Of a DNA stretch of 64,000 nt, positions 1-64,000 are shown one piece after another (position 1 is the first letter of the stretch; the number at the start of each line of letters is the position of its first letter). The notes below the pieces were generated by a model. It was not told the DNA's origin and did not search any database. It saw only the letters and a program-made list of their open reading frames with translations. Location of the stretch: NCBI RefSeq assembly GCF_026210795.1, contig NC_089432.1, forward strand, positions 1,860,001 to 1,924,000, read 5' to 3'. The position numbers and the translations under genes were made by a program. Source of the stretch: Rhizophagus irregularis (lineage: Eukaryota; Glomeromycota; Glomeromycetes; Glomerales; Glomeraceae).

Positions 1-334
1 ATTTTGTAATACACACAAACGAATAATGATAACATAGGAGATATCAAAAATATCTGCTAATAATAAATATTAATAAAATAAATAAAATAAAGCGATGTTA
101 GTATTTTTTCCGGGTCATATATACTATAACGGTTGCTATTCGTCACCCGCCGGACACGTGGGTTAAATTTTATTTATATACAGATCCTTTTGATTTTGTT
201 TCTTTTGTTTCAAGTATAAAAATTGATAATCTCTTCAGGACAATACATATCCTAAAAACAATTTTCAAAAAAGTTTAACTTCTTCAATTACTGAAATTAG
301 TATACTTAAAAATAAGAAATTAGAAAAGAAAACT

Positions 335-1338
335 ATGTCGCGCGCTGAATCACCTGGTAAGTATGGGTCATTTTAATGACTAAAAATTTACTGGCCATGT
401 TGTACTGAACACAATATTTTACTCTACGAAAGACTTTATAAGCCTCACAAAAGACACCATGGAAACATGTGAAGCCTATTATGCCTGCTTGACTACTAAC
501 GAATATGGCAAAATATACTTGGATCCAAAGAAGTGCAAGGCTAAAAACTTTGATCCAATAAAGTAAGTAATTTTAGTTGGCACTCTCTGTTCAAGTCGCT
601 TTACCAACGTCAGGAACAGTTGGAAAAATGCTTAAATTATTTAATCCTAAGTTATAATTTTTTCCTTTTTGGTCGAATTTTTTTGGTTCACCCTTTTTAT
701 AATAGAGCAACTAAAGAGCAAAAGGAAAGGATCTTGTTGTTTGCAGAGAGATATAAAAAAATCACAAAAGAAAGAGGACACCATACTGCACAGAAAGAAG
801 CGTTTGCTGCTTGCGACTATTCTAATGCTTTGTATGTATGTTTGCATATTATTTACGTAGTGAAATCATAGACTCATGTGAATACTTATGTCATCTCTTT
901 TTAGACTGAAGCAATTATATGATAAAATAGATCGTGTAATATTTGAAGGTAGAGTTAGAGGAAGCAATTTTTGACGTGTCATGTATGATAAATTATATTC
1001 TTAAAATGGATTTTTATTTAGACGAAGCAGAATCATTGAATGTGATGCATAAAGCTGTTCCTGGGAGTATTGAGAAGCGGTCAAAAGTATTTATATAAAA
1101 TTATTTCTCATGAAGTGATAAAACATTTTTTAATTCTTTTGCAATTTTACAGCCAACCCATTCTTCAGTTAACAAAGCGTTTGAACTTATTGGCCATAAA
1201 ATCAAACTTTATGATGTCGATGTCGAGGTTATTTCCTTCAAAACAACTAAAGATGACATTTTTCTAGAAGTAGAAGAAAACGTAGAAGGAGAATTGATTC
1301 GCTATGAAATTAATTATGAGGATGTAGTTTCCTTGTGA
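335..1338 (+). CDS. Small multi-exon gene, unknown function
   Basis: Not recognised. The start ATG is at 335. Supported exons are about 335-356, 454-562, an uncertain stretch 577-831, 905-948, 1022-1086 and 1153-1338 (TGA). Donors are GTAAGT, GTAAGT, GTATGT, GTAGAG and GTATTT and acceptors are pyrimidine-AG. Exon 2 carries cysteines (CEAYYAC, then KKC). The middle part is charged and helical, and the C-terminal exon is acidic, ending in DVVSL. The exon-intron limits between 562 and about 707 are unclear: the frame reopens at 577 only 14 nt after a GTAAGT donor, and a second intron may end near 705. No signal peptide or membrane segment is visible. It may be an intact gene with an odd intron or a slightly damaged copy. 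Codon use and splice signals make a real gene likely. Confidence 0.6.
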
Positions 1339-2253
1339 ACGTTCTTATTTCTACAGTAATTATCTATGTACTGTATATGATCATATACATAAACTATTTT
1401 TACATATACAAATGCATCTACCTTTTTCAGAAAATTTCAATGACAAAATAATTAGATAGATTTTTCTGATTCTCATTTACGTTTTTCTGTGTGCAGTTTC
1501 GCAATCAATTATTAAACAATAATACTTAAGAGGGATGATTGACAATATCGTCAATTTGTTGTTCAAATGTAAATATTTATAAATTTGAGATGACAATAAT
1601 CAAACCGTGAAAGGCTTTCTGAGTTTTACGTGCAATTTAAACAAACAAAATTCTTAAAAATTGATTAGTATCCATTTTATCTAATTAACCGTATAGATGT
1701 TATTTGATAACAATCATTTATGTGCCGTGATGAATGGGTTTGATTAAGCGGCAAGACGTTTATAGTTGAGCATTAAAACACAATTCGATAAAGGTTGCAG
1801 TATGAATAAATAAATATCAAGATGCTCATGACATCAATAGATCAAAGACCATGATCACAAAACAATAGGCTTATTTATTCTGCTGTTTATTGATAATTTT
1901 GACATTCTGCTGTTTAAAGAGAAATTCGTGATAATAAAGAAAAAAATGACACGTGAACTTCGTATAATTAATTTTATCAAATATTTTACCTAATGATACG
2001 AAAATTAACATTATTTGGAAATCAAGTGTTGCCAGAATAACAACTCATCATTATGGAGACATTTCCATTTCTTTTTTGTCTTCATCTATTTGTTCTATAA
2101 AAATAGAACTAAACGTTAAGATTATTATATTTTAAATTTGTATATTACCAAAACCTACCATCATTAATATTCAATTGAGAAATGTTGATTTGTAAAGATT
2201 CTAACGAAATAGAATATTAGTATTTTCCATAATATACAAAAAATAAGTGATTG
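1339..2253. other. Intergenic, no gene seen
   Basis: AT-rich sequence between the end of the 5' gene and the 3' end of the kinase pseudogene. The two genes converge here. No convincing reading frame or repeat was found. Confidence 0.6.
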
Positions 2254-3560
2254 TTAATCGATACCTGAAAATTCATTGCTTATTATATTATTGCTTTGAT
2301 CATAATAATCATCTGAATTTTTTGGTTTAGGAAGATTATCAAAATCAAGTAATCTGTTCGTGTAAATAGCCTCAGAATGTGTTTCATATGACAAACTGGC
2401 AGCAGATGCATTACCAATTCGTAATTTATTATTATATTCTAGGGCTTCATTAATTTGCTTCTCCATCTCTTCTTTGTGTGTTAAAATTTCATTCATTCCA
2501 TTTCTTTATCAAATCTTCAATTTCTCCTGCTGTTGGTCGATTTAATGGATTTACATCTAAACATCTTTTAACTAAATGAACAAACATTCGAAGTACTTTA
2601 ATATTAAACCTTGGTCTAAGTCCTTGAGAGATTTTTATTGCTAAATTTACATCATGGCTCACATCATGGTATGGAGGTGATCCGGAAAGTACTTCATACA
2701 TAAGCATACCAAAACTATAAATATCTGAAGCTTTAGTATAACCTTGCCCTCTTAAAATTTCAAGTGCAACGTAAGATAAAACACCATAAACTTGTTTTTC
2801 TGTTTTTTCCAATGTATTTTAGTTTGCTGGTTTGCACAATCCCATATCACTATACGAACAACTCCGTCAAAAAGTATATTACCAATATGTAAATCTTAAT
2901 GAATTATTCCTTTAGCATGAATATTTTTAATCCCATGTGTAATACCATTTAAAACATTTAACCCGATGTGCCAATCAAACCATAAGCGATAATGCAAACT
3001 ATTCAAATAATTCCGTAAATTTCCATTTGCATATTGCAAAACCATAATATAATCTTTGTATAGGGATCTTGAGTTATTCCATAAATGCTAAGAATAGCAA
3101 TAGAACCTGTCATCCATTTATACATTATAAAAAACATTATTATTAGTAAATATTTATATTTCAGTAAAGGATAATCGAATTATATAAACGATAAATTTAT
3201 CTTACTTCATTCATAAATTCTAATGAAACATTTTTTTGAATCATTTAATATCTTCAGGGCTACAAAATTATTAGGCTTTGATAAACTTGCCTTGTACACT
3301 TTGCTAAATCCTCCTTTTGCAATATATTCAATATTAGATAATCTTTCGTAAGGTATCTATTCTATTGTTACTGACCACACTTTTGCTAATAACTGAGCAT
3401 TTTGAATTAATTTGTTAATATCATCATTACCACTAGTCCAATTTCCAAAATTTTTCTGATAACATTTTACATAACATGCATCACATACGTTACTCCACAA
3501 TCTTCACAATGTAAGTATAGGGTTTTCCATTATTCAAGAAAATTGCAAACCTAATTTTAC
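2254..3560 (-). pseudogene. Protein kinase pseudogene (TKL-like expanded family)
   Basis: Reading the minus strand from about 3560, a cysteine-rich N-terminus and an NFGNWTSGNDDI-type linker lead into a kinase domain. The glycine loop reads AKGGFSKVYKA and the VAIK-type lysine is in VALKIL (about 3350-3230). The catalytic loop HRD is H-stop-D (TAA at 2896-2898), followed by LHIGNIL. A one-base shift lies before the DFG-equivalent (DMG), and another stop lies just upstream of 2812. The APE motif is ALE in YVALEIL. The C-lobe (SDIYSFGMLMYEV, RPTAGEIEDLI) occupies 2489-2812. A further frameshift near 2492 leads into a C-terminal tail (SEAIYTNRLLDFDNLPKPKN) to 2254, typical of Rhizophagus kinases as I recall that family. 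With several stops and shifts it cannot make an active kinase. Confidence 0.88.
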
Positions 3561-5159
3561 CACGAAAATAAGGTAAATATCAACTGCAGTAAAGAAGAAA
3601 TATTTTATGATCCAAATCATACTGCTTTGGGTTAGAGTATCGTGACATTGATGGCGTAAAAATGTTTGGAGATGTATTAAAATGGAAGTCTGTCATTTTT
3701 AAATTTTGATTATCTTCTAACTATGTTACATTTCTTTAACGCAAACGTCAAAACAAAATGTTTATATGTCAAGTTCTTCGTATCGTCAAAAAATGAATAT
3801 ACTGATGGTATATGTAATGGTTAACATTCGTATACTAGTCAGCAGTATCTCTTGTTAAAAATCTTCTGTATTACTCCTACTTGGCCTTTGATATACAACA
3901 GAATAATTTATCAAAAAAGATTATTGTTTTGATTGATCATGAAAAGGTTTGAGGTTTCACAGTACTATATACTACACAAACAAATAAATACAGAGTGTGA
4001 TAAATCTACCGAAGAAATATCTGGAAAGATATTTGTTTATTTAGTGATGACTGATTATCTTAGTTGAAACAAAAAGTAACAGAATTAGAATACCATACCG
4101 ATGCATCTATACTGATCCCTATCAGAAAATTCAATAGCAGATCATATAAATTTTATCTATAATCTAGGCCCGCCTACAAAGTAAAAATGCCAAGAAATTT
4201 GGACGAGGCCCTCGCTGAATTTCTTGGCATTTATTGTTACAATGCTTAAGAGGAGTTATGAATATAACAATATCATTATACAGACGTTGTAACCGTTTTA
4301 GATGATCTCAGAAACAGTATTGTTAATAGCAATTTTTTCAAATCCGTTTCACGAAATCTTTTCACAAAATTTTTGTATTCAGAAAGATCACTTCAACAGA
4401 TCTAGAATAGCAACTAATCCGTAGAAACTTTAGTAGAACTACGAAGTAAAGAGATAATAAAACCAATATTTTCAGTTCAAGAAAACTCGTGTCATAATGC
4501 ATAATACTATAATTATTGACACTTACTGTATTTATCTTGTTAAGTTTTTCTGCCAACACTATGTTATCATAATAAATTTGACTTTACAAGCAATGTGTAG
4601 AATTGAACCAACAATCACCATAGATATCATGGTCTTATTTTTTTATATTGTCCTTGTCATATCTTAATCCATCCATATGACCTCAAAAAAAAAAGAAATA
4701 ATATTATCATATCCTGAAGTCCGTTTTTTGACATCAGCGGTTTACTTGTTATCATCGAGAATGACGATTTTTTGATAATCATAGAATTATATATCCATAT
4801 TTATTTAACTCGTGATACTTTATCAATTAGCGTAATCGATGACCGGGATTTAATAATGCCATTTAGTATGGATTTTCATTAACCGTCCCGACTGATCACG
4901 TGAATACAAACTAGAACTATTAAGTTTGTTTCATCATCATCAAAAGTTGCCAACTACGAGACCGTGACCCCTAGTCACAGTTGACTTATGTATTATGTCA
5001 GAATTTATCAGAATTAACACTGCATAAAATTAATAATCATGTATATAACCGTACAAAAACTAGTATTAACTCTAAGGAAAAATGTGAAAAATTTGTCAGT
5101 AAAATCATAACCATTATTAAAGAACTTCATCGAAAAATACCCTGATAATTGGAAACTTA
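3561..5159. other. Intergenic, AT-rich
   Basis: No coding sequence is supported; the short frame at 4362-4559 lacks any recognisable character. It contains the strong hairpin at 4185-4232. Confidence 0.55.
4185..4232. repeat. Perfect 15-bp-stem hairpin
   Basis: The 15-nt arms AAATGCCAAGAAATT (4185-4199) and its exact complement (4218-4232) flank an 18-nt loop. The loop itself contains CGAG-GCC-CTCG, so a second short stem can form. It is the clearest structured feature in this intergenic stretch. It may be a remnant of an inverted-repeat element or an RNA hairpin. Confidence 0.75.
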
Positions 5160-7310
5160 TGGAAGTTCAATATCCTTTAATGGCATATAATTTATTCACG
5201 TTCATTTTCCTTAATAAACTAAATACAATCAGTTTGGAGTTGAGTCTAAAAAGAAAAATACTAAAGATACTGGTTTGTTACATAGACCACAAAATAATAA
5301 ATATCCATATTACGATGATTTGAAATACAATTTAGATATGTACTTAAGATCAACTAATGATGATTTAGCTTTGAAATTTTTCCAAGGTTACCGTTTTCTT
5401 ATTTATTATTTATCATTAGCGTATTTTGATCCTAATATTTATGATCAAGATGCTGTTATGTTGGCATATCTATTAGAATATTATTCTAGAAGTTATATGG
5501 AATGCAGCTGGATGATTAATGTCACAAAAATTCTTCCGGAGTTATCTGGTATATTTATACATAATAATATTTACAATGTTTTAATTTACTAATTTATCAT
5601 CACCTTTTTATTAAAAATGATTCTTGCTTATTTAGCTGATTATATTATTTATATTTTAATAAATCTTATTTTGGAAAAATGAAATATAATTTTCCAATTA
5701 GAAGGTTTAAAATAATCGGAGATACATTAAATTTAAAAATATATATACCTCTTACCCAACTTATACCAGCAAAACCTTCAAACCTTTTTTGAATACAATA
5801 AGATAAGGTATTTGTTGTTGAAATGAACTAAATCATTTGAATTTATCATTGATATTTATTTTAAAAATATAGAGATGAAGAATTATTCAATATTTATATT
5901 GTTCCTAATTTTACAACTTATGCTGAAAAAATTGAAGGAAAAATTGAAGGAAAATTTGGTACAATTTTGTGCTGGTTGAGGAAAATATTACTTCTGCCTG
6001 GCTACAAGAATTTAGATTATAAAGGTCATAAATCATTTCTTTATATTGAAAGTGAAGATATAATTTTTGATAATCCATTTATTGAAGCAGTTATGACTTT
6101 AAGATGGAGGAAAGCAAAAATATATTGGATGATACCTTTAATATTTTACATTATATATATATTTTTATTTTCATTTCTTTCTCAACTTTACTTAAGTGAT
6201 AATGATGATAATAAAAATAAGCACAATTCTACGTTTATGATAGTGGTTGGAATATTTTATTATGTTGGAATATATTTATTAATAGTTGAGTTTATGCAAA
6301 TGAGAAATTATAAATTAAATACTGTAAAGATATATTTAACATATTTAATCTATGCAGTATTGTGTTGGGAATAATTGTTTCACTCTGATATTTGTAAAGT
6401 CATTTAATGAAATTAATGAAATCAATAATCAAGGAATTGTTATTTTATTAACGGTTACTACTCTAATACTTTGGATTGAAATGGTATGTAAAATAATCAA
6501 ATAATCATTATCTAAAAGTTTATAATAATGCTATGTTAATATTAACTTGTTATTTGTCTTCTCAAGCTCCTTTGGCTACGATTATTCACAGAAGTGGCAG
6601 TATATATATATATTTTTGGAAATATTTTAAAAAAGATTATACCATTTTTTGTGTTTATGATTATTTTAACAATTGGCTTTGGACACTCAATGTAAATTTT
6701 CTTTGTATTTCTTCATTCATGTACTAATTATGTAAATAAATTAACTTTTTATTTTATTAATAATAGGTTTGTCCTTTTTGGACATCCATCACTTCTTGAT
6801 TTAAATCCATCAGCTTCAACTTACACATTAGATAATGGAACTACTAATTTAAAATTAACAGGAGAAATTCCAGTAAATCCTTTTGACACAATATGGGATG
6901 CTATACTCTCCGCATACTATTGAAATACAATTAATTTGAGTGGTTACAATTATTGTCCATTAAAGTTATTTGCTTTCATAGCATATATTATTTTAGTTCT
7001 TGTCTTATTAAATATGAAAATTTTTTAGTGACACATTTAATAAAGTAAAAGAAGATGGAAATCTTGAACTTTTGACATTTGGAGCAGAACTTATTGATGA
7101 ATATGAAAGACTTGATAATTCTTTCTTTAGAAAATTACTACATAGTAATAGTAATTCGCAATATATTTGTTTTTCATCAAAATCCTGATATAATGGAAAA
7201 ATGGATGACGGAAACTGAAAAAAAATTTAAAGACAAAAAATTATATTCATTGTTTGATTGATGATAAAGATGATTCATGGTTGGATTGAATCTTGATATG
7301 AATGTTATCT
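5160..7310 (+). pseudogene. TRP-like ion-channel family pseudogene
   Basis: Collinear fragments of a large membrane protein. 5275-5592 encodes a soluble part (YDQDAVMLAYLLEYYS, WMINVTKILPEL). 5650-5830 continues with MKYNFPIRRFK and YIPLTQLIP. 5880-6374 gives IYIVPNFTTY, LLPGYKNLDYKGH and the first membrane helices (WMIPLIFYIIYIFLFSFL, MIVVGIFYYVGIYLLIVEF). 6380-6490 gives FTLIFVKSF and another helix, 6533-6770 a pore-like region, and 6780-7260 LLDLNPSASTYTLDNG, LKLFAFIAYIILVLVLLNM and a cytosolic tail. This order matches a multi-copy Rhizophagus family with a C-terminal ion-transport (TRP-like) domain, as I recall it. Frameshifts near 6365-6385 and 6620-6680 and a TGA in place of a tryptophan codon near 6923 show that it is dead. 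The start is missing. Confidence 0.75.
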
Positions 7311-9000
7311 TAGATAATAAATATCATACAGACTTTCACCTGACATAAAAATAAACAAACTCGTCCATTTAGAAGCAATTAGCTAGTTTTTTTTTTCATT
7401 TTTTTAATTTATTTATTTATATTATGATATTAATGTTGTTAATTTATTTTGTTTTAACAAGATATTATTTTATTTTTAATAAAGAATGAATTAACATTTG
7501 AAACATACGTTAATTATTATAAAATACATATAATATTACTTAATGAATTTATAAATGTTAACTTCAACTTAATTTTAAATACAAATTGTTTTTTTGTATA
7601 GTTTTATTTAATAATTATAATTTGACAAATTTGAAACTAGACACATAAAATTTTATCCACAGCTAATCTAATCGGGTGATGATATGTGAACTGCTGATCA
7701 AGTTCAACAATTAGAAAGAAACTTAAAAGGAAATAATTTAAAATTTTCAATACAAATACAATTTTTTTTATAAAAAATAAAGTATTATAATATTCAATTT
7801 TTATAAAGATATATAATATGCATAATAAATTTACAGTAATTTCATTAGTTACTACATGTTTAAAATCATTGATGTCACGTTTAGTATTAATTATGTAATT
7901 ATTAAATCATCTCTCTAAAATATTTTTTTTAAGGGCGTTGATTTAATATTTTTAATGAGTATTTAATAAAGAAATATAGAATACCTTTAGTAATCTTCCT
8001 TCAGTAAGATTTATAATTAAACATGATTACACATTTCTACAGTATTCACTTTTAAGGATTAATAAATTAAAAATATTGTAAATTAATTTTCCCATATTTT
8101 CAAATAACAAGGTTATGATATAAAGGAGATGTTTTCAACAAATTTAGAATCTGACATCCAACAAATATAAAATTCTTTTATGCGAGATTGTTCATATTCA
8201 TACTTTTGAATACCCTATAAAAAAGGTTTGTGCTAAACGGGCTAATCATACAACAACCATAGAAATTAAAGTGATATTTTTTATTCCAAAGAATAATTCT
8301 GTATCTAAATGAGTTCCTGTATTTGAAGCTGGAATCATTTTAAGACTTACAGTGAAATTTTCTCTTAAAGAACAACCTCCTCATAATAATGCTATTAGAA
8401 GCAATCAAACTATATTAATTATTTATTAAACAGAAATGTGTTATTTAATATCTTTTTTTAAAAAAAAAAATCTATTATTTAGATAACAATGAATGCAAGT
8501 GATCTTATAAACATGATCAACTAAAATGAAAATATTATGTCTTTATTATAATCTCACTTAGCAATAATATTATTAATCAAAAAGTTGTCTATAAATTATT
8601 TTTTAAAAAAAATTCAGTTTATCAATTTTTTTTTTTTAACAAAAAAAATCTGAGTACGACCTAAATCTGACCCTCCGGATCCAAAAATATAATTGCATTT
8701 ACAGTATTGCTAGCTGCCTTACAAACTTTTATTTCTAATAGCTTTTTTTTTAAAAAAGTCAAATCAATTATTTCATAAAGAATTTTATTATTTTTTTCCT
8801 TAATCATGATTTTTAATCTGCAAATAAGAATCAGATCAAATATTTTATATATATAAATTTTTTATTGATTTTCTTAAGATCAGAAAGTAAAATTATCATG
8901 TAGTATAAAATACTTAAACCAATATATACACTCATTTTTATTTCTATTAATTCATTTTGATAATTTATATAACTAAAAAATTAAAAAATTCCGATGATTT
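7311..9000. other. Intergenic, very AT-rich
   Basis: Long A and T runs with no reading frame worth reporting. I see no repeat boundary until the element at 9001. Confidence 0.6.
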
Positions 9001-9122
9001 TCCGGAGCGAAGCTATATGTTCTACATTATGAAAAATTATCGATCACGTGAGTTTATTTCCATCACGTGACGTAATCCAATGAAATCACGAATCGGAGTT
9101 TTATCTTTTTTATCGCTCCGGA
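9001..9122. mobile_element. Short TIR element (MITE-like)
   Basis: Perfect 10-bp terminal inverted repeats, TCCGGAGCGA at 9001-9010 and TCGCTCCGGA at 9113-9122, enclose 102 bp that contain two ATCACGTGA motifs. No certain target duplication was seen, so the MITE call is tentative. Confidence 0.45.
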
Positions 9123-10779
9123 CTTACAACAGTTTTCGTTTCCTAGTATTTAGATTACCTTCCGTATAAAATAAATTGAATTGTGTAATATAAAAACACA
9201 TGATATATCTGCTGTCTGATCATGTGTAAAGACTTTTGTAGCTAAACAATTCTTCGTAATTTGATTTCGGGAAAATGTAGGGAAAATCATTATCGGGAAA
9301 AGGTTATATCGGAAAATTGATGTAGGAAATCGTGCCGTAACCAAATTATTTAGTACTCTAAACACGATCTTAAATAAAAGTATACGAATAAACAAAGGTT
9401 TTTGTATGATTGATTTGCAATTCTGAATAAACCATGTACTTCCATAATTTTTAATATTGTGTTAATTTTTTTATTGCTCATACACATATACTAAATAAAT
9501 ATTATTTTTACATTCATTTGGAAGAAGAAAACCTACCCTAATTTTAGAATCAAGACATGTGGAGATATTAATGATTAAACTCAAAAATTGGAGATTAATA
9601 AGTTGGACGAATTTATTCATCAACTAGTGATTGAAATCATGTAATTTTTAATCATTAAATAGATCTCATTTTTCTCTTTCAAATGAATGTAGAATCATAT
9701 CTCTATCATACATGTATGTCAAATTATTTACAATTTCACTAAAAGAATTATATTTGATTACTAAATTTAAATGAATGGTACATATTAAAGTCTTTCAATT
9801 TTTTTTCTGATTTTAATTAAATTTTAGATACAAATATAACAAATTAATATAAATTATAATGTAAAGTTTGAGATATATTTTTAATTTACCAAGACATTTA
9901 TATTAAAAAAATTATGTAGGTTACGTAAATTTAAAAAGTTATTACATATGAAAGTTAATTAATAATAAATAGATTTTTATAAAAATAAGTATGATCAAAG
10001 TTTAAAATAAAATTATCATAATATGTTCGCAAAATTTGGGGATATATTAGTATATGTAAAATTTCCAATGTAATATCTCTTAAGCTCAGAATCTCGAAGG
10101 TATAATATCCCGATATTCAAAATCCCAAAAATCAAAATACCGAAATAAAGTTTTTGGGATTATGATATTTCGGGATTTTCGGGGTTATGATATTTGAGAT
10201 ATTGTACCATCGGGATTCCTAGCATCAGGGTTTTGGGCGAACCCCATAGGATATATTTTTGCGATATATTTTTGATGATTCTGATACAAATTTTTTTTAC
10301 TTCTTCTTAATAAATGATTATATTTCTAACTATTTTGGATTCCGTTCAAGAATTATTCCTGGAATATTCATAAAATTTTTTAATTTAATTAATTTAATTG
10401 ATAAACATTTACTTATTTCATTACTCGTGAAATTTAACTAAATCCCATTCTAAAAAGTATTATTTACTCCATGTATTCATTTGAATGAAATTAATGATCA
10501 TGTGTACATAATAAAATAATAACTCTGCATAACTCTGGTCAAAAAAAAAATTTGGGAAATCGTCCTCGGGAAATCGTACGTATTTCGATTCTTTCATATA
10601 GGAGAATTATCCAAAAAAGGAAAGTGCAAGAACGAATTCCCGATGGTGAAGATCTTGGCACTCAATTTCTTGACAAATCATAATTTCCGATAATTAAACA
10701 ATTTCTAACTAATAATTAGGGGTACTTTAAACATATGTGAACATATGTATTTAAATTATTCAAAAAATAGAGGAGGAGA
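9123..10779. other. Intergenic with decayed repeats
   Basis: No gene is supported. 9325-9342 (GGAAATCGTGCCGTAACC) is the exact complement of 18283-18300, which suggests the end of a dispersed repeat. 10080-10230 holds a degenerate self-complementary cluster of CGGGATT and AATCCCG motifs, seen again near 14980-15330. Confidence 0.5.
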
Positions 10780-11259
10780 GTAAAACGAAAAGGAGTGGTG
10801 TCGGGTCAACCAAAAAAGTACATATTAGTATGTCACATGAAATAATCTACTCAACAATATGATTTGTAAAATACTACTGCTGCGTATGTATAGTAAATAA
10901 TTATTGTATAATTTATAATTTATTAAACTCTTCTGCAACTGATTTGATAATAGATAATAAAGTCAAAAAAAAGTCTTTCTCATTCCACGTAAAAGAAATA
11001 TTATTTTTCGCGTATATAGAATAATATTTCGCTAAAAGGAGCGTCAATTGAAATTGGCTAATTAAGAATTAGTATAATTATAAAAAATTCACAATAAAAT
11101 TTTTCTTCAATTTTAACTTAATATAGCAATTTAGTATAATTATAAATACAATACTTTTTCGTTTGATAATATACACTATTAGAGTTGAGTATCTAAATGT
11201 TGATTTTACATCATACTATACTTTTTTGGTTAACTCGACACCACTCCTTTTCGTCTTAC
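10780..11259. mobile_element. MITE with ~41-bp terminal inverted repeats
   Basis: The left end starts GTAAAACGAAAAGGAGTGG and the right end is its complement. About 38 of the first 41 positions match, and the differences are transitions. The 480-bp interior is AT-rich and non-coding. The octamer AGAGGAGG flanks both sides (10769-10776 and 11262-11269), consistent with an 8-bp, hAT-type target duplication if the true ends lie 2-3 bases further out. Confidence 0.7.
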
Positions 11260-12136
11260 CAAGAGGAGGGGTGGAGATCATTAAACTAAAAATTAATTTG
11301 GAATGGCCTTGTCAATCATCACGCGATCCACGTATGTAACCCAATTTATGAATCTATGATTGATATATTATAAATTGAGACAGTATTAAATATCAACAAT
11401 TTGCTATTTTTTCTAAGTTGGATCGAAAAGAAAAACGATTCATTTATAAATATCATAGTCTAAAAAATATTCTTTATTATCACAATATTTATGAAATGTT
11501 TCAGGCGTTGTAAATTAAATTAAAATGATATAGGAGATACTATAATTATAATAAAAATTAAGGGATCGAAACAAATTATTGGGTGATACAATCCATTTAG
11601 TTGTTAAATCTTATAAGTACACGACAGATAATTCATTTACAGATAGGAAAGTAAGTTATAGTAATGGTATAGGTATACAAACTATAGGTTACCATTTCCT
11701 TGTAATGATGGTACCGTGTGGAATTTTGATAATTGTTCTACATTTATGTTCTGATACTGGAATTCCGATGGGAAGTAGATGATTATGAAGTTTTTCAGGT
11801 TTAATATAGTAAAAAAAAAACTTATTTAATTTTGTAATATCGCTTATTTATTATAGGCTACAATACAATTTACAGACAACCATTTTACCAACATGAAATT
11901 AACCGACGCCATTTTGCTGACTTCCATTTTACGACATGAAAATTTGCCTTCTCCATTTCATCGAATTGCCATTTCACCGAAAAATTTATTGGCAGCGCCT
12001 CACTCTTATTGCGCCTTAATTTCAAATTATTTCAAGTGCCAAATGCAAAAGAAAGTTCAACGAACTGCATAGTATATTAATATATAAAGTCGAAATCTTG
12101 AAATAATTTTATAATCAAAAAATATACATCCCACAC
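11260..12136. other. Intergenic with decayed motif cluster
   Basis: No supported gene; the frame at 11579-11782 has no recognisable domain. 11880-12000 contains a loose array of CCATTTTACCGA-like motifs that resembles a decayed version of the 20.3-20.8 kb array. Confidence 0.45.
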
Positions 12137-12351
12137 TGGATCTGTTAATCCGGATATCCGGATAATTTATCCGCGCTATCCGATTAATTCGGGCCAAATT
12201 TATAATTCCGGCCAGAATTATTATTCATTCTGGCCGGCACTATAAATATGGCCCAGGGGATCCGGATTGAAATGATCCGAGGATAAACTTATATCCGGAT
12301 TAAACGGATATAAACCCGGTGTATCCGTGGGATATCCGGATAACGGATCCA
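12137..12351. mobile_element. Inverted-repeat element rich in GGATATCC
   Basis: The ends are TGGATCTGTTAATCCGGAT and the near-complement ATCCGGATAACGGATCCA. The interior repeats ATCCGGAT and GGATATCC and holds a GGCC-AATTCCGGCCAGAATTAT core like those inside the elements at 28.9 and 46.2 kb. No clear target duplication was found. Confidence 0.5.
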
Positions 12352-12830
12352 AACCCTATGTTTATTATCAAATTAGTCATTAGTTAGTCTTTCTTTCGTT
12401 TAGATAAGTTCGTTCCATCATAAAATATTAATTAATACAGTATTTTAATGATATAAATAAAAAGTTTACTACTCGTGTAGAATTGATCTTCCAATTTAAG
12501 GTAAGCTTCTTTATATTATTTGTTCTCATTCATGTCATTATTATAAACTCATTATTATAAACTTCTAATTAATAACATGTCATTAGCTGGTAGTAATTTC
12601 ATGCTTAAATGGTCACTAGCCTCTGCACCATATGATTGATGCCTAACTTTGCCAAAATGTTTATTCGAAGGAGAATAATGGTTTCGCGATAATTATTTGT
12701 ACGTAAATCATATAATTGTTTCAAAAACATATTTAATTTAAATCACTTGCTCAATTCTTATTAAAAATAGTTAGCCCCTACCATTTAACAATGAATTTTC
12801 TTATTTATAAGGCCATACAAACTTGATTTT

Positions 12831-13239
12831 ATGGTTTTCATAATATAAAAATTTCATCAATAACCCGGCAACCCGGCTTTTAATTTTTTTTTTCAAAAAT
12901 TTTATATGCGAAATTTTTTTTCAATTTTTAAAAAATTCTCACCCGGCATAGTAATAATATAAAAAATTTTTTTTTTAAGACTTACAGCAAATTTCAAAAT
13001 ATACGGGACACTTGAGAAATTTGATTGTCGGGTTGTCGGGTAGCCGGGTTACTCGGCAGTAGGTTAAAAGTATAAATAACACGTGACGAGTATAATGAAT
13101 AGTAGTATATCAGATTATATAATAACCTACTGCCGAGTAACCCGGCTACCCGACCACCCGACAATCAAATTTCTCAAGTGTCCCGTATATTTTGAAATTT
13201 GCTGTAACAAAACTGAACCGGCCGGACTATGAAAACCAT
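12831..13239. mobile_element. Foldback element with 85-bp palindrome arms
   Basis: The outer ends are ATGGTTTTCATA (12831) and its complement ending at 13239. Inside, 12982-13066 and 13123-13207 are inverted copies that differ at one of 85 positions, around a 56-bp spacer. Each arm contains ACCCGGC/GTCGGGT-type short repeats, and more of them (ACCCGGCAACCCGGC) lie at 12860-12880. No coding capacity. Confidence 0.7.
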
Positions 13240-13953
13240 TTTTACCACTTTGTGTCGCCTAATTAAGATATCAGCTACAATTTTTATACATTTATTTAAA
13301 TTATCTCGAGTATATTAATATTACATGGGATAAGTTTACCGGATAATTTAATGAAATAATTGATGATCTTAATAGCAAATAATTTAACCGGTCGAAACTT
13401 CAATGTCAACATTATTTTCTAAAGTATTTAGAATAATTAGCCTTGCTCTTTGCCTTTTTTTACCTTTTAACTCTTGAAAATAATAAAATATTGACTTTTT
13501 TTGTTTTTTAATTTTGGACAATTTAAAACCATACTCTAAACTACAATTTTCTTGTTAAAATCAAAAATTATTTTAAAATTTTATAAAACAAAATTTGATA
13601 ATCGTAAGTTATTTTTTTGATCAAATATTCACATGATTCAAGGTTTATCGTTTAAGTCCCCTGCTAATAAAAGCATTTCTAGTTAAAAAGATTTACAAAA
13701 AAAAAAACTGTACTAAAGGGATGGCCAGATAATCTGCCGATCATTTTTATTTCCCATATTTTTATTATTTCAAAATCAAATTAAATGTTATAGTACTGTA
13801 CTGGGTACTGTAAGAACGCAAATATTAGTGATTGATATCCACGTACGTTTTATTGACTAAATATTTTATGTAAGTTATTTTTTACGCGCAAACCAATTTC
13901 ACATAAACTAGGTATGAAACTATTTATATGAATACACTGTATACGCACAAAGA

Positions 13954-14082
13954 CAATGTACAATAGTTGACATATTGATGATCACTGCCAAAAGAATTTT
14001 GTATTGAGATTGGCAGATAATGTACAATAGTGACATATTGATCACCGCCAAGAATTTTATATTGAGATTGGCCGATATGTTT
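13954..14082. repeat. Direct duplication of ~65 bp
   Basis: Two adjacent copies begin AATGTACAATAGT and end in TTGAGATTGG, separated by a few indels. This is a simple tandem duplication in non-coding DNA. Confidence 0.65.
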
Positions 14083-16042
14083 ATTACTTGGGCAAATTAG
14101 AAATTGGTGTTGCTACTTTTACAATTGCTAAAAAAAAATTAACATTCATATAATTTTTGACATCTATTTCGTTATTTATTTATATATACCGATTAAAATA
14201 TGTTCGACCTTTTGCTTCCATTGTTAAAAAAGAAGTCAGATTGTAAAATGTTTTCCACTCTCATTAATAATACTACTTCCTAAATTCATGTAGTTTGTGG
14301 AGGTATTATGAAGAGAAATATTACGTAAAGACTTTATAATTTAAAAATTTGTTTAATAATAATAATGAATGACATTTATAAACAAAAAATTATTTACAAT
14401 TACGTTAAGTTGTACTGTATTTCTTAAATGATCAACATAAGCTCGACCGAGCCACACGATGAAAATGAATGTATCATTGATCAATGAATAAATACGAATT
14501 AAATAAATTAATTAAATAATAAATAAGAATAAATAAAGAAATAAAAAGAAACGATATTGCGATCTGCAATATCATGCTATTTGTCTTGCCTGATCCCCCA
14601 CTGTATTAATTATATAAGTTATGCACTTATGCCTAGCGTAATTTATTCAAGTATAATTATACTTCTTATAACTGCCACACGGGTGGCTTTTTGTAAATTT
14701 TCATATAATCATCAAGTCACATGACTAACTTTACTGACTGCGAAATCTCGAAAATTAGCTCCCTTTCTTCTTATATGGCTCCGCTTTCTTGACAAGCCGG
14801 TCAAACCTATTTTAGGTTCGTGGGTTAGGTAGTAACCAAACGTATAGTTTATTTTAATACCACTAAGATAGCTCTTCGGCTATATCTTTGCATGCTCTTC
14901 TATTCTTGCCTCTCTACTAAAAATAAAAATAAAAATAAAAATTCCGAAAATTCACATGAGTCATAAACAATAGTGATTGCCGGGTAATGAATTTCGGGAA
15001 TATTAAAATTCGAGGGATAAATGTTCTAGTTTTCGAGATAGTGGATTTTCGGGATTATGATTTCGGGATTTTGGGTGGTACCAATTTGGGATATTAACGG
15101 TCCGATCCGGATCATCGGGACCGCTAGACTAATTTTGGACCGGACCGATATAAGCCCATCGGCCTTATATCGATCCCATAAGGCTCTAAACCTAAAAAAA
15201 AAAGTATGCAAAAATATATATAGATTTTTTTAAAAAAAAATATGCATAAAAATATATATAAATTAAAATTTTTTCATTCAATAGTACCTATATAGCTAGT
15301 CCGAGATATCATTCAAAATCCCAACAGTAAGAATCCCGTTGTAATACAAACTGACGTTTACATATTACCCACCTCTCCTTAACAATCATGTGGATATCTT
15401 CAAAATCGCAAATTTTAAATGAGCTGAAATTGACACTTACGTTAAATTTTATTATGATATTTTTTTATCTGGCAATTAGAATTATTACCATATGGGCTAG
15501 GACTGCTCTTCTTAACTACAAAACATATTCCCCACCCCTCAAATTTGAAGTTAAAAAAAAGTTCTCCCTACAAATCCAATGCGTATAAAAATTAAGTAAG
15601 ATCAACGAGAATCTTTCCAATTGCGAATTATTTGTTTTATGAATTTTTCGTATAAAAGAACTTTCTTTAATTTCTTCAAATATTACAAAGAAGGTAAAGA
15701 TATAAATTAATATAAACAATAATTGGTAAAAAAAAATTTTGTATATATTTCTGGCTATTTGTGATTCCATTTACCTTTTGATAATAATTTCCGCTCATGT
15801 ACTATTGGCTCAGTTGACTCAATATCACAAGATGTTCACACATGATCTCATGAGTAACAAATATGGTAATTCATTTTGTTACTCAAAATGTAAAAAAATT
15901 TCGGAGGTTGCGAATGATTGACTGGATGCTATTATCCCGGTCCTGAGGTTTTACCGAAATCAAAAATATAAATAACAGCGCGTTTTCCCTAACTAATTAT
16001 TTAATAAAGTTAATAAAGTTTATTTAACAAAAAATATAAAAA
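14083..16042. other. Intergenic upstream of the P450
   Basis: 14925-14943 is a short AAAATA-type tandem repeat. 14980-15330 holds CGGGATT/AATCCCG and GGACCG-CGGTCC inverted motifs of a decayed repeat. The last few hundred bases before 16043 must contain the P450 promoter, but no distinct motif can be named. Confidence 0.5.
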
Positions 16043-18053
16043 ATGCTTTCTGATCCGATTAATTTAGCAAGCCTTTTTGTATTAGGATCTATAGGATGGC
16101 TTACCTATAAAATTCTTATTTGGCCATTTTTTGTTTCTCCTTTGAGAAAGATTCCTGGTCCACCACCTGATAGTCTAATTTACGGAAATGTTAAAGCATT
16201 GTTATCAGGAGAGGTAACGAATTGTTCATATTTTTAACTTAATAATCAATTTTTATTATTAACAAGTATTTTTCTATTTTTTTCGCTACGATAGGCTGAC
16301 GGTTTTGTTGAACCACAATTTAAATGGTATAAAAAATACGGAAATATAGTAAAATACTACGGAATATTTAACAAACCAGCAGTTTTTGTTGCCGACCCAA
16401 AAATAATTCAAGAAATAACGTTGAGTAAAAGCTATGATTTCATTAAACCTTACAGTAATAATAAGCCTGCTATTGCACTTCTCGGTAAAGGACTTGTATT
16501 TGCGGAAGGTGACGTTCATAAAAGACAAAGAAAAATGATGAATCCAGCTTTCTCTCATAGTAACATCAAAGTAATTATACTTTATTGTGGAAAATTAAAA
16601 TTTTAATTTTAAACCAAGGTTAATATTAAATATAATTAATTAATTTAGGGAATGGTTCCAGATTTTATTCGTGTAACCAATACTTTAATAGACTTAATCA
16701 AAAAAGAGTTAAGCCAAGGAAATTCTAACGTTAATCTTACACCTTATATATCAAAGACTACTTTGGATATTATCGGTTTAGTAGGTGAGAGAAAGAAAAA
16801 AAAAATAAATAAAATATTGGACGCGTTTTATAATAGGAGTCTGAAAATTCTGTTTTTTTTTTTATAGGATTTAGTTATGAATTCAATTCGTTAACATCCC
16901 CAAACGAATTGGCAGTAGCATACGATGGTGTTTTCAATACCACTCCCGATATGTTACACGCTACCATTATAATGTTATCAAGTTATATCTCATTTGTCAG
17001 ACATATTCCATTCGGTGTAAATTTGAGATATAAAGAAGCGTGTGATGTTATACACCGCGAATCACAGAAATTGATTGATGCAAAATATAAAGAAGCCGAA
17101 AGTGGAGACTTGAAAAGTAAGGATTTGTTGTCATTATTAATTAATAACAATAAAACTTTACCCGAAGAAGAAAAATTGACTTATGATGAATTAAGAAATC
17201 AAGTAATTAAAGAATAATTGCTTATTATTATTTATTTTTTAGTTTATTAATTTTTTATTTATTTAACCTATATTTTGAAATATTTCAGATTATGACATTT
17301 TTAGTAGCAGGACATGAAACTACAAGCGTTACAACTTCTTGGGCTTTATATTTACTCGCACATCATCCACATTATCAAGATTTATTACGTGAGGAATTAG
17401 TTAAAGCTTATCCTGATAAATCAAAATTCAATCCCACATATGATGAAATACATTCTTTGGAGTTTTTAAATTGCGTACTTAAAGAAACTTTAAGAATAGC
17501 CACTCCAGGTACATAGTTAATTTAAACTGTTTTTAGCACATCAAAAACTATACTAATTTAGCGGTTTTATTACTTTAGTACCAACCTCTAAACGACTTAA
17601 CCTTAAAGATGAATTTTTTGGAAAATATCTTATTCCAAAGGCATGCTATTATATAATATATATATCCTTTGATAAATAAAATAATTTTTTAAAATACTTA
17701 CTAAATTTTTTTTTTATCTTTTATAGGGTACTGAAATACATGTTGGAATTTTAGCAATTCAAAAATCGGCTGAAATTTGGGGTCCAACGGCTGAGGAATT
17801 TGATCCAAGTAGATGGTTAGATCCTGCTTTAATGAAGAAGATAAACAATTATAATTATTTACCTTTCCTTAATGGTGCAAGAGGTTGCATAGGTAATAAA
17901 GTAGCTTCAGCTGAAGCTAAAATAATGTTGGCCATGTTAATTATGAATTTCGTTTTCAAACCAATTGAAGGATTTCAAATTAGGAGAAGAGCTTTCCCTA
18001 CACCAAAAGTTGATCCATATCTTGGATTAGATGTGTCTATAGTTAAATCTTAA
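16043..18053 (+). CDS. Cytochrome P450 monooxygenase, seven exons
   Basis: Heme-thiolate monooxygenase, probably anchored in the ER by its N-terminal helix (LASLFVLGSIGWLTYKIL), followed by the proline hinge IPGPPPD. Exons: 16043-16213, 16295-16570, 16649-16784, 16868-17202, 17289-17508, 17579-17640 and 17727-18053. Joined they are 1,527 nt, 508 residues, normal for the family, and all frames agree. Motifs: C-helix HKRQRKMMNPAF, I-helix AGHETTS, ExxR in KETLR, FDPSRW, and the heme loop FLNGARGCIG with its cysteine ligand. Intron 6 uses a GC donor (AAG|GCATGC); the others are GT-AG. The layout suggests a CYP3/CYP4/CYP52-like clan enzyme, but the substrate cannot be told. It appears intact. A truncated relative lies at 57.1-58.3 kb. 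Confidence 0.93.
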
Positions 18054-19240
18054 ATTTATTATCTATACAATATATATTACTATATTATTATTTTCTTTGT
18101 TACTACCTACATTATTTCAATAAATTGTCATAATTCATTTAATTTTAAAGTGATAATGTACAGTGAATATATTCATTACGTTTGATTTTAAAAAAAATCA
18201 TTTTACATAACTGAGTTGTTAAACAATTATCTTTAATTGAAAATTCTTTATAAGAGAAATCCATATCAAAATATAACAACAAGGTTACGGCACGATTTCC
18301 CGACGGATGATTGCCCGACAGGTTTGGCCAGAGTTATGCAGAGTTATGGACGATCACGTGGTGATCAAACGGCCAGCTTTAGGCTGTTAGGAAAATGTCC
18401 TGTTAGGAAACGGTCCGTAAGCGAACAAAACAAAAAGACGGTATACATAATGGGATCCGACGATCAGAATACAACTCAAACCAGTATTTTTTTAAAAAAT
18501 TTTATATTACTTTTTCAATTCTTTTATAAACATAATATTATTATAATATCTCGTAATAATTATCGCAAATATTAGTAATATGTATTCCGTTATAAAAAAA
18601 ATTGCCAGTGCGAACTAATAATATTAAAAAAATTAATTTTTGATTTCTCTCCTAAAGAAATAGTTATCATATCGTTTTACGTGTAGGAAAATATTTCGTA
18701 GTGTTACTACAAAGTCTATTGTTAAATTGGGATACACTTGATCGGCGCTTAATCGCACGCCAGTCATGTGCCGTCTTTGAGGAAATTTTATAAAAATATA
18801 AAAAATTATTTACTTCGAATCTTTTCAGCTATTATCTTTTTGTTATCATATATAATCATCACCTTCGCTATTCACTCTCGAGAATCATGTGTTTATTGAT
18901 TATGGTGATGGCGATCTTTTGGCTTCTATAAAATTTTTGGTTAAAAAAGAAATTTTGTTTACATTATTATCTTCACCTTGATCATCCCAAATTTCGAATT
19001 GGCGAATATTGGACGAAATTTGTTTTAATTATAGCCCTAATTTTTTGCTAAAATTGCAACCAATTTTTTTTTGACTGATTTTTAATTTTTTTTTTAATTT
19101 ATCAATTTGTCATATGAAATACAATACGTGCAGATAATTAGAAATATATAAGATTTTGTTATATTTATTGAATTATAAATTAAAATATATTAAAAATTTC
19201 TAAATAAAATCAATATAAAATAAAATATGAATAAATGTAT
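18054..19240. other. Intergenic downstream of the P450
   Basis: Begins with the P450 3' UTR. 18283-18425 looks like a dispersed-repeat fragment: it starts GGTTACGGCACGATTTCC (complement of 9325-9342) and ends near GGAAACGGTCCGTAAGC, roughly the inverted form of its start. The open frame at 18237-18575 runs across this repeat and is not a gene. Confidence 0.45.
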
Positions 19241-19553
19241 TTGTAACAGCCTGTTACATATCTTATTTGTAACATCCTTTTTTTATTTTTTTTAATAATA
19301 AATTTAGTATGTGGTTTAAAAATAAAATTTTTATATGCAAAATTTAATTTGGAAAACTTTTACTTAATGTACTTAAGACAGTTTCATAGACAAAATTTCA
19401 AGTTATAAGCAGTTTCTTGAAATTTTTTAAAAAATTCTTTTGTCTTGGTTACACGACTGATCTTTTGTTTTTGTTTACATTACGCCTGATCTTAAATTTT
19501 AATTGGATAAAATTGGGGTTGTTACAAATAAGATGCGTAACAGGCTGTTACAA
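19241..19553. mobile_element. MITE-like element with ~37-bp TIRs
   Basis: The left end TTGTAACAGCCTGTTACATA and the right end, complement of ATTGTAACAGCCTGTTACGC, continue into TCTTATTTGTAACA on both sides. The terminal motif is itself palindromic (GTAACAGCCTGTTAC). The 240-bp interior is non-coding. No exact target duplication was found. Confidence 0.6.
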
Positions 19554-20295
19554 TTAGATTTATCCATAAAATATAATGAAACAAAATAAAATAAAATAAA
19601 ATCACAAATAAAATAGAAGCTAACTAAACAAAAAAGTTTTAAACCTTAATGTCAAATTGCTAAGAAAGTGATTAATAAATGGTGAATTTTATGTTTGCTT
19701 AAAAAAGTATTATTAATTATCTCATATTTTTATCCAAAGACGATTTTTTTTTGTTATCAAAAGAAACTAGTAAAAAGAAAAATAAAATAAAAGCTGCAAC
19801 GGAAGCGTAATTTCATAAAACTCACTATCTGAAACCTAAACAAAAAGGAAATAGAAATTAGCTTTTTTTCTTGTTATTGTTTTTGTTGTTATTTTTCTTT
19901 TACTAGCCATTTTGAAATTTTACAGAGAGCGAGGGCAAAAGAATGGAAAGCATCGCTGAAACCAACCTCTATTTTCATTTTTCAAAAAGGATCGCATTAA
20001 CAACGAAAACTAAAAGGAAACAAAGTACAAAAAATAACAAAATCAACCTCCATTCCAAAGGTACCGCCAAACCTAAAGAGTAAAAAGAGAAAAAAAGAAA
20101 ATTTTTTAACAATTAAAAGTTCAATTTTAAAGAAAATAATACGGACAGGTGATATTACCAGAAGAAATGTTAATTGCTCATCGTTTCGTTGCATTATCTT
20201 CGTGGGAAACAGCATGCATATCGTGCAATGTTATTAACTATCCACAAGATATATTAGAGTTTACAACATGATTCTCATTAATTATAATAAAAACG
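19554..20295. other. Intergenic, no gene supported
   Basis: A-rich sequence. The sequence GGTACCGCCAAAC near 20059 recurs near 50967, which hints at a shared dispersed repeat. The minus-strand frame at 19997-20215 has no recognisable features. Confidence 0.4.
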
Positions 20296-20815
20296 ATTAC
20301 GGTACGTTTTGCCGAAGTCTGTTTCGCTGAAACCCATTTTGCCGAAATCATTTCGCATGAGGGAAGTTTCGCCGAAGTGATATTTCGTCGAATGGGCGTT
20401 TTGTCGAATAGACATTTCGACGAATCCTTTTCCCCTTTGTCGAAGGACATTTCGCTGAAAATATTGGTGATTAACACAATTCCTTAATCAATACAAAATG
20501 TTTCGTAAAATTGGTGAGTAAGATGAAATTACTAAATAAAATTAATTTTCCTCTACTGTAATTAAAATAAAATAAACAAACGCAACTTGTAATGTGTAAA
20601 CAATTCGTTTGTCTTATAAAAAAGAAAAGGAAAACTGAAAAATTTCATATCCTTCGGCGAAATGTCCTTCGGCGAAATGGCCATTCGGTAAAAGGTCCAT
20701 TCAGGGAAATGGCATTCAGTGAAATGCCACTTCGGTGAAACATTCCTTCAGCGAAATTGCTTCGGCGAAATGGATTTCGGTGAAATAAACTTCGGTGAAA
20801 AGTCCTGATACCAAT
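20296..20815. repeat. Palindromic array of TTCGGCGAAA motifs
   Basis: The left half (20296-20470) repeats TTTCGCCGAA-like units and the right half (20645-20815) repeats TTCGGCGAAATG-like units in the inverse orientation, with about 170 bp of plain AT-rich sequence between. The ends (ATTACGGTACGTTTTGCC and complement of ATTGGTATCAGGACTTTT) are loosely inverted. The minus-strand frame over the right half reads RR/RN-rich peptide only because of the repeat. Confidence 0.65.
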
Positions 20816-21477
20816 AAAAACAAACGTGAAGCTGACTAGGGCCCCGAGCGTATGGGCCGTATGGTGCAAAATAATCATGTAGATCTTGCCTTTTAAGGAC
20901 AAATCGGTCAAATTTTATTACCTTTTTTTAGAAACTGACTGACATCATCTTAATTTTGGCCCTGAAAATACTAATTTCCAGTTTGCGATTTTTTATAAAA
21001 AATTGAATTTCCGAAGACAGATAAAAAAATTGTCAAAAATTATTAAATTTACTAACAGTTTATGTCTCCGACAATCATATTGAATGATATCTAGACATTA
21101 ACTTTCATATATCCGATTTAATATCAGATATCATAATTTTTTAGGAAAAGCTTAATTAATTCTTAACCAAAATCCTTTATGTAATACTTTAAAAACATTT
21201 TTATTTTAAGCCTTTAATTAAATTTAAAATGTCTTATTTTTTCTGTAAATCTTGATACAAATGATTCTAATGCAATTTTTATATAAAACTTAGTAAAAAA
21301 GATTTATGATATATATAAGATATCTTGATATTTTCTCTAAAACTAACCAATCAAATTTATCATGATTGCTTGTGTATTATAAATTGTAAATGATAAAGAA
21401 TTTTAGAAAAAAAAATAATAACTATATAGTAGTTTTTTGGTTCCAATTCCAATATCAATAGAAACATCCTAGATTAT
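20816..21477. other. Intergenic, AT-rich
   Basis: Nothing convincing was seen between the motif array and the 3' end of the Sel1 gene. Confidence 0.55.
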
Positions 21478-24101
21478 TTACAAAAATAAAATAAGATAAC
21501 ATAATAATAACAATAACAATCCAAGTGCATATTTTGAATCAGCTGCTTTTAGATATGATTCAATTGCTTTTTTCATATCAACATCAGTTCCAATACCATT
21601 CTTATAACAACGTCCCACATTGTTTACTCCAAGTAAATTTCCTAAATCTGCTGCCTTTCGATATAATTCAAGTGCTTTTTCCTTATCAATATCAGTTCCA
21701 ATACCATTCTCATAACAACGTCCTAAATTATTTATTCCAAATGAATTTCCTAAATCTGCTGCTTTTTGATATAATTCAAATGCATTTTTCATATTTCCAA
21801 TACCATTCTCCTAAATTGTTTATTCCAAATGAATTTCCTAAATATGCTGCTTTTTGATACAATGCAAGTGCTCTTTTCTTATCAATATCAGTTCCAATAC
21901 CATTCTCATAACAATGTCCTAAATTATTTATTCCAAATGAATTATCTAGGTCTGTTGCCTTTTGATACAATTCAAATGCTTTTTTCTTATCAATATCAGT
22001 TCCAACACCATTCTCATAACAAGTCCTAAATTATTTATCCCAAATAAATTTCCTAAATCTGCTGCTTTTTGATATATTCCAAATACTTTTTGCTTATCAA
22101 TATCAGTTCCAATTCCATTCTCATAACAATATCCTAAATTATTCATTCCAAATGCATTTCCTAAATTCGCTATCTTTTGATATGATTCAAATGCCTTTTT
22201 CCCATCAGTTTTAGTCCCATATCCCTTCATATAACAATATCCTACATTATATATTCCAGATGAATTTCCCAATTCTGCTGCCTTTTGAAATAGTTCAAAT
22301 GCTTTTTTCTTATCAACATTGGTATTAATTCCTAAATAACTAATTATTCCAAGTAAAACAATAGAATTTGAATCATCCTGATTACTTAAATTATTAATCT
22401 CATGCAAAGTTATATCATGACTATTAAGATAAATTGAGATTTTCTGTTTTTTTATTTCATTATCATCATATTCATCAGAAAGATTAATTATATCATTCAT
22501 TATCATATTAAAGTTATTCTCAGATATATTATTTGATGAAATTGAAGTTTCTATATCATCTGTATTCATCATAATATTAAAATTTTGAATAACTTGAGAT
22601 AAATCACCATGTAATGAATCAATATTTTCAGAAATTTCAACATTTAAAATTGGCTGCTGATTGGTTGATGATTGAATATCCTTGTTATTATCATTATTTG
22701 ATGAAATCGAAGTTTCTACATCATCTATATTCGTCAAGTTAAAATTTTGAATAACTTGAGATAAATCACCATGTAATGAATCAATATTTTCTGAAATTTC
22801 AACATTTAAAATTGGCTGCTGATTGGTTGATGATTGTATATCCTTATTATTATCATTTAAGTTAAAATCTTTGATTATATTGTCTTTTGTTTTAAGTACT
22901 AGTACTTTTAATTCATCAACTACTTGATTGATAGTTGGAAGATTATCAGGTTCAATATTCCAACAATCTACAAAAAAAAGAATGTCTTTAATTAATTAAA
23001 ACAACATTATTTATAAGTCATAGTTTAAATTGTATTTACCAGTATAAATTCTTATATATTCTCGGGTGTATCATGAATGGGTGTCTCTCTAAGACCTTGT
23101 AAAATACTTAAAGCCAAACCAACATCATATGGTTTATCATGAAAAGGAGGCTTATAACTAGATATTTCCCATAATAATACACCAATGCTATAAACATCAC
23201 TTTTTTTATTTTAATAAATATAATGATGTTGTACTTTTATTAAAACTTTTTGGATCAGTATAAGGAATTAATCCAAAAGTTTTTGATTGAGAGTTGGATG
23301 TTTCCTCAATTCTTTTTGATAAGCCAAAATCTGCTATCTTAACAGTATTCTGATGGACTAACACGTTATTTGAGTGCTATTAATATTAAATTCCATTAGG
23401 TTAAAATAACAATTAAAATAAAATACAAATATTTACCAAATCACGGTGCACGATCCCTTCATTGTGCAAGCATGATACTGCATAAGCCAATTGAAATGCA
23501 AGATTAATTTTGTCTTTCCAAATAAGATTTTGAAAATTTTCTTTCAAATATTTTCGGAGAGTACCATTTTCAGCATATTTTATCACCAGTGAATATTCTT
23601 TCCTTTGATTTTCTTAAAAAAAAAAAAAAAATTTATGAATTAATTTATTAGTTATACATATTATAAAATAAATAATATTAGAACTTTGTCATATGTTCAT
23701 ACCCTTAATGGAAGTCGGGACACCATAAAAATGAATAACATTATCATGAAAATCAACTTCGCGTCTTCACACTGAAGTTGAATCTTAGTAATAAATAAAT
23801 TATTATATCAAAAATTTACATATCTATAATAATTAATGAAAAATGTTTGACATTATAATTAACTCACAAACAATTGCTTTAACTGCAGCATCATTGATAT
23901 TAAAAAAAGATTTTATTGCATAACGCTTATGAGAATTCTTCCAATTTGCACGATAAACCTTTCCAAAGCCACTGGCACCAATTTCTTCAATATTATAAAA
24001 TTGTTCAAATTTATAATATTTAATAAGTTTTTAGAAATGGCATCTTCAATCCATTTATTCCAATCATTTGAATTACTATTAAACTCAGCGTTATTAGACA
24101 T
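21478..24101 (-). pseudogene. Protein kinase-Sel1 repeat gene, broken
   Basis: Starts MSNNAEFNSNSNDWNKWI at 24101. After a one-base shift comes the glycine loop IGASGFGKVYRA and the lysine in YAIKSF (about 23990-23890), then [64 protein letters not shown] and a helical end. Introns interrupt near 23860-23800, 23700-23610, 23430-23370 and 23040-22970. A low-complexity linker contains a 39-residue segment (from DNNKDIQSS to VIQNFN) duplicated at 22860-22740 and 22737-22600. Then follow about eight 36-residue Sel1-like repeats (DLGNSFGINNLGYCYENGIG). Frameshifts occur near 24045, 23770, 23215, 23065, 22020 and 21800. Known members couple a TKL-like kinase to Sel1 protein-binding repeats. This copy looks inactive, though parts of the Sel1 region stay open. 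Confidence 0.85.
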
Positions 24102-25042
24102 GTTGGATACAGAAGAATTCTTACTGCAGAATTTAATTTTATGCTTTTCAAAAAATTGGGAAAAAAAATAAGAAAAAATAGATTTTTTTTTTTGTGTTTG
24201 TTTTAACTATTTATAATAAATAAAATGGTATCACTGAGCGACAAGAATAACTGTCGATCATCCTTCTTCTAATTTAAAGTTTTAACTAGAATACGCGACT
24301 TGCCGAGGACCGATAATGGTGTAGCTAGCCGAAAAATTCAGCCGAAGGCGCAGTAAATTTTTGGCTAACAACACCCAGCCGAAAAAAATTCATGTTGATT
24401 TAGAATATTTTATTGGTTCAACATCTAACTATTTTTGGCTGAATATTTTTGGCTAAATACACTTTTTTCAAATAATAGTGTAGTTAGCCGAAATATCCAA
24501 ATAGCAGTCATTGCTCATGTAACCTCCTAATTCACTTTATTATGGCAATAGCACCCTCTTCAAATATATAATACATTTGCAAAGTTTAAATCAATTTAAA
24601 CTTGTTTAATTGGCTAAATTAATGATTTTCGAATCCATAATTCTGGCCAAAATTTTCTTAATTCTGGCCTAAAATTGGTTAAATTGAAAATTTCAGGTAA
24701 AATGTAACATCGTATATATACAAAATAATCTCCAAACTAAATATGGAATATATAACTTCTTGTCAGTCTCTAAGTGTTTATTGAAATATTTTTTCAAATG
24801 CTTTTTGTTTTTTGAGTTGGATCTTAGCTAAAAATTAGTATATTAAAAATAAAAAATAATGCAAAAACTTATAATTTGTCAAAGATAGTGAATAATATAA
24901 GACTTTAAATTAAAACAAAAAAAAATTTAAAAAAATAAAATAATGTATGTATATTTTTAAATACAATCAAATCCCTTAAAAAAATTTCCCTTTTTTTATT
25001 TTATTTGTATAATTGTATTGTTATAGTTTTAATGGTTAAATA

Positions 25043-26714
25043 CAGTAGGCGATCAAAAGTATACGGACATTTTTCAAAATGAAAAAATTTATATACATAA
25101 TAATAAAATTAAAATAAAAAATTAAGTTAAACATATTCATTATGTCTTTATTTATTAAACTTTATTAATTGCTAATTCGGTTAAGATCGGCAGTGTTTTA
25201 CTATGTAAAATCGGGCAAAAAAAGAAATAATTATCTCTTGATCCAATGATCCAATTTCAATGAACTTTTTTTTGTTTTATAGATCTTGATTTCCTCAATA
25301 AAATAAAAAATTTATTGAAATTGAAATACTAAATTATAAGAAAATCGTGAAAAAGTATTTCATATTATTATTATGACTAAATTTTAGTAAATCATAAAAA
25401 AAGAATTGATTCCTAATTCAGTGATCCAATTTCAATAATTTTTTTTTGTCTTTTAGGTCTTAACCTCTTCTTCACAATAAAAAAAAGTTTGTCAATATTG
25501 GACTGCTAGATCGGAAGATAATCACAAAGATATATTTTGCCATATCATGAATCTAAAAATCGTCTGGCAAAATATGTTTTCGCAATTATCTCACGATCTA
25601 GAGGCCCAATTTTGACAAAATTTTTTTATTATGTAGAGATTATTGAGATCTAAATAACAAAAAAAAGTTTATCGAAATTGGATCACTGAATCAGGAGATA
25701 ATTGTCTGCTTTGTTATTAATGGAATTTGATCGTTGTCAGTAAAATATGTTTTTGTGATTATCTCACAACCTAATGGTCCAATTTCAATGAAATTATTTT
25801 TATTTTATAAAGGTAATCCAGACTTACAGAACAAAAAAAAGTTCATCAAAATTGGATTATTAGATCATATGATAATTATTTTTATTATTTGCACCAATTT
25901 CCCCAATTTTACATAGTAGGACACTGCTGATCTTAACCGAATTAGCAATTAAACTAGATAAAAATTTATTGATAAATTTCATTTTCATTTGTGCCTTAAT
26001 TCTATGAGATATGTAATTGATCGACATTTAAAATATACCAGAGAAATATATTTTATGCATTTTTTTTAATATACTTTTCAAGTATTTTATCAAGAAATTT
26101 AATATAACATGCAAACATAATGTAAATAATAAAATTTTGCATAAGTTTATTAGCTCAATGTAAGGTAATCAAGTAAAATTTTACATGAGTTTACAGAATT
26201 TGCAAAATTCATATAAATTTAAGATTTATTAAGAATATTTCAGTATCTAGTGATTGGATTTTTATGATCTTAGATTTATTAGATCCGTCTCATTGAGATT
26301 ATTCGAATGATAATAAAATAACAATTGTAAAATCAATATTTGGCACACAATTATATTTTAATTATTTAGAATTATTCTATAATATATTTTGATTCAATGA
26401 TCAGATTTTCGCGATGTTTAGCTCATTAGATTCGTCTCATCGAGATGATTCAAATGATACTAAAATCATATTGATTAGAACGATATTGATTAAGTTACAT
26501 CATTTTCAAATTTTGTGAACCGCATAATAAAATTAAAATAATTTATGCCATAGATAGTTTCATATTTCTAAAAAATTCTGAAAAATATAAAGCATAAAAA
26601 TTTGTTTATTATAATTACAAATATTAGATTATAAATTATTTATATCACATTAATACATAATTTTTTGCATAATTTGGTAAAACAAAGTGTCCTTATACTT
26701 TTGATCACCTACTG
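25043..26714. mobile_element. Non-autonomous Tc1-like element nested inside
   Basis: Terminal repeats CAGTAGGCGATCAAAAGTAT and complement of CAGTAGGTGATCAAAAGTAT, continuing into GGACA, are flanked on both sides by TA, the Tc1/mariner target. The 1,672-bp body has no transposase frame and contains another inverted-repeat block. Confidence 0.7.
25165..25952. repeat. Innermost inverted-repeat block
   Basis: Arms of at least 45 bp (TTAATTGCTAATTCGGTTAAGATC.., broken here) face each other at 25165-25215 and 25900-25952. Between them, GATCCAATTTCAAT-type units followed by T runs repeat several times in both orientations. Confidence 0.65.
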
Positions 26715-27156
26715 TAAACTATTCATTAATTTAAAGAACAATTAAATATTAAAAATATTTCTTTTTTACAATTAAATTACTAAAATTCTAATATTGAAGT
26801 ATGATTGGATAGAAATAAATGAGTTAAAAATAACAAATATTTTGTAGTTTTATTTAATAAAAAATAATAATGCACTGTCCAAAAATAAGTATAGTAATGT
26901 TATGTACTTCTTGTTTTCTATAATAAATAAAATTTTGTCATTATTTCATATTGATTGCTATTAGGATATTTTGGCTAACTACACTATTATTTAAAAAAAG
27001 TGTATTTAGCTGAAAATATTCAGCCGAAAATAGTTAGATGTTGAACCAATAAAATATTCTAAATCAACATGAATTTTTTTCGGCTGGGTGTTGTTAGCCG
27101 AAAATTTACTGTGCCTTCAGCTGAATTTTTCGGCTAACTACACCATTATCGAGGAC

Positions 27157-28020
27157 TGTTCCAATCATAATATTTATTATTATTATAAGCATATTTATTA
27201 TTCAAAATCACCATGAATTTTCTTAAAAACTAAATATTTTTTTTTTAATAATTATTGTTTAAAGTAAGAAAATCCATGAGAATTTTTCTTTAAAACTTTA
27301 ATTAATTTAGAGTCCTTTTTTGGTAATCAGTGTTTCAAATTGTCCCAGTCGATCCAAATTTTTAAATTATATTTTTATATTCAGTTTCTAAAATGTAAAT
27401 GTTGCGGAGAACTTCATCCTCCAAGCTCAATAATTTGTATTTATAATAAGAAAATATGCTTATCTATATAATTAAGTGTCTGTCTTTTACATGCAGGAAA
27501 AGATTTCAAAATATGGGAGGCAATTATTAAGTATTTAAGTTGATCGGCACTCAACCAAACTAATCCTCTACTGGTCGAAATCAAAACTTTCGACCGTTAA
27601 GAGCTTTCGGCATAATTTTTGCTGATTGGTCATGTGATTCATCACATTTTTTGACCAATGGCAAAAATCAGTAAAATCAATCACAAATCGACTGATACTG
27701 ATTGTTAAATGAAAGCTTGTTCAGTCTTTTGGTGAAAAATCAACTTATACCGATTGTTATACGAAAAATGATTCCTTTAAGATTATTCAGTAAAATTATG
27801 CCGATTGGTCATATAAATCAACACGATTTTGCCAAATTTGCCAAATGGTAACTAGTTGGCAATAATTCAACAAATCAGTGACTGAAATGATCAGATGATC
27901 CAGATCGACATTTTACAGATCTTTTTAAACAAACTTTTTTTAACTTTTTAAACTTTTCACTTCCTTCCTCCTTCTCTTTCGTCCTTTTCCCTTCCCTTTC
28001 TTACACCTTATTTTTTCAGG
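27157..28020. other. Non-coding stretch before the micro-exon array
   Basis: Contains repeated TGCTGATTGGTCAT and GCCGATTGGTCATAT motifs (27620-27860), then a CT-rich tract at 27960-28020 ending in TTTTTTCAG. No start codon or exon is obvious, so no gene start for the following array could be set. Confidence 0.45.
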
Positions 28021-28726
28021 TAAATGTACACATTGAATTCAATAACTTTTTATTAAATCAAAAAAGTTTCGAGACATTCTTTAAAAAAACGTTTTTTAAT
28101 GTTAAAAAATGTTTTTTTTTTTGCAGGAAATCGGCTCCGGCATGGATACAAATATTCCAGGTAAAGTTTCAAAAAATTTTCGAAACTTTCTTTAAAAAAA
28201 CGTTTTTTAACATTAAAAAACGTTTCTTTTTACACTTTTATATAGGAAATCGGTTCTGGCATGGATACTGATATTCTAGGTAAGTTTTGAAAGAATTTTG
28301 AAACTTTCTTTTAAAAAAAACATTTTTAACGTAAAAAATGTTTTTTTTTTTACACTTTTATATAGGAAATCAGTTCCGGCGTGAATACCGAATCCCAAAG
28401 ATAAGTTTCAAAAAAAAAATTCTTTAATAAAACGTTTTTAAACTAAAAACATTTTATTTTTTTAATATTTTTGTAGAGATATCAGTTCTGGCGTGGATAC
28501 CGAATCCCAAAGATAAGTTTCAAAAAAAAAATTTCAAAACTTTCTTTAATAAAACGTTTTTATAATAAAAATGTTTTTTTTTATATGTTAATTATAGGGA
28601 AATCGGTTCCGGCGTGGATACCGAATTCCAAAGATAAGTTTCGAAAAAAAAATTTTGAAACTTTTTTTAATAAAACGTTTTTATAATAAAAACGTTTTTT
28701 TTATATTTTAATTATAAGGAAATCAG

Positions 28727-29293
28727 TAAAGCTTCGCACGAGCCGGCTCGAGCCGAGCTGAGCCAAAATTCGAGCCGGCTCGGCTCGATTAGAATTTTCG
28801 AGCTTGGCTCGTGTCGAGCCAACCTCGAGCCGAGCCGAGCTGAGTTTTAAGGTGGCTTGGCTCGAGCCGAGCCAAGCTTTTATCAAATTCTGCATATTTC
28901 TCGTAATTTTTTTAATTTTGGCCGGAATTAAGTAATCGACACGGAAATTTCCTTTTTTGAACACCTGAGTAACGTTACACAATCCAAAAAAGGCAATTTT
29001 ATTTCTTATCAAAAATGGGGAAATACGTTGCACAGGATTCCAAAAAAGGAAATTTCTATGTCGATCACTTAATTCCGGCCAAAATTAAAAATCACGTGAC
29101 GCCGGCAATAATAAAGAAAAAAAGTTCTGGAGCTCGCGAGCCAGCTCATAACTCGCGAGTCAGCTCGAATGAGCTGTATCAAAGCTCGGCTTGAATGAGC
29201 CGAGCCAAATTTATTACGAGCCGTGGCTCAGCTCAGCTCGATATACCTAGCTCGCGAGCCGGCTCGAGCTGGACTGGCTCGTGCGGAGCACTA
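28727..29293. mobile_element. hAT-like MITE filled with GAGCC/GGCTC repeats
   Basis: Ends TAAAGCTTCGCACGAGCC and complement of TAGTGCTCCGCACGAGCC. Flanking octamers GAAATCAG (28719-28726) and GAAATCGG (29294-29301) match at 7 of 8, and they interrupt the GAAATCGGTTCC core of an array unit. The subterminal halves consist of CGAGCC, GAGCTGAGCC and similar short repeats in both orientations. The minus-strand frame over it is a repeat artefact. Confidence 0.8.
28912..29088. mobile_element. Inner inverted-repeat core
   Basis: TAATTTTGGCCGGAATTAAG and its near-complement at the right end, extended by ATCGACA and GAAATTTCCTTTTTTG, make arms of about 45 bp. A related core occurs in the elements at 12.1 and 45.9 kb. 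It could be a nested MITE or the conserved centre of the family. Confidence 0.6.
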
Positions 29294-30299
29294 GAAATCG
29301 GTTCCAGCGTGAATACCGAATCCCAAAGATAAGTTTTGAAAAAAAAATTTTGAAACTTTCTTTAATAAAATGTTTTTATAATAAAAACGTTTTTTTTATA
29401 TTTTAATTATAGGGAAATCAGTTCCGGCGTGGATACCGAATCCCAAAGATAAGTTTTGAAAATTTTCGAAACTTTAATATAAAAAACGTTATTTTTAACA
29501 TTTTTTTTTATTTTTTTTGTAGGAATTCAGTTCCAACGAGGACGCTGATATTCCAAGTAAGTTTCGTTTTCGAAACTTCTTTAAAAAAAATGTTTTTTAA
29601 CGTTTTTTTTTATATTATTGTAGGGAAATCAGCTCCTACTTGGATACCAAATCCCATACTAAGTGAACGAATTTTAGAAACTTTGATATAAAAAAATGTT
29701 AATTTTAATTTCTAACGTTTTTTTTTATTCTTTTCCTTTCTTTCGCCCTTATTCTTTCTTCTATTGGGTGAAAAATTTTTTTTATTTATATTATTTTTTT
29801 TTATTTTGTAGGTTCAGCTTTCAGTTCTTGGGCTTTGGATATATACTAGATGAGTTTCGAAAACTTCGAAACTCTAAAAAAATATTTTTTTAATTTTTTT
29901 TTCTTCTTTGTAGGTTTCGGCTTGGGCTTTAGATATATGGGTGAGTTTTGAAGTGAAAGAATCGAAACTCAAAAAAAAAACAATTTTTTTTAATTTTTTT
30001 TTTCTTCTTTGTAGGTTTCGGCTTCCAATTCTTGGGCGTTGGATATATACTAGGTAAGTTTCGAAAACTTCAAAACTCTTTAAAAAAATTATTTTTTTAA
30101 ATTTTTTTTTCTATTTTGTAGGTTTTAGCCTCCGATTCTTGGGCGTTGGATAGGTGTGTTCAAAGTTTTGTTTTCTTTTTTCTTACAAATTATTTTATCG
30201 AAGAAACTTTAACTAATCGTTTCTTCTTTTTTTTTGTAGGTTTCTACTTCGGATTTTTGGTTTGGTAAGTTTTAAATATTTCGAAACAAATTTTTTTTA

Positions 30300-30949
30300 T
30301 TATTGCTGTTTTCTAATTACTGTGATTAAGGTTGCTTGCCGAAACCTAGGGGTTTAGGCAAGATGGCGTTTTGCCGAAAAGTGAAATTCTGCCGAAACTA
30401 TATTAAAGTTATATTAAAAAACTGGCGAAACTTTGGAGAAAGGCGAAACTGCCGAAACTTATTATAAATGCCGAAACTGCTAAAACTCTGCCGAAACTAT
30501 AATAAATCTATAGTAAAATTTTGACGAAACTAATCGTAGGATTTTGAGGAGGTTTAGACAAGCAACCTTAACTGTGATCTAGCATTATTTAATAAAAAAA
30601 AAATTTTTTGAGAAAATATGTGAAAATAAAAATTTTATTGTATTTTCAAATAAAGGAAGTATGATTATAAGCTGAAAATTACAATTTTAAGAAAAAATTT
30701 TCAATTTTTAAATAAGTTTACTTATAAGTAACTTTTTAAATTTTGTGTAACAAATCGTTTTTTAAAAAGTTATTTATAAGCAAACTTATTTAAAGATTGA
30801 AAATTTTTTCTTAAAATTATAATTTTAGCTTATAATCAAACCTCCTTTATTTGAAAATGCAATAAAATTTTTATTTTCACATATTTTCTCAAAAATTTTT
30901 TTTTTTATTAAATAATGTTAGATCACAGTAATTAGAAAACAGCAATAAA
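30300..30949. mobile_element. Foldback element in the micro-exon array
   Basis: The left arm begins TATTGCTGTTTTCTAATTAC and resumes after 30571; the right arm is its complement, ending at 30949. Without the nested MITE each arm is about 190-200 bp around a short centre near 30755. The arms match closely, with few differences. No coding capacity. Confidence 0.75.
30327..30570. mobile_element. MITE of TGCCGAAACT repeats, 8-bp TSD
   Basis: Ends TAAGGTTGCTTGCCGAAACC and complement of TAAGGTTGCTTGTCTAAACC, flanked by the perfect 8-bp duplication ACTGTGAT (30319-30326 and 30571-30578). The interior is made of GCCGAAACT-type short repeats. An 8-bp duplication points to a hAT-type transposase acting in trans. 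It interrupts the left arm of the foldback element. Confidence 0.88.
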
Positions 30950-31430
30950 GAATCGGTTTGCTAACCGTTTCTTTATTTTTTTTGTAGATTTCCCCTTTTG
31001 AACTTTATTGGATGGGCGTGTAAGTTTCGAATTTTTTGAAACTTTACTCTTTTTATTAAAGAAACGAACTAACCATTTCTTCTTTTTTTTGTAGGTTTCC
31101 ATTATCAAATTGGGGTAAGTTTCGAAAATATTTCAAAACTCATTTTTTATCGAAGAAACGTTAAACGAATTGTTTCTTCTTTTTTTTGTAGATTTCTCCC
31201 TTCGGACTTTATTGGATGGGCGTGTAAGTTTCAAATTTTCAAAACTTTATTTTTTTTATTAAAAGAAACAGTTGACTAACTATTTTTTTACTTTTTTTGT
31301 AGGTTTCCCCTTCAGATTTTATCAGATTGGGTAAGTTTCTTTTGAAACTTCAATTTTTTTATTATAAAAAATGAATTACTGACCATTTCCTCCCTTTTTG
31401 GTAGGGTTTCTTCAGACTTTTATCATGTTA

Positions 31431-31907
31431 GGTGAGGATGATGGGTGAATGCATGATGGATGGTGGACGGTAGAGTCGGTAGATAGTTTATATAGATAAT
31501 AGATAGATATTAATTAATATGTAATTTTTAATAAAATGAATTAATAAAATTTAATTAATAAATTGTTACTATAAAATTAAAATCAGCTGTACAAAAATCG
31601 GTAATAATTATAGGTTTATTAACAATCGTCAATTTGATTTTACCGATTTGTTGCCAATTTCTACTGATCGATTTGTTGACAAGTGGCAGGCGTTATGGTG
31701 CAAATCATCCATAAATAATTTTGACGATTTTTTTGGCAATGATTGGCCAAATTTAGACCAGCTTTCGTCCAACATTCGGCAATTTAAAATTTTGCCGAAA
31801 TGGACTATTCTGACCAGTGCTCTTTTAGTTAAATATTAATGTATCACAAATATTCCTGCTATTTCTTTTATGGTTCAATTCAGAATTGGGTTTGCCGTAA
31901 TTTATGG
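31431..31907. other. Non-coding, end of micro-exon array
   Basis: ATGGATGG/GATAGATA simple sequence follows the last unit. The short frame at 31648-31839 has no recognisable motif and overlaps TTGCCGAAATGG-like repeat sequence. Confidence 0.45.
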
Positions 31908-32441
31908 CCCACCGTAAGCACAAAAAGTATATACAAAAGTTGGCATTTGAATATATAAAAGTTAACATTTGAATATATAAAAGTTAACATTTGAATATAC
32001 AAAAGTTAACATTTGAATATATAAAAATCAATATGCTGCCAGTTTTGTCAAATCTAAAATTTTATTACTTAATTTAGAAATAAAAAAAATTTGTTGCCTA
32101 ATTTAGAAATCTACCGATTTTATGGGCCACCCAAAAAACATGAAATTTTATTTTATCACATTTGTGATATATATTCAAATGATAACTTTTGTATATTTGA
32201 ATGATAACTTTTGTATATTCAAATGATTACCTTTGTATATTCAAATGTCAACTTTTGTATATTCAAATAACTACTTTTGTATATTCAAATGACCACTTTT
32301 GTATATTTGCATGTATAAAAGTAGTCATTTGATATACAAAAGTTAACATTTGGATATACAATAGTTGTTATTTGTATATATATTTTTGTATATTCAAATG
32401 ATAAGTTCTGTACAGTATATACTTTTTGCATCTACAATGGG
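31908..32441. mobile_element. Inverted-repeat element of 24-bp minisatellite
   Basis: The ends CCCACCGTAAGCACAAAAAG and complement of CCCATTGTAGATGCAAAAAG continue into TATATAC. Inside, units of about 23-24 bp (GAATATAYAAAAGTTAACAT) run in one orientation at 31925-32030 and in the other at 32165-32310, with further inverted copies to 32400. Confidence 0.6.
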
Positions 32442-34189
32442 TTATAATCACAAACCATTTTGCATATTTATGGCTGCTGAGATATGATGGCTTTATTTGT
32501 AAAATTGTGATTGTAGGTGCATATGTCATAAAATGCATTATGTAAATTAATTACTACAGCTTTGGTTGTTGTAGTAACCTTATAGTGAATTTTTTAAAAT
32601 TTTACTATAGTTTATTTTAATTTACTGTATGTTATTTCATATAACCAATTTTTTTGTTATACACTGTAGATATATTAAATAAAATAAAACTAATCTTGAA
32701 AGTTCATTATCAATCAAAAGTAAAGTATGTGAATGCAGTTCAAAAAATTTCTCCTTCCAAAGTTTGCCATAAAAATTTGAAGAAATGAAAATTATGCACC
32801 TGGCCAATCATTCATCAGCTGCTGGATAACAAGAAACATCCTATCAAAGCATAATGGAATAAAATCTGCAAATACACTTTAATTCTTTGATATAATTATG
32901 AAATTTGATTACATTTATCAATGATGAACATTAATATGTTTCTAATTTACAAATAACTGAACTTCCAATCCAATAATATTCCTATAAAAAACATTTATAT
33001 GATTAGTACACTGTATTTTCATATTTTACAAACACTACATATTATCATAACACCCGTATTATTACCATATAATTACAGTTTTTTTACAGTATTTTCACAG
33101 ACTGTATTTCTGCATACAATCATATTATATATACAGTTTGCATACAGTATGTTTTTTCAGTTTAACCTGTATGTTTTATACTTATAAACAGTTATTTCAT
33201 CATTTTAAACAGTAATATTTATACTTGTAAATAGTATATTTTATCAGTTTAAACAGTATGTTTTATATTTATAAATAATATATTATATAAATTATTTTAT
33301 AATAATACTAGCCAGTTTTATAAAATAATGCCAGCCAAATTTATATAAGTAATATCAATACAAATAAATTTGTAATAGTATATAAAACACTAAATAATAT
33401 TTAATTTTTTAAAAAAATAAGAAACATACTGTATATAAGATTTTTTAATAAATGTAAAATCTCTTATATTATGTAAGGATATAAAAGTTATCATTTCAAC
33501 TGAATATACAAAGTTAACATTTAAATATATGAAAGTTGTTATTTGAATATACATTTTTGTATATTCAAATGATCATTCTTGTATATTTAAATGTATAAAA
33601 GTAATCATTTGAATATATAAAAGTTATCATTTGAATATACAAAAGTTAATATTTAAATGGGTTTTGTTTTTTATCGCACCTGCGTTATGTCGCACCCTAT
33701 AATATGTTACATATAAAAGTCAAAAATGACATTCTAAATCCTTTTTGATATATTAAGAAAACTTGTAGGGCGGTCAAAAATACGTATAGTATAAGATTTC
33801 TTATAGTACATAGTAAGTGCATAAGGCCTCACGCAAGGATTTTTAAAAAATAGGAAATCTTAATGAAGTCATGTGATCAAAATGATCAACATAATTTAAT
33901 ATATAAAAACTAGTGTACATTTGGATCTGTGAGTTTTAATGCTGAAAATAAAATTTATGCTAAAAATTAGAGGTTGATTCAATAATAATATTAATAATCT
34001 TACTGATCATAACTGATTAATTAATTTAGTAAATATAAAAAAAAAATATTAAAATTTTTTTACTCATATGTTTAGTATAAGAAAGTGGTATTTATTAATT
34101 CAAATAAACAACAAAAAAAATATTAATTTAATTTTTTAAAAAAGCTCAAAGCACTTTTTTGCTTTGAAACTTACTGATAAAGTTTTGAA
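32442..34189. other. Non-coding, AT-rich
   Basis: Contains TTTTATACTTATAAACAGT-like repeats (33100-33260) and a second cluster of the 24-bp GAATATACAAAAGTTAACATTT minisatellite in both orientations (33480-33660). No gene is supported. Confidence 0.5.
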
Positions 34190-34477
34190 ATCATTTTTTA
34201 ATAAGAATAGATCAGTGTATACAATAGATAGATATAAAAAAATTTTTCTAGGATTTTTTTATATTAGATTGGTATAGTATAATGAATAGATATAAAAAAT
34301 TTTTTGGAATTTTTTTTTAATAATAATAGATTGGTATAAATATATTTTGAGTTTTTTTTAACAATAAAGTCAATAGAATAATGGATAGATATAAAAAGTT
34401 TGCTAGAATTTTTTTAATACAATAAGTTGGTAAAAAAATAATTTCTGAGATTTATGACAAATTGATTGGTATAGCAT
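34190..34477. repeat. ~60-bp repeat array, left flank of retrotransposon
   Basis: Units of the form TAATAACAATAGATTGG..ACAATAGATAGATATAAAA..TTTCTGGAATTTTTT. The same array continues at 45427-45660, 46685-47123 and 55120-56450, so it was one long array split by insertions. Confidence 0.7.
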
Positions 34478-35587
34478 TGAGATCCCCCAATTCCCTCTGT
34501 CATCAATTTACAGAGTTGCCACATCGAACGGGCATTCCCATGGTCGAACGAACGAATAAATGAATGAACGAATAAACGAACGAACGAATAAACGAACGAA
34601 CGAACAATTAAACGAACAAGCAAATAATCGACGGCATAATTAACAAATAATATAATCGCACAACAACAATATACAACAACATTCTTGGTTTACAACATAA
34701 ATAGCGTTAGTAATATAAAACATCAAGCGATATAAAATAAAATTTAACTTCTCTAAATTTTCCCCAAATTATATCCACTTTTACCTTTAATTTCAAACTT
34801 CGATAGCTCTCGCTACGAATTGTTACTTTCCAAAAGTGTATATTTAATTCACCTTAAAATTTCCATTTATTCAATTAAAATTAATTAAGCAAACATTAAT
34901 TAAAGTTTAGGGCGAACCTATTACCTTTAATTAACATTAAACTTTACTAACAAATAATTAAAAAATAAAACTTATATTTTTATTGAGTTCTGTGGATGAG
35001 AACTGTGGAATTATTTTGAATTCTGTTCTCTTTTTATACAAATTTTATGCTACTTTCTATTCTATCTATATACTATCTTTTATGTTCTTTTTACATATTA
35101 TCTTTGAACTATCTTTCTAATATACTATCTATATTTTAAATACACTATCTTTTAATATGCTATCTTTTATATATATATATATTATCTTTTATAACATCTT
35201 TGTATTATCTTTTTATATTATCTTTTATATTATTTTATGTTCTTTAATCTTTTCGACATTATTTTATATGTTCTTTCAATCCGCTTCATGTGTTTTGCTT
35301 ATAATCTATCTTTTGTGGCTTATAATTATTCTTTCTAATCGTTCTTATTGTTAAAGATTGCTAAGCCGCAATTGATCGACTCTATTTATCCTATTGGTTC
35401 TTTGTCAATCATTTGATAAATATTACATCATGTAGATCATTACTCTTCCTAAATGTTTATCCTTTTCGGCTAATTGTTTATCCATCTACGCCAATTCATA
35501 ATCAATTTGTTCGTTCTTAATATTTGGCAATTACATTTGGTGATTGAATTTTATCATCTTTTCATGCTTGATATTCGACCGTTTACA
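34478..35587 (-). repeat. 3' LTR of the retrotransposon
   Basis: In element orientation it begins TGTAAACGG and ends GGGATCTCA (TG...CA). It contains CGAACGAATAAA-type tandem units (34545-34615) and TATCTTTTATAT repeats. Frames within it are repeat artefacts. Confidence 0.93.
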
Positions 35588-35602
35588 TTATCCCCCTCTT
35601 CG
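35588..35602 (-). other. Polypurine tract
   Basis: In element orientation GCGAAGAGGGGGATAA lies directly before the 3' LTR, the expected plus-strand primer site. Confidence 0.8.
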
Positions 35603-35662
35603 CTATTTGTGACCTCACAAATAACTTTGATAGAATCGAACTCGTGTCTTATCCATAATATT

Positions 35663-36889
35663 TTACTCGAATCGAACTCGGGTCTTATCGAATACCTCTT
35701 TTCCTTTAATTACTATTTTTGGTGTAAATCTCCCTCGATCATAAAATTTCTTTAACCATTCTCCATTTTGTGAAGTCTTTAGTATTCTTCCATCCAATTC
35801 TTTGAGTTTATATGCCCCATTTCCAAATTCTTCGTGAATTAAATATGGTCCTTTCCATTTGTTCTGTAATTTTCCAGACCATTGTTTTTCTCTTCACGCT
35901 TCGTATAATAATACTTTTTCTCCTATTTCAAATTTAGGTTTCCTAATTCCTCTTTTGTCATGTTGTTGTTTTTGTTTTTCTTGAGCTTCTTCCACGTTCT
36001 CTTTTATTTTTCTTCTTATTACTGGTAGCTCCTCAATTAGTATTTTTACTCTATCAGCTAATGTTATCTTGTTTTCATCTTTGTCTAATGGTAATTTCGC
36101 TCTCCTTCCGTACGTTGCATAAAAAGGTTTAATTCTTGTTGACGATTGCTTCTTTGTTCTGTATGCAAATAATACGGATGGTATATGTTTATCCCAGTTT
36201 TCTTCTCCTAATTTGGCTAATCCTTCGCATAAAGTTTTATTGAATCTTTCGACCAAACCATTTGTTTGTGGCCTATATGGTGTACTTAATCTATGATTTA
36301 TCCCACATCTTTCTACTAATTCCTCCATCATTCTATTGTTAAAGTGAGTCCCTCTATCGCTAATTATTTTCTTTGGACACCCATGTCTACAAATTATATC
36401 CCTCCAAATAAATTCTACTACCTCTTTCGCTGTAGCTTCTTTTAGTGGTGCAGCCTCGGGCCATTTTGTAAAATAATCCATTACTACTACAATATACTTA
36501 TTTCCCTTTTCTGTCTCTTTTAATGGTCCAACTATATCTATTCCAATCATCTCGAATGGTTCATTTATCTTTATCGGCATTAATTCGTTCTTTCCTCTTG
36601 GTTTTCCTCTCATTTGACAATTCCAACACGTTTTTACATATTCTTCTACATCTTCTTTCATATTTTTCCACCAATAGTTTTCTTTTATTCTATCTAATGT
36701 CGCTTCTACTCCAAAATGTCCTGATAATTCGTTATCATGCATCATGTACATCAATCCTTCGTATTCATAATCCCTGATTACTCTAAATTTGTTTTGTCCT
36801 TTTACTCTATATAGAATTCCTTCTTTCAATTCATATTTATTCTCCTTTTCGATATTGTCAATTATTCTCTTGTAATTATTTTCTTCCAT
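35663..36889 (-). pseudogene. Integrase with in-frame stop
   Basis: Retrotransposon integrase, which inserts the cDNA. From M at 36889, the HHCC zinc domain uses H51/H58 and C88/C91 (KTCWNCQ). The catalytic triad D118 (IGIDIVGP), D178 (IISDRG) and E214 (NGLVERF) has the D35E spacing. Residues 1-331 are open to a TGA at 35894-35896. The same frame continues through the GPY/F-type module (KWKGPYLIHEEFGNGAYKL) to a TAA at 35663. No chromodomain is seen. The TGA lies where CGA (Arg) would fit, so a single transition is likely. The start is in a different frame from the RT ORF, with about 50 bp between. Confidence 0.9.
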
Positions 36890-36938
36890 AATACCTCTTT
36901 AATTGATTTCGCTTCTAAATTTGTTATGTTCTGTATTT

Positions 36939-39020
36939 TTAGTTCTGTGCTCTTCTCCATTTCTCCACCTCTTTAAATACTTTTCTCCAACTACTATTGT
37001 CATTTTTAACTTTTACTCGACTGTATCTTTTAGTATCTTCGTACACGCCCTGATTTTCTTCAAACATTCTAACCATGTCCAAATATTCATCCTTCTTTAA
37101 TGTTGGATATGATGATTTTTCCGTTTTCTTTGTTTCTCTTCCAATGTAATTTTTCCAACATACGTCGCCATCTTTTTCTAAAAATATCACTATTGATTTA
37201 TCTATTGTTTCTTTCAATCTGAATATTTCTTTTTCCATCTCATGATTTCCATGTGGAGTAATTAATCCTCTGTCAAAACTTTTCGTTTTTTGATAATAAT
37301 ATTCACAATATGGTGATTTGTCTAAAATTATTATATCTGTATCTTCATCATATTCTAACATTCTTCTGTTTATTTGTTCTACTACTTCTTTTCTAAATTT
37401 CCATTCCGTCTCCATCTTTGATTCATAAAATTCATCTTTGTCTTTTCTTCTTCTTTTATAAGTATTGAATCTTACTTTTAATCCTTGTTTTTCCCATTCT
37501 TTAATTAAATTTTGTACTATACTTGTTTTTCCTAATCCGTCTACTCCGTCGATTATTACTATTTCTGGTTGATCCTCTACTATCTTTAATAACCTACTTA
37601 ATGCGTCGGCGTTCGTATTTTCTTTTCCCGACCTATGTATTACTTCAAAATTATATTGCTGTAATTCCATCACCCATCTTGCTCTTTTTCCTTTTGGTAT
37701 CTTTGCATTCATTAATCCTTTTAATGCACTGTGATCTGTTATTACTTTAAATTTTCTATCGATTAAATATTTATGAAAATGTTGAATTCCCCAAACTATT
37801 CCTAAACATTCCAATTCTGTTATCGGATAATTTTCTTCTGCTGGTAATAAACTTCTACTTGCATATGCTATTACTACTTCTTTTCCCTTTTCATCTTTTT
37901 GACTTAATACTGCACCTAATCCTCTTCCTGATGCATCTGTTATCAATAGAAATTCTTTCTTCCAATCCGGATGTCGCAATATTGGATATTGTATTAACTT
38001 TTCTTTCAACTTTTCAAACGCTTCTTGTTGTTCTCTTCCCCAAATGAAAGGTATTCCCTTCTTTCTCAAATCACTTATTGGTCTTGCTATCTTTGAAAAA
38101 TTCTTCATAAATTTTCTGTAATATGAACAAAGTCCCAAAAATGATCTTACTTCTTTCACTGTTATTGGTGCCTTCATTTCTTTTATCTTTTCTATCTTTT
38201 TATCGTCTGGCCTTAATCCATCATTTCCTACTATATGTCCTAAAAATTCTATGTTTCTTTCCAAAAATCTACATTTCTTTAATTTTATTATCAAATTATT
38301 CTCCTGTAACTTCTTTAATACTTTTTCCACATGTTCCATATGGTCTTTTAAATTTTCTGAATATATCATAATATTGTCAATATATACTACTACAAAATCG
38401 TTTATGTATTCTTCTAATATTTCATCCATTAATCTTTGAAATGTTGCTGGTGCATTCGTTAAACCGAATGGCATTACATTATATTCAAACAATCCTTTCG
38501 AACATACAAATGCTGTTTTTTCTTTGTCTTCTTCTTTCATTTCTACCTGATTAAATCCTGCCGCTAAATCTATACTTGAAAACCATTTTGCTTTTCTGTA
38601 TTTGTCTAATAATTCATCCATTCTTGGTAAAGGAAAACTATCCATTATAGTTATCTTATTTAACTTTCTGTAATCAATGCAAAATCTATATTTTCCTGTT
38701 TTCTTTCCTGCTAATGTAACAGGTGAACTCCATGGACTTTTTGATTTTCTTATCCTTCCTTGTTTTAACAATTTATCCACTTCTTCGCTTATAAATTTTG
38801 CCTTTTCATCTGTTTCTTTGTATCTTCTTTGCTTTATTGGTTCTACCCCATCTTTTATTTTTATCTCATGTTGCGCTGCTTTTGTTCTTCCTTCTATTTC
38901 CTCATCGTATTCCAAAATATCTTGGTATTCTAATAGTAATTTTACCATATTTTTCCAAATTGGTTCTTCTACTTCCCCTATACTTAGTTTTTGCATAAAT
39001 TTTTCACTTGGTTCGAGCAT
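36939..39020 (-). CDS. RT-RNase H fused to deoxynucleoside/thymidylate kinase-like domain
   Basis: One uninterrupted 693-residue frame. Reverse transcriptase (about 55-260): first catalytic Asp in SSIDLAAGF (D151), MPFGLTNAPATFQ, and VVYIDNIMIYS at 211-221, where the second Asp of YxDD is Asn216. RNase H (about 355-475): D362 (TDASGRG), E402 (TELEC), D429 (TDHS) and ADALSRL. Residues 484-693 are not part of a usual Pol: IVIIDGVDGLGKTSIV is a P-loop (GxDGxGKT/S), IILDKSPYCEYYYQ matches the DR(S/Y)xxS substrate region of dNMP/deoxynucleoside kinases, and 623-645 (GRETKK..) is a lid-like basic stretch. The domain is followed at once by the stop, then by integrase. The coding frame opens 5' of M1 at about IESLGSEE. 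Ty3 polymerases normally go straight from RNase H to integrase. It may supply dNTP precursors (inference). Confidence 0.9.
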   Translation of the reverse strand: MLEPSEKFMQKLSIGEVEEPIWKNMVKLLLEYQDILEYDEEIEGRTKAAQHEIKIKDGVEPIKQRRYKETDEKAKFISEEVDKLLKQGRIRKSKSPWSSPVTLAGKKTGKYRFCIDYRKLNKITIMDSFPLPRMDELLDKYRKAKWFSSIDLAAGFNQVEMKEEDKEKTAFVCSKGLFEYNVMPFGLTNAPATFQRLMDEILEEYINDFVVVYIDNIMIYSENLKDHMEHVEKVLKKLQENNLIIKLKKCRFLERNIEFLGHIVGNDGLRPDDKKIEKIKEMKAPITVKEVRSFLGLCSYYRKFMKNFSKIARPISDLRKKGIPFIWGREQQEAFEKLKEKLIQYPILRHPDWKKEFLLITDASGRGLGAVLSQKDEKGKEVVIAYASRSLLPAEENYPITELECLGIVWGIQHFHKYLIDRKFKVITDHSALKGLMNAKIPKGKRARWVMELQQYNFEVIHRSGKENTNADALSRLLKIVEDQPEIVIIDGVDGLGKTSIVQNLIKEWEKQGLKVRFNTYKRRRKDKDEFYESKMETEWKFRKEVVEQINRRMLEYDEDTDIIILDKSPYCEYYYQKTKSFDRGLITPHGNHEMEKEIFRLKETIDKSIVIFLEKDGDVCWKNYIGRETKKTEKSSYPTLKKDEYLDMVRMFEENQGVYEDTKRYSRVKVKNDNSSWRKVFKEVEKWRRAQN

Positions 39021-39055
39021 CTTTTCCGTCTCTCTCTCTTCAGAGCCAAGACTCT

Positions 39056-39559
39056 CTATTTAAAATTCTGGTGCATTCTGAATACCTCTCCTTCATCGTT
39101 ACTTTCGTATTCTTCATCGTCCTCGCTCTCCTCACTTTCATATGCCACTTCTCTTTCATATCCTACTGGAATCGTTATTATTTCTCCCTGTTCTTCTATC
39201 CTTAAGGTATGATCCTCAAAATTTATTTTTGCATTATACAGCTTCCATATATCATTTCCCAAAATTAGATCCTCTTCTTCTGAATCGATTACTTCAACTT
39301 CTTTTAGTATCTCTAATTCATCTTTGTATCTCAAAGTTATATTTGCCTTTCCTAATGCTGCTATCTTTTGTCCATTTGCTATTGTACATCTAAATTTACT
39401 TTTTCCAAATATAGGTATATTCAATCTTCTTCTTAATTTATCTGTTATCACACTTACTGCTGCTCCAGTATCTATTATTACATTCACTAATTGATCTTCA
39501 ACTTCTAATTCTGTTCTCATTGCTGTAGTTCTCTTTTCCTCATTTTTCATAGTTCCCAC
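39056..39559 (-). CDS. Retropepsin-like aspartic protease
   Basis: Gag-Pol processing protease. The catalytic motif is VIIDTGAAVSVI, with a partner LILGNDIW (ILGxD) about 60 residues later, as in retropepsins, and an acidic C-terminal tail. It is in the same frame as Gag, separated from it only by the stop TGA at 39569-39571 followed by CTA. The TAG at 39056-39058 ends it. RT starts in the -1 frame about 36 bp downstream, so either a frameshift event or an indel joins the two. Confidence 0.88.
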   Translation of the reverse strand: MGTMKNEEKRTTAMRTELEVEDQLVNVIIDTGAAVSVITDKLRRRLNIPIFGKSKFRCTIANGQKIAALGKANITLRYKDELEILKEVEVIDSEEEDLILGNDIWKLYNAKINFEDHTLRIEEQGEIITIPVGYEREVAYESEESEDDEEYESNDEGEVFRMHQNFK

Positions 39560-39568
39560 CGAGCGTAG

Positions 39569-41119
39569 TCAATTTTTCTCGTTTATGCTTCTTGGTCTAT
39601 ATGTTCCTTCTCTCAATTGTTTATGATACTTAGGATTCTCATTTATCATTTGTCCAATTGTTATATTCGCTCTACAATTTTTCACGTCTCCCACAATGTC
39701 GTAAGGTGGTATTCCATCAGTTAATCTCGGTCCATACTCTCTGGGTTTTGTTGGTCCTCCTGCTTCTCTCCATTTTCTTAGTCCCTCTGTTGGGTCGTAA
39801 TAATCTTGCCTTTTATTACTCCATTTCATTTTTCTTGGTCCTATCGGTCTATCCCAATTCTGTTCAGTTCGTTCAGGTGTATACCTTGGTGTTGTTGTAC
39901 CACTTGGTATTTCCCTATCATCCATTCTATTTCCCGCTTCTCTTAATTCTTCTTGTAAATTTCCTTCTTCATTATTATTTTTATATCCCACTACTGGATT
40001 CGTCCTTCTTGTTTGTCTTCTTGTCTTTACTGCGTTATCTTTTGCGTATAATTCATTATGATAATTTAATTCCCTATCTTCATAATCATCATAATAACCT
40101 TGTGTATAATACATTTCACCGTATTGTGGTTCCTCATCTTCATATCCATTATAATCATATTCTTCTTGGTCATCATATTCGTCCATCATATTCACTCCTA
40201 CATTCCTTCTTTTCTCTGGACACTCTCTTGAATAATGACCAGCTCTACCACATGTATAGCATGTCGGTACTCTTTTTTGGAATGACTGATTTCTTTGAAT
40301 TGGTTGATTTCTTTGCATTGGTTGGTTTCTTTGCATTGGTTGGTTTCTTTGTGGCAATCGCCTATAGCTCTGACTCACTAAATTTCTTAATCTTTCATTC
40401 TCATCTTCTAACATCTTAATTTGTAACTTCGCAAAACTGTCTGCTAATTCATCTACACTTACCTCTTTATTATTCCTTACATTCCCTTGAACAATAGGTT
40501 CTTGTCTTCTTTGTTCATCATTAATTCCTTTTGGTCGTAATTTATCTGTTAATGCTTCTAAACCTCTTTCTACGTTCTTTGCTATCTGAAATGCTGCATT
40601 TAAATCTGCTGGATTTCCTATTACTACGTCTTTAGTAAAGTCCGGTTTTAATCCTCTATTAAAAATTCTCTTTTGCTGATTTGCTGCTACTGCTGCATCA
40701 CCTTCCGCTCTCTTTAACATATACTTAAATCTCGTAAGGTATTGAGTTACATTCTCGTCTCCCTGTCTAATCTTTTCTAATTGTTCTAGCCATCTATCTT
40801 TAATTTCATCACTTGCATACTTTCCAATTATTCTTACTCTTAATCTTAAATTATGATCTCCATTAACATTCCAATCGACAATATTTACTCCTTCAGTCTT
40901 TAACCAATCTGCTGCTCCTCCCATTAATTTCGCTTTTGCTATTCTAAATCTCTGTGCATCATCATTCCCTAAACCATTCGCTGTAAATGTCTCCTCAAAT
41001 TTATCTGCCCACTCTTCTGGATCTTCTCCACTGGTACCATAAAATGCTGGTATTTCTACAATAGCTCCTCTATTTGCGTTTAAATTTCCTATCGCATTAG
41101 TATTCGCTTGAACTTCTCC
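39569..41119 (-). CDS. Gag capsid/nucleocapsid region
   Basis: Structural protein that packages the RNA. The frame is open from 41119 (after the TAA at 41120-41122) to the TGA at 39569. The retrotransposon Gag domain is seen around FYGTSGEDPEEWADKFEETF and WLEQLEKIRQGDENVTQYLTRFKYM. A short RNQPMQ repeat precedes the CCHC zinc knuckle CYTCGRAGHYSREC. A Tyr/Asp/Glu-rich tail follows. The first in-frame Met is at 40924, but the Gag homology starts upstream, so the TAA is probably a mutation within one longer Gag. Confidence 0.9.
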   Translation of the reverse strand, partial: GEVQANTNAIGNLNANRGAIVEIPAFYGTSGEDPEEWADKFEETFTANGLGNDDAQRFRIAKAKLMGGAADWLKTEGVNIVDWNVNGDHNLRLRVRIIGKYASDEIKDRWLEQLEKIRQGDENVTQYLTRFKYMLKRAEGDAAVAANQQKRIFNRGLKPDFTKDVVIGNPADLNAAFQIAKNVERGLEALTDKLRPKGINDEQRRQEPIVQGNVRNNKEVSVDELADSFAKLQIKMLEDENERLRNLVSQSYRRLPQRNQPMQRNQPMQRNQPIQRNQSFQKRVPTCYTCGRAGHYSRECPEKRRNVGVNMMDEYDDQEEYDYNGYEDEEPQYGEMYYTQGYYDDYEDRELNYHNELYAKDNAVKTRRQTRRTNPVVGYKNNNEEGNLQEELREAGNRMDDREIPSGTTTPRYTPERTEQNWDRPIGPRKMKWSNKRQDYYDPTEGLRKWREAGGPTKPREYGPRLTDGIPPYDIVGDVKNCRANITIGQMINENPKYHKQLREGTYRPRSINEKN

Positions 41120-42618
41120 TTATAATCCTGTCAATGTTACTGGTGGTAATACTAAATTGTTCCAATCTGCCCCAATATCATGATTATACATAGTATTCAT
41201 TAATGCTCTTAGATCTGCTCTGAGTTCATCTCTTGATGCTGCCATTGTTATCTTTGGTTTTATTGGTGGTACTGGTGTTATTGGTATTATAGGTACTTCC
41301 TTTGATTTTTTATTTTTCTCTTTACTTTTTGGTTTTTTACTTGAGCCAATTTCGGGTCTTTTTATATCCTCTTCCATTTCATCTTCATCATCTGTTGGAT
41401 TTTCTTTTTCAATATCTTTTTCACATTCTATGCAGGTTTCTTTTCCAATTTCAAATTCTTTCTTTAATCTTTCAATTTCACATCTTCCGCATTCTTTTGT
41501 GTTTTCAACTCTCCATTGTAATATTTGTTCATCTAATTTTTCATCTTCAAGATTCCATATTGTTAAATATTTCTTCATAAATTCATATGTTGTTATTATC
41601 TTTGTGGTTACTCCAAATTTTCTTATTCTTTCAATTTCCGTTATTTCTACATCATATCCCATTCTTTTCAAATCCATTCTAATTATTTCTTCGAATATCT
41701 TTGTTGTTTCTGTTTCTTCAACATTATTAGATTCAATAGATTCATCAGATTCCTCATCTGACATTTCTTCATTTTTACTAATTGGTAAATTTTCTTCCTC
41801 CCCATCGTCTGTTTCTGTTATAGTATAACTTCTTGGTGTGTCATCACTATCTGTTTCATCTATATTTAATTGCTCAAATCCCCTAATCTTATCATAAACT
41901 TTTCAGTTATTTCTTTGCTAATTCCCCAACCATGTTCACGAACTTTTATGTGCATTGTGTGCAACATTAATCTAATCTTTTGTTTGAACGCTTCTATCTT
42001 TTCTGTTGACTCGTCTTCTTTTAATTCAGCTTCTTCATATAATATATTTTTGTACCTTCTAATAGTGCTATCTTTACATTCTACAAAATCTGTTATAGCT
42101 TCTTTATACCATTCATAAAATTCCCCAAATCTTATATTCACGTCCCAATCTTCCAAAATATAACCATATCTTATTAATTCTTCATTCCCTATCAATCTGT
42201 CCATTGTTTTATCTTCTTTATCATTTTCTATACAATCTCTCACGATCACTATTATTATTATCTTTAATCCTTTTTCTCTTAATACCGGTTGTTTCAAGTA
42301 TCTTATCGATTCGACCATTACATCTAATGCATCTCTAGTTCTTCCTTTTGTATAATTATTTCTTTCTTCACTATCTATACTCAGTAAATTTAATAACGCT
42401 CTTATAGTTTCTGCATTATAATCTTTTATCGTATATTCAAATTTTTGCAATATTTTCCAAAATTTCTTGAAAACTTCTGGTGTATCTCTTATTGGATAAC
42501 ATATTTCACATGTTATATTTTCTCCTCTTAATTCGTCTATATCTACATTTCCGATATTTTCGTCATGTCTTAATTTGTGGTTCTCGTAATCAACCCTCCA
42601 AGTTTCATACCATTCCAT
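41120..42618 (-). pseudogene. Long N-terminal extension of Gag, frameshifted
   Basis: Two frames that appear to be one ancestral protein: 42618-41866 (250 residues, MEWYETWRVDYENHK..) and 41764-41120 (214 residues, with open frame upstream to about 41870). Near 41880, in a run of G bases, the first frame ends (LGDLSN) while the sequence continues in the other as FEQLNIDETDSDD. The second frame has two CxxC-type cysteine pairs (ECGRCE, CIECEKD) that may bind zinc, then a basic, proline-rich stretch. It leads in frame through the TAA at 41120 into the capsid part. Function unknown; about 500 residues ahead of a capsid domain is unusually long. Confidence 0.7.
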
Positions 42619-44312
42619 CGTTGTAATCGTTCATCCAGAATCTTAACTAAAATCTTACCTTCTTTTATATATATATATTTCACTCTCATCGTTTCTATTT
42701 TCAATCTTCTATGTTTCTATTTTCAATCTTCTAAACATTCTTTTATCTTTAAATAGATTGCTCCTTTCAATCTTTAAATTCCATCTTTCAGTTTTATATA
42801 TTTACTACTCCATATTCTATTATTAATTTTTACTGCGCCTTAAAATTTCAAAAAAATTTTCTAAGTCCACAATCTCCTCAGACTGCGGAGGTTTTTACTG
42901 CGCCACCAAGCTTATCTTTTATCACCGATATCCATAATTTCACATGTCACCTCTTTTTGTCACTGTGATTCATAATTTCACTTATCACATCTTTTTGTCA
43001 CCAAGATCCATAATTTCACATATCACATCTTTTTGTCACCAAGATCCATAATTTCACATATCACATCTTTTTGTCACCAAGATCCATAATTTCACATATC
43101 ACAAACTCCAAAATTTTCATAACTTTTAGAGTTTGCGGATTTCCAATCTTTCTTATCGTCCACATAAATCCTTCTTACTATATATTCTATATTATATAAA
43201 TTAATCTATAATACGCAAAATGTCGTTCTTTTCAGATAAATGTCCTTCTTTTCAAATAAATGTTCTTTTTCAGATAAATATTCTTTTTCAAATAAATGTT
43301 CTTCTTTTAAATAAATGTTCTTCTTTTAAATAAACGTCCTTCTTTTCGGATTTTACTCTATTATTAAATACTGCACGTAATGTTCATTATACGGCTCGTT
43401 AATGTGTAAATATCCTTCTATTTTATCTTCTTTTAACGGAACATTGTAATGAGAGCGTGACCTAGCACACTACACCAGGAACCCTCATCTGAAATGTAGC
43501 CTAGGACCTGTAACAATACAACGTATCCATTTTTCCTCCTTCGTTGGCCGACTTGTCTCTTAACGGGTGAATCTAACCTTCCAAAATCCAGTTTCAAAAG
43601 TCATCAGCTATCCATAAAACTCATCTAAACCAACTTATCTTTCCTCAAATTGGTGGACCTATACTGGGCTTATCTCTATCTTTTCCCCATTGGGTAAAAG
43701 CATAATAGTTTACAGGTTTGTCCCATTTTATCCATTCAATATTTCTTGATAGTAGGTGTCTTTACAATTTTCATTCCCCGTCCCCAAAGCAATTTGCGCA
43801 TTATTGAGCTGGGTATCCAGATTTGACGTAACCCATACGTTATAATCCTTAATATTGAAGAATAAAAATTTTCCAATCTCGAGCATTTATCCAAAATTCA
43901 AACTCAGAGGTAACCCATACCACACAGATGAACCCCGGATAATACATTGGTGTTCTCCCATTATTAATCTTTATTCCAAAACTCATCTTTCACTTCCACA
44001 TCTCCTTATGAAATTTCTCAGGTACTTTATTCCCGAAAGAAATATTCTTGTGCTTTCTATCAATTAGGTGATTACTTGCACAACAACAAACTTCAATCTT
44101 TCACCTTTTCAAGTTTTTAACTCAATTAAATCCTTATTGATTTATTGGTTCCTTTTGAACTCGTTAAAACCTGAAATCTAAAAATAAATTCTAAAATAAA
44201 ATATTGATTAATAATACCTATCAGTGACTTACTAACGAAATTAAATTTTCATATTCATTATAATAATAATCATGTGATGATGATCATTTCCTTTCTTGCG
44301 AGCATGCACCAT
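42619..44312 (-). other. Retrotransposon leader with tandem repeats
   Basis: 1.7 kb between the 5' LTR and Gag with no open frame of note. 42950-43100 holds four ~37-bp repeats (ACCAAGATCCATAATTTCAC) and 43215-43345 about six ~24-bp repeats (CTTTTCAAATAAATGTTC). It may carry packaging signals, but nothing can be assigned. Confidence 0.65.
44297..44310 (-). other. Primer-binding site
   Basis: In element orientation TGGTGCATGCTCGC starts two bases (TA) after the 5' LTR end TCTCA. TGG is the complement of a tRNA CCA tail, so a tRNA ending GCGAGCATGCACCA would prime reverse transcription. The tRNA was not identified. Confidence 0.7.
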
Positions 44313-45426
44313 ATGAGATCCCCCAATTCCCTCTGTCATCAATTTACAGAGTTGCCACATCGAACGGGCATTCCCATGGTCGAACGAACGAATAAACGAA
44401 CAAACGAATAAATGAACGAACGAATAAATGAACGAACGAACAATTAAACGAACAAGCAAATAATCGACGGCATAATTAACAAATAATATAATCAACGCAC
44501 AACAACAATATACAACAACATTCTTGGTTTACAACATAAATAGCGTTAGTAATATAAAACATCAAGCGATATAAAATAAAATTTAACTTCTCTAAATTTT
44601 CCCCAAATTATATCCACTTTTACCTTTAATTTCAAACTTCGATAGCTCTCGCTACGAATTGTTACTTTCCAAAAGTGTATATTTAATTCACCTTAAAATT
44701 TCCATTTATTCAATTAAAATTAATTAAACAAACATTAATTAAAGTTTAGGGCGAACCTATTACCTTTAATTAACATTAAACTTTACTAACAAATAATTAA
44801 AAAATAAAACTTATATTTTTATTGAGTTCTGTGGATGAGAACTGTGGAATTATTTTGAATTCTGTTCTCTTTTTATACAAATTTTATGCTACTTTCTATT
44901 CTATCTATATACTATCTTTTATGTTCTTTTTACATATTATCTTTGAACTATCTTTCTAATATACTATCTATATTTTAAATACACTATCTTTTAATATGCT
45001 ATCTTTTATATATATATATATTATCTTTTATAACATCTTTGTATTATCTTTTTATATTATCTTTTATATTATTTTATGTTCTTTAATCTTTTCGACATTA
45101 TTTTATATGTTCTTTCAATCTGCTTCATGTGTTTTGCTTATAATCTATCTTTTGTGGCTTATAATTATTCTTTCTAATCGTTCTTATTGTTAAAGATTGC
45201 TAAGCCGCAATTGATCGACTCTATTTATCCTATTGGTTCCTTGTCAATCATTTGATAAATATTACATCATGTAGATCATTACTCTTCCTAAATGTTTATC
45301 CTTTTCGGCTAATTATTTATCCATCTACGCCAATTCATAATCAATTTGTTCGTTCTTAATATTTGGCAATTACATTTGGTGATTGAATTTTATCATCTTT
45401 TCATGCTTGATATTCGACCGTTTACA
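44313..45426 (-). repeat. 5' LTR of the retrotransposon
   Basis: Near copy of 34478-35587. I see about ten differences, mostly C/T transitions plus a 3-nt indel near 44496 and changes in the CGAACGAATAAA units. Its end abuts the GCAT duplication. Confidence 0.93.
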
Positions 45427-45952
45427 GCATAATAGAGAGAAAATTCTTTGTGTTTTTTTTTTAGTAAAAATAGATGAGTATAGTAGAATAGATAGGTATA
45501 AATGATTTTTGGAATCTTTTCTTAATAACAATAGATTAGGATAATACAATAGATAGATATAAAAAAATTTCCTGTGATTTTTTTAATAATAGATCGGTAT
45601 AGTATATATAATAGATAGATATAATAAAGAAATTTTCTGAATTTTTTTTTCTACTTTTGATCGTGATTTTTGATCAGTTACACTAAAAATTATGACCAAT
45701 AAATTTAACTGTAAGATGACCAACTGACCGTTCAACGTGAACCACTAAAAACGTAGATCGTTTTGATCAAATAGATAATACTGACAGAAATAAACAAAAA
45801 CAACAAACTACTAATTAATTGGTTGGTTAATAGTTTATCACAATCAATCAATCATCTGCTCAAAATTGAACTTTAATCGCAAATTTTGGTTAGTTTTTAG
45901 TTTTTGTGATCAAAATGCCAATCAATTAATTCTGGAGTAGACTAGAGTCAAT
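45427..45952. repeat. ~60-bp array remnant and plain AT-rich DNA
   Basis: 45430-45660 continues the GATAGATATAAAAAATTTTCTGG array interrupted by the retrotransposon. 45660-45945 is unremarkable, with several TTGATCA/TGATCAAA stretches. No gene. Confidence 0.6.
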
Positions 45953-46684
45953 TAGTGCTCCTAACAGATCAGATCAGACCAGATTTTACTTAGATTCAAT
46001 CTGATCTGAAATTAATTAAATCTGATCTGATCTGATCTGATCTGATTCGAATCTGATTAAATCTGATCTGATCTGAATCTGATCTGAATCTAATCTGAAT
46101 CTGATCTGAATCTGGTCTGAATCTGAATAAATATGTTATAAATTCTAAAGTTATAATTTGTAATTCCAGTCAAATTCAAAATTCTGAAATTTCAGCCAAA
46201 ATGCCAAAATTAAATATGTAATTCGGCCAGAATTATGCACTTAACTCTGGCAGGAATTATTGAATTTCCCAAAAAGGAAATTTAGGTTACATAAAATGCC
46301 AAATTTGTTCCTATAAAAATCGATTTTTGTGGAATGGCTATCGCCAAAAAAGGAAATGATCGACATATCAGTTTTGGCTGGAGTTTAAAATTATGAATTA
46401 ATTCCAGCCGGCATTATGAATTCGGCTGAAATTATTAGTAAAATCAAATCTGAGATCTGAATCAAATCTGTCAGATCCAATCTGATCAGATTCAGATTTT
46501 AAATAAGTCTAATCTGAATCTGATCTGATCTGATCTGATCTGATCTGAAATTAATCTGATTTATTCAGATCAAATTTTTTTGATCTGAATCTGAACTGCA
46601 GATTAAATTTATCTGATCTGATCTGAATCTGACAGATCAGATTCAGATTAAATCTGATCAGATCAGATTTTTTTCGGAGCACTA
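45953..46684. mobile_element. hAT-like MITE filled with TCTGATC repeats
   Basis: Terminal repeats TAGTGCTCC and GGAGCACTA are flanked by the perfect 8-bp duplication GAGTCAAT (45945-45952 and 46685-46692). Both halves are runs of TCTGATCTGA/AATCTGATC. The centre (46155-46445) is a GGCC-AATTAT, CCAAAAAGGAAATTT core like those at 12.1 and 28.9 kb. Non-coding. Confidence 0.88.
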
Positions 46685-47123
46685 GAGTCAATAGATCAAT
46701 ATAGTATAATGGATACAAAAAAAATTTCTGGGATTTTTTTTATACAATAGATCAGTATGGTATAAAAAAGAATTTTCTGGAATTTTTTAATATAATAGGT
46801 TGGTAAATAAAAAATAGTTTGGTAAAATAAGTTTTCTATCAGAATATAATAGATGGAAAATTCTTTGTTCTGATATTTTTTTTATTAACAATACTGTAAC
46901 AATAAGTATAAAAAAATTTTGGAATCATTTTTTAATAACAATGGATCAGTATAATACAATAGATAGATATAAAAAAATTTTCTGGGGTTTTTTTTAATAA
47001 CAATAGATCAGTATAGTACAATATATAGATATAGAATTTTCTGTAATTTTTTTTTATTTAATAACAATAGATATGATAAAAGTTTTGGTAATTTTTTTTT
47101 TAATACCAGTAAGACAATAAATA
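46685..47123. repeat. ~60-bp repeat array, middle segment
   Basis: Repeats of AATAGATCAGTATAGTATAATGG..AAAATTTTCTGGAATTTTTT, continuing the array split by the elements on either side. Confidence 0.7.
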
Positions 47124-47433
47124 CAGTCAACTCTCGATATACCGAAGTCGCCGTTCAAGACTAAAACTTCGGTATATAGTGATCTTCGGTATATCAAATT
47201 TTTTTATATACCGAAGTTTATATAATTTTTTTAGAAAACTTTGTTATATTAAGATTAAAATCATGTGACTTTATTTAGCTTGAAGATAAGAATGTCGAAA
47301 AGCCTGTGTAATGTATCTAGCTTTAATCGTAGAATTATTTTAATAAATTTGTTGATCGTACTAACCATGAAATTCAATATATGGTTAGTTTGATGCCCAA
47401 ATATAGCTTAAACTTTTCCAGCATTTTAATATT

Positions 47434-47511
47434 ATACTTGAAGCTTGAAGCTTGAAGCATATACTTAAGTGTAGGCTTAAACATAAGCTTCAAGCTTCAA
47501 GCTTCAAGTAT
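47434..47511. repeat. Palindrome of TTGAAGC heptamers
   Basis: Perfect 25-nt inverted arms made of three TTGAAGC units (47434-47458) and three GCTTCAA units (47487-47511) around a 28-nt loop. Confidence 0.8.
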
Positions 47512-48021
47512 TGATCTGCAGTTAGCTTCTCTACGGATGGCAGGTTAATATATATATTTTTTTTAAAAAAAAAAATTAAAAAAAAATGATGATCATGTAT
47601 GTAATCATGTATGTAACAAAATGGTAAAAATGATACTGTAACAGATAAGCGTAATTATTTATTAATAATTTATTTACTATGATAAAAAAAAAGTACTATA
47701 AAAGTTATCGAAAAATAAAATATTACCATAAAATAAGATCATAAATAAATATCACAAATAAATAATTATTTTTTTCTTTTTTTCCTAATTAAAAAAAAAA
47801 TGTTATCTATTCTTTTACCATTACCGGTTAAATAAATGGAAGATTTGGTAAATGTCAATCATTATGTAATCAAGTTTTCCCATTCAAAGTTAAAAAAATT
47901 CGGACAAATGTTATAGTATCTATAAATAAATAAATGATTTTTTTTTTACAAATATATAATAATTACATCAAAATATTTGATCATAAAAAAAAAAATGATT
48001 CTTATTTATTTATGAAGAAAT

Positions 48022-48821
48022 TAGAGCTCCGAATGGGTCAGGTCAGGTCAGGTTATATCAGGTTGTCTGTTTGACCTGACCTGACCTGAAACCTGAAAAA
48101 TTTCAGGACTATTTTTATTAAAGTATTGAAAAAAAATGGTACAAAACTTTTTTTTTAATATAATATTATGAAAAAAAACGTTTTTGCAACGTTTTTTATT
48201 AAAATATTGAAAAAAAATATTGCAAAACGTTTTTTTTAATATAACATTATGAAAAAAATGTTTTCACAACGTTATTATTGAAATATCAAAAAAAAAATGT
48301 TACGAAACATTTTTTTAATATAATATTATGAAAAAACGTTTTCGCAACATTTTTTCTCGAAATATTGCGATTCAACATTTTTATATTAAAATCATATAAA
48401 AAAGTGAATCCCAATACTGCAATTCACTTTTTTATATTGATTTTGTATAAAAAAAGTGAGTTGCGGTATTGCGATTCACTTTTTTATATAAATTCTATAT
48501 AAAAAAAGTGAGTTGCGGTATTGCGATTCACTTTTTTATTTACCGCAACTCACTTTTTTTATATAGAATCTATATAAAAAAGTGAATCGCAATACTGCAA
48601 CTCACTTTTATTATATAAAATCAATATAAAAAAGTGAATCGCAATACTGCAACTCACTTTTATTATATAGTAGAATCAATAGTTTCAGGTCAACAGGTCA
48701 ATCAGGTCAGGTCAATCTTCATATCTGACCTGAATTTTTTTTAAAAATCTCATACCTGACCTGAATTTCAGGTCAGGTCAGGTCAGGTTACCTGAATTTG
48801 GCTGACCTGTTCGGAGCTCTA
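48022..48821. mobile_element. hAT-like MITE filled with GGTCA repeats and minisatellites
   Basis: Ends TAGAGCTCCGAA and TTCGGAGCTCTA are flanked by the perfect 8-bp duplication GAAGAAAT (48014-48021 and 48822-48829). Subterminal GGTCAGGTCAGG and CCTGACCTGA arrays enclose two internal minisatellites: AACGTTTTTTAATATA.. units at 48150-48350 and AAAGTGAATCGCAATACTGC units in both orientations at 48390-48670. Non-coding. Confidence 0.88.
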
Positions 48822-49739
48822 GAAGAAATATTGACTTCATTTTTTAATTTAATAACACTCATAAAAAAAAATATTTAATAAATATCTCTTTTTTTTGAAA
48901 AAAAAGAAAAAAAGAAAAAAAAATCATTTAAGAAAAATATTAGTAAAAAAAAGATCTATTCCTTACATAAAAATAAATAAATACTACGCCAGCAAAACTC
49001 ACTTTAATTTGTGTAATTCGTTCAATTATTGAATGAGAAAGTAATAATTTTATTATAAAAGAAACTATTAGAAGATAATACTTCCTTTTTTCCAAAAAAT
49101 CCATCAGTTTCAAAATGGATTCCCGATTTTACATCTGGTGATGTAGTTACTTTGCAGAAACTTCAATTTTTATCCAATGTCATTTAGATGTTTAAATAGA
49201 ATCGGGACGGTACTGTGCCAATTGAATTCATGAGTAAGTTAACATTAAGTAATGGAAAAAATTACGATATACTGCCATATCCGTTACTATGCATGGTAAA
49301 TTATTTTAAATGTATTGCAGATATATCGCTATAATTATTGTAAAAATATCATAACAATATATTTAAATTAACTAAACTATGTTGTTAAATAACATTAAAG
49401 TAGTGTATATATATATTTTTTAATTGATAAACGTATTCTTTGTTTAGTAAATGAAGTAGAACATATTACTCAATAAATACAAAAAATACATTGAAATTTA
49501 GGCAAACATAGTTTACACTAAATCTCTCCATATCAAAATCTCCGTATGTAAAATGAAGTAAAGACTAACATAACCAGATCGCTATTCTAATGACTAAACT
49601 AAATCTAAAACTCATCTAATTCTAAAAAAAATTACTATATACGTTATCCTAAAATTATAATATATTTTTTTTCTACTTTTCTATTATTATCTGCTGTTTT
49701 TAGTTTTCTAAAATTATCTATCTAAACTTTCCACCTCCT
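48822..49739. other. Non-coding, AT-rich
   Basis: Nothing supported apart from simple A/T tracts. Confidence 0.5.
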
Positions 49740-50230
49740 CTTGTTTAGGTCGTCTTAACTGAATGCGATGTCATTAAACTTGATGATGGCTCGCTCACTC
49801 CATCAAATTGAATCTTGAGGTGACGTTCTTACCATTTGTCTGACGTACATTTTCTTTTAATTCTCCATATTTGTCTATATTCTATAAAATCATCTTATTT
49901 TTTCAATTGTAATCCATTTCCAGTTGTTTCTGTCCTAACTGACTTTTCTAACGCTACCAACAAATCAAACTCATTGTTAAAATATAATAATATAAATCTC
50001 ATCTTGCTACCTTTAATAACTTTCCAAAAAAAGGCTCCATATTTGCTGATGTGTTCTTTAATAACTATACTATCTTTAACTAAACTTTCAACCTCTAATT
50101 TCATACTTGTTTGCCAGCGAAATTTGTCTTTAACTTGGTGATATGTTAATCTTGAATCAAACATCCTAAAAAAATAATTACGTTCACCCTTTGTTATCGC
50201 CACCACTTTTATATATTTTTTCATAAGCAT
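49740..50230 (-). pseudogene. Fragment of an uncharacterised protein
   Basis: Minus-strand frame 50230-49895 (111 residues) looks like real protein: SMKLEVESLVKDSIVIKEH, YGAFFWKVIKGSKMRFILLYF, and LVALEKSVRTETTGNGLQL. The same frame continues past a stop as DDFIEYRQIWRIKRK and, after another stop, FDGVSEPSSSLMTSHSVKTT to about 49750. The family was not recognised. Two stops and no clear start mark it as a decayed fragment, possibly part of the enclosing 8-kb mobile region. Confidence 0.5.
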
Positions 50231-51485
50231 TGCTAAAATGCAGCATGTGCTTTAACTGTCTTATACTTATAACATTGTTTGACTCTCATATATTCTATAA
50301 ACCCTACATTTTTATTCAATTGATTATAAATTTCCATATCATTCCAATAATATGGAATATTATAAAATGTAACTTCTCAGCAAAATTCTTATCCAGAAAA
50401 TCTTTATCGTGATTACTGATCACTCCAAGCTTTACCTTACTGATCATCCATTTTTTTGATCTGTGCACGCGCACGCTTCCATTTTTTGCTTACATTAAAG
50501 TAGTATATATTTCTTATACAATTATTATTTGATATATTGTGAGATGTTATGTAGGAATCGTTACAATCATGAATAAAACTAAATTTATTACAGATAATGG
50601 AAAAATACATCACCATCAATCAGTATTTGCTCGTAACCTATTATATATTAGACAGCCCAGTTAAATTACAAAAAAGAAAGGAGAAATTTAATAGCCACCT
50701 TTTGGGAATTTTTCGTCACAAATTTTTTTGGTCAGCGCAGCAAAAATTTAGCACGCGGCTAGATTCAGCAAGGATTGATGAGAAGTGAGGTGATTTACTG
50801 TGGGACTAAATTGACAGCCATATCCGCAGCAAAATCACGTGGTCTGTGTAAAAGTAATGATAGAACCTTATTCTCAAGTCTCGTGTTCGCACAAAAAAAA
50901 ATTTTTGAGAAAAAAGTAAAAGGTTTCTTGATGGATCTCCTATGGATTTTTGAGAAATTGGGCTGGACAAGGGTACCGCCAAACTAACTGAGCTGCTATA
51001 TTGAATGACTTGCTTTATGCTTCACGTTCAACTGGGGTTATGGCTAGTTTAGTTTCTTGGGAATACATACTAATATTTTGTTTTGTAGGTTGTGGGTACT
51101 TGGTGTCAGAAAAGAGGTGTTCCTATTCTTTTTTCCAAATAAGTGATAGACTTAGCTTCTTTGTTTAGGTTAGGGTACATTTCCGTATAATGGTATACAC
51201 ACGTTGTTGCTTGGGATTAGATAGGTTAGGATATATCAATAAGGGTAAATTACTCAGTTTCTAGGTTTTGTAGAAGGGCACAGTAGGTATGGGCGTACCA
51301 TTGCACGCATAGTGAAAGCTGTGGAAATTCCCTAGATAGTTGATGAGGAGTAGGAAGAACAGAAATTGAGTAATTTGGGAAAGTGTTTAGGATTAGGTTT
51401 AGTGATGTTTTATTAGGATAGATCAGTTTGTTATAGGGTCATATCATGTTAGCATGAGTTCCTCTATGTATTTCTGCAAATTAAA
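50231..51485. other. Non-coding, no gene supported
   Basis: Less AT-rich than its surroundings (50,690-51,480). It shares GGTACCGCCAAAC (about 50967) with 20059. Short frames here lack domain character. It could be an old transposon body. Confidence 0.4.
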
Positions 51486-51985
51486 TAGGTTCTATTAGCC
51501 ACCTCCATTTTCAGAAAGAATTGGCAAAACCTAAAAAAAAAAAACCAAAAAATAAACTGTTAATAAGTTTATTAAAATAAATTATTAGAAAAAAAAATTA
51601 AAATTACTTACCAAAATCCAAAGATCTGAGAGAACATCCTAAAAAAACATAAACGAATTGTTAGTAGAAACTACTATTTGTTAAAAGGGGAAAAAAATTG
51701 AAAACATACACTTACTGAAACCAAATATCCAGAGAAATCTGAAAGAACAATCTAAAAAAAGAAAAATAAACGAACAGGTAGTAACCATTCATTAAGCTAA
51801 AAATAAAAAATAAAAATTCACTTGCTAAATTCCCACGTTCAAAGAGACTCAAAAAAATCACCTAAAAAAGAAGAAAACGAACTGAACTGTTAATATTAGT
51901 TTGTTAAAACATCAAAGAAAAAAAAATGAAAAATATATTTTACCGAAATCTGATTTCTCAAAACTTTCCATATCCAGAAGAAAAT
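51486..51985 (-). repeat. Second micro-exon-like array
   Basis: On the minus strand, at least four units of about 105-120 bp repeat the plan acceptor-core-donor. Cores include GATGTTCTCTCAGATCTTTG (followed by GTAAGTAATTTT), ATTGTTCTTTCAGATTTCTC (followed by TAAGTGTATG) and GTGATTTTTTTGAGTCTC. Each is preceded by TTCGTTT..TTTTTTTAG. The intron-like part (CTAACAATTCGTTTATGTTT) resembles that of the 31-kb array. Not coding by simple joining. Confidence 0.6.
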
Positions 51986-53975
51986 GGAACATACAAAGAA
52001 ATAAGAAAAGTTTTCTCAAAAGAAGAAAAAAAATTTCTTTGCAAAACTTACCATATCAAATTAAACCCAAAAAGGAAAAGCTTATTTTTAGTTTAAATAG
52101 TTTAAATAAATAACTGTGGGTGCGGCTGCGGCTGTGGTTATATTAATATTGTATCACGTGATTTATGTGATATATAATTTATAATTTATATAAATAGGAG
52201 GCTTTCTCCGAAATTCAAATTTTTTTTTAATCTTTAATTGATATGTATATATGTGCTTATATACAGTATACACACATATATATATCTAATATAAATAATG
52301 ATATGTATCAGAAAGTCATTTACAATACATTATACTAAATATAATGAAGGAGTTTGGTATCATTAGATCTGGTAAAAACATTTCCTTGAAAGATAGAACG
52401 AATAAACCATATACTTTAATTAATTAATTAACTCATTTATTCTTTATGAGCTCTGCATAATATTTTTTTAAATCATTTCATCTCTTTTTTAAAAAAGTGT
52501 TTAAAGCTAAACTTTAACAAGATTAGACAGGAACCACTAGTAAGAAGCTTAAAATTTTTGGATGATTTCTGATGAATATTTGTTCTTTAGATAGAGCTAG
52601 ACGTGTAAAATTTTGTTGGTATATCGATCATATCTCTTATATTATTTGGCTGTGATTTTTCCGGGATCATCTTTATGAGTTGGAGTCTTGGAGATGTGAA
52701 CTATCGTGCAAATCAATTTCACCTGATGTCATGTGATTATAAACAAAAATGAAAGTATTTATTTTTTTATTTTAATTTGATGAATGTTTAAATTGCTCAA
52801 TTATTTTTATTTTTTCTTTTTAGGGATTCTTTGAAGTACCTTAATTATACCTTTCATTAGCAATGCAAACATTCCGGATTTATTATTAGTATAATCAGAC
52901 TTGAAGTTAGTGGTCATAAGCTATCTCACCAGCTGGCAAAGTGTATGAAATTTCTTTTAATTCACTTGCTAAAGTCATCTTTAGTGTAGGTCTAGTAATA
53001 CATTGCCTTAATTGAGCGTGGCTACAAAGTTTATGATTCCACTAGCAATTGACCTATAGTCACATGATAGTCACATGCTAGAAGTGTTTTAGTTGCTAAA
53101 TCTGAGGCTATGAATCTCTGATTTATTTTTCTTTAAAAAATTTTTTATGCAATAAATATATATTTGTAATTAAAAGCTGCATTGTATTGATATTTATTAA
53201 TAAATAATTACAAAAAAAAAATTATTTGTTTCTGATTGTATGACAATAAGCAACGCAAAAATATTTATCTTTTAAAAAATTATTGTATATAAAAAATGCA
53301 TTTAGAATACCATGAATATGCTACAAAGATGTCTTCTTAACAATTTCACAATATTGTAAAAAATATCTATCCGGTATAGTTGAAATGTCATGAAAATTAA
53401 CGTTACATGACCACATCAATATCATCCAAATGTCATTTCATTATTGGGATGATATACCAAAAAAATTTGACTGTCACATTACTTTTAAGATTCATAGACA
53501 GTATAGTTAAGGTAGCTTAATGATACCTTAAAAAATTTTAAGTTTCTGCAAAGTAGGTTTACAGGAAAATTTTTCTCAATGAGGAACCTCTTCATGATGA
53601 TATTTTGGAGGTAATTTTAATTTATTATTTATGTAAAAAAAATAATAACACCCAAAGAAAATAATTATTAATTCTTTTTTTAAAGTTAAAAAATAAAAAT
53701 TAAATTACTAGAGGACAGCAAATACAGGTGATCATTTGACGATAAGTTCAATCTTTGTTTTTCTCATTAGTTACGTTATAAGACAAGTACAAGATGATGA
53801 TAATTTATTTAAAAGTATCAAATTTAATGTTAATAAATTTGTTGGAAAGGAATATATTGTTGATAAAATGTAGATGCTTAAAAGCGGATAAGAGAATTGA
53901 TAATAAAGCGAAAAAAATCCATAAACAGATTCTTTTTCTTAATATATTCTACATTATTACAAACAAAAACATAAA
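51986..53975. other. Non-coding, AT-rich
   Basis: Contains a TATATGTGCTTATATACAGTATACACACATATATA tract near 52245-52285 and no convincing gene or repeat boundary. The frame at 53794-54006 runs into the next element and is not a gene. Confidence 0.45.
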
Positions 53976-54633
53976 TATGGTGCAAGTAAACTATACTCAA
54001 CAATAAAATTGTAGTACTAAAAAATCTCATAAAATTTTAAAAAATAAATTTTAAAGAAAATAAACTGGTAGTTTTATTCTTCAAGACAAGTACTATCAAA
54101 TTACCGGTCAGATATTTGAAAAAAGATCTGTATAAAAAGTTATAGGCGTTTAAAACTAACCAATTTTTATATGATCGGCCTAAATTTGAAACAAATTGAA
54201 TCACATGTGCCCTATCTTATTGGTCAAAAATTTTTATAATTCAGGCCGAAATTATGATATTTCAATGCTTGCCCGAATTATCACATTCATTTGATGAGAA
54301 AATTCCTTTAACAATGAGAAAACCTTCTGATTTATGAGAAAATCATCACACATTTACTGATGCCATGTAAAACAAAATGACAACAACAAGTTAGTAAGAT
54401 ACCTAGGGAAAAGGTTGTTATATATTACAATACCATGTAATTTAAATATGAAGAGTTTCAATGAATAAATTTTTCGTTTTGACATAACAGATAAAATATT
54501 ATGTACGAAACAGTGTAACATATAAAAATTCTCGTTTTTCATTGGATAAGGTCTGATCACGTGATATTAAAACTTGCGCCAGAAAATTGAAACATCATCA
54601 CGTGATTGTCACGTATAGTTTACTTGCACCATA
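53976..54633. mobile_element. MITE with perfect 21-bp ends and TA target
   Basis: TATGGTGCAAGTAAACTATA(C) at 53976-53996 has its exact complement at 54613-54633. The outermost TA of each end can be the TA duplication of a Tc1/mariner-type insertion. The interior is non-coding, with AATTCAGGCCGAAATTATG motifs. Confidence 0.75.
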
Positions 54634-55119
54634 CAAACTTACAATAAATAACATTAACTGAAAAAATATTAAAGACCGTGCCAACTTAATTCCTGATGCC
54701 ACCCTAGTTATACTATGAAAATCGTTACATATTTTACGTTTAACAAATTTTACAAATTACTTGTTGTTAATCCAATTATCTAACGTTCATATCTTTTAAA
54801 GAAGCTAAAGCAGCTAAATATTTAACTTCAAAGTAACGTTAATACTGAAAAATAAAAATGAGAGAATAAAGTTGCGAAAGTTATGCAAATTAAACATCAT
54901 TTGATCATATGATTTTGATCTTCGGTATAACGAACTTATTTTTATTATATACTATTATAAACGGTAAAAATGAAAACTTCGGTATAATGTTATATAAAAT
55001 TTTATAGTAAAATCAGTATTTCAAAAGATTTTAATTATTAATGAAAATGGTTATACAAAAATCTTCGGTATATGGTGATCTTCGGTATATCGTGGCTTCG
55101 GTATATCGAGAGTATACTG

Positions 55120-57060
55120 TAGATATAATAAAATTCTTGAGACCCTTTTTTAATAACAGTAGATTTGGTAATAGACTATTATTAACTTATTAAGTTAATG
55201 ATTGTTTTTTAGTAGTGGTGCAGACTTTTAAACCTTAGGTTGTTATGTCATTTTTTTCAACATCCCGACCATCCTGTCACATTGTTGTATGGTGCCATAA
55301 ATGACTTTTGCCATATGGAATTTTTAGACTTTTAGACTTTACATGAACTTTTTATGTAATTACTTTTATATTTTTTAGACTTTATATAATTGTAACTACT
55401 TTTAAACTTAATATACTTAACATTAATATAAATAATATAAACTTTTTTTTTATTTGAAAACTGCTTTTAAATTTTTTAAATTCGAATTTAACACATCGCC
55501 ATATACTACTACTAAGATTTTATAGATTTACAAAATCCAATCTTTCAGGATGGAGAAAATGGATTGTGTGAAGAACTAAATATACCTAATACTATAAAGA
55601 AATATAGAATTTAATCCTATTGACATAGTTGATGATATTTTAAATACTAGATTAGAGTAAATTGTTTACATGCTATCATTATGAATTTATATCCTTTGTT
55701 TAAATACTAGTAATAGTAAAATTGCATATAGAAAAATGTTAAATAATGCTATTAATTAAAAGAAGGAGTAATTGTTATTATTTTTAGTTATATATAAATA
55801 ATAAAAAATATGCTAATTTATTTAATTTTTTATTTGTTTTAATTATTTAGAGATTTTTTTAATAACAATAAATTGGTATAATATAATGGATCTAAAAAAA
55901 TTCTCTGGAACTTTTTCTAATAACAATAGATTCAATAGATTAGTATAAAAAAATTTCTGGATCTTTTTAATGACAAATTTATTTGTAGTATAATAGACAG
56001 ATATAATAAATTTATTTGAGATTTTTTTTAATAATAATTGATTGATATTGCTAATAGATGCATATAAAAAAATCTTTGGATTTTTTTAGTAATAGATCAT
56101 TATGAAAAATATTTTCCAAGATTTTTTTCTATTTAATTAATGATAGATTGATAATAGATAATTAATGTTTCAGTAAGATTCTTTTTAGTTACCATTAATA
56201 AAAATTTTTTATAACTATAGATTATATTTAATGAGATTTGTAAAAAAGTTTCTTTTTTTTTTAATAACAACCCTATAAAAAATTTTTAGAAAATTGATCA
56301 CATATTGGAGTTCTTTTGGAATGAAAACTAGAAAAATGATCATTTATTGGAATTTACCCAGAAAATTTTTTATAAAGTAATAGATATGATAAAATTTTTT
56401 GGTGATTTTTTTTTAATAATAATATATTGGTATATGATGCAAATTAACAGTAAGTAGCTGCTAGTTTTTTTATGATAAAAATTGGGCAATTTTTTTATAA
56501 CAATTGAAAAAAAAATTTTTATTTTTCAATAGAAAATTGGCCAATTTCTTTTTCTAAATTAAAAAAATTTTTATTATTTTTAATAAAAATTGCTCAATTT
56601 ATTCTATTATTAAAAAATTATAAAAAAGTGACCTATTTAAAAAAAGTAGGTAAATGTTTTTTAATTGTTTTAACAAAATGTTGTAAAAACGTTTTTTATT
56701 AATAATTTTCATAAAAAAAATGCGAAAACGTAAATCAATTAGTTGCCTGTGTCACCAAAATTAAAAATGTTCATATTTTTTTATTCCGTAAAATAAAAAA
56801 TTTTTTTTTTAATTTATTGCTAAAATAAATAATATCTTTGCTTAAATTTAAATAGTTCCCATTTTTTTTTTGATTTTTTTTCTAATGAAATAATTAATTA
56901 ATTTCACTAGAAAATATTAGAAATTTTTTTTGTTCGTGTAAAAAAATTTTTTGATGATCAACATAAAAGTAAGAAATGTAAATTTCTTCATGATCTATCA
57001 AGTCAATAATGATTTTTAGTAGCACAGAAGAACTCAGCGCAAAAAGTTTCCACTTATAAA
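55120..57060. repeat. ~60-bp array, right part, then plain AT-rich DNA
   Basis: 55120-55200 and 55850-56450 show AATAACAATAGATT..GATATAAAAAAATTTTTTGGATTTTTTT units, the right end of the array seen from 34.2 kb on. The rest to 57060 shows no gene; the minus frame at 56894-57082 is not convincing. Confidence 0.55.
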
Positions 57061-58252
57061 GGTAACGCAACGCATTGTTCATAATTTTAACTTAGTAATC
57101 CTAATTTTTATTGTGATAAATATATATATAATATGCCGTATATTTTTTTTTATTTTATTGCCATCATAGTCTGACAGTTTTATTGAACCACAACTTCAAT
57201 GGGTCAGAAAATATGGAAATATTGTAAAATACAATGGATTATTTAATAAACCAACCCTTTTTGTCGCAGATCCAAAAATAATTCAAGAAATAACTTTAAG
57301 TAAAACTTATGACTTTGTCAAACCTTTTAGTACAGTTGGTATTTTAACTTCTCGGTGATAGTCTTTTATTTGCGGAAGGTGATGATCATAAGATACAAAG
57401 AAAAATGATGAATCCAGCTTTTGCTTACAGTAATATCAAAGTAATTATATTTTGTCATAGAAAATTTTAATTTTGAACCAAATTAAATAAATTAATATTT
57501 TTATTTTAATTTAGGAAATGGTTCCAATATTTATTCATGTATCTTCTATTTTAAAAGGTTTAATTGAAAATGAGATAAATCAAGGAAATTCTAATATTAA
57601 TCTTACACCCTATATCTCAAAGGCTGCTTTGGATATTATTGGTTTAGTAGGTAAAAGAAAAAAAAAATTTTTTCCAATACTGACGCATTAATAATAAGAA
57701 ACTGAAAAATCTACTTTTTTTAGGATTTAGTTGTTAATTCAATTCGTTGACATCCTCAAACGAATTGGCAACAGCATATAATTCTATTTTAAATAGCTCA
57801 CCAAGTACTTTACAAATTGCCATTACAATATTATCAGAATATGTTCCATTTATCGGAGATATTCCAATAGGTATGAACGTGAAATTTAAGAACACGTGTG
57901 CAGTTATTAGCCGCATATCAAAGAAATTAGTTGAAGAAAAGTAGAAAATGGAGTATTAAAGAATAAGGATTTGCTATCATTATTAATCAATACCAATAAA
58001 ACATTACCCGATGAAGAAACAATGACTTACGAAGAATTAAAAAATCTAGTAACTAAAGAATAATAAATTATTTATTATTTATTAATTTATTAATTTTTGA
58101 TTATTTACCTTTTTTTGGTAAATATTTCAGCTTATGACATTTTTAATTGCAGGACATGATACTACAAACGTTGCAACTTGTTGGGCTTTATATTTACTCG
58201 TACAACATCCACATGAGCAAGACTTATTACGTGAAGAATTAGTTAAAGCTTA
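57061..58252 (+). pseudogene. Truncated cytochrome P450 pseudogene
   Basis: Relative of the 16-kb P450 in the same orientation. Homology starts with intron 1 (GGTAACGC..TTGTTCAT); exon 1 is missing. Exon 2 (about 57165-57435) reads QLQWVRKYGNIVKYNGLFNKP and breaks by frameshift near 57345. Exon 3 EMVPIFIHVSS, exon 4 with a TAA after GFSC and a TAG after LVEEK, and exon 5 with the I-helix AGHDTTN remain. The sequence stops matching inside exon 5 at LREELVKA (58252). No ExxR or heme loop is present. It cannot encode an enzyme. The sharp end marks an insertion or rearrangement. Confidence 0.9.
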
Positions 58253-58685
58253 ACAGTCAGTGGTCATATCAAGGATCGGCATGGGGAAATGTTTTTATTA
58301 TGATGATTGGCATGATGTCGATCATTTTTTGTAAAATCATTTTTTAGCTAAATAAAAATAATTTACATAATAATATATACTGAAATTTTATACGTGACTG
58401 CATTTTATCTCAAAGTTAGAATATATTAATTTTCATTATGATTTAATAAATATTGAATAACTTTTATTAGTAGTGAATTTTTGAGCAATGAAAAATTGCC
58501 AAGTTTTATGACATTCTAACTTTAAAAGTGTTGTTTCACCATGATTTATAACCATATGATATGTGAAACTGTGAGACATGAAGAAAATATTTTTATCTTC
58601 ATAATGTGTAAAAGAACTTGTTAATAAGTTGCATCTTTCAGTTCTATTTCACCTATTTTAAGCAGTTAAAAAAACGTGAATTGCA
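58253..58685 (+). other. Likely left end of a large mobile element
   Basis: Begins ACAGTCAGTGGTCATATCAA exactly where P450 homology ends, and continues to the start of the next gene with no other coding signal. If it is a transposon end, it includes the promoter of the 58.7-kb gene. The matching right end should lie beyond the window. Confidence 0.5.
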
Positions 58686-60751
58686 ATGTTGGAACAAGAC
58701 TACAGTATTCCTTCGCCAACACTTTCACCATTTACTGTAAATTTAATGGAAGAAGAATATGTTGACGAAATAAACAGTGAGCATGAAAGAATTTCACTTT
58801 CACTTAATGAATTGCTAGCTGATAATGATACTGATAGTACTAGTATTAATAGCGAAGATTTTGAAGAAGAAGTTGAAGAAGAACAGAAAGTTTGCAATGA
58901 AAAAGATGAAATCATAGATAATTTAGAACAAACAAGATTTACACCATGTGTAATTGTTGATTTTATTGAAGGTGAGATTAAGCAGTGTAAAAAAACAGCA
59001 AATTTAAGACAACTTCGCAATTTATTTGGTACTTGGCAAGTTGATAGAGATGCGGTTAACAAAGTTAATGGTGTTTTATCAAAATTAGGTGTATGCGATT
59101 CACACTTCCAATTTGATAATAAATATTTACATTAATCACTGTTCAAACAAACAAAGGACTTTGATGAAGGAATTATTCAATGGCGTCAGTGTATTTTCTG
59201 TAACAAATATATCACATTTTTTTCTAGGGGTAAAGGATGTATGGTACACTCATGGTATTTAAACAAAAAAAATATTCAAGTTCCGTGTATTGGTCAATAT
59301 GTATGTGAGGCGTTACAATCATGCCCACCTTTATGCAATCCAGCTTTTGGAAATGTTAAGAGACCATTGTATTTGTTGTTTATGTTACGAAAATTTGGGT
59401 GGTCACATTTACCATCATTCTGGAATTAGAGGAAAAAAAGCATCAATATGCATTTCTGAAAATTTACATGCAGATGATATAACAAAAGGACTTGAATTTA
59501 TAGGCAATTTATTAATCAATATTGCATGAACAGGAAATAATGAAATTAAAAAAAATATTTTAATTAAAATTTTCGAGGCTCTTCTTCTTTTTTTTCCATT
59601 AAAATCTGATTCCACTACCACTTTTTCCACTTCAACTGCTAATACATCAAACTACGAAGAACAGGAAAAAATTATTCTTAACGAACCTCCTAGTTTATTC
59701 ATGATAAAGACTCTTTTTATAAAAATTTATAAAGAAAAAGAATATAGAAAGAATGTAGAAATTAATGATTTTAATGTAAATATTTCTTTATTTTTCTTAT
59801 TTTCTTATAAATAAATATACAATTTTATATTTTTGGTTTATTTTAATAGGAATTTGGATGTACGTTTGGACAAAAATTGTGGAATTCACGATTAGACATC
59901 AATTTTAAAAAATCTGCCATAGAATCTCCACAGACCATTCAAGAGTACTATAATGCTTTTCCAGAATTTTTAAAAAATTTTTTTTCTGGAATGGTTGATA
60001 AACTGTACGAAAAAAGATATCAATATGTAATTTTCAACGAAAAAAACATAATAAATGACCAAAAGTAAAAATTCCTGAACAGACAATAAAAGTTGTAACA
60101 TTTATTGCATCAATGTTACTAAGTTTAGCTTTTCCTCACCTAAAGGTTTGGTTACCTCAAGTTTTAGCTAGTCTCAGTCATATGCCATGATTATTAGGTT
60201 ATTTTCGACAATTGTTAACAGTTTGTCATGTAACATCACATACAGATCGGCATGAACGAAAACTTGCAAAAATTCGGATGGAAACATCAGATCCAACAAG
60301 ACGCCTAATACAAGGAAGTAATGTTTGGAATTTGGCTATTATCGATAATATAGACTTTAAAGAGAAAAGCTTCAAATTTGGCAATATCTATGATGTTACT
60401 CATGGTAGTTCTCACATGACTCTTCGAATGGCTTTTCAAATTCAATTACCAATTGAAGTAGAAGCTGGCCCAGAAAAAATTATTGAATTAACTGCCAAAA
60501 CTCCTCTATTTGAATATTGGTATTAATAAAACATTAACAATATTTCAACAAATTATATATAAACTATTGGATTTCAAAAAAATTAATGAAAAACTTACTT
60601 ATGAAACAAACTTCAACACCGAAACTATTAAACGTGAAATACTTAATAAATTAGATTTTGGATGTCGTGGTCCATCTTCTAATATTGTTATATTAGAACC
60701 AGGATTAAATCCAAATTCAGATGATGAAATTTTACACGTTGCTGAAATGTA

Positions 60752-62041
60752 CAGTCGCTTCAGAAAGTATCGCCCGATTTTTCGTTGTGTAATGATACAC
60801 CCAATTTAAATTATTTATACCCCTATTTTTTATTATTTTAAATGTTTTCCTCATAATTTTATGACCTGATGAACGCATTGCACGGTTAAAAAAATTATGT
60901 CACATTATACTGAATTATCTCCTCTGGAGAAAAGAAAAATACTAGCATATATGGAAAATTTTAACCCTGCACAAATAGCAAGAAAAATGGGGCGTGACCC
61001 TACCACAATACGTAGATTTATTGACAAATACAAGAAGACAGGGGTGACTGAAAATTTACCGCGATCAGGACGGCCACCTGCTCTCAATAATAATGAGAAA
61101 AATGCACTTATAAATGAAGTTAAGAAGAACAGACGCGAACCTTTACATGAAATTATTAATACATTGGGCTTAAGTTGCAGTTTAACAACTGCTAGACAGA
61201 CACTATATGATGCTGGAATCCATTCCCATGTTGCAGCAAAAAAACCTTTTGTATCAAAAAAGCATGCATTAGCTCGTGTTAGTTGGTGTGAGAAATATAA
61301 AGAAAAAACAATCCAGGATTGGAACCAAGTTATTTTCTCTGATGAATCGAGTGTTGAGATTGGCAAGCAGTCAAGACAGATAAGAGTTTGGAGACATACA
61401 GGGGAAAGGTTTAACATTGAATGTTTGACACCTACTTTTAAAAGTGGTCGAAAATCAGTTATGGTTTGGGGATGTTTCGCTGGAGGAATAAAAGGACCAT
61501 TAATTTTTTGTGATGAAAATAAAGAAGGAGATGAAAAAATCAATTCAAACACTTACATTAGAATCTTAAATTTACATTTATATCCATTTCAACACACAGT
61601 TTGCGAATTAACAGGAAGAGCTGCAATTTTCCAACAGGATAATGCATCTATTCATACCGCGAAAATAACCAAAAATTGGTTGAAGAAGAATAAAATTGCG
61701 ATTATTGATTGGCCGGCAAATTCTCCTGATTTAAACCCAATAGAGAACATCTGGAAACATTTAAAAGACAATATCCAGGCCCGTAAGACCTTTCCAAGAA
61801 CTGTGAGTGAACTTAAAGTTGCACTAAGTGAAGAATGGGAAAATTTGGATTGTTCCATTTTTGAAGAGGTTGTTGCTTCGATGCCACAAAGAATCAATGC
61901 AGTGTTAGAAGCAAGAGGAAGGCCAACACATTATTAGTTATTTTAGAAATTATTTTTTTACGTAAAGTTTAATAAAAATCAATAAAATTTGGCTATTTTT
62001 GGTATCAATTTTAAATCGGGCAATACTTTCTGAGGCAACTG
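60752..62041 (+). mobile_element. Tc1/mariner transposon, apparently complete
   Basis: 1,290 bp bounded by CAGTCGCTTCAGAAAGTATC and complement of CAGTTGCCTCAGAAAGTATT, each continuing into GCCCGATTT. TA lies on both sides (60750-60751, 62042-62043). The ends differ only by three transitions in about 28 bp. It interrupts the host gene between GAAATG and CAAGAAAGAT; removing it with one TA would leave the reading frame open. Confidence 0.95.
60897..61937 (+). CDS. Tc1/mariner transposase, DD34E
   Basis: 346-residue intact frame, a normal length for the family. The N-terminal paired-type helix-turn-helix (LSPLEKRKILAYME, FNPAQIARKMGRDPTTIRRFI) binds the terminal repeats; SGRPP is the hinge motif. 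The second HTH is around 72-105. The DDE catalytic triad is D149 (IFSDESS), D248 (QQDNAS) and E283 (NPIENIW), with 34 residues between D248 and E283, as in Tc1. PANSPDLNP is the typical motif before the Glu. The ATG lies 145 bp inside the left end and the stop 104 bp before the right end. Nothing is damaged, so activity is possible. Confidence 0.96.
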   Translation: MSHYTELSPLEKRKILAYMENFNPAQIARKMGRDPTTIRRFIDKYKKTGVTENLPRSGRPPALNNNEKNALINEVKKNRREPLHEIINTLGLSCSLTTARQTLYDAGIHSHVAAKKPFVSKKHALARVSWCEKYKEKTIQDWNQVIFSDESSVEIGKQSRQIRVWRHTGERFNIECLTPTFKSGRKSVMVWGCFAGGIKGPLIFCDENKEGDEKINSNTYIRILNLHLYPFQHTVCELTGRAAIFQQDNASIHTAKITKNWLKKNKIAIIDWPANSPDLNPIENIWKHLKDNIQARKTFPRTVSELKVALSEEWENLDCSIFEEVVASMPQRINAVLEARGRPTHY

Positions 62042-62065
62042 TACAAGAAAGATTTTTCAATGAAT

Positions 62066-62693
62066 CCCTATAAAAAATAAATGTCCAGAAAATATCTACG
62101 AAAATATCCGGAAAGTGTCCAGAATAAATCTGGCATGTCCAGAAATTGTCCAGAAAATGTCTATTTTTTGCTACAAATTTGATACCTAAAATTTTGATAT
62201 ATCCGGACTTTGTCCAGAATATATCCAGAATTTGTCCAGTATAAAATTTTGGACAAATTCCGGACATAGTAAAAATTCAGATAATTTGAGCTGGACAAAT
62301 TCTGGACGCTACTTCCAAAAAAGGATAAATTAATTTTGTAAAAAAATGCAAAAAGCACAAGACTGACATTCATAACCTTCTTTGTCATACTAATTAAATT
62401 TGCTGAGCAGGCAAAAATACTATATATATATCTATGATATAAAACTTTAAGTTAAAAGCAATTATAATGATGGTCACCTGTTGATCATCTTTTTGTGCCA
62501 AATTTTATGAAAAAATATTTCAGGTCAATTTCCGGACAGATTCTGGACAAAATGAGTGTCCAGAAACGATTGTGTTTTTGGAACAATTTCCGGACATGGT
62601 ACCTGGTATTTTCTTGACATTTTCTGGACAATTATTTAGACAAATTTTCTGGACAATTTCTGGACAATTTCTGGACACTTATTTTTTATAGGG
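62066..62693. mobile_element. MITE built from GTCCAGAAA repeats, AAT duplication
   Basis: Ends CCCTATAAAAAATAAATGTC and complement of CCCTATAAAAAATAAGTGTC continue into CAGAAA, about 26 bp with one mismatch. AAT flanks both sides (62063-62065, 62694-62696), a 3-bp duplication like that of PIF/Harbinger elements. Outer parts repeat TGTCCAGAAA/TTTCTGGACA. It interrupts the host gene and would leave the frame open if one AAT and the element were removed. Confidence 0.88.
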
Positions 62694-64000
62694 AATAGTC
62701 ATTCTTTTTTGGACATTGTAGCAGATGAAGCAATATTTCATAGATTAATTAAATGCAAAGAAAAATGGCCACATATAAGACCGCTTCTAGGTCAGTGGCA
62801 TACCTCCAAAGACTTTTGTTCAGTATTAATAGTTCTATTCTTTAGTTATGGATTATTAAGTTTAGCATCATGCCTAGGTGTTCGTTTTTTAGATAAATTT
62901 GAGTCTGCAGTTGACTTTAAATCAACAGCACGAGTATTAAACCTTATATGGGTGGCGGTAGGAATAGCAATAAACATATATATTACTGAAAAAGGAATAT
63001 TATTTTCTGAAATAATGAATAGTGATAACATTTGTCTCAAGGTATATATCAAAAAATATGGAAATTTTTAGATAATTTTTAATTTTAATTTTACTTACTA
63101 ATGTCAATCTTTAGATATGGAATTTGTATTATCAATGGGCCGGAATCTGGAAGGCATATTGGATGGGGATTCAGGTTGGAAATTTTGATTTACAACGAGA
63201 TTCTTTATCTGCGGCTGGATCTCTTTATGCAAGTGCTGCAAAATCGAATTACACAACGGCAATCGCACATTTTCTTGCTACAATTGCAGCTCATCCACAA
63301 CTAGAAGAAAAATTACGTTATTGTGGTGCTTTTAAGATTCCATATGATGCTGACAGTGATTCTGAAAATGTGCGTCATGTTTGCTTTGGATTCGATGAAG
63401 CTCTAGAGACATTTGGTGTAAGATTTATTAAAGGAAATATTAGTGGTAATGTTATTGATGAGAAGAACGTTAAAATTCAAATAAAAGCATTGCAAAGTGA
63501 AAGGGAAAGAATAGATCTTTTAATGAGTGAATATCTTGATGATAATTCAATTTCATACAGTGAGAAGGCAATTGAATCATGACAAGAATCCTTGTGGGAA
63601 CTTGTTAATGACCTAATAGTAATATTTGGAATGGATGATCCATTATCTCACCAACTATTTCAAAATTACCCACCCACAGAAATACATCAGGAGGGACTTG
63701 ATCGTCTTATTTTGTGTTATTCTAATGGATTGGAAAGAATCAAAGGAATATACCAGCAGAAAGTCTTAAAAATAGAAAGTAGAGTCACTAAAGGTAGAAG
63801 AGTAGCGGGGTGGTTAGAACAAAAATAAAAGATTACAATAATCAAAAAAAATTAAAAAAACAGTCTATTCCCGATCCTTCACAATCATCACAAAAAAATA
63901 CTGATGAAAATTTGAATGAACAATCTACAGACCATTTATCTGATGCTGCTAAGCCACAACCTAAACAAAAAAAGCATCGAACTACTGATGAAGAGATGAA

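Follow-up and report, generated by a model that had tools for sequence, protein, structure and literature searches.

A putative nucleotide kinase domain between RNase H and integrase in Ty3/gypsy retrotransposons of Glomeromycotina

Results

We analysed a 64,000-nucleotide stretch of the Rhizophagus irregularis genome (the window, G000:C4:1860001-1924000; the genome searched comprised 146.7 Mb in 32 contigs) and found a retrotransposon on the minus strand at 34478-45426. It is bounded by a 3' LTR at 34478..35587 (-; 1110 bp, with TG at its start on the plus strand) and a 5' LTR at 44314..45426 (-; 1113 bp, with CA at its end on the plus strand). The LTR pair is 98.9% identical over 1113 aligned columns and has TG...CA ends, and direct reading of the sequence revealed the target-site duplication GCAT on either flank (left copy, 34474..34477; right copy, 45427..45430). 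Pfam matches on the minus strand gave the transcription order as two upstream ORFs, Gag, protease, RT-RNase H-kinase and integrase. By its paired LTRs and duplication, its Gag, protease, RT-RNase H and integrase order, and its RT and RNase H domains, the element is a Ty3/gypsy LTR retrotransposon.

The two upstream ORFs, neither with an assigned function, encode 254 aa (41866..42630, -) and 260 aa (41120..41902, -). They are followed by the Gag ORF (39569..41119, -), with a capsid match and a CCHC zinc knuckle (Pfam Retrotrans_gag 2.7e-5, zf-CCHC 7.6e-7), and the aspartic protease ORF (39056..39568, -; gag-asp_proteas 3.4e-9). The 260-aa ORF lies in the Gag frame with one stop between, and it, Gag and protease share a single frame across 39056-41902 (-) with single stops between them, as if read-through were used. 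The first Met of the 254-aa ORF opens MEWYETW and the kinase-holding R. irregularis protein P0081 opens with the similar MEWYHQW, so this ORF looks conserved in the lineage. The 5' leader of the element contains a tandem repeat with 38-bp spacing (42917-43106), and the GC content of the coding part is 31-33%. Rfam gave no match at the gathering threshold within 33000-46500. Outside the element, the flank at 28058-31333 carries short exon-like repeated units (families D2, D4, D5 and D6), perhaps from an intron-rich repeat-protein gene.

The RT-RNase H-kinase ORF occupies 36939..39059 (-) and encodes 706 aa. Pfam placed RT at residues 119-277 (RVT_1 2.3e-43) and RNase H at residues 340-469 (RT_RNaseH 5.4e-37), and the RNase H tail NADALSRL (37590..37613, -; residues 483-490) marks the fusion point with a domain of predicted TMK/dNK fold at 36942..37571 (-). 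The initial annotation of this DNA had described, in a single open frame, 210 residues that come after RNase H and ahead of the integrase ORF, and the 706 codons open at 36939-39059 (-) bear this out. The P-loop DGVDGLGKTS, earlier numbered 491-500 from the first Met, is present at 37521..37550 (-), residues 504-513 of the full frame. Next come DKSPYCEYYYQ (37290..37322, -; residues 580-590) and the basic segment that had also been proposed, NYIGRETKK (37125..37151, -; residues 637-645), which may act as a lid.

The integrase ORF at 35894..36898 (-), with bounds read from stop to stop, contains an H2C2 zinc finger and an rve core (Pfam Integrase_H2C2 1.2e-21, rve 6.5e-15); its first ATG, at 36889, lies about 50 nt downstream of the kinase stop in a different frame. 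The RT motif of the window copy reads YIDN (38373-38384, -). DD was found in 34 of 36 matched frames, the remaining two being the window locus read twice (some other loci are likewise counted twice), so the window copy may be inactive.

A protein search of the genome returned 151 kinase matches, 150 of them listed. Among the matches listed, 56 copies shared 94% identity or more across 221 or more of the 223 residues, 53 of these having no internal stop, and further copy groups shared 84-87%, roughly 60% and roughly 56% identity, together with intermediates. We sorted the copies into four main families (F1-F4) plus intermediates and read 20 loci outside the first (at least 94%) group. F2 (L035-L041) and F3 (L043-L049) have RT-RNase H-kinase frames reaching 777-779 aa, with integrase downstream. 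F4 (L050-L054) has an RT-RNase H frame of 493 aa (in four of five loci), and its kinase is N-terminal in a kinase-integrase frame of 522-600 aa. Three families thus join the kinase to RT-RNase H, whereas F4 joins it to integrase. Integrase followed the kinase in all 20 loci read, and RT or RNase H preceded it in 19 (the exception being L052); given this order and the F4 fusion, the kinase has a fixed slot, with RNase H before it and integrase after it, while its fusion partner varies.

Among the 150 listed kinase loci, 95 had a listed integrase, 90 a listed RNase H, 55 had both and 20 had neither; within the last group, nine matched RT-RNase H in a further search, and one, L052, has an in-frame integrase. 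Scoring from the RNase H side, we found a listed kinase within 1.5 kb downstream at 87 of 150 loci and none at 63, counts that apply among the matches listed and that a strongly diverged kinase would escape. The distance separating RNase H from the integrase zinc finger, again among the matches listed, was 907 nt at the median where the kinase is present (n=53, 871-1565) and 339 nt where it is absent (n=31), 27 of the latter measuring 334-347 nt and four 1238-1778 nt. These four long-gap loci (G000:C23:946397, C11:1394211, C21:2897237 and C25:2643764) may carry a different insertion, or a strongly diverged kinase, in that slot.

All protein-search matches with a named organism came from Glomeromycotina (R. 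irregularis, R. clarus, R. diaphanus and Glomus cerebriforme); the others came largely from metagenomes, and many carry the name thymidylate kinase from their source. P0001, a 352-aa R. irregularis protein, is 98% identical to the domain. In seven proteins, Pfam RT/RNase H (P0071, P0079, P0090) or integrase (P0042, P0074, P0079, P0087, P0088) adjoined the kinase in the expected order, and P0079, from R. clarus, has RNase H, kinase and integrase within one annotated protein. The RT-RNase H-kinase-integrase order that had been sought elsewhere was thus recovered in other copies and other species. The result suggests that some Glomeromycotina database proteins named thymidylate kinase-like (P0029, P0047, P0056) are retrotransposon parts. 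Recurrence in 151 genome matches and in other Glomeromycotina, taken with the purifying selection between families described below, excludes chance.

For residue conservation, we aligned the window sequence with 34 of the 67 protein-search matches, picked for near-complete length (alignment A1, 35 rows; numbering of the 223-residue window piece). Invariant positions were G22 (the first P-loop glycine), R55, F72, R73, N81, R83, D97, K98, Y101, R114, R158 and E159, and D24, G25, G27 and K28 of the P-loop were at least 90% conserved. The full P-loop pattern was retained in 31 of 35 rows (departures: P0021, P0029, P0031 and P0050) and DKSPY was present in 34 of 35. We preferred A1 to motif counts on 48 domains, which are partly circular in that these domains had been picked from 50 loci by motif pattern.

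A DR after strand 3 is typical of thymidylate kinases. The proposed correspondence of DKSPYCEYYY to a DRxxxS region held in position, since alignment set DKSPYCEYYYQ/DKSPYCEYFYQ against DRHDLSTQAYQ in E. coli Tmk and against DRTPLSSYFF in a dNK that this genome also encodes; it did not hold in sequence, DK replacing DR in the kinase family, a true departure from both. That dNK stands outside the retroelement family, in a 336-aa frame of locus L055 (1480-2490, -; G000:C28:1224005-1224616) with a dNK domain at residues 131-328 (PF01712 E 1.2e-31).

The window sequence scored 19.9 bits against Pfam Thymidylate_kin (PF02223), below the curated cut-off of 27, and member P0074 reached 30.2 bits, above it. 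The Pfam TMK profile matched 29 of 35 members and the dNK profile (PF01712) 7 of 35 (E values up to 0.01, the best being 1.6e-4). On the 223-residue piece, nSTAND3 scored slightly above Thymidylate_kin, and FtsY, AAA and STAND P-loop families matched about as often, mostly across the P-loop part. PDB sequence searches (phmmer and the A1 profile) returned for the most part FtsY/SRP P-loop matches, TMK appearing in one of them only, at E 0.11-0.16; the naming of the domain does not rest on these searches. Using hhalign with the kinase-family profile against one sequence in each case, we obtained 1.3e-10 (110 columns) for the genomic dNK L055 versus 2.1e-4 for E. coli Tmk.

In the predicted structure, the kinase fold spans the whole domain. 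The best 50 structural neighbours were all nucleotide or nucleoside kinases, with TMK and human dGK/dCK tied. The domain resembles the TMK family (PF02223, PHROG_761, S. aureus TMK 4qg7) in predicted fold, P-loop and motif order, whereas its identity to the displayed S. aureus chains (4qg7) is 10-12%. Together, profile and predicted-structure searches support membership of the thymidylate kinase/deoxynucleoside kinase group, with the kinase motif residues retained. The annotated nucleotide or nucleoside kinase type is accordingly upheld at the level of that group; between TMK and dNK the structures are tied, and hhalign favoured the one dNK over E. coli Tmk. The annotation had rightly treated enzyme type and role as inference. 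Judged by sequence, the domain is TMK-like and lies outside formal PF02223 membership, because the window sequence is under the cut-off and has DK for DR.

Between families, Nei-Gojobori estimates over 204-208 codons gave kinase dN/dS values of 0.08-0.10 for F1 versus F2 (dS 0.61-0.72) and 0.05-0.24 across all between-family pairs with finite dS, many of them near saturation. RT-RNase H values were similar to those of the kinase, and integrase values rose to 0.31. These ratios indicate that the kinase domain is under purifying selection between families. Within families, kinase dN/dS was 0.08 (L001/L025), 0.31 (L035/L041), 0.06-0.11 (F3) and 0.15 (L050/L054), against 0.03-0.05 for RT-RNase H in those six pairs; for L035/L040 the kinase gave 0.35 and RT-RNase H 0.19. 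With few changes per pair, the kinase looks less constrained than RT-RNase H within families, which counts against the dNTP-supply proposal made below.

Comparison of F2 with the other families indicated a module swap. F2 and F3 were 78-79% identical in RT-RNase H and 87-89% in integrase, and F2 and F1 were 68-69% and 63-64% identical, respectively; for the kinase the order was reversed (F1-F2, 87-88%; F2-F3, 60-64%). The identity profile of F2 switches near the kinase start, the preceding F2 linker still being F3-like. Maximum-likelihood trees, built from family representatives only, grouped F2 with F3 for RT-RNase H (support 99/99, 11 sequences) and integrase (100/99, 10 sequences) and F2 with F1 for the kinase (99/96, 11 sequences). 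By these comparisons, F2 is a module swap, its kinase grouping with F1 and its RT-RNase H and integrase with F3. The simplest account is that recombination between co-packaged element RNAs replaced the kinase. At the RNase H end, F1 and F3 resembled each other most (0.84-0.89 over 19-45 residues), and one clean exchange thus does not account for the whole history. The swap indicates that one accessory enzyme can be exchanged between retrotransposon families.

Pattern scans, which reach only sequences sharing short peptides, confirmed no relative of the domain among viral contigs or among prokaryotes (each bacterial or archaeal species represented by a single genome), and thus yielded no viral or bacterial donor. 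A phage tblastn with P0009, P0092 and P0117 gave weak matches only. In a comparison confined to six short loci, not genome-scale, phage thymidylate kinase L065 was 26% identical to domain L043 over 206 residues (E 1.8e-8). The nearest sequences outside recognisable retroelements were the metagenomic proteins P0092 and P0117, which have a NUDIX domain ahead of the kinase; the hhalign value for P0117 was 1.6e-33, and P0092 shared 40-49% identity with the genomic copies listed. Unlike the elements, these proteins have an N-terminal NUDIX domain and neither RT nor integrase within the protein. A NUDIX-kinase ancestor of the domain is only a lead. A host TMK was rejected as the source: tblastn of domains L001, L043, L045 and L050 against three of the four genomic PF02223 loci gave chance matches only (the fourth, L033, adjoins a kinase-family fragment and was omitted; intron-split host genes were searched exon by exon).

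Discussion

We propose, with a probability of roughly 0.68, that a Ty3/gypsy Pol lineage of arbuscular mycorrhizal fungi gained a P-loop kinase of the TMK/dNK group between RNase H and integrase and that this kinase raises dNTP supply. Our analysis demonstrated the parts on which the proposal builds, namely the domain, its predicted fold, position, spread, conservation and exchange. Pol domains reach particles as Gag-Pol and are then cut by protease. The kinase would likewise be carried into virus-like particles within Gag-Pol, then either be freed by the protease or act while fused. With ATP as the phosphate donor, it would phosphorylate a deoxynucleotide precursor, our best guess being dTMP to dTDP and our next guess a deoxynucleoside, and so raise dNTP supply beside the reverse transcriptase. 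The coding GC content of the element implies a high demand for dTTP and dATP, which fits a TMK and proves nothing. Several results count against the proposal: the window sequence scores under the Thymidylate_kin cut-off and its 223-residue piece slightly better with nSTAND3, other P-loop families match about as often, DK stands for DR, hhalign favours the genomic dNK, four of 35 A1 rows depart from the P-loop pattern, the kinase looks less constrained than RT-RNase H within families, and the window copy has YIDN in its RT. A broader claim, that this is the first known retroelement to phosphorylate its own dNTP precursors, with a kinase packaged with RT, maintained by selection throughout a Glomeromycotina lineage, swapped as a unit and derived from a NUDIX-kinase-related gene rather than a host TMK, stands in our judgement at even odds.

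Within the dNTP-supply proposal, and with odds that overlap it, the enzyme could be a salvage deoxynucleoside kinase rather than an NMP kinase. Its tie with human dGK and dCK in the structural comparison and the hhalign match to L055 point that way, whereas the P-loop GVDGxGKT is nearer to GLEGAGKT of E. coli Tmk than to GGIGVGKS of L055 and the Pfam TMK profile matches the larger share of members; we hold this version to be possible and not the favoured one. Less likely is a domain that has kept its fold and ATP or nucleotide binding while serving as a structural spacer, a nucleotide sensor or an RT- or integrase-binding part. The lysine in place of the DR arginine would suit such a role, as would fusion to RT-RNase H or integrase alike, which a docking part might show; there is also a precedent in BIV, whose dUTPase-related gene is reported to be critical although its protein lacks dUTPase activity (PMC4261571). 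A spacer would nevertheless have no need of near-invariant P-loop, DKSPY and lid residues among families that share about 55-60% identity.

It seems improbable that the domain is a polynucleotide 5'-kinase whose substrates are cDNA or RNA ends and not free nucleotides: PNK is a related P-loop kinase and the NUDIX-kinase relatives weakly match phage polynucleotide kinases (P0092 to phrog_505, E 0.0016; tblastn 4e-3 to 0.9), but the retroelement domains match thymidylate kinase profiles and the best 50 structural neighbours are nucleotide or nucleoside kinases. Host-sequence capture by retroelements is established, yet a recent functionless capture hitch-hiking in one element family is hardly credible given four families in several species, low between-family dN/dS, the module swap and the chance-level tblastn matches to three of the four genomic PF02223 loci.

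Reverse transcription in resting cells is held back by nucleotide supply, and dUTPase is the one answer to this within retroelement Pol that we know of. If a kinase does occupy this slot, retroelements can also gain the synthetic side of nucleotide metabolism, and nature would offer a testable RT with its own dNTP-making partner. The initial annotation considered a retrotransposon nucleotide kinase undescribed, and we likewise found none in the open-access full-text literature. The word kinase is absent from the main text of a fungal LTR element survey (PMC3248453), as it is from that of PMC5408684 and PMC6431247, and in the consulted portions of two papers on R. irregularis transposable elements (PMC8647823, PMC11075540) it denotes the fungus's expanded signalling gene families. 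The elements therefore appear to be LTR retrotransposons with an accessory enzyme of a new kind, a candidate nucleotide kinase, for which we found no earlier description in open-access literature.

Several known systems offer parallels. An orchid Ty3/Gypsy lineage stably acquired an enzyme, a 2-ODD m6A demethylase, in this case as a separate ORF with a different activity and role (PMC9289625). Basidiomycete, bdelloid and planarian LTR elements of Gypsy type have, as far as the sections seen describe them, likewise gained a nucleotide-metabolism domain, a dUTPase, located between protease and RT or at one end of Pol (PMC2864245, PMC5408684, PMC6431247). The closest functional parallel is the dUTPase of non-primate lentiviruses (FIV, EIAV, CAEV and visna), a nucleotide-metabolism enzyme in the same RNase H-integrase slot (Pol order RT-RH-DU-IN) and needed mainly in non-dividing cells (PMC4531489). 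It differs in having another fold, in hydrolysing dUTP instead of transferring phosphoryl groups, and in belonging to mammalian retroviruses.
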